Positions 1-37,668 of a stretch of DNA of 37,668 nucleotides are shown here, one piece after another. The stretch is from Candidatus Izemoplasma sp. (GTDB taxonomy: Bacteria > Bacillota_I > Bacilli_A > Izemoplasmatales > Izemoplasmataceae). A model generated the notes under the pieces. That model had not been told where the DNA came from and did not search any database. It worked only from the letters and a program-made list of their open reading frames with translations. Each line of letters begins with the position of its first letter. Position 1 is the stretch's first letter. Both the position numbers and the translations under genes were made by a program. Location of the stretch: the NCBI GenBank assembly GCA_007132465.1, contig SLOP01000040.1, forward strand, positions 1-37,668, in the 5' to 3' direction.

Positions 1-120
1 TCATGCGTGTCATGGTCATCATGCGTGTCATGGTCATCATGCGTGTCATGGTCATCATGCGTGTCATGGTCATCATGCGTGTCATGGTCATCATGCGTGT
101 CATGGTCATCATGCGTGTCA
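1..120. repeat. 18-bp tandem repeat coding a His-rich loop
   Basis: About 6.7 copies of the unit TCATGCGTGTCATGGTCA run head to tail from base 1 to 120, apparently without a substitution, and continue beyond the left edge. Read on the minus strand the unit gives the hexapeptide DDHDTH inside the zinc-binding lipoprotein gene. Perfect identity at synonymous positions means recent expansion or active homogenisation by slippage. Confidence 0.95.
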
Positions 121-491
121 TTATGATTATGATGACCTTCGATCAAATCGACACGTTCACTCACATCCACTATGCGTAACCATTCATTCGCTTCAACACG
201 TATGTATTTATTTACCCAGGGCTCCATGTCATCACCGGTATAAATCAGCATATCGGCATTGAGGATTTGCACTTGACGACTTGGGGTCGGTTCATAATTG
301 TGAACATCGGTTCCAAGCGGTGGCAAGAAAACCACGTCAACATAGTCACCGGCCAATGAGCGGACAATGTCATACTGCGGAAACAACGTCGTCATAATAA
401 TCGGTCTGTCTCGTCCTTCGCGCCCACTGGTGCACGCTCCGAGTACCAACGTGACGATGAGTATTAGCAACAAAAGCATGGTTTTTTTCAT
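1..491 (-). CDS. Zinc-type metal ABC transporter substrate-binding lipoprotein (partial, C-terminus beyond left edge)
   Basis: The first 163 codons of a ZnuA/AdcA-type binding protein, which should capture Zn(II) outside the membrane and hand it to a ZnuBC-type permease. The start is the ATG at 491, 7 nt after an AGGAGA ribosome site (499-504). Residues 1-20 form a lipoprotein signal peptide with lipobox LGAC (Cys20). The mature part begins like the cluster A-I family: 'TTLFPQYDIVRSLAGD', then 'GTDVHNYEP', where His64 is the expected first metal ligand. From about residue 123 the chain enters a His/Asp-rich loop made of six-residue DDHDTH repeats that continues off the window. Such a loop is typical of zinc-specific members and separates this protein from the TroA-like protein at 9742-10656. 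Expression is probably zinc-repressed through the palindrome at 541-561. Partner permease genes are not in view. Confidence 0.9.
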   Translation of the reverse strand, partial: MKKTMLLLLILIVTLVLGACTSGREGRDRPIIMTTLFPQYDIVRSLAGDYVDVVFLPPLGTDVHNYEPTPSRQVQILNADMLIYTGDDMEPWVNKYIRVEANEWLRIVDVSERVDLIEGHHNHNDTHDDHDTHDDHDTHDDHDTHDDHDTHDDHDTHDDHDTH

Positions 492-520
492 GGTATCATC
501 TCCTAGTGTATCTCGTCATG

Positions 521-548
521 ATTATAGCAACACTAAACGCAAATGCAA
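521..548 (-). promoter_or_regulatory. Promoter of the zinc-binding lipoprotein gene
   Basis: On the minus strand a perfect TATAAT (-10, 521-526) lies 16 bp from TTGCAT (-35, 543-548). The -35 hexamer is entirely within the palindrome at 541-561. The ribosome site and ATG follow about 30 bp downstream. Confidence 0.75.
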
Positions 549-561
549 ATGATTTGCATTT
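541..561. promoter_or_regulatory. Fur/Zur-type operator palindrome
   Basis: A perfect 10-1-10 inverted repeat: AAATGCAAAT, centre G, ATTTGCATTT. The inner TGCAAAT-N-ATTTGCA has the 7-1-7 layout of Fur-family boxes (B. subtilis Zur: TCGTAAT-N-ATTACGA). It covers the -35 box of the lipoprotein gene, so a bound repressor would block polymerase. A zinc regulator (Zur) is the likely ligand because the controlled gene is zinc-type; this is inferred. Confidence 0.75.
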
Positions 562-670
562 AACGTGCAATTTTTTCCGCCAACATGCAAACAACGTGCT
601 ATGATGAGAATGGATATTGCATGATTTAGGAGCCAGCTATAGAAAAGTCAAGTCAGAAAAGAAAGGAGAC

Positions 671-700
671 GTATAGTAAATAGCACGTAATTTACTATAC
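671..700. promoter_or_regulatory. Inverted repeat / hairpin before the GGT start
   Basis: Arms of 11 bp (GTATAGTAAAT at 671-681, ATTTACTATAC at 690-700) are separated by 8 nt. The right arm abuts the AAGGAA ribosome site (701-706) of the gamma-glutamyltranspeptidase gene. It could be an operator or an mRNA hairpin affecting translation. A weak promoter candidate (TTGCAT 617-622, TATAGA 638-643, 15-bp spacer) lies upstream. Confidence 0.5.
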
Positions 701-711
701 AAGGAATAATT

Positions 712-2316
712 GTGAAAACGACGCATCAACACAACGCACCGCATTCGGGCAGACGCACTGCGGTTTATGGCCAACATGGGATGGTTGCAACCACGCAGCC
801 CTTGGCGGCCCAAGCCGGTCTTGACACGCTGAAAGCTGGGGGTAACGCCATCGATGCAGCAATTGCGACGGCGGCAGCGCTCACCGTCGTCGAGCCGACA
901 TCCAATGGCATTGGCGGCGACGCGTTTGCGTTGGTCTATGTAAATGGTGACGTTCACGGATTGAACGGCAGCGGCCGTTCACCATCAATGCTTACAAAAG
1001 AGGCGTTAGACGCGCGGGGACTGAGTTCCATTCCACCGCATGGCGTGTTACCGATTACCGTTCCCGGTGCGCCATCCGCTTGGGTTGCGCTCGCTAAACG
1101 GTTTGGTAACTTGCCGCTGAGTAAAAGCTTAGAACCTGCCATCCGCTATGCCGAGGAAGGTTACCCGGTTTCACCGGTCGTCGCGGCGTATTGGCACGCC
1201 GCCTACACCGCCTATAAGCACCGCTTTGTCGGCGAGGTCTATCAACCGTGGTTTGATACCTTCGCGCCAAACGGACACCCGCCACACGTTGGCGACCTTG
1301 TGACGTTGCCCGGACACGCAACCACGTTAAAAGCCATCGCTGAGACCGACGGTGAAGCTTTTTACCGAGGTGACATTGCCGATCAAATCGACGCCTTGAT
1401 GCAGGCACATGACGGCCTCTTGCGGCGAGAAGACTTAGCATCTCATGAAGCCATCTGGGTCGACCCCATGCGGGTTCGTTATCGCGGGTATGATGTCTAT
1501 GAGTTGCCGCCGAACACACAAGGAATAATCGCGCTTCAAAGCCTTGCCATACTGGAGCGCATGCACCAAGACGGCAAGGTAGGATTCCATGAACGCATTG
1601 AGGCGATCAAGCGCGCTTCTTCTGATGCGTTTAACCATGTTGCTGACGCGGCATCGATGCACATCAAACCCGAAGCACTGTTAGACAAAACCGTTATCGA
1701 ATCCCATGTGGCCAGCATTGGCGTGCAGGCCGCGGATGTGGATGATTTTACTCCACCTCGCGGTGGCACCGTCTATCTCTCTACCGCCGATAATCAGGGT
1801 AACTTGGTCTCCTTCATTCAAAGCAATTACATGGGCTTTGGCTCGGGTGTGGTCGTCCCGGGCACCGGCATTGCTCTGCAAAATCGAGCACACAATTTTA
1901 ATGCGCAAGCCGGGCACCCCAACGTCTACGGCCCGCGAAAACGGACTTACCACACGATTATTCCCGGCATGTTTGTCAAACCCGACGACACGGTCTGCGC
2001 GTTTGGGGTGATGGGTGGATTCATGCAACCTCAGGGTCACATTCAGGTATTAGCGCGATTGATCGATGATGGCGAAGACCCACAAAGTGCCCTGGATGGG
2101 CCGCGATGGTTTTGGGAACAGGGTAGACGTCTTTATGTTGAAGACGACATGCCCGCTGCGGTGCTCAAAACGCTTAAAGAACATGGACACGATGTGGTTA
2201 TCGATACAGGACGAGCACGCTATGGGCGCGGGCAGATTATCTTGCGAGACCTTAAAACAGGCGTGTGTGTCGGTGGCACGGAAAAACGTGCCGATGGTCA
2301 TGTTGCGGTATGGTAA
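712..2316 (+). CDS. Gamma-glutamyltranspeptidase family protein (cytoplasmic, YwrD-like)
   Basis: A 534-residue N-terminal-nucleophile hydrolase of the GGT family, which cleaves or transfers gamma-glutamyl groups from glutathione-like amides. The start is GTG at 712, 5 nt after AAGGAA. The N-terminal part has the family block 'GGNAIDAAIATAAALTVVEP' and 'NGIGGD'. The autoproteolysis site is best placed at Thr353 in 'PRGGTVYLSTAD', followed by 'GSGVVVPGTGIALQNRA' and a C-terminal 'GVMGGFMQPQGHIQVL'. There is no signal peptide, unlike secreted Ggt, so the enzyme should act in the cytoplasm like B. subtilis YwrD. Some relatives are acylases, so the exact substrate is open. It stands alone and ends at a strong terminator. 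Confidence 0.9.
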   Translation: MKTTHQHNAPHSGRRTAVYGQHGMVATTQPLAAQAGLDTLKAGGNAIDAAIATAAALTVVEPTSNGIGGDAFALVYVNGDVHGLNGSGRSPSMLTKEALDARGLSSIPPHGVLPITVPGAPSAWVALAKRFGNLPLSKSLEPAIRYAEEGYPVSPVVAAYWHAAYTAYKHRFVGEVYQPWFDTFAPNGHPPHVGDLVTLPGHATTLKAIAETDGEAFYRGDIADQIDALMQAHDGLLRREDLASHEAIWVDPMRVRYRGYDVYELPPNTQGIIALQSLAILERMHQDGKVGFHERIEAIKRASSDAFNHVADAASMHIKPEALLDKTVIESHVASIGVQAADVDDFTPPRGGTVYLSTADNQGNLVSFIQSNYMGFGSGVVVPGTGIALQNRAHNFNAQAGHPNVYGPRKRTYHTIIPGMFVKPDDTVCAFGVMGGFMQPQGHIQVLARLIDDGEDPQSALDGPRWFWEQGRRLYVEDDMPAAVLKTLKEHGHDVVIDTGRARYGRGQIILRDLKTGVCVGGTEKRADGHVAVW

Positions 2317-2329
2317 AGCACGCTACAAT

Positions 2330-2365
2330 AAAAAGGTAGACACGTGTTGTGTGTCTACCTTTTTT
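2330..2365. terminator. Bidirectional rho-independent terminator
   Basis: A 14-bp stem (AAAAAGGTAGACAC, 2330-2343, with 2351-2364) encloses a 7-nt loop. It is followed by a T run on the plus strand and preceded by an A run that gives a T run on the minus strand. It lies between the convergent GGT and TauE genes and can serve both. Confidence 0.9.
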
Positions 2366-2384
2366 GTTTATGGCGACAAGGGCC

Positions 2385-3143
2385 CTATCCCATGTGATTA
2401 AAGAACAAATTCAATATGCCGTTGACACCGATGAAAAACAAAAGCACCGCGACCAGTTTTTTGAATACGCGTTCGTTGACACGATGTTGAAAGCGGATGC
2501 CCAAAAATGTTCCGATGATCATCACCGGTGCGAAGGCAATGCCGAGCAGCGCGATGTCTGAAGCGTAGGTCCCCGCCAACAAAAACGAAATAAGACTGCC
2601 GGCGTTCAGTATTAACAAAAACAATGAGACGGTAACTCGAAACTCAGCTTTCTTTGTTTCGCTGTTGGCAAGAAAAATCAACACCGGCACACTGCCCGCA
2701 CCGATGAGCGTGTTCAGCGTACCGCCCACCAACCCGAGTGGAACGTAATAACGTTTAGGGTGAACAATGGTGAAACGAATGTCAAAGAAACGGTTCAGCG
2801 CGGTCAATATAAGCAAGCCACCCATCAACACGTGAAAGATGGTTGCCGTCACGCGCGGCAACAAAAACCCCGCGAGCAATGCTGCCACAAACACAGATGC
2901 GATAAGCAGCATATAGGGCTTAGCGTGGGCGTAGGTTAACTGTCGTGCCGAGGCGAGAATGATGGCATTCAACACCAAATTGATCGACACGATGAGGGCT
3001 CGCGCCTCGGCGGGACCCATCACACCGAGGGCAATCAACGCCGGAATAGCGATTAAACTGGTTCCAAAGCCACTCACACCCTTAATGATAGCTGATAACA
3101 ACAACACGAGGGTAATGCTTAGATACACGAGTACAATGTCCAT
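2385..3143 (-). CDS. TauE/SafE-family membrane permease
   Basis: A 252-residue, strongly hydrophobic protein with about eight membrane segments. It has the family's N-terminal signature 'AIIKGVSGFGTSLIAIPALIALG' and the matching second-half motif 'PLGLVGGTLNTLIGAGSVPVLIFL', reflecting the internal duplication of TauE/SafE proteins. Members export sulfite, sulfoacetate or other small organic anions; the substrate cannot be read from sequence. The start at 3143 has a strong GGAGG 7 nt upstream. A minus-strand -10 box TATAAT lies at 3172-3177. It is transcribed divergently from the TetR gene at 3316, which is its probable regulator. Confidence 0.88.
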   Translation of the reverse strand: MDIVLVYLSITLVLLLSAIIKGVSGFGTSLIAIPALIALGVMGPAEARALIVSINLVLNAIILASARQLTYAHAKPYMLLIASVFVAALLAGFLLPRVTATIFHVLMGGLLILTALNRFFDIRFTIVHPKRYYVPLGLVGGTLNTLIGAGSVPVLIFLANSETKKAEFRVTVSLFLLILNAGSLISFLLAGTYASDIALLGIAFAPVMIIGTFLGIRFQHRVNERVFKKLVAVLLFFIGVNGILNLFFNHMG

Positions 3144-3235
3144 GTGTCATCCTCCGTTAGTTCTCTTTTCGATTATAACGCAAACGCGCCGAAAAAGAAA
3201 CGACCACGAGAATTTCCTCAGATGATTGCTCCTGG

Positions 3236-3264
3236 TTGCATAATCCTCATCTGTATAATATAAT
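3236..3264 (+). promoter_or_regulatory. Promoter of the tetR-family gene
   Basis: TTGCAT (3236-3241), 17-bp spacer, TATAAT (3259-3264). Between it and the gene, GACCT (3276-3280) and AGGTC (3295-3299) form a short inverted repeat that could be an autoregulatory site; the latter is weak evidence. Confidence 0.7.
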
Positions 3265-3315
3265 ACATTAAACGAGACCTACCGTGACGTCTTAAGGTCA
3301 GACAGGAGGATGCCA

Positions 3316-3900
3316 ATGAAAATCGACCGTCGGGTGATTCGCACTCGCAAGCGCATAGAAGATGCTGTGCTTTCCCTATTGAACCATCACACCATCGATG
3401 AACTCACCGTTAAAGCAATTGCCGCAAAGGCCGACATTAACCGGAAGACCTTTTATAACCATCACACGAATGTGCATGATGTGGTTGATGCCATTCAGAC
3501 AGAGATTGTAACGGCGTTGACCGTTCAGTTCGAACGTTTTGACCATGACGCTATGTTGCATGACCCTTCTCCGTTGCTTCGCTTAAGCGCGCAGACGTTG
3601 GAAAACGAGCTTGCCGTCAATGTGTTCAAAAACCACCCGTTGTTGCTTAGTGCCTTCATGGAAAAACTGAAACACGCGTTCGTCGATACGCTGATTTCCG
3701 TGTACGAAAGCAATCATGACACGCCCGCATCACGCAGCTACTTTACGACCACATTCACCGTCTCTGGAGCGCTTGATGTGTATTTAGCGTGGCTGCAAAA
3801 CCCTCACGGCGTCACGCTTGAGCAGTTAAGTGATGACATTGGTAAAATTATCGCTGAAGGGGTCATAAGCTTCGTGGGCGACATACACGAAGACAGATAA
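3316..3900 (+). CDS. TetR/AcrR-family transcriptional regulator
   Basis: A 194-residue repressor-type protein. The N-terminal helix-turn-helix spans about residues 8-55, with the typical 'LTVKAIAAKADINRKTFYNHH' core. The rest is a helical ligand and dimer domain without recognisable specificity. An in-frame ATG at 3310 abuts the AGGAGG (3304-3309) and is too close to be used; ATG 3316 leaves a 6-nt spacer and is chosen. Divergence from the TauE-type exporter suggests that it senses the exported compound. The coding region ends just before a hairpin terminator. Confidence 0.88.
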   Translation: MKIDRRVIRTRKRIEDAVLSLLNHHTIDELTVKAIAAKADINRKTFYNHHTNVHDVVDAIQTEIVTALTVQFERFDHDAMLHDPSPLLRLSAQTLENELAVNVFKNHPLLLSAFMEKLKHAFVDTLISVYESNHDTPASRSYFTTTFTVSGALDVYLAWLQNPHGVTLEQLSDDIGKIIAEGVISFVGDIHEDR

Positions 3901-3929
3901 AGAGAAAGGCCTTCTTTGGAATGAACCCC

Positions 3930-4040
3930 TTAGGTAGACACCGATAAAAAAGTGTCTACCTTTTCTTTAGATGGAGCCTTGATGAACGCATCCCTTTGTT
4001 GAGTCGTGTAGTTTTGAAAACGTTGTCCTTTCTTTACCAT
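3930..4040 (-). pseudogene. Remnant of an IS3-family transposase OrfA (5' fragment)
   Basis: A 36-codon reading frame starts at ATG 4040 with an excellent AAGGAGG (4049-4055) 8 nt upstream. Its first residues, MVKKGQRFQNYTTQQRDAFI, resemble the 'KKGQKFxxYSxExK' N-terminus of IS3-family OrfA proteins in Firmicutes. After about 22 residues the similarity stops and the frame runs through the TetR terminator hairpin to a TAA at 3930. No OrfB or right end is present, so only the promoter-proximal end of the element survives. The match is from memory of the family and rests on few residues. Confidence 0.5.
3932..3966 (+). terminator. Rho-independent terminator after the tetR gene
   Basis: Stem AGGTAGACAC (3932-3941) pairs with GTGTCTACCT (3952-3961), followed by a T-rich tract. 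The stem has the same 10-bp sequence as the terminator at 2330-2365. Confidence 0.75.
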
Positions 4041-4043
4041 AAA

Positions 4044-4080
4044 AAACACCTCCTTGCTTTCAGTATACAAGGAGGTGTTT
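4044..4080 (-). promoter_or_regulatory. Hairpin sequestering the ribosome site of the IS remnant; possible terminator
   Basis: A perfect 13-bp stem (AAACACCTCCTTG at 4044-4056, complement at 4068-4080) with an 11-nt loop lies immediately before the OrfA-like ATG at 4040. On the minus-strand RNA the proximal arm contains the AAGGAGG, so folding would hide it. The stem is followed by U's, so it could also stop transcripts arriving from the LURP-one gene. Insertion elements are known to use such structures to prevent transposase expression from outside promoters. Confidence 0.65.
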
Positions 4081-4138
4081 CAGTTAGACTTTTTTATGCG
4101 TGTGCACAGACGGGGTGCGCTTCACTGGACGGCTTTTT

Positions 4139-4666
4139 TTAACGTCTTTTAATCCTTCCTCTGCTTCGGTTGCTGCCACTGCTTTTCTTCGTGTGAAATT
4201 TTCGATCAATCATCAACACCATCGCCAGCAAAAGCTCCGTGTTTTTATCGTCGTGTATGATAATTTCGTAGGTGTCACCCCACGACAACCATTTTTTTCG
4301 GATGTTCGCAACCTCTTGATCAGCATGATAGATGGTGAATTCATGCGCCCAATAGTTGCCCTCGACGGTGTAGTCTCCTTGCGGGCTTGTGACTGTGACG
4401 CGGCGCCCACGCATCGCAAAGCGTTGCCGCATTTGCGCGACTTCGTTGCCCTGCGGATCAAGCAGCAAATGGGTTGGCATGAAACTGAATATTTTTCGTT
4501 TTAAGGTGTAGAGGAGTCGATTCTCTCGTACGTCAACAATGTCGGTTTTCGCCGAAGGTGAAAACCACCGGCTTTTGCATTCGTACAATGTGTTTTGGCT
4601 TTCATCGAGCACGCGGTATGACGCGCGCAAGGCGAGCGCCTTTTGTTTCAAGTAGTACGCTTCCAT
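4139..4666 (-). CDS. LURP-one-related / tubby-like fold protein
   Basis: A 175-residue protein matching the LURP-one-related (YxjI, scramblase-like) family: 'YYLKQKALALRASYRVLDESQNTLYECKSRW', then 'LYTLKRKIFSFMPTHLLLDPQGNEVAQMRQRF', 'GDYTVEGNYWAHEFTIYHADQEVANI' and a terminal 'YEIIIHDDKNTELLLAMVLMID'. These alternating strands form a 12-stranded barrel in the family. The molecular role in bacteria is unknown. The tail is Lys/Arg/Ser-rich. AAAGGAG precedes the ATG at 4666. An extended -10 (TGGTATAAT, hexamer at 4699-4704) with a weak TGTACA at 4722-4727 is the likely promoter. Confidence 0.8.
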   Translation of the reverse strand: MEAYYLKQKALALRASYRVLDESQNTLYECKSRWFSPSAKTDIVDVRENRLLYTLKRKIFSFMPTHLLLDPQGNEVAQMRQRFAMRGRRVTVTSPQGDYTVEGNYWAHEFTIYHADQEVANIRKKWLSWGDTYEIIIHDDKNTELLLAMVLMIDRKFHTKKSSGSNRSRGRIKRR

Positions 4667-4698
4667 GGCTCACGCTCCTTTGCGTGTGTGATATCTCC

Positions 4699-4727
4699 AT
4701 TATACCAGCGCCAGGGCACCATGTACA
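4699..4727 (-). promoter_or_regulatory. Promoter of the LURP-one-related gene
   Basis: Minus-strand TATAAT (4699-4704) with an upstream TG extension, 17 bp from TGTACA (4722-4727). Confidence 0.6.
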
Positions 4728-4733
4728 TATGAT

Positions 4734-4765
4734 AAAAAAAACACGCAACCGACGTTGCGTGTTTT
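4734..4765 (-). terminator. Rho-independent terminator of the padR-DUF4097 operon
   Basis: A 12-bp stem (4738-4749 with 4754-4765, loop CGAC on the plus strand) is followed on the minus strand by a run of at least seven T. Confidence 0.9.
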
Positions 4766-4766
4766 A

Positions 4767-5723
4767 TCAGGCATCCACTCGAAATTCCCCACTGAGGGTT
4801 CGTGTGTTTTCCTTGGTAATGGCGTGATCTTTTCGGTTTTTGACAAGAACATCACCACTGACGGTATGTGCTTTATACGACTCAGGATAGAACTCTTCTG
4901 CCGTTAGATCACCACTGACGGCGGACATGTCAAACGAGGCGCAAGTAACCTGCTTTAGCATGGCGTCGCCTGAGACGGTTTCATGATGCATGGCGCCTTT
5001 GATGGTTGTTTTCGTTAACATGACATCGCCGTTGACCGCGTTGGTTGTCAAACTGTTTACGGTGGTATCTTCGATCATTAAATCGCCGTTAACGGTGGCG
5101 TAGACAATGTCGTTAAGCGTTGATTGTGTGGCCGCGACATCGCCGTTGACGTTATTGATTCGCACATCTCCGATGGTCACCGCCTTGAATGTAAGATGAC
5201 CGTTGGTCGCCTTATGATGCAAGCGTTCACAGGTCGCTTTGGAAGGTAGCGTGATGGTGATTGCCGTGTGCAAGTGACGCGTCAACAGATTGAACAAGCC
5301 AAACCCTTTGGCGCGTGGGCCGATGATCGTTAAGCGATGGTTTGCATAACGAAACGTGTAATCCTTCTCATCGAGCGCACGATTGGCGGTGATCACAATG
5401 GCGTTATCTTCACCTTGTTGATAGGTCACGTTTTCGGTGGGAAGTTTGACCTCAATGCAATACGTATCTTCGGTGAGATCAAACCGCTTGATGAAGGTTT
5501 CTTCATCAGCATTGGCCTTCGGGTCTGATGTTTCAACCCTCGCTAGTTCCTCGGCGACGTGCTCGACTGAACCGAACTTCTTTAAAATCTCTTCTTCGCT
5601 CATGCCTTCTTCAAGGCCTGTATGAATCATCTCGTCATAGTCTCTAACAATCTCCTCAATGGTCGAGTCACTCAGTTGTCGTTTTTTCAGTGCGCGCTTT
5701 AAATCGACGATAAAGGTCTTCAT
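4767..5723 (-). CDS. HAAS (DUF1700) plus DUF4097 beta-strand repeat protein
   Basis: A 318-residue protein with two parts. Residues 1-65 form the helical HAAS/DUF1700 domain ('LSDSTIEEIVRDYDEMIHTGLEEGMSEEEILKKFGSVEHVAEELA'), common in proteins co-expressed with PadR regulators. From about 170 to the end is a DUF4097-type beta-helix built from repeated 'VNGD/VSGD' turns. No membrane segment is evident, which is unusual since many relatives carry a short membrane stretch between these parts. The family is linked to envelope-stress modules without a defined activity. GAGGAGG precedes ATG 5723. It overlaps the padR gene by 56 bp and is co-transcribed with it. Confidence 0.85.
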   Translation of the reverse strand: MKTFIVDLKRALKKRQLSDSTIEEIVRDYDEMIHTGLEEGMSEEEILKKFGSVEHVAEELARVETSDPKANADEETFIKRFDLTEDTYCIEVKLPTENVTYQQGEDNAIVITANRALDEKDYTFRYANHRLTIIGPRAKGFGLFNLLTRHLHTAITITLPSKATCERLHHKATNGHLTFKAVTIGDVRINNVNGDVAATQSTLNDIVYATVNGDLMIEDTTVNSLTTNAVNGDVMLTKTTIKGAMHHETVSGDAMLKQVTCASFDMSAVSGDLTAEEFYPESYKAHTVSGDVLVKNRKDHAITKENTRTLSGEFRVDA

Positions 5724-6042
5724 GTTTTTTGCCTCCTCGGTTTAGAATTTGATACACACCCGCAAGAAAAGCGCTCCATTCATCACGTTGCTTCATGTAA
5801 TGCGCAAACCCTAGCTTTGTCATGGTGTAATACTTACGTGGTGCGCCGGCCTTGGACTCTGTTAAGTACGTTTCGGTGTAGCCCTCTTTGGTCAAGCGGC
5901 GCAAAATTGGGTAAACGGTGTTTTCACCCACGTCAATGTGTTGCGACAGGGCATGGATGATTGCGTAACCATATTGATCGTTTTCCGCCAGAAGCGCCAA
6001 CACGCATATTTCTAATATACCACGCTTAAACTGCGTGTTCAT
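5668..6042 (-). CDS. PadR-family transcriptional regulator
   Basis: A 124-residue winged-helix repressor. The PadR signature is 'RGILEICVLALLAENDQYGYAIIHALSQHIDVGENTVYPILRRLTKEGYTETYLTES...PRKYYTMTKLGFAHYMKQRDEW', followed by a short C-terminal helix for dimerisation. It is the first gene of a two-gene operon with the HAAS/DUF4097 protein, the common PadR arrangement in Firmicutes. A GAGGTG sequence precedes the ATG at 6042. An inverted repeat inside its own promoter suggests autoregulation. Confidence 0.92.
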   Translation of the reverse strand: MNTQFKRGILEICVLALLAENDQYGYAIIHALSQHIDVGENTVYPILRRLTKEGYTETYLTESKAGAPRKYYTMTKLGFAHYMKQRDEWSAFLAGVYQILNRGGKKHEDLYRRFKARTEKTTTE

Positions 6043-6059
6043 AGCATCACCTCATACCA

Positions 6060-6088
6060 AGTATAACACAGTACTATACGTTACACAA
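6060..6088 (-). promoter_or_regulatory. padR promoter with internal inverted repeat
   Basis: Minus-strand TATACT (6060-6065), 17-bp spacer, TTGTGT (6083-6088). GTATA (6061-6065) and TATAC (6075-6079) form an inverted repeat separated by 9 bp across the -10 and spacer, a plausible PadR operator. Confidence 0.6.
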
Positions 6089-6160
6089 TACCTGAATAAA
6101 CAAAAGACCTGCGACGATGCAGGTCAACGTGGGTCTATGAGGTCGTCTGAGCAATGTTAT

Positions 6161-6817
6161 CTATGTTTCGATGTCCCCAAACATGCGGGCTGTGATGCTT
6201 TGTCCAAGGCGATGGGTTTGATTTTGGTGCTTTACCACTAACGTGTCGCCTAAACTTTCATGACCGACGACGCTAAGACGTGCGCCCAGGGCGATGTCAC
6301 GTGCTTGAAGGTACGTTAGAAGCGGCGCGTGATCTTGCACGCGACGAACGATGAACACATCGCCAGGTTCTGCTTGCGCTAACGTGAGCGTGGCACCTTG
6401 AACAACCTGACCATCAGCGGTTGGAATCGGGTTACCATGGATGCATGTTTTCGGTTTTCCTAAGTAGGTGTACAGCTTATCGAGCACAACCTCGCTGGTG
6501 GCATGTTCTAATTTTTCGGCTTCTTCGTGCAACGCTTCCCAAGAAAGGTCTAGCTTATCCGATAAGAAAACTTCCCAAAGACGGTGAGCGCGAATCATGC
6601 GCACCGCATTCTGGTGTCCTTTCTTTGTCAACCGCACGCCGTGATAGGGTGTGTAGTTCACGAGGTTTTTGTCCGATAAGCGTTTCAACATCTCGTTGAC
6701 ACTTTGCGCCGTGTGGCCTAGGGCTGTTGACAGGTCGGCGGTTTTGACGCGTTCTGACTGCGTGTTTGTGCTCAGTTCATACAGTTGTTTTAAGTAATCT
6801 TCTTCCGCTCGATTCAT
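6161..6817 (-). CDS. troR: DtxR/MntR/TroR-family metal-dependent repressor
   Basis: A 218-residue regulator. The winged helix spans about residues 5-70 ('VKTADLSTALGHTAQSVNEMLKRLSDKNLVNY...GVRLTKKG'), followed by a metal-binding dimer domain and a C-terminal SH3/FeoA-like domain (about 140-215), giving the TroR/ScaR/SloR length rather than the 142-residue MntR. Residues matching the MntR metal site are present: Asp7 ('EEDYLKQLY'), His78 ('RAHRLWEVFL'), Glu101, Glu104 and His105 ('EEAEKLEH'). It is the last gene of the five-gene uptake operon, joined to troD by an ATGA overlap, the order of troABCDR. It should repress the operon when Mn(II), Fe(II) or Zn(II) is replete. Which metal is not decided by sequence. 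Confidence 0.88.
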   Translation of the reverse strand: MNRAEEDYLKQLYELSTNTQSERVKTADLSTALGHTAQSVNEMLKRLSDKNLVNYTPYHGVRLTKKGHQNAVRMIRAHRLWEVFLSDKLDLSWEALHEEAEKLEHATSEVVLDKLYTYLGKPKTCIHGNPIPTADGQVVQGATLTLAQAEPGDVFIVRRVQDHAPLLTYLQARDIALGARLSVVGHESLGDTLVVKHQNQTHRLGQSITARMFGDIET

Positions 6818-7932
6818 CTGATTGTCCCCCTTGAATCGCTGACAACCGTGCGATAAAATGCATGCCCGGTTTCTGTCAGTTTAATGATGTTGCCTTCGAG
6901 GCGAATGTAGTGTTGCGCGGTCGCTCGTTGGACAATTTTTTCGCAAAATGCCCGCGACCAGTTCATGTGTTCGTGCAGGGTGTTCGCGTTGAGTTCAATC
7001 GCCGCATCCTCAGATTCTGCATGGTTTTCAACGTGAACGAGCAACCCAGCAAGCGCGATGTGTTCTCGTTGCTTCTTTGTTCGAAACGCTTCAAACAAGA
7101 GTCCTCGCTTGGGTGAAAGCAACATCGCCGAGAAGAAGCTTGCCATCGTCATCGTAGCAATCGTGCCTGATATGGTGACATCAAGCCCCCACGCGAGCGC
7201 ATAACCAACCACGCTGTTGAACGTCGCGATGGCCAAGGTTAGCACGATGGTATGGAACAAGGTCTTGGTAAACAGCAGTGCCGTGATGGGCGGGCCAATC
7301 ATCAACGCGATGACCAAAATAGCACCAACCGCATTAAAGGCCGCAACGGCCGTGAGGGAGACTATCGTCATCAACCCGTAATGCATCAAGACAGCTGAAA
7401 AGCCAAGCACGCTCGCAAGGGCTGGATCGAAGGTCGAGAGTTTGATTTCTTTATAGAACACCGACAACAAACCCACGTTAATGGCTAAAACCACGGCCAT
7501 CACCCACAGTGAGGCTGGCCCTAGGTCTCTATCAAACAACATAACCCGGTCAAAGATGACAAATTCGAGGTTCCCTAGCAATACCATGTCAATGTCGAGG
7601 TGAACGTTCCGGAACTGGGTGGTCACGATGATGACAGCAATTGAAAACAAGAACGTAAAAACAACCCCAATGGCCGCATCTTCCTTCACGCGTCGCGTTT
7701 GAATCAACGCTTCAATCAAAAAGACCGTTACCACACCCATGAGCGTTGCGGCCACCAACAAAAACGGACTCGTCAAATCAGCCACAACCATGAACGCAAG
7801 CACAATCCCAAGCAGTATCGTGTGTGAGATGGCATCGGTCAACATCGACAGACGACGCAACACGAGGAACACGCCGACTAAGCTCGTGGCCAACGCCGTC
7901 AACACGGCGACAGCAAGAATTTCAACGTTCAT
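6814..7932 (-). CDS. troD: Metal ABC transporter permease with C-terminal winged-helix-like tail
   Basis: A 372-residue permease of the ABC-3 family. Residues 1-280 hold about eight to nine membrane segments, with family blocks 'LRRLSMLTDAISHTILLGIVLAF' and 'TIVSLTAVAAFNAVGAILVIALMIGPPITALLFT'. Typical permeases end near 280-300. Here about 90 more soluble residues follow, ending 'IRLEGNIIKLTETGHAFYRTVV', which resembles the wing and recognition part of DtxR-type domains. It pairs with the permease at 7929-9017 (ATGA overlap) to form the channel for a Mn/Zn/Fe importer. The tail may be a regulatory domain; its function is unknown to me. Confidence 0.88.
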   Translation of the reverse strand: MNVEILAVAVLTALATSLVGVFLVLRRLSMLTDAISHTILLGIVLAFMVVADLTSPFLLVAATLMGVVTVFLIEALIQTRRVKEDAAIGVVFTFLFSIAVIIVTTQFRNVHLDIDMVLLGNLEFVIFDRVMLFDRDLGPASLWVMAVVLAINVGLLSVFYKEIKLSTFDPALASVLGFSAVLMHYGLMTIVSLTAVAAFNAVGAILVIALMIGPPITALLFTKTLFHTIVLTLAIATFNSVVGYALAWGLDVTISGTIATMTMASFFSAMLLSPKRGLLFEAFRTKKQREHIALAGLLVHVENHAESEDAAIELNANTLHEHMNWSRAFCEKIVQRATAQHYIRLEGNIIKLTETGHAFYRTVVSDSRGTIR

Positions 7933-9017
7933 TGGCGTCCCCCCTCAATGATGTCTCGCACCTTCTGTTTGCCTTTGTCAGTCATCTCAACTTGGCCAGC
8001 CTTGATGGTCGCGAAGCGTTGATCGATAAACTGGCTATATTGCCCGCGTTCATCAGCGGAAAACGGGCCGTGTTCATACAGGTGAATAAGGCGCTTATAT
8101 TTGATAATTCGCCGTTTATAATACGCCACAGAAACCCGGTGTTTCACAATGCCATGTCGCCATGAGAAAAACATCGTAAAAAGCACAAACCCGCTAAGCA
8201 ACATCACCACTACCGGGCCCGTTGGTAAACTTGCTCGGTCTGAGCCAACGTAGCTTAAGTAGGTGCCAAACGCGCCAGCACCAGCGCCAATGACACCGGC
8301 CAAGAGCGCATTAACCATAAAACGGTTAGACAATTGCCTGGAGGCAACGCTCGGGGCGATGAGTAGCGCACTCATCAACACCACACCGATGGTGCGGATG
8401 CCGATGACGACCACCAAAACCACGGTGATGGTTAACAAGCCCGACGCGGCGCGCTCGCTTAACCCAACGCTACGGTAAAAAGGCTCGTCAAAAACATAGA
8501 GTTTTAACTCCTTCCAAAATAACACCAACACAAGAAAAATGACCAATGAAACAGCGATGATTAACACCACATCGGCACGCACCATGTTCGCGGCTTGGCC
8601 GAAGATAAACGTGGATAATCCCGCTTGCGATGCGCCACCCGTTTTTTGCAAATGGCTCATCAGAACCTGTCCCAGGCCGAAAAAACCCGACAAAATTAAC
8701 GCCATGCCGGCATCAAACTTAACGGTGGTTCGCCGTTTTATTGCATTCAGCAAAACCATCGCCACCACCGACGCGATTGTCGCGCCAATCAGCAACACCG
8801 GCAGATCGCGAACCTGCGTGACCATGAAGGCGATGACGACACCCGGCAACGCGGCGTGCGAAAGGGCATCACCGACGAGCGCTTGTTTGCGAAGGACAAT
8901 GAACGTGCCTAAAAACCCGGCAATGAAGCCGAGAAACATCGTCCCGATGGTGACCACCCTCAAAGTATAGGGCCAGTTTGTCACAAGCCATAACTCAGGC
9001 ATCGTGATCACGCTCAT
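7929..9017 (-). CDS. troC: Metal ABC transporter permease with C-terminal tail
   Basis: A 362-residue ABC-3 permease. Membrane segments fill residues 18-285, with 'LRKQALVGDALSHAALPGVVIAF' (coupling region) and 'TIGVVLMSALLIAPSVASRQL'. It is followed by about 75 charged residues rich in Arg/Lys/Tyr, ending 'QVEMTDKGKQKVRDIIEGG', again similar to the C-terminal edge of a winged helix. Its start lies 23 bp inside the ATPase gene and its stop overlaps the next permease, so translation is coupled. With the partner permease, ATPase and binding protein it makes one importer. Both permeases carrying a helix-wing tail is a shared peculiarity of this operon. Confidence 0.88.
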   Translation of the reverse strand: MSVITMPELWLVTNWPYTLRVVTIGTMFLGFIAGFLGTFIVLRKQALVGDALSHAALPGVVIAFMVTQVRDLPVLLIGATIASVVAMVLLNAIKRRTTVKFDAGMALILSGFFGLGQVLMSHLQKTGGASQAGLSTFIFGQAANMVRADVVLIIAVSLVIFLVLVLFWKELKLYVFDEPFYRSVGLSERAASGLLTITVVLVVVIGIRTIGVVLMSALLIAPSVASRQLSNRFMVNALLAGVIGAGAGAFGTYLSYVGSDRASLPTGPVVVMLLSGFVLFTMFFSWRHGIVKHRVSVAYYKRRIIKYKRLIHLYEHGPFSADERGQYSQFIDQRFATIKAGQVEMTDKGKQKVRDIIEGGRQ

Positions 9018-9738
9018 GCGACATCAGGGTGTCTGTTTGATAGGCGTTACGAATGTTGCCTTCAGTGAACGTCTCACCCACAGGGCCCACCGCGACAAGC
9101 TTAATGTTCAACAGCGCAACCCAATCGAAATAGGCCGGTACAGTGTTCAGGTCGTGGTGCACAACGATAACGGTCTTCCCTTCGTTTTTCAACGCTTTTA
9201 GCAGGGTTACGATGGCTTTTTCGGTCTTCACGTCAACCCCTTGAAATGGCTCATCCATGAAATAGATATCCGCATCTTGAACCAGCGCGCGAGCAAGGAA
9301 TACCCGTTGTTGTTGACCTCCGGAAAGTTCAGAAATCTGACGGTTTTTATAGGCCAGCATGTCGACTTTATCGAGTGCTTTAACCACGGCGTCACGTTCC
9401 TTTTTCCCGGGACGTTTAATCCATCCTAGATGGCCGTAACGTCCCATCATCACGACATCAAACACCGTCGTGGGAAAATCCCAGTCTACGCTTCCCTTCT
9501 GGGGAACATAGGCGATGCGTTTATGTACTTTTTTGTATGTTTCACCCGCAAACAACACCGACCCTGTGAGCGGTTTTACAAGGCCAAGCGCGGCTTTGAT
9601 TAATGTCGTTTTTCCCGCGCCGTTAGGGCCAACGATTCCAAGCAGCACACCTTGGGGGACGTCGAGATCAACATCCCAAAGCACAGGCTGTTTATCATAC
9701 GCAACCGTCAAATCTTCCACATGCAAAGCGTATTCCAT
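8995..9738 (-). CDS. troB: Metal ABC transporter ATP-binding protein
   Basis: A 247-residue ABC ATPase driving the metal importer. Walker A is GPNGAGKTT (residues 37-45), the Q-loop is in 'YVPQKGSVDWDFP' (Gln80), the signature LSGGQ is at 138-142, Walker B 'IYFMDEP' at 158-164, and the switch His is in 'VVHHDL' (194/195). The 'VPQKGSVDWDFPTTVFDVVMMGRYG' stretch is typical of the MntB/TroB/ZnuC group. A GGAGGAAT sequence precedes the ATG at 9738, only 3 bp after the binding-protein stop. Confidence 0.95.
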   Translation of the reverse strand: MEYALHVEDLTVAYDKQPVLWDVDLDVPQGVLLGIVGPNGAGKTTLIKAALGLVKPLTGSVLFAGETYKKVHKRIAYVPQKGSVDWDFPTTVFDVVMMGRYGHLGWIKRPGKKERDAVVKALDKVDMLAYKNRQISELSGGQQQRVFLARALVQDADIYFMDEPFQGVDVKTEKAIVTLLKALKNEGKTVIVVHHDLNTVPAYFDWVALLNIKLVAVGPVGETFTEGNIRNAYQTDTLMSHERDHDA

Positions 9739-9741
9739 TGT

Positions 9742-10656
9742 CTATTCCTCCTCGGAAAGGGCGTTCACAATCAAATCCACGTTTGCGCGAAACGTGCGAA
9801 TGTAGGTTTCGGTGGCTCGCGAGGCATCTCCTGTGGAATCGGAGTAAAGCGCGCCACCAATAACCACGTTATGGCCGAGCGATTCCGCCGCTTCTTTCAC
9901 TGAACGAATGGTGCTTTCAGGCACCGATGATTCCACAAATATCGCTGGAACTTCAAGCGACGCAACCAGTTGGGCCAACGCCTCAATGTCAGCGATGCTG
10001 GCCTCAGCCGAGGTTGAAATTCCTTGCACAGCATGCACTTCTACGCCGTATGCACGGCCAAAATAGGCAAACGCATCATGCGCGGTGATGAGCACTCTGC
10101 GTTCAGGTGAGAGTTCATCAAGGCGGCCACGGATATGCGCATCGAGCCACGACAGTTCAATGAGGTAAGCCTCAAGGCGGCGGCTGTATAGTTCGGCGTT
10201 GTCTCCGTCTAGCAAGGCAAAGGTCGTGGCGAGCTGCTCAGCAGCTTTCGCCCACAGGCTGACGTCAAACCAAATATGCGGGTCAGGGGTGTGTTCATCT
10301 TCGTAAATCACATCCCCCTCTTCAAGCGCATCAGCCAGCACGATGAGCGTGGTTCCTTGAAGGTTTTGCAGGACCTGTCCGAAGCGTTCTTCTAAGTTCA
10401 ATCCGTTGACAATCAACACGTCCGCTGCCGCAATGGCGGCGGTGTCGCTTTGACGTGGTTGGTAGTCGTGGGGATCAATGCCCACGCCCATTAAGGTGAT
10501 TACTTCCACGGCGTTCCCGCCAATCGCACGGGCGAGATCACCAGCATAGGTGGTGGTCGCCACCACTCGAAGGCGTTCACCGCGTTCGCTGTTGCCACAC
10601 GCGACCAGACTCATTAGCATCAGGATGAAAGCAGTGATGAGTAGCATACGTTTCAT
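9742..10656 (-). CDS. troA: TroA-like metal-binding lipoprotein
   Basis: A 304-residue cluster A-I solute-binding protein anchored as a lipoprotein (lipobox LVAC, Cys20). Likely metal ligands are His63 ('GIDPHDYQP'), His127 ('PDPHIWFD'), His193 ('TAHDAFAYF') and Asp273 ('GGALYSDS'). The third ligand is His, as in TroA, rather than Glu as in PsaA. There is no His-rich loop, unlike the protein at the left edge. 'GISTSAEASIADI' is a conserved family stretch. First gene of the operon; AGAGGGAT precedes ATG 10656. TroA-type proteins bind zinc and manganese, so the physiological metal remains open. Confidence 0.93.
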   Translation of the reverse strand: MKRMLLITAFILMLMSLVACGNSERGERLRVVATTTYAGDLARAIGGNAVEVITLMGVGIDPHDYQPRQSDTAAIAAADVLIVNGLNLEERFGQVLQNLQGTTLIVLADALEEGDVIYEDEHTPDPHIWFDVSLWAKAAEQLATTFALLDGDNAELYSRRLEAYLIELSWLDAHIRGRLDELSPERRVLITAHDAFAYFGRAYGVEVHAVQGISTSAEASIADIEALAQLVASLEVPAIFVESSVPESTIRSVKEAAESLGHNVVIGGALYSDSTGDASRATETYIRTFRANVDLIVNALSEEE

Positions 10657-10671
10657 TGTGTATCCCTCTTT

Positions 10672-10687
10672 TTATGGTATACCTTAA
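10672..10687. promoter_or_regulatory. Candidate DtxR/TroR-family operator
   Basis: A near-perfect 16-bp palindrome TTAAGGTATACCATAA (minus strand; arms TTAAGGTA and TACCATAA, one mismatch) lies just downstream of the -10 of the metal operon promoter, about 15 bp before the troA start. The size and AGGTATACC-like core fit MntR/TroR sites. A bound repressor there would block initiation or escape. Confidence 0.6.
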
Positions 10688-10697
10688 TTTTTAGTTA

Positions 10698-10726
10698 ATA
10701 GTATCATTAATATGTGCCGGTGTCAA
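10698..10726 (-). promoter_or_regulatory. Promoter of the metal uptake operon
   Basis: Minus-strand TTGACA (10721-10726), 17-bp spacer and TACTAT (10698-10703) with a TG extension. This is close to the sigma-A consensus. Confidence 0.8.
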
Positions 10727-10736
10727 CGCTAACACC

Positions 10737-10761
10737 AAAAAAAAACCGCACCGAAGTGCGG
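10737..10761 (-). terminator. Rho-independent terminator of the pyrophosphatase-like gene
   Basis: Stem CCGCAC (10746-10751) with GTGCGG (10756-10761). On the minus strand the loop is TTCG, and nine T follow. Confidence 0.92.
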
Positions 10762-10768
10762 GCCTTGC

Positions 10769-11110
10769 TTACGTTTTACCTGGTTCGCTCACCACACGTG
10801 AGTGGTGATGCCTTTCTTTAAACTCGATGAGTGCTTCAATCTGTTCGGTTGTGTACTTGCCACGTTCCTTGGCCACCACAACCTTGTCGGCGCTTTCGTT
10901 CATTCGCCGGACGACCGCCACCACGTATCCTTCAAACCGTTCAATCGGTTCGAATTCGCCAACGACATAAGCTTTAACCGCTTTCTGTCCAGCAAACGTT
11001 TTTGGCAAAAACCCGTAGTTGATGGGATAGACAGTACCATGATTCGGGCTTCTGCTTCCTAAAGGGCGGTCGACGACAACCTCGACTTCGGTGCCTAACA
11101 ACTCTTCCAT
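10769..11110 (-). CDS. Small inorganic pyrophosphatase-like protein with degraded metal site
   Basis: A 113-residue protein of the short Ppa-like family: 'LGTEVEVVVDRPLGSRSPNHGTVYPINYGFLPKTFAG' matches the N-terminal barrel, and 'KYTTEQIEALIEFKERHH' matches the C-terminal helix. Canonical family I enzymes then have a D-G-D/E-x-x-D motif that holds the catalytic metals. Here the same place reads GQKAVKAY, so these acids are missing. Catalysis as a pyrophosphatase is therefore doubtful. The start is ATG 11110, preceded by AGAGGAGG with a 10-nt gap. An upstream TTG at 11161 in the same frame lacks a ribosome site. TATAAT at 11181-11186 (minus) is the likely -10. Confidence 0.75.
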   Translation of the reverse strand: MEELLGTEVEVVVDRPLGSRSPNHGTVYPINYGFLPKTFAGQKAVKAYVVGEFEPIERFEGYVVAVVRRMNESADKVVVAKERGKYTTEQIEALIEFKERHHHSRVVSEPGKT

Positions 11111-11238
11111 GTCACAAAGTCCTCCTCTGAACGTTTCGTCTTTGGTGTTTGTGATTGTCAATGGGGTTTCTTATAGTTCAATTATATCATCGTTTGACTT
11201 TTTTTGAGTGAGCGATTTTTGTGAATTGACTGGTTCAC

Positions 11239-12015
11239 CTAAGCGCGGCGCGCTTCACGTGCGGTGACGTCGACGTGCCTAGTCAACCACACGTATAGTC
11301 CATAGAACAACACCACCACAACCACACCGAGCATCGCCGTCAACGTCCAGTAAAGCACGTTGTACTCAAAAAACCCGAGTTCACCGCTGACGCCAAGGGT
11401 GTAAAACCATTCCAACGGCGTGCCTTCCTCAGGGCGCACGGTGTAAAAATAGTTCGCCTCCGACAAGGTGGGAATGAGTTTAAGCACGTTGTTAAGGACC
11501 ATAGCACCAACAAAGAGACCAGCCATCAACATCACCGTCTGGCCAAACACCCGACGATCTATGGTGACCATCCCAGCGAGCACGGCCCATAACGCAATCA
11601 TCACAATCAACAGATGTCCCCAAAAATACGTCTGCGCAAGCAGCATCCAAAAACTCGGATACGCTGCCAAAGCGTTCGCAAAAACCAGCGATATAAACGC
11701 CGCAGGCAGGTTTAGACAAAAGGATAAGGCAAACAGTTTATCGCTTCTAAGATAAAACGCAAGCCAAAGCACGATGTTGGCAAAATGACAAACTTGCAAG
11801 GGCACCACTTGGGCATGAAAGCCCTCGGTCAAAAGAATCGTGACGTTGCGAACCACGAGCACCACCATCGCCGCGCTTGAAAGCCATAGCCCAAGCCGTC
11901 GTTTTTCCGCATAATCAGCCCGGCTGGTCAAACGAAATAACGCATAAGCCAACACTAGGGGAGAGGCGATGTAAAGGCCGTGATACCATGTCCATAAATC
12001 AAACGGCATGTCCAC
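11239..12015 (-). CDS. YwaF/TMEM164-family integral membrane protein
   Basis: A 258-residue protein with about seven membrane helices, matching the TIGR02206/YwaF family. Characteristic sites are 'VVPLQVCHFANIVLW' (Cys76, His77) and 'TYFWGHLLIV' (His134). Animal TMEM164 is a distant member reported as a cysteine-dependent acyltransferase in ether-lipid synthesis. Whether the bacterial protein is an acyltransferase is not known, and Cys76 as nucleophile is only an inference. It starts 6 bp after the fabV stop, with GGAGGTG as ribosome site, so the two form an operon, which fits a lipid-related role. Confidence 0.8.
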   Translation of the reverse strand: MDMPFDLWTWYHGLYIASPLVLAYALFRLTSRADYAEKRRLGLWLSSAAMVVLVVRNVTILLTEGFHAQVVPLQVCHFANIVLWLAFYLRSDKLFALSFCLNLPAAFISLVFANALAAYPSFWMLLAQTYFWGHLLIVMIALWAVLAGMVTIDRRVFGQTVMLMAGLFVGAMVLNNVLKLIPTLSEANYFYTVRPEEGTPLEWFYTLGVSGELGFFEYNVLYWTLTAMLGVVVVVLFYGLYVWLTRHVDVTAREARRA

Positions 12016-12021
12016 ACCTCC

Positions 12022-13215
12022 TTACTCGGGTTCCATCAACGCCAAAGCGTCCATGTCAACCGGTTTATCATAATCGATGTCGGCAAACCCAAACCCGTTT
12101 AAGGTATACAGTTCATGGATAAACGCGTCCATGCCGCGCAAAGAAAAGAGCCTATCTTCGTCCGATTCGCGCATCAATCGAAGCGTCGCATCTTGCACCT
12201 CAGGTGCCATCTCACGGTGGTCTAGCCGAATCCGTCCGGCTTCATCCACGATGCGCTGATCCCCGTAAATCATCTCCGCAAACAAGCGGTGTTTGTGAGC
12301 GAGAATGGATTCGTGTGTGCCGTTTTCAAGCATCACGTTGTAGAGACACGCGCCATACACCGGCATCTGCGGGATGAACACGCTTGCCTTGGTTGCGACG
12401 GCTTTGCTGGAAGAAACGAGCGCTTCACCCCCAAGCGTTCGAGATAAGGTGTCGTGCATGGCTCGAGCGGTTTGTTCAAGGTGTACCTTGGCTTGTCCAA
12501 TCGATCCATCACGGTAGATTTTCCGCGTCGTTTCACCACCAATGTAAGTGTACGCAACCGTTTTAAAAGACGAGCCTAACAAGCCCTGCTCTCGCAACGT
12601 TTCTACCCATTGTCGCCAGTCATCGCCGCCCATCACAAACACGGTGTCATCGACTTCCTGTTTACTGGCAGATTCCACACGTACGTTAGCCAATTGCCGG
12701 TTCGCAATGTCCACTGTCTGGCCTTCAACCGGTGCACCGATCGTCTTCAAGCTAGAATGAATGCGTTCTCCGGTTTTTTCGTTCAATCGTGATGGCGCCG
12801 CCAGCGAATACACAAGTAAATCGATATGTCCAAGGTGTGCTTTAATGTACTTGGCAACCGCTAACTTGGTTGCCTGCACATACGCATCACCAACGAAATC
12901 TTTATGGGTGTTGCCAGTCTCTTTAGCATGGCGCTGAAAAAACACGTTGTTCCACCAGCCGGCACTGCCGGTCCGCTTACCCTTTGGCGGGCTTTCAAAG
13001 GATACGTTGACGGTGTTGGCGTTGGCCGCAAAGGCCAACGCGACACGGCTCGATAACCCGTACCCCGATGACCCACCAATCACAAGCACGTTGTTGGGCC
13101 CGGTAAATGACGGAAGGCGTTTGGCTTCATCAATCTGATTTTTCACAAAGGCTTCACAGCCATAAGGGTGAGCATTGGTAAAGAAGTTCCCCCGTATTTT
13201 GGGTTTGATTATCAT
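12022..13215 (-). CDS. fabV: Enoyl-ACP reductase FabV / trans-2-enoyl-CoA reductase
   Basis: A 397-residue NADH-dependent enoyl reductase of the FabV/TER family, at the usual length. The N-terminus is 'IIKPKIRGNFFTNAHPYGC'. The nucleotide site is 'VIGGSSGYGLSSRVALAF' (residues 45-62). The family's Y-x8-K catalytic pair is Tyr234 and Lys243 in 'YIGGETTRKIYRDGSIGQAK'. It also has 'SAGWWNN' and 'DLLVYSLAAPSR'. It reduces the trans-2 double bond in fatty acid elongation, or crotonyl-CoA in butyrate-type fermentation; the sequence does not separate these roles. The extended -10 TGATATACT (hexamer at 13246-13251, minus) is the probable promoter. Confidence 0.95.
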   Translation of the reverse strand: MIIKPKIRGNFFTNAHPYGCEAFVKNQIDEAKRLPSFTGPNNVLVIGGSSGYGLSSRVALAFAANANTVNVSFESPPKGKRTGSAGWWNNVFFQRHAKETGNTHKDFVGDAYVQATKLAVAKYIKAHLGHIDLLVYSLAAPSRLNEKTGERIHSSLKTIGAPVEGQTVDIANRQLANVRVESASKQEVDDTVFVMGGDDWRQWVETLREQGLLGSSFKTVAYTYIGGETTRKIYRDGSIGQAKVHLEQTARAMHDTLSRTLGGEALVSSSKAVATKASVFIPQMPVYGACLYNVMLENGTHESILAHKHRLFAEMIYGDQRIVDEAGRIRLDHREMAPEVQDATLRLMRESDEDRLFSLRGMDAFIHELYTLNGFGFADIDYDKPVDMDALALMEPE

Positions 13216-13365
13216 CGCAATCGTCCTTTCGTTGTAAACGGGTTCAGTATATCATGAATAATGGCACACCATTGTGCGGCGCGCTACTTACAGTGTACAC
13301 GCTCAAAACACCATTGGCAAGCGTGTATGCAGAAAATCATTTACCCACTCGCGACATTGTCACGC

Positions 13366-13379
13366 GTCAAACGTTTACA
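13366..13379 (-). promoter_or_regulatory. cre-like (CcpA) site over the alpha-glucosidase -35
   Basis: Minus-strand TGTAAACGTTTGAC matches the cre consensus TGWAARCGYTWNCW at 12 of 14 positions and overlaps the -35 TTTACA (13374-13379). This suggests catabolite repression, or control by another LacI-family protein. Confidence 0.55.
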
Positions 13380-13402
13380 GATGCCCCGATTCAGTGTACT
13401 AT
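13374..13402 (+). promoter_or_regulatory. Promoter of the alpha-glucosidase gene
   Basis: TTTACA (13374-13379), 17-bp spacer, TACTAT (13397-13402), about 35 bp before the ATG. It lies inside the long open frame upstream of the true start and supports initiation at 13437. Confidence 0.7.
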
Positions 13403-13436
13403 AAAAAGGAGTTCGCACATCAAGGAGAGATGTCAC

Positions 13437-15140
13437 ATGCCCACGCGCTGGTGGCAAGACACCATCATCTATCAAGTCTACCTTCGAAGTTTTCAAGACA
13501 CCAACGCCGATGGCATCGGCGATTTGCAAGGCGTGATTAAGCGGCTTGATTATGTGCGTGACCTTGGCATCGACACCGTATGGATTAGCCCGCACTTTGA
13601 TTCACCCATGGACGATAACGGCTATGACGTGCGTGACTTTTGTAACGTAAGCCCTGATTATGGCACGCTCGACGATTTTAAGGCTTTGTTGAGCGAAGCG
13701 CACGCACGAAACATGAAAATCATCATCGACATGATTGTAAACCACACATCCGATGAACATCCTTGGTTTTTAGCTGCCAAAGACCCAACGCATCCTGACC
13801 ACACCACGTTCAGAGATTTCTACATTTGGCAACCGCCACGAATGAATGACCAAGGGAACCCCGAACGACCAACGTCGTGGGTGTCATGGTTCGGTGGCTC
13901 CACTTGGACATACAATCCGCCCACCAACGATTATTATCTGCACATCTTCAGCGCAAAAATGCCCGATCTCAACTGGCGAAATCCTGCCGTTCGTGTTGCC
14001 ATGAAAGCCGTCATTCAGTTCTGGATTGACCTTGGCGTGGATGGGTTTCGCCTTGACGCCTCAAACCACCTGGAAAAAAACTGGGATTTTCCCGAAGCCA
14101 ACCCTGGCTACGAACACTTTTCTAACCTTCCAAAACATCACGAGTACCTCGAAGAACTCAGCAGAGCGTTGTTTGAGCCTTACGACCTACTCATCATCGG
14201 CGAAGCCGGTAGCGCAAGCCGCGAGGAAGCCCTGCGCTATGCAGGGTATGATTCCCACGAGTTCAACCTTCTCATCCACTTTGAACACTGTTGGGCGGAC
14301 ATCGATGAAGCCAATAACGTAACGCCTGGCAAATGGGCGAAAGGCTCGGTGGATGTAACAAAAATCAAACGCAGTTTTGCTAAGTGGCAGCAGGTATTCG
14401 CAAACCAAGGATGGAATGTCCTCTACTGGCACAACCACGATCAACCCCGCATTGTATCGCATTACGGAGATGATGCCATCCACCACCGCCGCAGCGCGCT
14501 GATGTTGGCGTATTGTTTGTATTTGTTGCCAGGAACACCGATTGTGTACTACGGCGAAGAGATTGGCATGACCAATGTCGATTACACCGACCTTAGCGAT
14601 TTTCGTGACGTCGAAGTGTTTACTGAGTATGGTAACTTCAAACAAAACGGTGCGCATCACGAAACCGCCATGCAAGCGCTGCGCGATCGATGCCGCGACA
14701 ACGCTCGCACACCGATGCAATGGGATGACTCTCCCCATGCGGGCTTCAGCACCGCCACACCGTGGATGAAAGTCAACGGCAACCACAGCGACATCAACGT
14801 CAAAACCCAACAGAAACAACCCGATTCCATATGGCAGACGTACAAGACCCTTCTACACCTTCGCAAGCACGAACGGCTAAACCATGGTAAGGTCACCTTT
14901 TACACCCTCGACCATGAACAAGCCTTCGTGTATTGTGTGACAGGGAAAACCCACGATTACCTTGTCATCGCCAACTTCACCGATAAACCGATGCGCTATC
15001 CGCTTGATTCGTTGATTAAGGATTATACGCTCTATGTCGCCAATGTTAAGAATGCTCAGGCAAAAAGCCCTCGATTCGCGCCGTTTGAGGCGCGCATTTA
15101 TCGCCACCAACACAACCGCACAAGCTCAGCCATGATATAA
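13437..15140 (+). CDS. GH13 alpha-glucosidase (MalL-like)
   Basis: A 567-residue cytoplasmic enzyme of the GH13 oligo-1,6-glucosidase/alpha-glucosidase group. It opens with 'RWWQDTIIYQVYLRSFQDTNADGIGDLQG'. Catalytic residues: nucleophile Asp207 ('GVDGFRLDAS'), acid/base Glu256 ('IIGEAGS') and Asp335 ('YWHNHDQPR'). Region I is 'DMIVNHTSDEH'. The residue after the nucleophile is Ala208, not the Val common in alpha-1,6-specific members, which hints at alpha-1,4 (maltase-like) preference. Although the frame is open from 13254, ATG 13437 has AAGGAGAG just upstream, a promoter at 13374-13402, and matches the family N-terminus. Confidence 0.93.
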   Translation: MPTRWWQDTIIYQVYLRSFQDTNADGIGDLQGVIKRLDYVRDLGIDTVWISPHFDSPMDDNGYDVRDFCNVSPDYGTLDDFKALLSEAHARNMKIIIDMIVNHTSDEHPWFLAAKDPTHPDHTTFRDFYIWQPPRMNDQGNPERPTSWVSWFGGSTWTYNPPTNDYYLHIFSAKMPDLNWRNPAVRVAMKAVIQFWIDLGVDGFRLDASNHLEKNWDFPEANPGYEHFSNLPKHHEYLEELSRALFEPYDLLIIGEAGSASREEALRYAGYDSHEFNLLIHFEHCWADIDEANNVTPGKWAKGSVDVTKIKRSFAKWQQVFANQGWNVLYWHNHDQPRIVSHYGDDAIHHRRSALMLAYCLYLLPGTPIVYYGEEIGMTNVDYTDLSDFRDVEVFTEYGNFKQNGAHHETAMQALRDRCRDNARTPMQWDDSPHAGFSTATPWMKVNGNHSDINVKTQQKQPDSIWQTYKTLLHLRKHERLNHGKVTFYTLDHEQAFVYCVTGKTHDYLVIANFTDKPMRYPLDSLIKDYTLYVANVKNAQAKSPRFAPFEARIYRHQHNRTSSAMI

Positions 15141-15173
15141 TAAATAAGAAGACATAATCGGAAGGATGGTAAT

Positions 15174-15731
15174 ATGCGACGTTTCCGTCTTTGGGTTCAT
15201 GCTGATTCGCACCAACGTTCCCTTGCTCCTTTGGTCGATGCCGCCCTTGAGGGGGATTTTTCACTGGTTGTAAGCGACGAACTCATCGACGTTGCCCTCG
15301 ACCCTTATGTGCGCCCTGAAAAACCTGAAGCACTTCGTGATTTATGGATTGCGGATGCCGGGACAAACGTGCGGGTTGCGACGCTAGACGAACGGGTTTT
15401 TGATTGGGTCGAGAAGGCTCAACTCTACCGTATGCTGACCACCTTACCCTACGGGGCTTACAGCCATGAAACATTCTTAATGCGCGTCATGCAGGACGCC
15501 GTGGTGTATGAAACTCTGAAAGCTGGCATCGCCACACAGCTCAATACGTCGTTAATGACGACCCTTCACGTCTTTGCCGAAGCCAACATGAATGTCTCCA
15601 TTGCCGCCAAACGTCTACACCTACACCGTAACACCGTCATGTATCGACTCGAGCAAGTTGAACAGCTGACCACCATTAACCCACGTGTTTTTGATGGTCT
15701 TGCGGTCTTTCGTACCTTGTTTTCGCGATAA
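15174..15731 (+). CDS. PucR/CdaR-type helix-turn-helix protein (short)
   Basis: A 185-residue protein whose last 60 residues, 'LHVFAEANMNVSIAAKRLHLHRNTVMYRLEQVEQLTTINPRVFDGLAVFRTLF', are the PucR C-terminal HTH_30 domain found in CdaR/PucR regulators. The N-terminal 115 residues do not resemble the usual GAF, PAS or GGDEF-like sensor and are much shorter. Start ATG 15174 has GGAAGGA upstream. An extended -10 (TGATATAAT, hexamer at 15136-15141) overlaps the end of the glucosidase gene. Lying between an alpha-glucosidase and the sugar ATPase, it is a candidate regulator of sugar genes; there is no direct evidence for the target. Confidence 0.75.
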   Translation: MRRFRLWVHADSHQRSLAPLVDAALEGDFSLVVSDELIDVALDPYVRPEKPEALRDLWIADAGTNVRVATLDERVFDWVEKAQLYRMLTTLPYGAYSHETFLMRVMQDAVVYETLKAGIATQLNTSLMTTLHVFAEANMNVSIAAKRLHLHRNTVMYRLEQVEQLTTINPRVFDGLAVFRTLFSR

Positions 15732-15737
15732 CTTTGT

Positions 15738-15769
15738 GCAATGTGCCCATAGCCATTGCCTTTTTTTTT
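15738..15769 (+). terminator. Weak terminator after the PucR-type gene
   Basis: GCAATG (15738-15743) pairs with CATTGC (15754-15759), followed by a C and nine T. The short stem makes it weak. The next gene's -10, TATAAT at 15773-15778, follows at once. Confidence 0.5.
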
Positions 15770-15807
15770 GACTATAATAGCACTAACTGAGATAAAGGAG
15801 TGAGACA

Positions 15808-16908
15808 ATGGCTGAACTGCATTTTAAGTCCTTAAAGAAAATCTACGATGGCGGTGTTTTGGCTGTCGATGATTTTAACCTCAAGGTGAAGGATAAAGAG
15901 TTCATCGTTTTTGTCGGTCCCTCTGGGTGCGGTAAATCGACCACGTTACGCATGGTTGCGGGACTCGAAGAAATCACCGAAGGCGACTTGTATATCGATG
16001 AAAAACGCGTCAACCACATCCCGCCAAAAGACCGAGATATTGCCATGGTTTTCCAGTCGTATGCGCTATACCCTCACATGTCCGTGTATGACAACATGGC
16101 GTTTGGGTTAAAACTTCGACGGGTTCCGAAAGAAGACATCCGTGAACGCGTCAATAAAGCCGCCGATTTGCTCGGCATCAGCGAGTTGCTAAACCGCAAG
16201 CCCAAAGCGCTCTCAGGCGGACAACGCCAGCGCGTTGCCTTGGGTCGCGCCATCGTGCGCAACGCCAAAGTGTTTTTGATGGATGAACCGCTATCGAACC
16301 TCGATGCGAAGCTTCGTGTCAAAATGCGTGGCGAACTGATTAAACTGCACGCTCGCATTGAAACCACCACCATCTACGTCACCCATGACCAAAGCGAAGC
16401 CATGACCATGGCTGATCGCATCGTCGTCATGAACAAAGGGTACATTCAGCAAGTTGGCTCACCAAAAGAAATCTACGATAACCCCAACAACATGTTTGTC
16501 GGCGGGTTTATTGGCACGCCACCCATGAATTTCATCGAAGGCAAGGTCTCGCGCGACGGTGTGTTTGAAAACAAAGACATGAAAATCAAGATTCCCGGTG
16601 CACAACACAAAATCCTTAAAGACAACGACATGATTGAAAAACTTGTGGTCCTTGGCATCCGCCCTGAAGACATTCATGATGATAAGCGCCGCATCCAAGC
16701 GCATCCTGACATGGTTGTTGAGGTTCCTGTTGATGTCTCTGAGTTGCTCGGAAACGAAACCAACATCACCTCAACCATCAACGGCGCCAGCATCGTCGCA
16801 CGCATCGATGCCCGCACCGACATCAAACTTGGTGACACCCTTGACATGGTATTCGACACCAAAAAATCACACTTCTTCAACCCTGATACTGAAGAGCGCT
16901 TGGTTTAA
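15808..16908 (+). CDS. msmX: MsmX/UgpC-type sugar ABC transporter ATPase
   Basis: A 366-residue ATPase of the CUT1 carbohydrate importer group. Walker A is GPSGCGKST (37-45), Q-loop Gln83 in '[12 protein letters not shown]', signature LSGGQR (135-140), Walker B 'VFLMDEP' (155-161) and switch His193. From about 240 to the end is the OB-fold regulatory region ('[12 protein letters not shown]'). It stands alone, with its own -10 (TATAAT, 15773-15778), and ends at a terminator. Orphan ATPases of this type serve several importers. The right-hand operon contains two CUT1 permease pairs and no ATPase, so this protein is the likely motor for both. That link is inferred. Confidence 0.92.
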
Positions 16909-16954
16909 CTGAGTTTAAGACTATTGTGCACTTTATGCTAAAAAAACCCTATTA

Positions 16955-16988
16955 CGTGCGCTGATGAGAATCAGCGCACGTTCCCTTT
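16955..16988 (+). terminator. Terminator after the sugar ATPase gene
   Basis: An 11-bp GC-rich stem (CGTGCGCTGAT at 16955-16965 with 16970-16980, loop GAGA) is followed by a short T/C tract. The weak T run lowers certainty. Confidence 0.65.
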
Positions 16989-17229
16989 AAACAACCTAAA
17001 TCCCTTGCCTTCGTTCACGATTAAGTCATATCGCCATACGCGCAGCCATGCATTGGCCGGGGTTTTATTTCAGCTATGCTTGCATGACGGCACGCTGGCT
17101 GAGGTTAGAAGCGTGTCAAGGGCACTTCGGTGGCGATTAGATTCGACGAGAATGCGGTGAATGACGGGGCTGTGTTCGCGCATCAATTTTCATGCGGATT
17201 GTGTTTTGTTCATGCATAATCGCGTGAAA
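16989..17229. other. Non-coding stretch before the tRNA gene
   Basis: I see no credible gene here. Short complementary segments exist (CATGCA near 17047 with TGCATG near 17090; CACGCT with AGCGTG around 17090-17120), but I recognise no known RNA family. Confidence 0.4.
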
Positions 17230-17240
17230 TATGCTACACT
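17206..17240 (+). promoter_or_regulatory. Promoter candidates of tRNA-Arg
   Basis: TTGTTC (17206-17211) with TATGCT (17230-17235, 18-bp spacer), or the extended -10 TGCTACACT (hexamer at 17235-17240), both immediately upstream of the tRNA. Confidence 0.5.
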
Positions 17241-17250
17241 GATAAAGGAT

Positions 17251-17327
17251 GTTCCGGTAGCTCAGTCGGATAGAGCAGCAGCTTCCGAAGCTGAAGGTCG
17301 GGGGTTCGAGTCCCTTCCGGAACGCCA
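17251..17327 (+). tRNA. tRNA-Arg (anticodon CCG)
   Basis: A 77-nt cloverleaf with encoded CCA. Acceptor GTTCCGG pairs with CCGGAAC; D stem GCTC/GAGC; anticodon stem about GCAGC/GCTGA (outer pair mismatched); loop TTCCGAA places CCG at 17285-17287; T stem GGGGG/CCCTT with loop TTCGAGT. It reads the CGG arginine codon. Confidence 0.95.
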
Positions 17328-17338
17328 CATGATTTTTC

Positions 17339-17361
17339 GGTCGACCTCGGTCGACCTTTTT
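17339..17361 (+). terminator. Rho-independent terminator of tRNA-Arg
   Basis: GGTCGAC (17339-17345) and GTCGACC (17350-17356) form a 7-bp stem with loop CTCG, followed by five T. Confidence 0.9.
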
Positions 17362-17450
17362 GATGCGAAAACGTGTCTGGCGTGATACTTTCCTTTAGGC
17401 ATGCTATAATGAACCAAACTAACCACACGCAGTATATGGGAGGAATAATC

Positions 17451-18200
17451 ATGCAACCACGTGTATTGCATTGGGAACGACGCAATTATCACGAAGACGG
17501 ATTCGACTTGGTTCAACTCTTTGAAGACGGCACCGTGTTGTTGCGCTCGTACACCCGAGATACCGACGCCTTTGAACACTTTAACGAAACATCACGCCAG
17601 ACGTTTAGCATCGATGGTACCATTCACCTTGAGCGAATCGATTTTGGTGATGACGGCACGCTTAAGAAAACCGAACTTGTACAGCGCGCCCATCGCGTGG
17701 AATCCTATCCACTGCCCCAATGGCAGACAGCTCGAAAAAAAATCCGCGACATGCAGTCCACTTGTGCGCTCGACCAATCGTGCGATGGGCGATCCTTGCT
17801 TGAAGTCGAGGCGAAAAGCGTGAAAGCAACGCCGCTGTCTTCTGTTCGAAAAACGTATCCAATTCAGTTTGTTCGCGCTCGCATCAACGTCACCACCATC
17901 CAACGCAATCCGTCACCCGATCTGGATGACACGGTCTTTATCCCGACCATGAACGAAGTGTTGTTCTTCCACTACTCTCCGAAGACAAACCAGTTGACCA
18001 TCAGCGGTGACGGTCTATTCCCAGTTGAAACAACCCTCACCGATGAGACACTCGACGCAGATTCATTCTACGATGTCATGATGCGCAAAGCCAACCACAT
18101 CGAAGCGCATCACACCCATTATCGGCAGCTGATCACAGCCCAGCGGGAACGACGGGCGATGATTGAGACAGACGCTGCAGGTGACTTGTTCCCACGTTGA
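17451..18200 (+). CDS. Hypothetical protein, 249 residues
   Basis: I do not recognise this protein. It is soluble, with no signal peptide or membrane segment. The N-terminal half is rich in short strands ('FDLVQLFEDGTVLLRSYTRD', 'TFSIDGTIHLERIDFGDDGTLKKTELV'), the middle contains a Cys pair ('STCALDQSCDG'), and the end is a charged helix ('IEAHHTHYRQLITAQRERRAMIETD'). Codon use and a good ribosome site (GGGAGGA, 6-7 nt before ATG 17451) argue that it is real. An in-frame ATG at 17373 lies upstream of the promoter (extended -10 TGCTATAAT, hexamer at 17405-17410) and is rejected. Single-gene unit closed by a strong terminator. Confidence 0.75.
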   Translation: MQPRVLHWERRNYHEDGFDLVQLFEDGTVLLRSYTRDTDAFEHFNETSRQTFSIDGTIHLERIDFGDDGTLKKTELVQRAHRVESYPLPQWQTARKKIRDMQSTCALDQSCDGRSLLEVEAKSVKATPLSSVRKTYPIQFVRARINVTTIQRNPSPDLDDTVFIPTMNEVLFFHYSPKTNQLTISGDGLFPVETTLTDETLDADSFYDVMMRKANHIEAHHTHYRQLITAQRERRAMIETDAAGDLFPR

Positions 18201-18202
18201 TT

Positions 18203-18229
18203 AAAACGGCCCCTTCGGGCCGTTTTTTT
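18203..18229 (+). terminator. Rho-independent terminator of the hypothetical gene
   Basis: Stem AAAACGGCCC (18203-18212) with GGGCCGTTTT (18217-18226), loop CTTC, then more T. Confidence 0.92.
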
Positions 18230-18230
18230 A

Positions 18231-18257
18231 AAAAAGAAGGCTGCCTGATGGGCAACC
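18231..18257 (-). terminator. Rho-independent terminator of the OppB-type permease gene
   Basis: On the minus strand GGTTGCC (18251-18257) pairs with GGCAGCC (18239-18245; one G-T pair), followed by TTCTTTTTT. It starts at the stop codon. Confidence 0.75.
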
Positions 18258-19219
18258 TATTGGTGGTCGGTGGGTTTTGCGCCAATGCGAATGCGCGGGT
18301 CGACGAGCGGATACGCAACGTCAACCAACAAAGCGAACACTAAGCCAAAGGCGGCATAGAACATCGTCGTAACCATGGTCATTGGAATGTCGATGATAAT
18401 CATGTATGTTCTGTCCATAAAGGGCACAAGCAAGCTATCAAAAATCAATCTAGCCACGCCGTCAATGCCATAAATCATCTCGACAAAGAAAGACCCTCCA
18501 AGGACGAAAATAAACGTCGGGGCTAATTCCGGCAACACCGGCACCATGCAATTGCGAAAGGTGTGTCGACGCATGGTCTGGCTTGTGGTTAGCCCTTTGG
18601 TCTTACAAAGCAACAAATAGTCGTCATATTGCGCATCAATAAACTCGGCACGAACCAGACGGGTGAACTTAAAAATCGGTGGCATGCACAGGGCAAACAT
18701 CGGTATGGCCAAGCCCTTCAGCAGGCGCACTGTGTCGTCGATGTGAAACCCCGGAAACTGCATCGGAACAATGCGATATCGGATGCCGAAAAACACCACA
18801 AGCAACAAAACCAAGATGAAATGAGGGATGGAGCCAAACACCATGGTGACAGTTGACACCCCCCGATCAAACCAACTTCCCTTTTTCAATGCTGAGGCAA
18901 TGCCGAGGATAATGCCAATGGGAAGATAGATGGCCAAGGCTAACAAGTTCAGTCGCATGGTAACCCACATGCGTTGCCAGGCAAAACTCCAAACGCTTTC
19001 ATCGTATATCCCGGTGACGCCCCAATTCCAACTGGTGAGAATGCCATGAACATAGTCCAAAAAGCGCGTGTATGATAGCAAGAATTCTGCACGCAAATCA
19101 TAGGGGGGACGGCCCCAATGCCGAAGCATCGTCATGCTGGTGATGAAATAGAGCACCGTAAAAATGATCATCATCAAAAGCATGAGCCATACCACTCGCC
19201 ATACCACATACCGTATCAT
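18257..19219 (-). CDS. OppB/DppB-type ABC transporter permease (solitary)
   Basis: A 320-residue permease of the peptide/nickel type. It has an N-terminal membrane helix, a soluble insertion ('PYDLRAEFLLSYTRFLDYVHGILTSWNWG'), then five membrane segments with the EAA-like coupling loop 'RAEFIDAQYDDYLLLCKTKGLTTSQTMRRHTFRN' and 'FFVEMIYGIDGVARLIFDSLL'. A complete importer needs OppC, OppD, OppF and a binding protein; none is adjacent, and the gene is flanked by its own promoter and terminator. The frame is open to 19309, but the extended -10 TGGTATAAT (hexamer at 19290-19295) puts the transcript start near 19283, so ATG 19219 after GAAAGGGG is chosen. Confidence 0.85.
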   Translation of the reverse strand: MIRYVVWRVVWLMLLMMIIFTVLYFITSMTMLRHWGRPPYDLRAEFLLSYTRFLDYVHGILTSWNWGVTGIYDESVWSFAWQRMWVTMRLNLLALAIYLPIGIILGIASALKKGSWFDRGVSTVTMVFGSIPHFILVLLLVVFFGIRYRIVPMQFPGFHIDDTVRLLKGLAIPMFALCMPPIFKFTRLVRAEFIDAQYDDYLLLCKTKGLTTSQTMRRHTFRNCMVPVLPELAPTFIFVLGGSFFVEMIYGIDGVARLIFDSLLVPFMDRTYMIIIDIPMTMVTTMFYAAFGLVFALLVDVAYPLVDPRIRIGAKPTDHQ

Positions 19220-19289
19220 TTCTTTCGGCCCCTTTCGCTGCTTCTCCTTACACAGGTTCCTATGCTTATACATTAGCGTAATTAAAGCA

Positions 19290-19295
19290 ATTATA
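19290..19295 (-). promoter_or_regulatory. Extended -10 of the OppB-type permease gene
   Basis: Minus-strand TGG-TATAAT; a poor TTCCTG sits at the -35 position (19313-19318). Confidence 0.55.
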
Positions 19296-19349
19296 CCAGA
19301 ACCGACCACAAACAGGAAATTTTTCCAGTTTATAATAGTTTACAAACAC

Positions 19350-19380
19350 AAAAAAAGACGGTTCGTCAAACCGAACCGTC
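19350..19380 (-). terminator. Strong rho-independent terminator downstream of acylphosphatase
   Basis: GACGGTTCG (19357-19365) pairs with CGAACCGTC (19372-19380), with seven T on the minus strand. It is 165 bp after the acylphosphatase stop, leaving a long transcribed 3' region. Confidence 0.92.
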
Positions 19381-19544
19381 CATGGTTCTCATGGAGAGGC
19401 CTTTTGTACCCATTGTGAGGTAATTTGTGTCATAGCACAACCTTTCGTCATGCTTGTAAGACACGCTTGTATTGTAGGTCCTATGACGGTTAACCTCGGC
19501 CACCAACGGGCGTTTGGTTCCTCGGCGTCGGATGCGAAGCCCCG
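19381..19544 (-). other. Non-coding 3' region with possible RNA structure
   Basis: No gene is seen. On the minus strand a GTCATAG segment near 19495 can pair with CTATGAC near 19430, and CCATG/CATGG flank a small loop just before the terminator. It may be a long 3' untranslated region or a small RNA; I recognise no family. Confidence 0.35.
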
Positions 19545-19820
19545 TCAGAAACGAATTTCAAACCTTACAAAAGGTTCGTCGGTGTCGAGTGGCGTTGTCT
19601 CAATACGATCGATGCGCCCCGGCGGATGCTCACGCACCGCCGACAGGAATGATGCCACCGCAGGCCGCGCGCCGATGGCGGCACATTCAACCGATCCGCT
19701 CGCAAGGTTCTTAACATAACCACGGACCCCGTGGTGTTGAGCTTGCCTGCGCACGTGATGGCGCATGCCTACCCCTTGGACTATGCCATAAAGGTGAATT
19801 TTCAGTGCCGTTTCATTCAC
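19545..19820 (-). CDS. acyP: Acylphosphatase
   Basis: A 91-residue acylphosphatase, hydrolysing carboxyl-phosphate bonds such as acetyl phosphate or 1,3-bisphosphoglycerate. It has 'HLYGIVQGVGMRHHVRRQAQHHGVRGYVKNLASGSVECAAIG': the catalytic Arg is in GVGMR and the catalytic Asn in 'YVKNLASG'. The C-terminus 'FVRFEIRF' is typical. The start is most likely GTG 19820, 7 nt after AAAGGGGG; TTG 19823 is an alternative, and a GTG at 19838 lies before the ribosome site. It follows the aminotransferase gene by about 30 bp and is probably co-transcribed. Confidence 0.9.
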   Translation of the reverse strand: MNETALKIHLYGIVQGVGMRHHVRRQAQHHGVRGYVKNLASGSVECAAIGARPAVASFLSAVREHPPGRIDRIETTPLDTDEPFVRFEIRF

Positions 19821-19850
19821 CAATTTTCCCCCTTTCACCAGACCTCATTA

Positions 19851-21023
19851 TCACCGTCGAAGGGTTTCATCAACAAATGCGGCGATGCGACGCAACCCTT
19901 CTTTTAGCTGTGCTTGTGAACAGGCCAAGTTAAGCCGAACGAAACGCGATGCCTGCGATCCAAACGCCGCGCCTTCACTCAACACAACGCCATGGCGTTG
20001 CTTTAAGGCTTCGACAAAAGCGGTTCCGTTAATGCCCGTGAAACGCACGTCAAGCCAGGCAAGGTATGTGCCTTCCAACGGGGCAATGTAGGCGTCGTCG
20101 GCGAACGATTCCCAACGCGCCTTAAGCGTCTGATAGTTCTCAACGATATGCTTGTTTTGTGCATCAACCCACGCATCTCCGCCAGTGTAGGCCGCTTTCA
20201 GTGCGGCCATGGCAAGGGCATTGGGTCCTGATAAGTGCAGGCGCTGATAGGCCGCGGCGAGTTTACGCCTCGTTGGGGTGTGCTTGATGATGGTATGGGC
20301 GATCTGCAATCCGGCGACGTTAAAGGTTTTGCTGGGGGCAGAAACGAGAATGATGCCCTCATATTCATTAAAAAACGCACCACAAGACACAAAACGATGC
20401 CCTGGCATGATTAAATCGGCGTGAATTTCATCGCTGACCAACAGCACCTTATGTTTTTGACAAAGCTGGACCACGCGCGACAGTTCAGGCTTCGTCCAAA
20501 CGCGCCCCACGGGATTGTGCGGGCTACAGAGGATAACCATTGATGCGTTGTTAAGATCCGCGTCCAACCGTTCGTAATCAATGCTATAACGGCCGTTTTT
20601 ATAGGCGAGTTCATGGTCGATGACACGCCGCCGATTTTGCTTGATGACCGGTTCAAACACGTGATAGACCGGCGTTTGGATAAGCACACCATCGCCTTCA
20701 TTCGTGAACACGTCGATGATGACGCTAAGTGCGTTTAACACTTTCGGTGCGGGTGAAACCCATGTTGGGTCAATCGACAGTTCATAGCGTTTTTGACACC
20801 ATGATGTGACGGCATCGCGATAGTTGTCGTCAACCATGGCATAGCCGAATGCGCCGTGTGCCACCCGCTCTTTCAAGGCTTCTTTGATGATGGGTGCGGT
20901 TTCATAATCGGAATCGGCAACCGAAAACGTCAGCACGTCGTCGCGTTCGGTTTGGTTTTTAGCGATTTGCCATTTTGCAGAATCGCTTGTCTTTCGGTCC
21001 AGTGTGGTAAACCAAGGTTTCAT
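19851..21023 (-). CDS. patB: PatB/MalY-type PLP-dependent C-S lyase/aminotransferase
   Basis: A 390-residue fold type I PLP enzyme of the MalY/PatB group, typically a cystathionine beta-lyase. It begins with the group's 'W...K' region and 'VLTFSVADSDYETAP'. Cofactor residues are Asn170 ('CSPHNPVGRVW'), Asp198 ('LVSDEIHADLI') and the Schiff-base Lys232 ('SAPSKTFNVAGLQ'). The carboxylate-binding Arg is in 'RFVRLNLA'. It releases homocysteine, pyruvate and ammonia from cystathionine, or cleaves related thioethers. The promoter is TTGCAC/TATAAT on the minus strand; GGAGG precedes ATG 21023. Confidence 0.92.
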   Translation of the reverse strand: MKPWFTTLDRKTSDSAKWQIAKNQTERDDVLTFSVADSDYETAPIIKEALKERVAHGAFGYAMVDDNYRDAVTSWCQKRYELSIDPTWVSPAPKVLNALSVIIDVFTNEGDGVLIQTPVYHVFEPVIKQNRRRVIDHELAYKNGRYSIDYERLDADLNNASMVILCSPHNPVGRVWTKPELSRVVQLCQKHKVLLVSDEIHADLIMPGHRFVSCGAFFNEYEGIILVSAPSKTFNVAGLQIAHTIIKHTPTRRKLAAAYQRLHLSGPNALAMAALKAAYTGGDAWVDAQNKHIVENYQTLKARWESFADDAYIAPLEGTYLAWLDVRFTGINGTAFVEALKQRHGVVLSEGAAFGSQASRFVRLNLACSQAQLKEGLRRIAAFVDETLRR

Positions 21024-21053
21024 GGTAACCTCCGCGATGTGTCGTTCACCCTC

Positions 21054-21082
21054 ATTATAATGACTAGGTTAGCAAAGTGCAA
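21054..21082 (-). promoter_or_regulatory. patB promoter
   Basis: Minus-strand TATAAT (21054-21059), 17-bp spacer, TTGCAC (21077-21082). Confidence 0.75.
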
Positions 21083-21112
21083 CCGTGGCCGTCAACCAAT
21101 CGTTGACATTAT

Positions 21113-21135
21113 AAAGGGCGCTTGCTTAAGCGCCC
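21113..21135 (-). terminator. Probable terminator of the beta-glucan operon
   Basis: A perfect 8-bp GC-rich stem GGGCGCTT (21116-21123) and AAGCGCCC (21128-21135) lies about 100 bp after the last gene's stop. On the minus strand only TTTAT follows, so termination may be partial. Confidence 0.5.
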
Positions 21136-21234
21136 CATTTCTAGGTTGTTTCATGGCGTTTTATCGGGTGATACCTATGCGTTTGTCGTTAGGCTTCAGA
21201 CCAAGCCTTTCGCTCCACGCCGTGTTCAATCAAA

Positions 21235-21936
21235 TCATTGATAGATCTTAATGTCTCGAACCTTGAAGTCTTGGGGAAAGCAGTCACCATCGACGATGCC
21301 GCCTAAGGTGCCACCAATCGCGAGGTTTATGATGAGGTAAAACGGTTGATCAAAAGGCCACCCTCTGGGCGAGGCATCACGACCCTGTTCACCACGGGTA
21401 TAGGTGGTCACTTTGTCGCCGTCGACTTCGTAGCGGATGGTGTCTTTTTCCCATCTAAGCGAGTAGGTACGAAACGTGTCAACCATGGGGTCGATCGTGA
21501 CGGTGTGATCGTATTGTTCTTGCACGCGATGGTTGTACTTCTCGGTGTGCAAGCAGGTGTAAAGTTTGTTGGGTTCATTACCGGTGTGTTCCATGATGTC
21601 GATCTCGCCGCTTTTTGGCCACCGCCCCTGGCGGCTCTCCTCGGGCATCATCCATAAAGCCGGCCACGTGCCTTTGCCGCCGGGGACGCTGGCGACGATG
21701 TCGATGCGTCCGTATTGAAAGCTGAATTTATGTTTGGTGTTAATGCGAGCACTCCGAATAACATCGCCCTCGCGCGTGGCGCGAATGACGAGCCCGTCGT
21801 CAAAAAAGAGGTTTTTTGGATCATCCACATAGTGTTGCACTTCATTGTTGGCCCATTTTTCACCAACCTCAACGTTCCATATGTCTCGATCAAGTGAACT
21901 CATGCGAGTAAAATCAAAATGTTTAATTAATGTCAT
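21235..21936 (-). CDS. Intracellular GH16 family beta-glucanase (laminarinase-like)
   Basis: A 233-residue, single-domain GH16 enzyme. The catalytic ExDxxE motif is 'SGEIDIMEHTG' (Glu111 nucleophile, Asp113, Glu116 acid/base). Other GH16 laminarinase blocks are 'GRIDIVASVPGGKGTWPALWMMP' and 'GWPFDQPFYLIINLAIGG'. It lacks a signal peptide and starts directly with the catalytic fold, so it should work in the cytoplasm, on imported beta-1,3-glucan oligosaccharides. Its start overlaps the lacI stop by 4 bp (ATGA). Most GH16 enzymes are secreted, so a cytoplasmic one beside a secreted one is notable. Last gene of the operon. Confidence 0.9.
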   Translation of the reverse strand: MTLIKHFDFTRMSSLDRDIWNVEVGEKWANNEVQHYVDDPKNLFFDDGLVIRATREGDVIRSARINTKHKFSFQYGRIDIVASVPGGKGTWPALWMMPEESRQGRWPKSGEIDIMEHTGNEPNKLYTCLHTEKYNHRVQEQYDHTVTIDPMVDTFRTYSLRWEKDTIRYEVDGDKVTTYTRGEQGRDASPRGWPFDQPFYLIINLAIGGTLGGIVDGDCFPQDFKVRDIKIYQ

Positions 21937-22967
21937 AGGCGCTCCTCGTCAGTTTTTAATACCCGTGTTGTGTCGCCGTTGATTAAATACGTGTCAACGG
22001 TGACGGTTTCGCCGTTCATGTCGACGTCGGGTCCGTCAATCATCTGCAACATTTTGCGTGCCGCGATTTCGCCCATCCGTCGTGCGTCTTGGCGTATCGT
22101 GGTCAACCTTGGTGTGATTAACTGGCCAAGGTCAATCCCGTCAAACCCGATGAGAGAGTAATCGTTGGGCACGGTTTTATCGGCTTCCCTAATCGCTTGC
22201 ATCGCACCGATCGCTTGCATGTCGGAGGCGCAGAACACCGCGGTGGGTTGATCGGTGAGCTCCAACACTTTTTTCATGGCGCGGTAGCCATCTTCTTTGG
22301 AGAAAAATTTCCCTGAAATGAGGTATTCATCTCGAACCGGAATGTTAAGCTTGTGCATTGCTTTTTCAAACGCCTCTAAGCGCGTGCCACCAATGAAGGT
22401 GGAGCGATCACCGTGTATATGAGCGATTTTTTTATGGCCGAGATCGTGTAAAAACCGCACGCCTTGCTGCATCCCTTGTTCATTGTTTGAGGTGATCGTC
22501 ACCGCGGTTTCCACCGAGTAGTCAATGATGACGACAGGCAGTGTCGACTGATACAACTCGCGCATTTCCTCGGTGTTAAAATCTTCGCAGAGCACCAAAA
22601 TACCTTCGACTTGTTTGCGCTTGGAATGCTCCAAGTATGAACCGTTTTGTTTACCCATGTTTTTCGCCAAAAACAGGATGTCGTATCCGTTGGCTTGGAC
22701 GGTGCTTCTGAAGCTTTCAAGGATTTTTGCAAACAACGGATGTTGCAAGCCGAGGTTGGTGATTTCTTCAAAAATAACGCCCATGGTGTTAGACCGCTGG
22801 GTCTTCAGCGATCGCGCTGAAGAGTTAGGCACATAACCCATGTCAGTGCACACTTTCAGCACGGTGGCACGGGTTTGGGGAGAGATGTCGTTGTAGTTAT
22901 TCAGCACTTTTGACACCGTCGCGACACTGCAACCGGCCCGCTTGGATATGTCTTTAATCGTGACCAT
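21933..22967 (-). CDS. LacI-family transcriptional regulator
   Basis: A 344-residue LacI/GalR repressor. Residues 2-55 are the DNA-binding domain with hinge ('VTIKDISKRAGCSVATVSKVLNNYNDISPQTRATVLKVCTDMGYVPNSSARSL'), followed by a periplasmic-binding-like effector domain ('GVIFEEITNLG', 'ASDMQAIGAMQAIRE', 'LIGFDGIDLGQLITPRLTTIRQD'). Upstream in-frame starts exist to 22994, but GGAGG is 6 nt before ATG 22967. The gene begins inside the end of the GH16 lipoprotein gene. Placed between the two glucanase genes, it probably senses a glucan-derived sugar and controls the operon. The operon promoter lies outside the window, so no operator is assigned. Confidence 0.92.
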   Translation of the reverse strand: MVTIKDISKRAGCSVATVSKVLNNYNDISPQTRATVLKVCTDMGYVPNSSARSLKTQRSNTMGVIFEEITNLGLQHPLFAKILESFRSTVQANGYDILFLAKNMGKQNGSYLEHSKRKQVEGILVLCEDFNTEEMRELYQSTLPVVIIDYSVETAVTITSNNEQGMQQGVRFLHDLGHKKIAHIHGDRSTFIGGTRLEAFEKAMHKLNIPVRDEYLISGKFFSKEDGYRAMKKVLELTDQPTAVFCASDMQAIGAMQAIREADKTVPNDYSLIGFDGIDLGQLITPRLTTIRQDARRMGEIAARKMLQMIDGPDVDMNGETVTVDTYLINGDTTRVLKTDEERL

Positions 22968-24660
22968 TGTCATCCTCCGTTCGTTCAAATTCAAAATAGT
23001 TTATCTCAAACCCTCCTACGTTGGCCACCAAGCGGAATGTGTAAACGCCTGCACGCCGGAAAAAGGGTTCGCTCGTGATCGTGACCCACCCGTCGGTGTC
23101 GGTGGGGATTGACGTGACTGCGTGAGGCAAGGCGCCCAAGGTTCGCAGGGCAATCTCTCCCCCGCTTTCGCTTCTCAGGCGATAGTGCACACGGTATGTG
23201 CCGTCTTCTTCGACTTCAAGCACATAGGCCATTTCATCGCCCGTGTCAATGGACGTGAGGTGACGCTCCCCATCGATATCATCGGTGAGGACGCTTATCA
23301 CGCCTTGCATGGTGGTGTAATCTTGCGCTTGAATGCGTTCAGTCACGGTTTGAATGCTTTCTGTTGATAAGAGGATGGATCGTGGCGGACCCGTTTGGCC
23401 TTTAAAATCAACGGGTTCGACGGTAATCACATAGTCGTTACCATGATCTAATCGATCAGCCGTGTAGGCATTTAGCGTCGTTTGACCGTGATAGACGTCA
23501 TTCACATACACGTTATAATGCGACACCATCACGTCATGATCGGCATGGTTCCATTTTAAACGGATGGCATCATGGGTGTTCCAAATCATTGTCATGCCGC
23601 TGACTTGAGAGGGCGCATCGTCGGTCATGCCAGCGTAATCTTTTTGATAAACGCGCACGTACTTTACTTCCATGCTTTGGGGGAAGATGCTGTCGTCCAC
23701 GCCGTGTGCGCCTCCCCAATCACCGCCAACCGCGAGGTTGAGGATCAGGTGAAACGGTTGATCAAAAGGCCATGCGTCGGGGTTGGACACGTGAGTGTTA
23801 AAGTTAGGGTTGTAACCGAAAACAGCAAACTGCTCCCCATCGATAAGCAACCGAATGCTTCGAGGTTCCCATATCATTTCGTACACATGAAACGCATCTT
23901 CAACCGTGGGGACAACGCGAGAATACCCAATCTGTGTGCCAAGTTGGTGGTTGTAAGCGCCGGTGTGAATCGTGCCGTGAACCACACCGGGCTGATAACC
24001 TACGTACTCCATGATGTCGATTTCACCGCTGTATGGCCAGTTGCCATACCGCCATTCGGTCGGCAACATCCAAATAGCTGGCCATAGGCCACGGCCGCTA
24101 GGCATCCGCGCTTTCACTTGAATGCGTGCATACTCCCAATCACCATAATATTTCGTCACGAGGCGCGCGGACGTATAGTCGTTGCCCTGATGTGATTCTT
24201 TCAACGCGCGAATATGCAACACACCGTCTTCAATGAAAACGTTGTTGAGGTTCGCGCTCGTGTAAAACTGCAGCTCGTTGTTCCCCCATCCATGTCCACC
24301 GACGTCATACGCCCATCGATCAGAACTGGGTAAGCCGTCTTCGTCGAACTCATCGCACCATACCGGCTGCCAATCGTCAATGTTGTCCAGATAAGCACAC
24401 CGTTCGGGAACCAAGGCCCGTTCATCAACATCTTCTGTCTCCGTTGGGACGGGAGTCACAGAAGGATCTGGCGTCAGCGTGGGGTCTGGCGAAAGCGTGG
24501 GGTCTGGTGAAAGCGTGGGGCCTGGCGAAAGCGTGGGGTCTGGCGAAAGCGTGGGGTCTGGTGAAAGCGTGGGATCCGGGGTCTTATCATCGACACGCCC
24601 ACATGATGCAAGCGTGAAAACGAGTGTCAACGCGGTGATGAATGTAAGCCGTTTTATCAT
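22954..24660 (-). CDS. GH16 beta-glucanase lipoprotein with FN3-like and CBM6-like domains
   Basis: A 568-residue secreted, membrane-anchored glucanase. Lipobox LASC (Cys20). Residues 27-72 are a Pro-rich linker of PDPTLS repeats. The GH16 domain is about 88-345, with catalytic 'SGEIDIMEYVG' (Glu213, Asp215, Glu218) and laminarinase-type 'MPSGRGLWPAIWMLPTE'. Then an FN3-like domain (about 355-440; 'AIRLKWNHADHD...YNVYVNDV...YVITVEPVDFKGQTG') and a CBM6/35-like domain (about 445-560; 'IQAQDYTTMQGVI', 'YTFRLVANVGGFEINYFEFE'). It should cut beta-1,3-glucan at the cell surface and supply oligosaccharides to the adjacent importers. It starts 5 bp after the permease stop. Confidence 0.92.
   Translation of the reverse strand: MIKRLTFITALTLVFTLASCGRVDDKTPDPTLSPDPTLSPDPTLSPGPTLSPDPTLSPDPTLTPDPSVTPVPTETEDVDERALVPERCAYLDNIDDWQPVWCDEFDEDGLPSSDRWAYDVGGHGWGNNELQFYTSANLNNVFIEDGVLHIRALKESHQGNDYTSARLVTKYYGDWEYARIQVKARMPSGRGLWPAIWMLPTEWRYGNWPYSGEIDIMEYVGYQPGVVHGTIHTGAYNHQLGTQIGYSRVVPTVEDAFHVYEMIWEPRSIRLLIDGEQFAVFGYNPNFNTHVSNPDAWPFDQPFHLILNLAVGGDWGGAHGVDDSIFPQSMEVKYVRVYQKDYAGMTDDAPSQVSGMTMIWNTHDAIRLKWNHADHDVMVSHYNVYVNDVYHGQTTLNAYTADRLDHGNDYVITVEPVDFKGQTGPPRSILLSTESIQTVTERIQAQDYTTMQGVISVLTDDIDGERHLTSIDTGDEMAYVLEVEEDGTYRVHYRLRSESGGEIALRTLGALPHAVTSIPTDTDGWVTITSEPFFRRAGVYTFRLVANVGGFEINYFEFERTEDDNGHD
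24472..24579. repeat. 18-bp repeats coding a PDPTLS linker
   Basis: Six near-identical 18-bp units (plus strand GTGGGGTCTGGCGAAAGC and variants) encode PDPTLS/PGPTLS hexapeptides between the lipid anchor and the GH16 domain. Few substitutions separate the copies. Confidence 0.9.
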
Positions 24661-24665
24661 TGTTA

Positions 24666-25685
24666 TTACTCTCCTGTTATGCCCGTTTTGTCAATGCTTT
24701 CGACAAAGAAGCGTTGGGTAAAGAAATACAGCACTAACAGCGGCAAGATCGCTAGCAAGTTCCCCGCCATTCTTGATGATTGAATCAGTTCGCGGGCCGG
24801 ACTGCCCACCGGGAATAGCGCATCGTATTGCGCGAAAAACTGCTCGACGCGAAGCGGTAAGGTCATCAATAACCAGTCACCGGTGGGTTCAGTGGAAACG
24901 CGATAGCCGAGGAAAATACCACTCACGTACGTCTCATTATAATACCATACAAAACTGAATAAAAACACGATAATAATGGCTGGCACGGCCAACGGCACGG
25001 CGATTTTTGTGAAGACTTGCCAAGGCGATGCGCCATCGAGTTGTGCCGATTCTTCGAGGCTTTTAGGAATCATGCGGAAGAACGAATAGAAAATGAGGAT
25101 GTATATTGCGCCGTTGAATCCTTGACCGAGAATCGCGGGATAGATAAACGCTCGAACGCTGCCTAAAAGTCCGTAGTTCGCATACATTCGGAACGTCGGA
25201 ATCATCGTAATCTGTGGCGGCACGATAAACGTCAAAATCATCAACACCATGAGGGTGCGCTTGAACGGAAAGCGATACTTCGCAAATCCATACCCAATCA
25301 GCGCACTTGAGACGGTGGCCGCCAGGGCAGGAAAGAACGCAAGCATGAGTGCTTCACGCAAAGCCCGAGGATAGTTAATAGCTTCCCATACCAAGCGGTA
25401 GTTATCCCAGTTTAGGGAAGAGGGAATCCAACGCACGTTGGCACTGACGAGGTCTGACATGGACATAAAACTGGTGATGACCATGTAAAACACCGGGTAC
25501 AGATAGATGTACCCTAAACTGATTAACAAAGCATGAATGACAAATTTATACACAAAACCGTCGGTCATTTTCATGCCGAACAAAAAGTGTTTGACGTTAT
25601 CTTTCGTTAACGTCTTGACACATCGTGTCACGGTGTTTTTGGCTGCCACGAGAAAGGCGCGGATTCGCGTGAGGAAATGCTTCAT
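24666..25685 (-). CDS. CUT1 sugar ABC transporter permease, MalG/AraQ type (pair 2)
   Basis: A 339-residue permease. After a positively charged N-terminal tail of about 45 residues come six membrane segments, with the EAA coupling loop 'EESAQLDGASPWQVFTKIAVPLAVPAI'. A longer loop near the end ('YRVSTEPTGDWLLMTLPLRVEQFFAQYDALFPVGSPARELIQSSRM') is typical of the oligosaccharide group. The start is ATG 25685, with GGGAGG upstream, overlapping the partner's stop (ATGA); an upstream extension to 25763 is inside the partner gene without ribosome-site support. Together with the 25682-26698 product it forms one channel; no ATPase gene is nearby. Confidence 0.92.
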   Translation of the reverse strand: MKHFLTRIRAFLVAAKNTVTRCVKTLTKDNVKHFLFGMKMTDGFVYKFVIHALLISLGYIYLYPVFYMVITSFMSMSDLVSANVRWIPSSLNWDNYRLVWEAINYPRALREALMLAFFPALAATVSSALIGYGFAKYRFPFKRTLMVLMILTFIVPPQITMIPTFRMYANYGLLGSVRAFIYPAILGQGFNGAIYILIFYSFFRMIPKSLEESAQLDGASPWQVFTKIAVPLAVPAIIIVFLFSFVWYYNETYVSGIFLGYRVSTEPTGDWLLMTLPLRVEQFFAQYDALFPVGSPARELIQSSRMAGNLLAILPLLVLYFFTQRFFVESIDKTGITGE

Positions 25686-26698
25686 TGTTTTAGCCTCCCT
25701 CGAAGTGAAATGATGCCGATGAATATGCCGATGATGATGGCCATCACCAGGAAGTAGATCCAAGCCATGGTGGCGCTGTAGCCGTATCCCGTGGTCAGAT
25801 CAGAGGTCGCCAACCCATACATGGTGTGTCTGATGTAAACGACGACGGCATTCAAGCTAAAGACGCTCATCGAGACCACGGTGTAGATGATTGACACGGC
25901 AATCAAAGGCATGATTGATGGCAGGGTAATCTTCCAAAACGATTCCCACGGGCTTGCGCCATCAATTTGAGCGGCTTCGTAAATAGATTTATCAATTTTC
26001 TGTAAACCGGCAAGTAAAATGAGAATCTGGATGCCAGCAAACCAAAGCACCAAGAGTATTTGCTCAAAGAGCGCTTGCAGGGGGTTTGATAAAAACGTGC
26101 CGATGTTGTTTAGGATCATGTCGATGAACGTGTAGTTGGCAATCGATGGTAATGTCGTCGCACCTTGGTTCATTAACTCGGCAATGACCGGGCCTGATGA
26201 GATGATGACGGGCAAGAAGAAAATCGTCCGCCACACGCCACGCCCGCGCACGTTTTGGTTAATTAACATGGCGATAATAAGCGCAAACACGATGGTAACA
26301 GGAACGTTAAGAATCAACTCCAACGTATAGTTAACAAGCACGTCAACGAAGTATGGATCTTGTAAAAACGCGGCTTGATAGTTACCGATGCCAACGAACT
26401 CAAGTCGTAGCGCGCGCCCGTCCAAAAACACGTTGAAAAAACTCAAGTATAACGTGTAAAAGACCGGGTAAAGCGCAAACACCAAATACCCGATAATCCA
26501 CAACAGGATAAACGCGAGACCAACCACACTCTCACGGCGTCGGTTGGTGATGGCGACGTTAATTTTACCAAAAATAACGAGGTCGGTGTGGGTCGAGCGC
26601 AACAAACGATTATGTGTCAGTCGGTAGATTACTTTGTCTTTAAAGGGCAAGTACGTCTGATAATAAAACCGACCGATGGTAGCGAGGAGGTTCTTCAT
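25682..26698 (-). CDS. CUT1 sugar ABC transporter permease, MalF/UgpA type (pair 2)
   Basis: A 338-residue permease with about seven membrane segments. The EAA loop is 'SIYEAAQIDGASPWESFWKITLPSIMPLI'. An N-terminal soluble stretch of about 55 residues precedes the first helix, and a large external loop ('PVIAELMNQGATTLPSIANYTFIDMILNNIG') lies in the middle. It overlaps the DUF5696 gene's stop by 3 bases and has GGAGGGC ahead of ATG 26698. No binding protein is encoded directly beside this pair. It may share one of the two upstream binding proteins or use the DUF5696 protein. Confidence 0.92.
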   Translation of the reverse strand: MKNLLATIGRFYYQTYLPFKDKVIYRLTHNRLLRSTHTDLVIFGKINVAITNRRRESVVGLAFILLWIIGYLVFALYPVFYTLYLSFFNVFLDGRALRLEFVGIGNYQAAFLQDPYFVDVLVNYTLELILNVPVTIVFALIIAMLINQNVRGRGVWRTIFFLPVIISSGPVIAELMNQGATTLPSIANYTFIDMILNNIGTFLSNPLQALFEQILLVLWFAGIQILILLAGLQKIDKSIYEAAQIDGASPWESFWKITLPSIMPLIAVSIIYTVVSMSVFSLNAVVVYIRHTMYGLATSDLTTGYGYSATMAWIYFLVMAIIIGIFIGIISLRGRLKQ

Positions 26699-29061
26699 CA
26701 GGGTTGCCCTCCTTTCACGCGGTAAGAGAGCGCTGAGACAACATCACCGTTTACCGTTGTCTCTTGATGCGTGTAGTTGATGATGATTTCAACGTTGTTG
26801 GTGTAGGTTACCTTGACGACACCAGGATTAATAACCTCACGCGCGACAATGGTCTCACCATGCGTGAACCGCAATGCTTCGTTAATGAAGCGATATTGTT
26901 CAATGATGGTCTCAGACCATGCGTCAAACTGCGTGGCATAATACCGTTCAATGTCGGTGCCAGCGAGATTACTCGAGCGCGCTTTCGTCAGCACGTAAGA
27001 TGGGTAGATGCCAAAATCCACAAGCATCAGCAGTTGCATCGTGCCAAGGCTGTTGAAGTTCAGAAATTGACTGTAGAGATTCATGTGCCCACGTAACACG
27101 ATGGGCAAAAACGGCACCAAATCATCAAAGTAGTTAAGTTGCGAATTATACAACGGCGCATCGAAAAATTCCGTTGTGTAGGGGTAGGCGTATGCGTTGG
27201 GGTAGCGGTAATGCCCTCTACCCTCATAGCGCGCCATGATGCTTTCGTAGAAAGGAAGCGCCGCCGAGCGAGGATAAGCTTGTCGATCGTAGTATGAGAA
27301 AAGTGTCGAACCAAGCATCTCGAAAAGCACGTCAACTCCGCGCGAATGGTATCGATCATAATCATCTAAAGCCAAGTTCATGGAATGTTCAGGATAGAGG
27401 AGATAACTGCGGGTGTGCACGCAATCGATGCACAGGTGCTCTAAACGGAAACGGTTCACGCCTTGAGCAACGTCGCTGCGCACAGAGATTCTTCGGGCGT
27501 CAGCGCCGGCTCGAACGTAGTTGTTGACGAGCATGACCGAGTTTGCTTCGTTGATGTGTGCAATCAAATCATCAAAATTGGCCTCGCCTCGTAAGCGCCG
27601 TTCAACGGTGAGGGCGCTTGGCAAGTTGCCGCTATAACCGCCGCGATTCCATCCCAACAAGGATACGCGCTGATTGATTAAGCCAGCTATCATGAAGTGG
27701 TCGTACATTGCCATCACATCATCAACACTTGTCATCTCCACAAGGCTTTTACCAATGAACTGGCTCTTTGAGTCCGCCATTAAATACTGAAGATGTATAG
27801 GGATGTCATCCACCTCGGCCAGCTGTCTGGTAATGTCGCCTTGATCGCGTAAATACGCTTGGTAGTGATTGGCCATACCGACGTAATCGGCTGCGTCGTC
27901 ACGGAGAAAATCAAAACGAATGGTGAAGTCATCGTCGCTGAGTTGATAGGTTCGTTGCGCCCCACCGCTGCCATCGCTTTGAAAACTTTGAGTGTAGACC
28001 GACATAATATCATACTTTGTGAAGATTAAGTTGTGGTTTTGGTTGCCCACGCCGTTAGGAAAGGCAATCAATCGCGAGCTTGGCGCGCCCGATTCAATAA
28101 TGCCGAGAAACGCATGTTGGTGCACGCCATGCACCGCCCCAAAGACTGGCATCGACAACGGGTAATTCGTCACGGATTGGCGAATCGTGCTAACGCCCGC
28201 GTTTGGTCCGTAGAATCGTTCGTCATAGAAGTTGCTGTAGCGACCCTGGTTGTCGGTGTAACGTATCAACGCCCCAACCCCATCAGGAATAAACATGTAC
28301 CCCGGGATATCATCCATCCGAGTGGCACCCATCGCCGGGAAAACGATGAAACTCGACAGACGGAACTCGTCGCGGTTTTCACTGATGCCGTTGAAAGGAA
28401 TGTGCGCACGAATGCCTTCATCGGTGAGGCTCACGATGAGCTGAAACTCAAAAGACAATTCGGTGTATCCATGCTCAATCATACGATCGAGATCAATTTC
28501 GCCCTCGAGGTATCGAGGAAAGTTCAGCCTGCAAACCGCTCTGGCACAAAAGCCACCCACATAGATGTCTAAGATGATGTCATTATCCTGGATAGTCATG
28601 TCGTATGTGAACACGGTATCGGTAATGCCAATGTTGCGGCGCAAATTCATGTTCCGATCGACTTCAATGTATTCGAAGCCAATGCCGCTTTGTAAAAGTT
28701 TGGTGAATGATTCAGTGTCGGCTTCCGGACGATGAATCGATGTGCTCCAAACATATCCGCTTGCTTTATCAAGCACTTTAAACGCAAGCGTCGTCTGGTT
28801 CATGTACAGTTCATAATGGTCGTTTTCAAGCATGAAGGTATCGGCTCGAACGATGTCGATGTAATCATCTGGATCGACAGGCCGCATGTCCTCAGGCTGC
28901 GTGAAGCGCGATGAATCAATCAAGGCGTTGTCAATAAACGGATTAATTTCATCGCTCGACGCGTTGCGCGGGTACGATGGGTCCGAGGCGGTGTAGACCA
29001 CAGAGGTGAGCAAGACAACTAAACCGGCGATGACGCCGCATTTTTTAAGGATGGAAGACAC
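26698..29061 (-). CDS. DUF5696-family exported protein
   Basis: A 787-residue protein, start GTG 29061 with GGAGGTG 7 nt upstream. Residues 9-25 form a signal peptide or anchor; no lipobox. The body matches, from memory, the DUF5696 family of large extracytoplasmic proteins in Bacillota sugar loci ('HYELYMNQTTLAFKVLDKASGYVWSTS', 'YMFIPDGVGALIRYTDNQGRYSNFYDERFYGPN', 'GWNRGGYSGNLPSAL'). The central part, with many aromatic and acidic residues, could be a glycosidase-like barrel, but I see no named catalytic motif. It lies between the Yip1-like gene and the second permease pair, overlapping both. It may bind, cut or feed glucan chains to that permease pair. Confidence 0.7.
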   Translation of the reverse strand: MSSILKKCGVIAGLVVLLTSVVYTASDPSYPRNASSDEINPFIDNALIDSSRFTQPEDMRPVDPDDYIDIVRADTFMLENDHYELYMNQTTLAFKVLDKASGYVWSTSIHRPEADTESFTKLLQSGIGFEYIEVDRNMNLRRNIGITDTVFTYDMTIQDNDIILDIYVGGFCARAVCRLNFPRYLEGEIDLDRMIEHGYTELSFEFQLIVSLTDEGIRAHIPFNGISENRDEFRLSSFIVFPAMGATRMDDIPGYMFIPDGVGALIRYTDNQGRYSNFYDERFYGPNAGVSTIRQSVTNYPLSMPVFGAVHGVHQHAFLGIIESGAPSSRLIAFPNGVGNQNHNLIFTKYDIMSVYTQSFQSDGSGGAQRTYQLSDDDFTIRFDFLRDDAADYVGMANHYQAYLRDQGDITRQLAEVDDIPIHLQYLMADSKSQFIGKSLVEMTSVDDVMAMYDHFMIAGLINQRVSLLGWNRGGYSGNLPSALTVERRLRGEANFDDLIAHINEANSVMLVNNYVRAGADARRISVRSDVAQGVNRFRLEHLCIDCVHTRSYLLYPEHSMNLALDDYDRYHSRGVDVLFEMLGSTLFSYYDRQAYPRSAALPFYESIMARYEGRGHYRYPNAYAYPYTTEFFDAPLYNSQLNYFDDLVPFLPIVLRGHMNLYSQFLNFNSLGTMQLLMLVDFGIYPSYVLTKARSSNLAGTDIERYYATQFDAWSETIIEQYRFINEALRFTHGETIVAREVINPGVVKVTYTNNVEIIINYTHQETTVNGDVVSALSYRVKGGQP

Positions 29062-31087
29062 GGTAATACACCTCCAAGGTTAAGTCTTGTAACAACACGA
29101 ACAGTTCGTTGAGCAACACGTAAACAATCACGACGCCAAGCAACAGCATCACCATGGTGAACGCCGAGATAAGCAGGCTTGAGAACGTTTCTTTCACGGT
29201 GTAAAAGTGCGTCTCTTTCACCATGAAAAAGAAATAGATCGCGGTCATTAGGATGCTGAGGCCTTGAATGAATGTGATTAGAAAGGCTTCATTATACGTG
29301 AGTCCGTTCGACATGATGGCGAGCACCGGCAACACTATGAAAAATGGCGCTAAGGCGTAGATGGTTGTCGTGTACACATCGCGCAGACGTCCTTCACCTT
29401 CGCGAATGGAGCCGACGAGGAAGTTGCAGCCAACCCAAAGCAAGATGGGTAAAAACACTTTAATCACTTCTTCAACCATGTTGATGTCAGCTAGACGGCG
29501 AGGGTTAAACAAGAAGTTGAGGTTGTAAATATAATACACATAACATAGGAAGTAAATCATCAGTAACACGGTCGCAGAGAAGGTGCTGACGCGGTTTTTT
29601 CGCTTTATAAAGTACGAGGCATCCGCAGGGTTTTTGAGGTAGGTGAACACATACAGTATCTCATCAAATGTTTTGGATTTATCCCGGCCCAGACGCACGG
29701 CTTTTTTTACCGGACTCATGATGTAGGGCATAAATTTCACTTTAATGTTAATGGTTAACGCAATCAAAACCACGAAGAGCGCCGCAATGATGGAGCCAAC
29801 GTTGGCTAAGAGCCATGCGTTTCGGACCTCCCAAAACGCATCGCTGTATCCGTCGCGATCGCTGGCAATATAAAACTCCTCAAGCGCTTCATCATACTGT
29901 CCTAAGCTGTAGTAAGCGTTGCCAAGTCCTCGGTGGGCGAGGTCAAAGAAGTCGTTCATTTTTAGCACGCGTTCCCACGGCTCTTGGCTTGCAACATAAT
30001 CACCGTCTTGATACTGTTCGAGCGCAGTATGAACTAGGTTAGTGAATTCGGTTGGATAGAAGATTTTCATCTCTTCCGATAGCCGATCCAACACGTATAC
30101 ATTGAAAGCGCTATCCACGGCAATGGCTGAGGGCGTGTTGAAGAGCCCTTGCACTACGTTGCTGCCATCTTGGCCACCAAACATGAAAAGCAGGTTTCCT
30201 TCAATGTCATACTCAAAGATGTAGCCTGAGGCGGTTACAACGTATATATTGCCAATCGGTCCCACGAAAACATCAACCAAATCGCGGGCGTTGAACATGG
30301 AAGGGAGGACGTTTCCACCGCTTAAGTTTAGCCGCTTCACGCCAACGCCCTCAACACCGCTGCTGACAGTGTGAATCAGGCCACGGTTGTCGATGGCCAT
30401 GTTGGTTATTTCCGCGGGAATGACATTGAATAGGCGAGCGCGCTGTTCTTCGGTGAAAAACGTTTGTTGCAAGATGGTGCGCAACGTCGGCTGCACGGTG
30501 TTTGTGCCAAAATAGCCTAAAAACTCACCATCGTGACTGAACTGAGCTAACCCGCGCACGCCAAGGTTCAAAATATACACATTGCCTCGTGTGTCGGCAA
30601 TAATCTTTCTCGGACGAAAGTCACCGGCACCAAACAACGGTGAATCCGGTCGGGTAAATGTTTGAAGGATGTCACCGTCAGGTGAAAGGTGGTACGCGAT
30701 GTTGTTGCCGTGATCGGCGACGTATATCTCACCGCGCTTGTTAGCGAAGACACCGAAGGGTTCCTGAAGAAAGTCGGTGCCGAGGACGCGCACATCGTCT
30801 GTGTTCATGTTGTAGACGATGATTTTACCATAGGTTCGTTCCGGATTTTGCGTCGCAATGTAGATGATGTCGTTTGCGTCGATGTGAATGTCACGCGGCC
30901 TAACCAACGCATGGCCGCCAATCTCGTTGATGGTTGCGATGGGGACGTAAGCTGTCTGGGTGCGAACAAGACGGTTTTCGCTCATGGTGAACGTGTGGTA
31001 ACGAACCCCTGTCTCGGCCCTCACGTCGGTGCCGACGACGAGAATGGCAATCGTTAGAATGCATAGCAACCAAAGGAGTCGCTTCAT
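29045..31087 (-). CDS. NHL-propeller / TPR / Yip1-like membrane protein
   Basis: A 680-residue multidomain protein. Residues 1-24 are a signal peptide. About 40-345 is an NHL-type beta-propeller with repeated 'RPRDIHIDANDIIYIATQ', 'PFGVFANKRGEIYVADHGNN', 'PRKIIADTRGNVYILN' and 'PSAIAVDSAFNVYVLDR' blades. About 355-415 are TPR-like helices ('AHRGLGNAYYSLGQYDEALEEFYIA'). After a membrane helix near 425-445, a cytoplasmic stretch leads into a five- to six-helix Yip1-type membrane domain (about 500-670). The propeller should face outside. It sits between two permease pairs and overlaps both neighbours by a few bases. A scaffold or sensor for the importer is a reasonable guess; no activity is known to me. 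Confidence 0.8.
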   Translation of the reverse strand: MKRLLWLLCILTIAILVVGTDVRAETGVRYHTFTMSENRLVRTQTAYVPIATINEIGGHALVRPRDIHIDANDIIYIATQNPERTYGKIIVYNMNTDDVRVLGTDFLQEPFGVFANKRGEIYVADHGNNIAYHLSPDGDILQTFTRPDSPLFGAGDFRPRKIIADTRGNVYILNLGVRGLAQFSHDGEFLGYFGTNTVQPTLRTILQQTFFTEEQRARLFNVIPAEITNMAIDNRGLIHTVSSGVEGVGVKRLNLSGGNVLPSMFNARDLVDVFVGPIGNIYVVTASGYIFEYDIEGNLLFMFGGQDGSNVVQGLFNTPSAIAVDSAFNVYVLDRLSEEMKIFYPTEFTNLVHTALEQYQDGDYVASQEPWERVLKMNDFFDLAHRGLGNAYYSLGQYDEALEEFYIASDRDGYSDAFWEVRNAWLLANVGSIIAALFVVLIALTINIKVKFMPYIMSPVKKAVRLGRDKSKTFDEILYVFTYLKNPADASYFIKRKNRVSTFSATVLLMIYFLCYVYYIYNLNFLFNPRRLADINMVEEVIKVFLPILLWVGCNFLVGSIREGEGRLRDVYTTTIYALAPFFIVLPVLAIMSNGLTYNEAFLITFIQGLSILMTAIYFFFMVKETHFYTVKETFSSLLISAFTMVMLLLGVVIVYVLLNELFVLLQDLTLEVYYRVFHP

Positions 31088-31980
31088 TATTTAATCCCCG
31101 AATGGGCCATGGTGTTCATGACCTTAGATTGCAGGAATAAAAACATGAGAATGTTCGGCACAAACATAATCAAGCTTGCCGCCGCCAGCATGCCTTGCCC
31201 CGCCACGGGATTGCCTCCCGCTGGCGTGCCAACAAGGGCCGCTAAAGTCTGGAAGTAAAACGACAAGGTCTTCATTTCTTCTTGGTCGATGTATAACGTC
31301 GGCCCGACCACGTCGTTCCAAATCAGTTGGAACGACAAAATGCCGACAGTCGCAATCGCCGGCGCAATGATCGGCATGATGACTTTAAGGAAAATCTGCA
31401 TTTCACTCGCGCCGTCAATCTTTGCCGCTTCAATGACTTCATTAGGCGTTTGGTCGATGAACTGCTTCATCAAAAACAAGCCCACAGGAATCGCAATCAA
31501 CGGTAAAATCAATACCGCGTAACTGTCGATCATCCCCAGCCGTGCGATGGTTAAATACCGTGGTATCATCACGGCAATGGGCACAAACATCAGCGCCAAA
31601 GTGTTAATTTCAAACAGCAACTTCTTGCCTTTAAACTTAAGTTTTGACAAGCCATAGGCCGCCAGTGATGTCACCAGAATGCTTAAAAAGACACCGATGC
31701 CCGTCACAAGCAAACTGTTGAACAAATAACGACTGAAAGGAATGCCTGACTCCGCGGCTAAATCAATGAGGTTGCGGAAATTTTGCAAAGTGGGCACGCG
31801 CACGAAAAAGCGCGGCGGGTAGGCAAAGAGTTCGTTCATCGGCTTAAAAGCGTGGCTCACGATGAACAAAATCGGCAAAGCCATAAACAGTGCCATCGGC
31901 AATAAAATGATGTAAAACTTCAACTGGCTACGATGGAATCGTTTTGGATTAATTTTCATCCCGCTAAAACTTTTAGCCAT
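31087..31980 (-). CDS. CUT1 sugar ABC transporter permease, MalG type (pair 1)
   Basis: A 297-residue permease with six membrane segments: 'KFYIILLPMALFMALPILFIVSHAFKP' first, and the EAA loop 'VIEAAKIDGASEMQIFLKVIMPIIAPAI'. The ending 'GTPAGGNPVAGQGMLAAASLIMFVPNILMFLFLQ' is typical of inner subunits of CUT1 importers. GGGGTGAG precedes ATG 31980. It partners with the 31985-32875 product, 4 bp away, and its stop touches the Yip1-like gene's start (TAATG). Confidence 0.93.
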   Translation of the reverse strand: MAKSFSGMKINPKRFHRSQLKFYIILLPMALFMALPILFIVSHAFKPMNELFAYPPRFFVRVPTLQNFRNLIDLAAESGIPFSRYLFNSLLVTGIGVFLSILVTSLAAYGLSKLKFKGKKLLFEINTLALMFVPIAVMIPRYLTIARLGMIDSYAVLILPLIAIPVGLFLMKQFIDQTPNEVIEAAKIDGASEMQIFLKVIMPIIAPAIATVGILSFQLIWNDVVGPTLYIDQEEMKTLSFYFQTLAALVGTPAGGNPVAGQGMLAAASLIMFVPNILMFLFLQSKVMNTMAHSGIK

Positions 31981-31984
31981 CGTC

Positions 31985-32875
31985 TCACCCCTTATCCTTA
32001 TCGCCGAGCAGATTAAAGGTCATTTTACTGATCATGTATATCATGATGAGCAAGATGACACTCACCGCGGAGGCATAGCCCATCAGGTATCGGATAAAAC
32101 CGAAGTCTTCAATGTGGTTAACCATTAACTGACCAGCATATTGTGGCGTTGGGTTGGCACCTGATAACTGCACACCAATCGCACCGACTTGGAAAGTTCC
32201 AACCACCGCCATGACCGCACCGAACAACATCTGTGGTTTCATCGACGGTATCGTGATGTAAAAAATCTCTTGCCAGCGGTTTTTCACGCCGTCCATGTAC
32301 GCCGCTTCGTAAAGTGTCTGATCAATGTTCATGATGCCGGCGAGCATCGCTAAAAACCCGACCCCCATGCTGCTCCAAAGCGACACGACAATCATGATGT
32401 TCATGAGGTGTTGTGGCGAGGTCAAAAACTGAATCGGCTCGCTGATCATTCCCCAGTTCATGAGGGTTGCGTTGATGTAGCCGGTTTGGTCACCGCTGAA
32501 CATGACCGTCCAGACAACCGCCATGGCAATGCCGGCTGTCATTGATGGGCTGTAGAGAATGATGGCGAAAATGGTTCGTGAACGATGCGGAATTTGCGCG
32601 AGCACCCACGCCAATATGAAACTCATCAAGTACCCCACAGGTCCTACGATAAAAGCAAACTTAATGGTGTTTGGCAAGACGTGCTGCATGAACACATCGT
32701 CGCGTGTTAACAGCTCGATGTAGTTACGTAACCCGATGTATTCGGGGCTTTGGATGGTATTAAAATAGGTGAAGGAAAGCGCGATGGCCATCACCACGGG
32801 CACGATGATGAAGACAACGAACAAGAGCACGTATGGGGTCAAAAACCACCACGGAGAATTCATTTTTCTAGTCAT
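31985..32875 (-). CDS. CUT1 sugar ABC transporter permease, MalF type (pair 1)
   Basis: A 296-residue permease with six membrane segments; the EAA loop is '[30 protein letters not shown]'. Two ATGs compete: 32881 is 1 nt from the AAAGGAG (32883-32889), while 32875 has a 7-nt spacer and is chosen. It begins within the last codons of the large binding-protein gene, so their translation is coupled. This makes the pair 1 channel the natural partner of that binding protein. Confidence 0.93.
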
Positions 32876-35825
32876 CGTCATGCTCCTTTAACCAATAATC
32901 AATCGTGTGGATGGTTGGAACGAGATAGGGTCGTAACGACACCCCGTCCTCGGCGTAGCCAAATTCCTCCATGCGATAGATAATCTCTCGGTTGGCGATG
33001 CGTACGGCCGTATCTAGTGCGATGCGTGGGTTTGCGTCGTTAAAAACGATTTTATTCCAAGCGTTGGATAACTCACGCTCAACCATGTATGTACCAGGAA
33101 TGCGCGATGCTTCCAGGGCGAACTCCCACTGAGTTAAGATAATGTCAACGTGTTCTTCTGGCAAAGGGATTTGCGCAAACGCTTCCAGGTTGGCGGTGTT
33201 CCAAAGAAATTCCGTTCCATACGTCGTTTGCAGACGCGTTGCGAAATTCACCTGGGTATCGGTCGACATCCACCACTCGAGGAACTGCCACGACTCATTA
33301 GGCATTTTGGTGTCTGCGAGAATCATCATCGATTGCGCGCCGCTTGCAGCCCAACGTTCGACGTCACCGTGCACATTGCGCACGCCAGGATGCGGGGCGA
33401 TTTCCCACTGCCCGGCAATTTCAGGAGCGGCCACAGTCAACTGCAAATAGGTCGCGAGGTCGCTTACGCCAATGGGCAAAAGGCCCGTCCGGAAATGGTT
33501 ATAGAAGTTGGGCGCTTGTTTCGGTAGGTTATAAATCGTGAACAAATCACTCATGAGGCGAATGCCTTCGAGGTTTTCTTCTGTGTTTAGCGTTGTCTGC
33601 ATACCATCATCGCTATAAAGATCTCCACCAAACTGGTATATGAACGGGATGGTGGCGACAAACGGCTTAAACCCACCGAACATCGCAAGTGGGTGGTAGA
33701 AGTTCATGCCAAAACGTTGAAGCTCTGGCAAAATCTCTATGACGTCATCCCATGTATCCGGCACTGGCAAATTAAGCGACTCAAAAATATCGGTGCGGTA
33801 GAACGTCACCCAGAAGTTTTGTGTCAGCGGCATGCCGTACATGCCATCTTCAAAGGCGTAGGGAATCATCACACCCGGTGCAAAGTTGGCGACAGTGTCG
33901 GCATAACCAGGGAATTGACGTAAATCCATGCTGGCGCCTCGAATGGCAAATTCGTAAGGAATCCAGTGGTTGACCCCGAGCGCCACATCAGGCGCGCGGT
34001 TGGCCGCGCTCGCTAAGATTAGTTTGTTTTCATCCGGCATGAGCGAAAGTTGAACGGGGATGCCGGTTTGGGCGGTAAACTCACTGTCGATAATCTGTTG
34101 CATGATTTCAACGTAAGGTCTTGGGTAGTTGACCCATATTTCAATCGTGTCGGCGCCGACCTCGCCAGTCGAATAATCGTCGATAAAAAACGAAAGGAAA
34201 AAGCGTTGCACGCCTTCGCTGGCTCGTACAAACATGTTCGGTCGTGTGCGCGGGGGCGTGGGGTCTCCACCGACGTATATGTGCTCGAGGTCGAGCCCGT
34301 TTTCCAAAAAGATTTGTGCCATGGTGCCAAGCAATTGCGCCGTCGACGCGTCGCCGTCGGCAAGCAGCTGCATGCGGTTGGGGATGTTGTTGACGTTATC
34401 GGCAAGTCGCTGTAGTTGATCGATGGCCAAACTGAGGTTGGTCAGCTCACCAGGACTGTGGTGCTCACTGTACGTTGATAACCCTTCGTGGACATGCTTG
34501 AGCGTCTCAATCCAGCGGGCAAGCCGGTCATGAATGTCGGGAATGCGTGTTTCCAGACGCCATGTCCGGTAGCGATCTTGAGTGTTTCCGGTCAACCGAC
34601 GGATTTCCAAACTTAAGTCCGTCATTTCACTCATCAGTTGAATGACATGTTCGTAGGCGTTGCGGTATGGTTCGAGCACCACGCGCATCGAGAAGGTGTT
34701 TACGCCTTCGTCTAAATATATTTTATATGGGTTCTCTCCGTCACCCAGCATCATGGTGGTGTAGGTGTTGCTAAAGTGGAAGGGCACCATGCGAAGGGTG
34801 TCAAAGGGAACGTCGCCGTTCACGCGAATTTCACGGAACACCGGCATCTGCATCAGGTAGTTTTGTCGGTAGTTGATGCCAATGTGGTAAAACCCGGCAG
34901 TCTCGACGTCGATTTCATAAGTGATGGTGTTATTTCCATGACGAAAACTCCAGCCGTCAATGGCATTGAGCCTGAGCGAGCGTGTGTCGTAGGACGTAGC
35001 ACCCGGGTTGCGTTCGCTTCGTAAGCGGGTGGAAGGACTGGTTTTAGACACAAACGTTTCGGCACCCAAGATGAGGTTGGCGTCGTGTTGCAACTCGGCC
35101 CCTTCGTGTAGGGCAAGGTACTCATCATATGTCTGGTGCGTTCGTGGGCTTTTTAGCCATAGGCTTCCAATCAAGAGCTCACCTCGACGGTGAACAAGTT
35201 CAATGGTGTTAGCGCCGGCGTCAAGTAAAAACGTCAGCGGTTCGGCGTTGAGCGCCGTTGCGTCATAAAAAGACGAGCGTATAAACGCATCGTGTTTGAC
35301 AGAATTCGGAAGAATTTCATTGCCGTAACGATCACGGGTAAAAGTATCGGTCGCGAAACGCCATTCGGTCAGCAAATCAATGGAGTGGCTTTCTTCGAAT
35401 TGGTAGGCGCCGTTAATTTTGACGCTCAAACGGTTGGTCAGGATGCTTGTGCCGATGTCAAGATAATCAAGCGATAATCGGTAGGCACCGGCCTCATCGA
35501 TGGTCACATTCAAGGTGATAACATCCCCGCGTTCAAAACGGCGCACATCGCCGTCATATCCGTATGCTGCGCCATCAGTGATGTCGCCGCCCATGGCGGT
35601 GGCCGGAATCTCAACCGCCACATCCGTTGGGGCATCGACATCCCATGCGCTGCGAACGTGATGATAATGATTGTCAAATGCGTCTGAGGGGCGGATGATG
35701 TTCGGGTCAACCGCTGCAATGGTTTCTGCTTTTCGATCATCGCTGATGACCCAAATCAAAGCCAATAGTGCAATCAATCCGAAAAGGATATGCCTCGCTT
35801 TCATCCTGCGTAACAGTCGTTGCAT
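32868..35825 (-). CDS. Large membrane-anchored solute-binding protein with two CBM-like domains
   Basis: A 985-residue protein, about twice the usual binding-protein size. Residues 10-28 form an uncleaved-looking membrane anchor without lipobox. Two beta-rich modules follow (about 50-230 and 245-410), both with CBM6/35-like traits ('[16 protein letters not shown]...[13 protein letters not shown]', '[34 protein letters not shown]...[13 protein letters not shown]'). Next is a helical stretch (about 415-515), then a SBP_bac_1-type domain (about 555-985; '[37 protein letters not shown]', '[32 protein letters not shown]'). It probably holds polymer chains near the permease. ATG 35825 is chosen, 6 nt after GAGGTG. 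Confidence 0.85.
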
Positions 35826-35847
35826 GCGCATCACCTCGTCATGATTT

Positions 35848-35880
35848 GTTCACGCTTGGTGGGTTCCACCAAGCGTGAAC
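35848..35880 (-). promoter_or_regulatory. 15-bp intercistronic hairpin
   Basis: A perfect 15-bp inverted repeat (35848-35862 with 35866-35880, loop of 3) lies between the lipoprotein binding-protein stop (35888) and the next gene's ribosome site. On the minus strand it is followed by AAATC, not a T run, so it is not a classical terminator. It likely protects the upstream message end or lowers downstream expression, as in malE-malF. Confidence 0.8.
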
Positions 35881-35887
35881 GGGTTGT

Positions 35888-37435
35888 TTAATCGCCTTGT
35901 TCCTCTTCTTGATTGCCTTGTTCTTCTTCTATGAGATCTTCAAGATCATCAAGATCCATCTCAATAAACTCGTTGATTCGCTCTTCCCAGTCGATGGCAA
36001 ACTGTTCAGGGGATAATTCACCGGCAAATATGGCGTCCCAATCGTAGTTTAAGCCAACCCACTCCCAGAACTGGCTATAGCCTGAGAGCCATTTATCGAC
36101 GTCTGGTTTTGAGTATTCGAGCAAATCAATGCTCTGACGCAAGCCATACACGTTGTCGATGAAATCTTCGGCTGCGTCCCATACTTCTGGATAGTCGGCG
36201 ATGGGGTAGCGGTCGAGGTACAGATCGTCACGCTCTTTCATTAAATCGAGGCGGATAAGCCACCCTTCTTTACCGAACGTCATCCATTTAGCAAGCAGAT
36301 ATGCTTCATAGGGATTTTCTGTCTGTGATGAAACCCCGGCAAAATCGAGAATCGTCGGCGGGAACTGTCCGGCCGCGCCGCCAGGGTAAGGCCAGAAGCC
36401 AACATCTTGCCCGTAATCTTCCCACATCCAATCAATCATAAACATCATCCAAGAACCGTCGATGTTAAAGGCGACATGGCCGGCAAGCCATGGCCACACA
36501 TCACCAAGGATGTCCATTTCTTCTTCCGTGAAGCTCGCAATGACATGTTGTTGGTAAAGATCGATCTTTGCGTTGTAAGCGTCAATCCACGCTTGTGATG
36601 TAAAATTAAACTTCTCACCATCAAATGTTTGATACCCTACATCAACAAAATCTTGCGTGGGCCAAATCGCTTCAAAATCAAGGTCTCCAAACCACGGTTC
36701 GATACCATAGATAATGTCAGCTTGACCTGCTTGACGGACCTGAATCGCTAAATCTACAAACTCGTCATACGTCCAATCAAAGGGAGGAATAGGAATAAGC
36801 AAGTCTTCGAGCAATGTGATGTTGATGTAGATACCTTTAATGAACTGGAACGTTGGAATCGCAAGCCGCTCACCATTATAGACGGCGGTGGTGGCAATGT
36901 TAGGATACACAAAACTGGTATCTGGATCGGCGTCCCAAAACTCAGAAATGTCAAGCATCAGACCATTAGAAACCCCTGTAGGGACATTGTCAATCGCAAA
37001 GACATCAGGTAAAACTCCAGCCGCTTGGGCATTTAGCAGGCTTTCTGTAAAGGCCCCACCCGTGCCGGTGATGTCACGACGAAGTTGAACCGTGATGTTT
37101 GGGTATCTTTCCATGAAGGCATTGATTAACAACTGATTCAACTCCTGGTCGCCCCAGTCTGCATACGAAAGCACTATGTTGCGGGTTTGACCGTTGGAGG
37201 GCTCATCCTCTGTCGGTGTTGGATCTGGTGGGGTTTCACCTGGTAGGGTTGCATCCGGCGTGGTTTCCTCCGGTGTCGTTCCAACCGGTGGGGTTTCCTC
37301 CGGTGTCGTCGCATCTGGCGTGGTCTCATCTGGTGTGGTAACAATGGTTTCAATCGGATCGAGGGTAGCGCCATCGCACGCCGCAATCACGACACCAAAC
37401 ATCAACAACAGGCCGAACAACAGTAATTTTCTCAT
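35888..37435 (-). CDS. CUT1 sugar-binding lipoprotein
   Basis: A 515-residue extracellular solute-binding protein. Lipobox IAAC (Cys20) is followed by a Thr/Pro/Glu linker (about 26-78) of TTPDA/TTPEE-like repeats. The SBP_bac_1-type domain begins 'RNIVLSYADWGDQELNQLLINAFMERYPNITVQLRRDI' and continues with 'GVLPDVFAIDNVPTG', 'AIPTFQFIKGIYINITLLEDL' and 'VAFNIDGSWMMFM'. Many Trp/Tyr residues suit stacking on sugars. The C-terminus is a very acidic tail (about 30 residues, 'DLDDLEDLIEEEQ...'), unusual for a binding protein. AAAGGAGC precedes ATG 37435. Hairpins flank the gene on both sides, which should favour high, independent amounts of this product. Confidence 0.92.
   Translation of the reverse strand: MRKLLLFGLLLMFGVVIAACDGATLDPIETIVTTPDETTPDATTPEETPPVGTTPEETTPDATLPGETPPDPTPTEDEPSNGQTRNIVLSYADWGDQELNQLLINAFMERYPNITVQLRRDITGTGGAFTESLLNAQAAGVLPDVFAIDNVPTGVSNGLMLDISEFWDADPDTSFVYPNIATTAVYNGERLAIPTFQFIKGIYINITLLEDLLIPIPPFDWTYDEFVDLAIQVRQAGQADIIYGIEPWFGDLDFEAIWPTQDFVDVGYQTFDGEKFNFTSQAWIDAYNAKIDLYQQHVIASFTEEEMDILGDVWPWLAGHVAFNIDGSWMMFMIDWMWEDYGQDVGFWPYPGGAAGQFPPTILDFAGVSSQTENPYEAYLLAKWMTFGKEGWLIRLDLMKERDDLYLDRYPIADYPEVWDAAEDFIDNVYGLRQSIDLLEYSKPDVDKWLSGYSQFWEWVGLNYDWDAIFAGELSPEQFAIDWEERINEFIEMDLDDLEDLIEEEQGNQEEEQGD
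37202..37360. repeat. Degenerate 15-bp repeats coding a Thr/Pro/Glu linker
   Basis: Short degenerate units (plus strand such as TCCGGTGTCGTTCCA and relatives) encode TTPEE, TTPDA and PPVGT-like pentapeptides, forming a flexible stalk between the lipid anchor and the binding domain. Confidence 0.7.
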
Positions 37436-37464
37436 CGTTGATTTGCTCCTTTCGTTTCAAAACT

Positions 37465-37488
37465 GGGAGGGTGGTTTGCCACCCTCCC
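37465..37488 (-). promoter_or_regulatory. 10-bp GC-rich intercistronic hairpin
   Basis: GGGAGGGTGG (37465-37474) pairs with CCACCCTCCC (37479-37488). Read on the minus strand it is followed by AGTTTTG, a poor T run, so it may be a leaky terminator or a stabilising stem between the CBM-like protein gene and the binding-protein gene. No clear promoter follows it. Confidence 0.7.
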
Positions 37489-37526
37489 TCTCAGAGAGTG
37501 ATAAGCGTTATAAAACTTGTTGTTTA

Positions 37527-37668
37527 TTATTCGATGGCATCAAAGGTGCCGTTCACGATTAACTCGGCGTCGACAAACTCATCGACGTCAACTTCCACTT
37601 CAATCAAGACGTTGTCAAGGACAAAGTGTTGCGGTCCTGCTTCGCCGGCAAATAATAGGCCCATCTCA
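37527..37668 (-). CDS. C-terminus of a carbohydrate-binding-module-like protein (partial, start beyond right edge)
   Basis: The last 47 codons of a minus-strand gene, ending TAA at 37527. 'MGLLFAGEAGPQHFVLDNVLIEVEV' looks like the final strands of a CBM4/9- or CBM6-type jelly roll (the 'F..DNV.I' ending). After an acidic connector, 'AELIVNGTFDAIE' resembles the first strand of another CBM4/9 module, after which the protein stops. It is probably the preceding gene of the same operon and, from context, an exported glucan-binding or glucan-degrading protein. Confidence 0.7.
   Translation of the reverse strand, partial: EMGLLFAGEAGPQHFVLDNVLIEVEVDVDEFVDAELIVNGTFDAIE

Follow-up and report, generated by a model that had tools for sequence, protein, structure and literature searches.

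A palindromic TGCAAAT box over the znuA promoter of a Candidatus Izemoplasma genome is a predicted operator of the zinc uptake repressor Zur

Zur boxes often overlap the −35 hexamer (PMC6103462), and their consensus in Gram-positive bacteria is given as TAAATCGTAATNATTACGATTTA, while Desulfovibrio znuABC-zur operons carry ATGCAACNNNGTTGCAT, a 17-bp palindrome with three central bases (PMC545781). In Clostridium thermocellum, DAP-seq of Fur_1691 gave the site TGCAAATcATTTGCA, which precedes the zinc ABC operon clo1313_1690-1688 and is conserved in C. clariflavum, C. stercorarium, and Caldicellulosiruptor (PMC8457756). The support given there is DAP-seq, with no EMSA support listed, and the zinc response lay outside the study. 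The iron regulator Fur of Magnetospirillum gryphiswaldense (MgFur) was co-crystallised with DNA containing TGCAAATCATTTGCA, a modified feoAB1 operator (PDB 4rb3) that the authors had altered toward a near-perfect repeat and in which Tyr56 and Arg57 read T and G bases (PMC4506495).

We analyzed a window of 37,668 nt, meaning the whole stretch of DNA under study, which corresponds to contig C12 in a genome of Candidatus Izemoplasma sp. that measures 1.43 Mb and is 99% complete (Table 1). An earlier note had pointed to a perfect palindrome overlapping the promoter of a zinc lipoprotein. We confirmed this palindrome, AAATGCAAATGATTTGCATTT, at 541–561, where the letters read AAATGCAAAT-G-ATTTGCATTT; no other perfect 10-1-10 palindrome occurs in the window, and the gene downstream encodes a ZnuA-family lipoprotein (PF01297, E 3.7e-18). 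With TATAAT at 521–526 and the palindrome reaching 561, the range 521–561 given in the note extends from the −10 hexamer through the palindrome's far end. A minus-strand promoter scan matched 10 of the 12 consensus positions, bearing out a −35 inside the palindrome and a consensus −10; the spacing is 17 nt for TTTGCA, and the 16 claimed earlier fits TTGCAT as the −35. Because 15 of 200 windows simulated with a first-order Markov model contained at least one perfect 10-1-10 palindrome (mean 0.075), the symmetry by itself is weak, suggestive evidence. Taken with what follows, we consider it very likely that the palindrome is the operator of Zur (P0002), which is itself encoded by the last gene of the operon it would control, znuA-znuC-znuB-zur.

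Table 1. Positions of the promoter, operator, and coding features, in window coordinates unless a locus is named
Feature	Position	Strand	Basis
znuA, first 163 codons (lipoprotein signal, N-terminal half), running off the contig	1..491	-	start at 491
18-bp tandem repeat encoding (THDDHD)n, the His/Asp-rich ZnuA loop; assembly break	1..119	-	sequence
Shine–Dalgarno AGGAG, 8 nt 5' of the start codon	500..504	-	sequence reading
−10 hexamer TATAAT	521..526 (526-521)	-	promoter scan
Predicted Zur operator, perfect 10-1-10 palindrome	541..561	.	symmetry, conservation upstream of znuA orthologues, best profile match in the genome
7-1-7 core TGCAAATGATTTGCA, TGCAAAT-G-ATTTGCA	544..558	.	core shared with the DAP-seq site of C. 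thermocellum Fur_1691 (PMC8457756) and with MgFur co-crystal DNA (PMC4506495)
−35 hexamer TTTGCA, within the operator	544..549 (549-544)	-	promoter scan
His-rich domain	L026 682-1401 and 1918-2268; also L195, L191, L020, L018, and others		alignment A4

The site resembles that of C. thermocellum Fur_1691 most directly: it has the same 15-bp core and the same kind of target, with TGCAAATNATTTGCA standing before a zinc ABC operon as in a TGCAAAT-type Zur box, and the number of Fur_1691 places it adjacent to the transporter genes. Here zur lies within the controlled operon, whereas self-regulation of Fur_1691 is not reported as conserved (PMC8457756); the likeness between Fur_1691 and P0002 is one of site, target, and gene neighborhood rather than of directly compared orthology. 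With the Gram-positive Zur box the palindrome shares an odd length with a single central base, the outer AAAT and inner AAT of each arm, and zinc uptake targets, but the middle of the arm is GCA in place of CGT (PMC545781). The core thus differs from TAAATCGTAATNATTACGATTTA, and from the B. subtilis-type core TCGTAATNATTACGA, at three positions per arm and not at two as had been stated. The znuABC-zur order and TGCAA half-sites are those of Desulfovibrio, whose palindrome has the longer center, and MgFur offers the shared TGCAAATCATTTGCA, a matching fold, and a Tyr–Arg recognition pair, although it regulates iron. Among the papers searched on Zur and Mur or on zinc in Izimaplasma and Mollicutes, we found the core in PMC8457756 and PMC4506495; curated clostridial Zur motifs may exist besides. 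The motif is not new, being that of the Fur_1691 DAP-seq site TGCAAATcATTTGCA ahead of the zinc ABC operon in C. thermocellum.

The window ends within znuA, and a second contig of the genome (G000:C14) begins in the identical 18-bp repeat (C14:1-120). The remainder of znuA occupies G000:C14:3-683 and is followed on that contig by closely spaced genes for an ABC ATPase (znuC), a permease (znuB), and a Fur-family protein (zur). As C12 ends and C14 starts in the same znuA repeat, we infer that the two join across the assembly gap and that the operon order is znuA-znuC-znuB-zur. A search of P0001 against viral contigs gave no match. Control of the divergent γ-glutamyltransferase gene (712–2316, plus strand) by the operator is unsupported, and no plus-strand promoter over the box was found. 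The leader of that gene carries a perfect 10-bp inverted repeat, TATAGTAAAT-8-ATTTACTATA, at 672–699, which is possibly the operator of another regulator. Farther along the window, at 6161–10656, a DtxR/MntR-type regulator stands beside a second, manganese-type ABC importer that includes a separate binding protein of the ZnuA family, and no TGCAAAT box was found at this operon.

The genome encodes three Fur-family proteins (P0002, P0003, and P0004), so the earlier note's reading does not lack a regulator, and one of them lies inside the probable zinc importer operon. This protein, P0002, contains the Fur-family domain (PF01475, E 5.2e-31), and its predicted model (pLDDT 88.6) matches Fur, PerR, and Zur structures, superposing on chain 4rb3_D of DNA-bound MgFur with TM scores of 0.80/0.88 and an rmsd of 1.8 Å. 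It scored 94 bits against Fur, 87 against PerR, and 40 against E. coli-type Zur, all under the cut-off; we call it Zur for its linkage to, and predicted control of, high-affinity zinc uptake genes across the inferred C12–C14 join. The closest named zur (L125, 76% identity) carries the label of a Candidatus Izimaplasma MAG, and Izimaplasma or Mollicutes MAGs also account for most of those ranking after it. The two CxxC pairs of the structural zinc site (C98, C101, C138, and C141) are invariant in all 27 Zur sequences of the group, as is Tyr60–Arg61 in the recognition helix; since the latter corresponds by motif to the MgFur pair, and the model superposes on 4rb3_D, binding of a dimer to the core is structurally reasonable. 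The cysteine that immediately precedes the His cluster in M. tuberculosis Zur is absent from P0002. At another place, column 110 of alignment A2, Cys110–Pro111 is likewise invariant in 27 of 27, and as a lead from sequence we note that it may replace the missing actinobacterial cysteine and form a different sensory site.

We sought znuA orthologues in 61 genomes and scored 30 upstream regions over 20 defined positions. Nineteen of the 30 scored at least 15 of 20, compared with 39 of 6,000 shuffles. In all 19, one of which (L041) has the right arm only, a −10 with five to six of six matches accompanies the −35 that the box contains, at a spacing of 17–18 nt; the background for a −10 at 16–18 nt was 3.6% of other positions. 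Among the 11 regions under the threshold (L016, L020, L026, L027, and L034–L040), L026 of G019 and L020 of G017 have the box farther upstream, before a preceding His-rich lipoprotein gene. Some promoters (L017, L023, L025, and L077) contain two boxes ∼22 to 54 bp apart, and such pairs may give stronger or graded repression.

The box also tracks the regulator. With a cut-off of at least 90 bits for Zur orthologues (27 genomes) and of E 0.01 for the box, 22 of the 61 genomes had both, 31 had neither, 5 had Zur only (G003, G017, G019, G026, and G044), and 3 had the box only (G001, G032, and G058; Fisher test, 6e-9); G058 has a diverged Fur-family gene ∼2 kb after znuA. A second family provided 16 genomes with no sequence in the model, G058 being excluded as the source of one training site. 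There, at the laxer cut-off of E 0.02, all 7 genomes with Zur had the box and none of the 9 lacking Zur did; at E 0.01 the counts were 6 of 7 and 0 of 9. Beyond those used for training, sites were found before znuA (G038, G040, G042, G044, G057, and G060), zur (G052), znuC (G006, G012, G021, and G022), and the His-rich lipoprotein gene (G002, G012, G015, G017, G019, and G032). Three candidates look like chance and were rejected: the site of G010, a genome without Zur, is within an unrelated frame or where that frame starts, and those of G021:C95 and G058:C46 are inside coding frames. A motif scattered at random or before unrelated genes, which would have spoken against a Zur site, is not what we observed.

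Within the window's own genome the picture is that of a single operator. A profile built from the 19 sites found one strong site (E 1e-5), the next match having an E value of 0.13. The expected enrichment of the core did not materialize: at up to two mismatches it occurs in 5 places against 8 for the reversed control, the four besides the operator each having two mismatches. Nor was a box found before a zinc-free ribosomal protein gene; the genome has a single L31 gene and two matches to the cobW family, and the profile search detected no box at any of them. This search gave no second strong site and no multigene Zur regulon with added targets of the zinc-free ribosomal protein or COG0523 kind, which membership of Zur does not require. 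Two weak matches were discarded as operators: C28:14543 falls where a tRNA-synthetase-like frame ends, ahead of a cold-shock gene, and C14:15425 is within a reading frame. The B. subtilis-type box occurs at up to three mismatches in 68 places, compared with 31 for the reversed pattern, the best having two mismatches.

A contig search that took 9 of the group's 27 zur sequences as queries yielded 64 loci, and 31 of these contained a site scoring at least 20, in comparison with 1 of 640 simulated loci. By frame reading, 28 of the 31 sites were assigned to a gene that they precede: 21 to one for a solute-binding lipoprotein, 5 to one for an ABC ATPase, and 2 to zur, with L139, L159, and L175 outside this assignment. 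Six of the loci (L126, L127, L128, L130, L132, and L160) belong to the window's own family, which leaves 25 from other labels, mostly Clostridia. The 33 loci without a site at this score include Peptoniphilus and its relatives, Petrocella, and Cyanobacteria. The proposal that the core may define the Zur motif of this lineage is supported by conservation and by co-occurrence with Zur, but Clostridia have the motif as well, and it was already published for C. thermocellum.

Under the preferred reading, a zinc-bound Zur dimer would occupy both arms of the palindrome, cover the −35 hexamer, and block RNA polymerase; at low zinc the dimer would leave, and the importer, together with more repressor, would be made. 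Zinc as the co-repressor is deduced from the targets of the box. The core by itself does not tell which metal is sensed, as it also fits the iron regulator MgFur (PMC4506495). That co-crystal, the scores of P0002, highest against Fur models, and its lack of the actinobacterial Zur cysteine would all suit an iron- or manganese-sensing protein, a true Fur or a Mur, that controls the importer by happenstance. We regard this as improbable: the targets in relatives are znuA, znuC, zur, and the His-rich lipoprotein, with no iron gene recognized among them, and the manganese-type ABC operon, which lacks the box, adjoins a separate regulator of DtxR/MntR type.

Binding by the PerR-like P0003 or by P0004 would be compatible with their membership of the Fur family, whose boxes have the 7-1-7 frame in common. 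Yet a palindrome of another sequence, TTGTAATCATTACAT, lies directly 5' of the start of P0003 (L007 1878-1892; G000:C18:29932-29946) and is probably the genome's PerR-type operator, and the TGCAAAT box follows the orthologues of P0002, many genomes with only weaker Fur-family matches having no strong box; we thus hold this assignment to be very improbable. The simulated palindromes recall that the symmetry could be a chance or promoter feature with no regulator, the TTTGCAT arm being kept merely as a −35, and the distant znuA-family promoters of G011, G025, and G031 (L041, L038, and L040), genomes with no 90-bit Zur, do have the right arm alone. This explanation is extremely improbable in view of the left arm, which a promoter does not need and which is conserved in genomes that have Zur, in a second family, and also among Clostridia.

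Of the 61 genomes, 12 encode a 117-residue His-rich domain with the motif AYVHGDHWHGSLP ... HGDHVHI (alignment A4), both as separate lipoproteins and as one to three inserts in the ZnuA loop. The box was present before the separate lipoproteins in all six genomes for which promoter sequence was available. Against Pfam and NCBIfam the domain gave weak single matches only and no convincing family; it is predicted to be all-beta (pLDDT 92.8), and the model weakly resembles Ig-like S-layer and Rib domains (best E 9e-4). It was found in 1 of 392 genomes sampled across the phylum, that genome itself being a member of the family. No copy was found in the window's genome, where the simple THDDHD repeat takes the place of the domain. 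This lineage-restricted domain is more novel than the operator itself, and we propose it as a new candidate zinc-binding domain.

As a tentative extension, Izemoplasma-type bacteria and many Clostridia might share a distinct Zur subclass that has an operator code of its own, TGCAAAT, and a sensory cysteine at a shifted place (C110–P111, invariant in the Izimaplasma order); in this lineage it might control a lineage-restricted, Ig-like His-rich domain that scavenges zinc both as a lipoprotein in its own right and, in one to three copies, as an insert in the metal-binding loop of ZnuA. The analysis supports the assignment of a zinc-repressor operator in a lineage that is uncultured. The TGCAAAT code, known in vitro from one Clostridium, extends over many Clostridia and relatives of Izimaplasma, and zinc regulons in such MAGs become readable by sequence.

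Follow-up and report, generated by a model that had tools for sequence, protein, structure and literature searches.

An NHL-TPR-Yip1 membrane protein as a candidate accessory subunit in a conserved double glycan importer of the CUT1 type

The NHL-TPR-Yip1 protein encoded in the window (the whole stretch of 37,668 nucleotides analysed here, from a contig of Candidatus Izemoplasma sp.) is a fixed member of a seven-piece sugar-import gene set that many bacteria of the Gram-positive type have in common, and is thus probably a working part of an unusual double importer. On balance we favour a reading in which the protein is an accessory subunit, obligate and non-catalytic, of a conserved double glycan ABC importer of the CUT1 type and acts in assembly. 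Its membership in the transporter is argued by the constant gene order, the joint presence with DUF5696 and the precedent of YknW; that it is a physical subunit, with contacts and an assembly role of its own, is what we infer. In the mechanism proposed here, the NHL propeller and TPR helices would face the outside and dock onto the other tethered proteins of the surface (the CBM-fused SBP and/or DUF5696), the Yip1 domain would lie in the membrane beside the permeases and hold or time the assembly of the complex, as YknW does for YknXYZ, and the energy would come from the shared UgpC-type ATPase.

Table 1. Features of the window discussed in the text, with the evidence for each
Feature	Position	Strand	Evidence
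NHL-TPR-Yip1 protein (P0001), 680 aa	29045..31087	minus	ATG at 31087; Pfam, family scan, AlphaFold2
Signal peptide, residues 1-24	31016..31087	minus	hydropathy peak at residues 4-22; helix 2-17 in model; AxA-like end (...DVRA|ETG) by eye
Extracellular NHL propeller, residues 32-345	30053..30994	minus	Pfam NHL; model strands; Foldseek to NHL domains
TPR helices, residues 347-410, outside, ahead of TM1	29858..30049	minus	Pfam TPR; model
TM1, residues 426-450	29738..29812	minus	hydropathy; ends of split ORFs
Yip1 domain, residues 484-651, five TM helices, cytoplasmic GEG loop	29135..29638	minus	Pfam; model
Cassette SBP1, membrane-anchored, CBM35-like N-terminal part	32868..35834	minus	Pfam SBP_bac_1 E 1e-20; CBM_35 just below cut-off
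Cassette permease P1a	31985..32881	minus	Pfam BPD_transp_1
Cassette permease P1b; 1-nt overlap with NHL-TPR-Yip1 gene (TAATG)	31087..31980	minus	Pfam BPD_transp_1
Cassette DUF5696, membrane-anchored, GH129-like fold	26698..29061	minus	Pfam DUF5696 8e-142; model; Foldseek; profile
Cassette permease P2a	25682..26698	minus	Pfam BPD_transp_1
Cassette permease P2b	24666..25685	minus	Pfam BPD_transp_1
SBP2, lipoprotein-like	35888..37435	minus	similar ORFs beside many, not all, cassettes; function class inferred
Secreted GH16 with Fn3 and CBM6 (cargo enzyme)	22954..24660	minus	Pfam
GH16, no signal peptide seen (cargo enzyme)	21235..21936	minus	Pfam
LacI-type regulator	21933..22994	minus	Pfam
UgpC/MsmK-type ATPase, likely shared energiser	15808..16908	plus	NCBIfam UgpC subfamily, 488 bits against a cut-off of 432

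The original prediction had read a signal peptide, an outside NHL propeller, TPR and Yip1 in one 680-residue chain exported from within a sugar-import operon, and the open reading frame, Pfam, the family scan and AlphaFold2 agreed with it on the chain, as did the surrounding genes on the setting (Table 1). In the window copy the NHL profile of Pfam scored 23.1 bits (cut-off 20), TPR_16 scored 25 bits, under its cut-off of 32.7, and Yip1 (PF04893) 18.6 bits, under its cut-off of 28.6, with residues 484-651 spanning nearly the whole Yip1 profile. The two calls below cut-off were accepted because the family-level scan of 40 full-length members, that is the window copy and 39 relatives, found the same domains: Yip1 was matched by all 40 (best 4e-13; Pfam scan), TPR_2 by 31 of them, and NHL (PF01436) again by all 40 (best 3.5e-16). 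The Yip1 proteins of the split form described below also matched in 12 of 12 cases, the Butyrivibrio one with 50.4 bits, above the cut-off, and a chance match to Yip1 was ruled out by these 52 matches among 52 scanned family members.

The structure prediction of the protein alone, for which the original prediction had called, gave a confident AlphaFold2 model on the family alignment (pLDDT 86.2 and pTM 0.70 for the 680-aa chain), in which the signal helix is followed by the propeller (32-345), the TPR (347-408 in the model), a long helix including TM1 (411-450), cytoplasmic linker helices and five more TM helices. Between TM1 and the Yip1 domain runs a linker of some 50 residues with 13 K/R vs 4 D/E, which is what an inside loop should show and supports a predicted topology with the N-terminus of the Yip1 domain in the cytoplasm and five TM helices after the linker. 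For the Yip1 part, Foldseek gave no useful match among the top 50 listed, all of which were propeller matches, and a PDB sequence search with the split Yip1 proteins returned nothing meaningful. The protein is the sole Yip1-type match of its genome. The Yip1 domain is best known from vesicle-traffic proteins, a link raised at the outset that contributes nothing to the interpretation here.

The genes of the window are arranged as SBP2 - SBP1(CBM) - P1a - P1b - NHL-TPR-Yip1 - DUF5696 - P2a - P2b - GH16/CBM6 - LacI - GH16, so that the gene under study lies, as first described, between permease pair 1 and the block of DUF5696 and pair 2. The cassette genes overlap or almost touch, the junctions other than that of P1b being a 17-nt overlap into DUF5696, TGATG into P2a and ATGA into P2b. 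A scan for promoters gave matches no more frequent than chance, and SBP2 had no match in NCBIfam. The window holds what defines a CUT1 importer, namely SBP, BPD permeases with EAA-type loops (read by eye in all four) and a MalK-type ATPase; OB_MalK has two matches in the genome, of which one is the UgpC ATPase at 15808-16908, and a missing ATPase was thereby ruled out. The cassette resembles the CUT1-type importers served by a shared MsmK/UgpC ATPase in its SBP, paired permeases and an ATPase encoded apart from the permeases, but differs from the usual ones in having two permease pairs together with a constant NHL-TPR-Yip1 protein and DUF5696.

To see the cassette across genomes, relatives were taken from 101 kin genomes and 392 genomes of the wider group, along with a named genome collection and records of plasmids and phages, and 94 loci were read with models built on the proteins of the window together with related ones. 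The order CBM-fused SBP - P1a - P1b - NHL-TPR-Yip1 - DUF5696 - P2a - P2b was the same in all 94 as far as the contigs reach. The complete seven-member set was present in 67 loci (44 fused, 23 split), two further loci differ only by a gene fusion of P2a and P2b, and one is decayed. The carriers belong to Bacilli and Clostridia, with Izemoplasmatales and relatives, Paenibacillus and Butyrivibrio among them. A search of the literature, with subscription titles largely outside its reach, returned no paper on DUF5696, on NHL repeats with Yip1, or on Yip1 with polysaccharide utilisation and ABC transporters; as far as the accessible literature shows, the cassette has not been described as a system.

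The fusion in one chain turned out to be one of two states in a widespread family and no singular event, and a one-off fusion or assembly error was ruled out by the 44 complete fused loci in many families. In the split form two adjacent genes encode NHL-TPR-TM (mostly about 500 aa) and then Yip1 (about 210-280 aa). The first of them stops just past TM1, so the join falls on the cytoplasmic side and the topology is the same in both forms. A permease tree of P1a, P1b and P2b from 59 loci separated a fused side from a split side with one re-fusion (L127) within the latter, which needs two changes; the placement of Paenibacillus and Butyrivibrio in it is unsure owing to long branches. Should the fused side not be ancestral, these two modules would have been fused on more than one occasion, an argument for their acting together.

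NHL-Yip1 and DUF5696 also occurred together. Among the 392 genomes the NHL-Yip1 protein was found in 47 and a strong DUF5696 in 48, with both in 47 (hypergeometric 3e-60, kinship between genomes not being corrected for), and the NHL-Yip1 gene or genes lay directly upstream of DUF5696 in 93 of 96 DUF5696 hits, counting also the loci beyond the first three per genome, the other three being two at contig ends and one decayed. The only genome having DUF5696 without NHL-Yip1 (G020) carries the decayed cassette L123 (G020:C3:130000-149500), in the middle of a 199-kb contig, where SBP1, P1a, P1b, NHL-Yip1 and part of DUF5696 were lost together, a GH30 gene upstream has replaced the lost genes, and a shortened DUF5696, P2a-P2b and GH16 genes are kept. 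The conserved operon position as such can also arise from shared regulation alone.

The predicted model of DUF5696 (pLDDT 89.1, pTM 0.89) matched GH129 first in Foldseek (E 4e-31), then GH101 and GH36, and the DUF5696 profile found GH129 sequences at E 7e-7; the GH129 activities matched were 3,6-anhydro-D-galactosidase and alpha-N-acetylgalactosaminidase. A D/E in all 26 rows of the DUF5696 alignment occurred at no barrel column except 682, which lies in a helix, as read from the columns of this alignment and the model, and the protein appears to be devoid of conserved catalytic acids. As none of the likely catalytic places of the barrel holds an acidic residue throughout, we predict DUF5696 to be a glycan-binding relative of an enzyme, likely a membrane-anchored dead glycosidase.

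To ask which partner the protein follows, trees were compared after removal of the shared history. The known pairs P1a-P1b and P2a-P2b ranked high and SBP followed P1, while NHL and Yip1 followed DUF5696 and P2 somewhat more than P1, a weak signal; the partial tree correlation with P1 was no higher than with P2 or DUF5696. The test is a weak one, since NHL vs Yip1 gave a partial correlation of zero though they form one chain in most loci. These trees hint that NHL-TPR-Yip1 is tied less closely to pair 1 than to the half with DUF5696 and pair 2. A bridge or assembly factor had been foreseen in the original prediction, of which the membership in the transporter is supported, while the bridge is unproven as the tree hint fits the pair-2 half equally or better. 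As a special case of the accessory subunit, a strict bridge in which Yip1 joins the P1 and P2 pairs into one four-permease complex would explain why the gene lies between the two pairs in every complete locus, but with SBP on the side of P1 and NHL, Yip1 and DUF5696 more on that of P2 we hold it to be rather unlikely. Equally speculative is the wider picture of one membrane machine with two permease pairs, where Yip1 would be the scaffold and the dead DUF5696 and the NHL propeller would guide long glycans from the CBM-fused SBP into the channels, as a functional Gram-positive counterpart of SusCD-type capture. The mean distance of the Yip1 domain was 1.15 within the fused set vs 0.5-0.6 for the P1 permeases, and this faster divergence, unlike what a tight fixed interface would give, counts against the subunit reading.

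The NHL sequences diverge almost as fast as the CBM part, as is expected if the substrate varies, and this agrees with a surface glycan receptor, where a lectin-like NHL propeller would capture polysaccharide and hand it to SBP with Yip1 mainly as an anchor. The confident propeller fold and the sharing of a cassette with CBM-SBP and GH129-like DUF5696 beside many glycosidases also speak for such a receptor, but an anchor would not need a five-TM domain, which every copy has and which the split clade encodes as a separate gene, since the NHL protein of the split form already brings a TM helix itself, and no lectin was among the best NHL structure matches listed by Foldseek; we regard a receptor as possible but unlikely.

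Those matches were TRIM/Thin NHL domains and the extracellular domain of M. tuberculosis PknD, which likewise carries an extracellular NHL propeller on a TM helix but is a kinase devoid of TPR and Yip1. In PknD the NHL domain is believed to act as the sensor of the kinase. A PknD-like transmembrane sensor of glycan or envelope state signalling via Yip1 would suit this match and the basic cytoplasmic linker, yet the protein has no signalling domain inside, and the cassettes carry ordinary regulators that vary by locus (LacI in the window; in Butyrivibrio a histidine kinase with a response regulator), by which regulation is already covered; a sensor is therefore quite improbable.

For the accessory subunit that we prefer, the nearest precedent is YknW of the Bacillus YknWXYZ system, likewise a membrane protein of the Yip1 family whose operon holds ABC-transporter genes, the likeness being judged by Pfam family and descriptions. 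To our knowledge, YknW has neither propeller nor TPR. It further differs in the four TM segments described for it (PMC4338810), and YknYZ, which comes with a membrane fusion protein, is an exporter of the MacB-like kind, another ABC type than the CUT1 sugar importer. YknW modulates the assembly of YknXYZ, and the activity of YknYZ strictly depends on YknX and YknW (PMC4887032; see also PMC4338810); against our reading, fourth components according to a review modify activity and are typically not required (PMC4338810). If our reading is true, this would be a second Yip1-family protein working with an ABC transporter, now in an importer, and would bear on the function of Yip1 outside eukaryotes.

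The same architecture is fused in Paenibacillus cellulosilyticus (WP_174812422.1, a 'YIP1 family protein' next to DUF5696, with 30% identity across 99% of the protein), in the same cassette with ugpC upstream; its name is automatic, it has no assigned function, and no paper on it was found. Butyrivibrio fibrisolvens has the same modules in the same cassette place as two genes, WP_167562697.1 ('NHL repeat-containing protein') and WP_073386912.1 ('YIP1 family protein'). Proteins that databases list simply as 'YIP1 family protein' or 'DUF5696' thus become parts of a defined system of seven members whose role can be tested; the system spans Paenibacillus, Butyrivibrio, a human-gut contig and Izemoplasmatales and has culturable carriers. 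The human-gut contig (L151, MT835587.1), filed as 'Bacteriophage sp.' from human faeces, holds the whole split cassette and is probably a mislabelled bacterial contig.

The enzymes beside the cassette vary, with GH16 in the window and close kin and GH3, GH13, GH35-like, GH43, glucoamylase-like, GHL10, NamZ and phosphodiester glycosidase elsewhere. A constant core with varied enzymes signifies that the protein serves the machine and not one sugar, and the system is not tied to the glucan named earlier, as the same core also adjoins GH3, GH13, GH35, GH43 and other enzymes. Genes of GHL10, NamZ or phosphodiester glycosidase adjoin the cassettes L083, L090, L091, L125, L127 and L130, a hint that the substrates there may be glycans of the cell wall or of exopolysaccharides.

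Among the permeases, P2a-P2b was a single double permease of 617-631 aa in L064:12824-14674 and L068:4827-6719, and P2a of L147:11853-14639 had an extra N-terminal part of about 530 residues. For P2b of the window the listed start TTG 25763 is probably wrong, and ATG 25685 gives a 4-nt overlap with P2a. Upstream of SBP2, positions 37530-37668 (minus) hold the 3' part of a further gene that runs off the contig and apparently encodes the tail end of a secreted protein.
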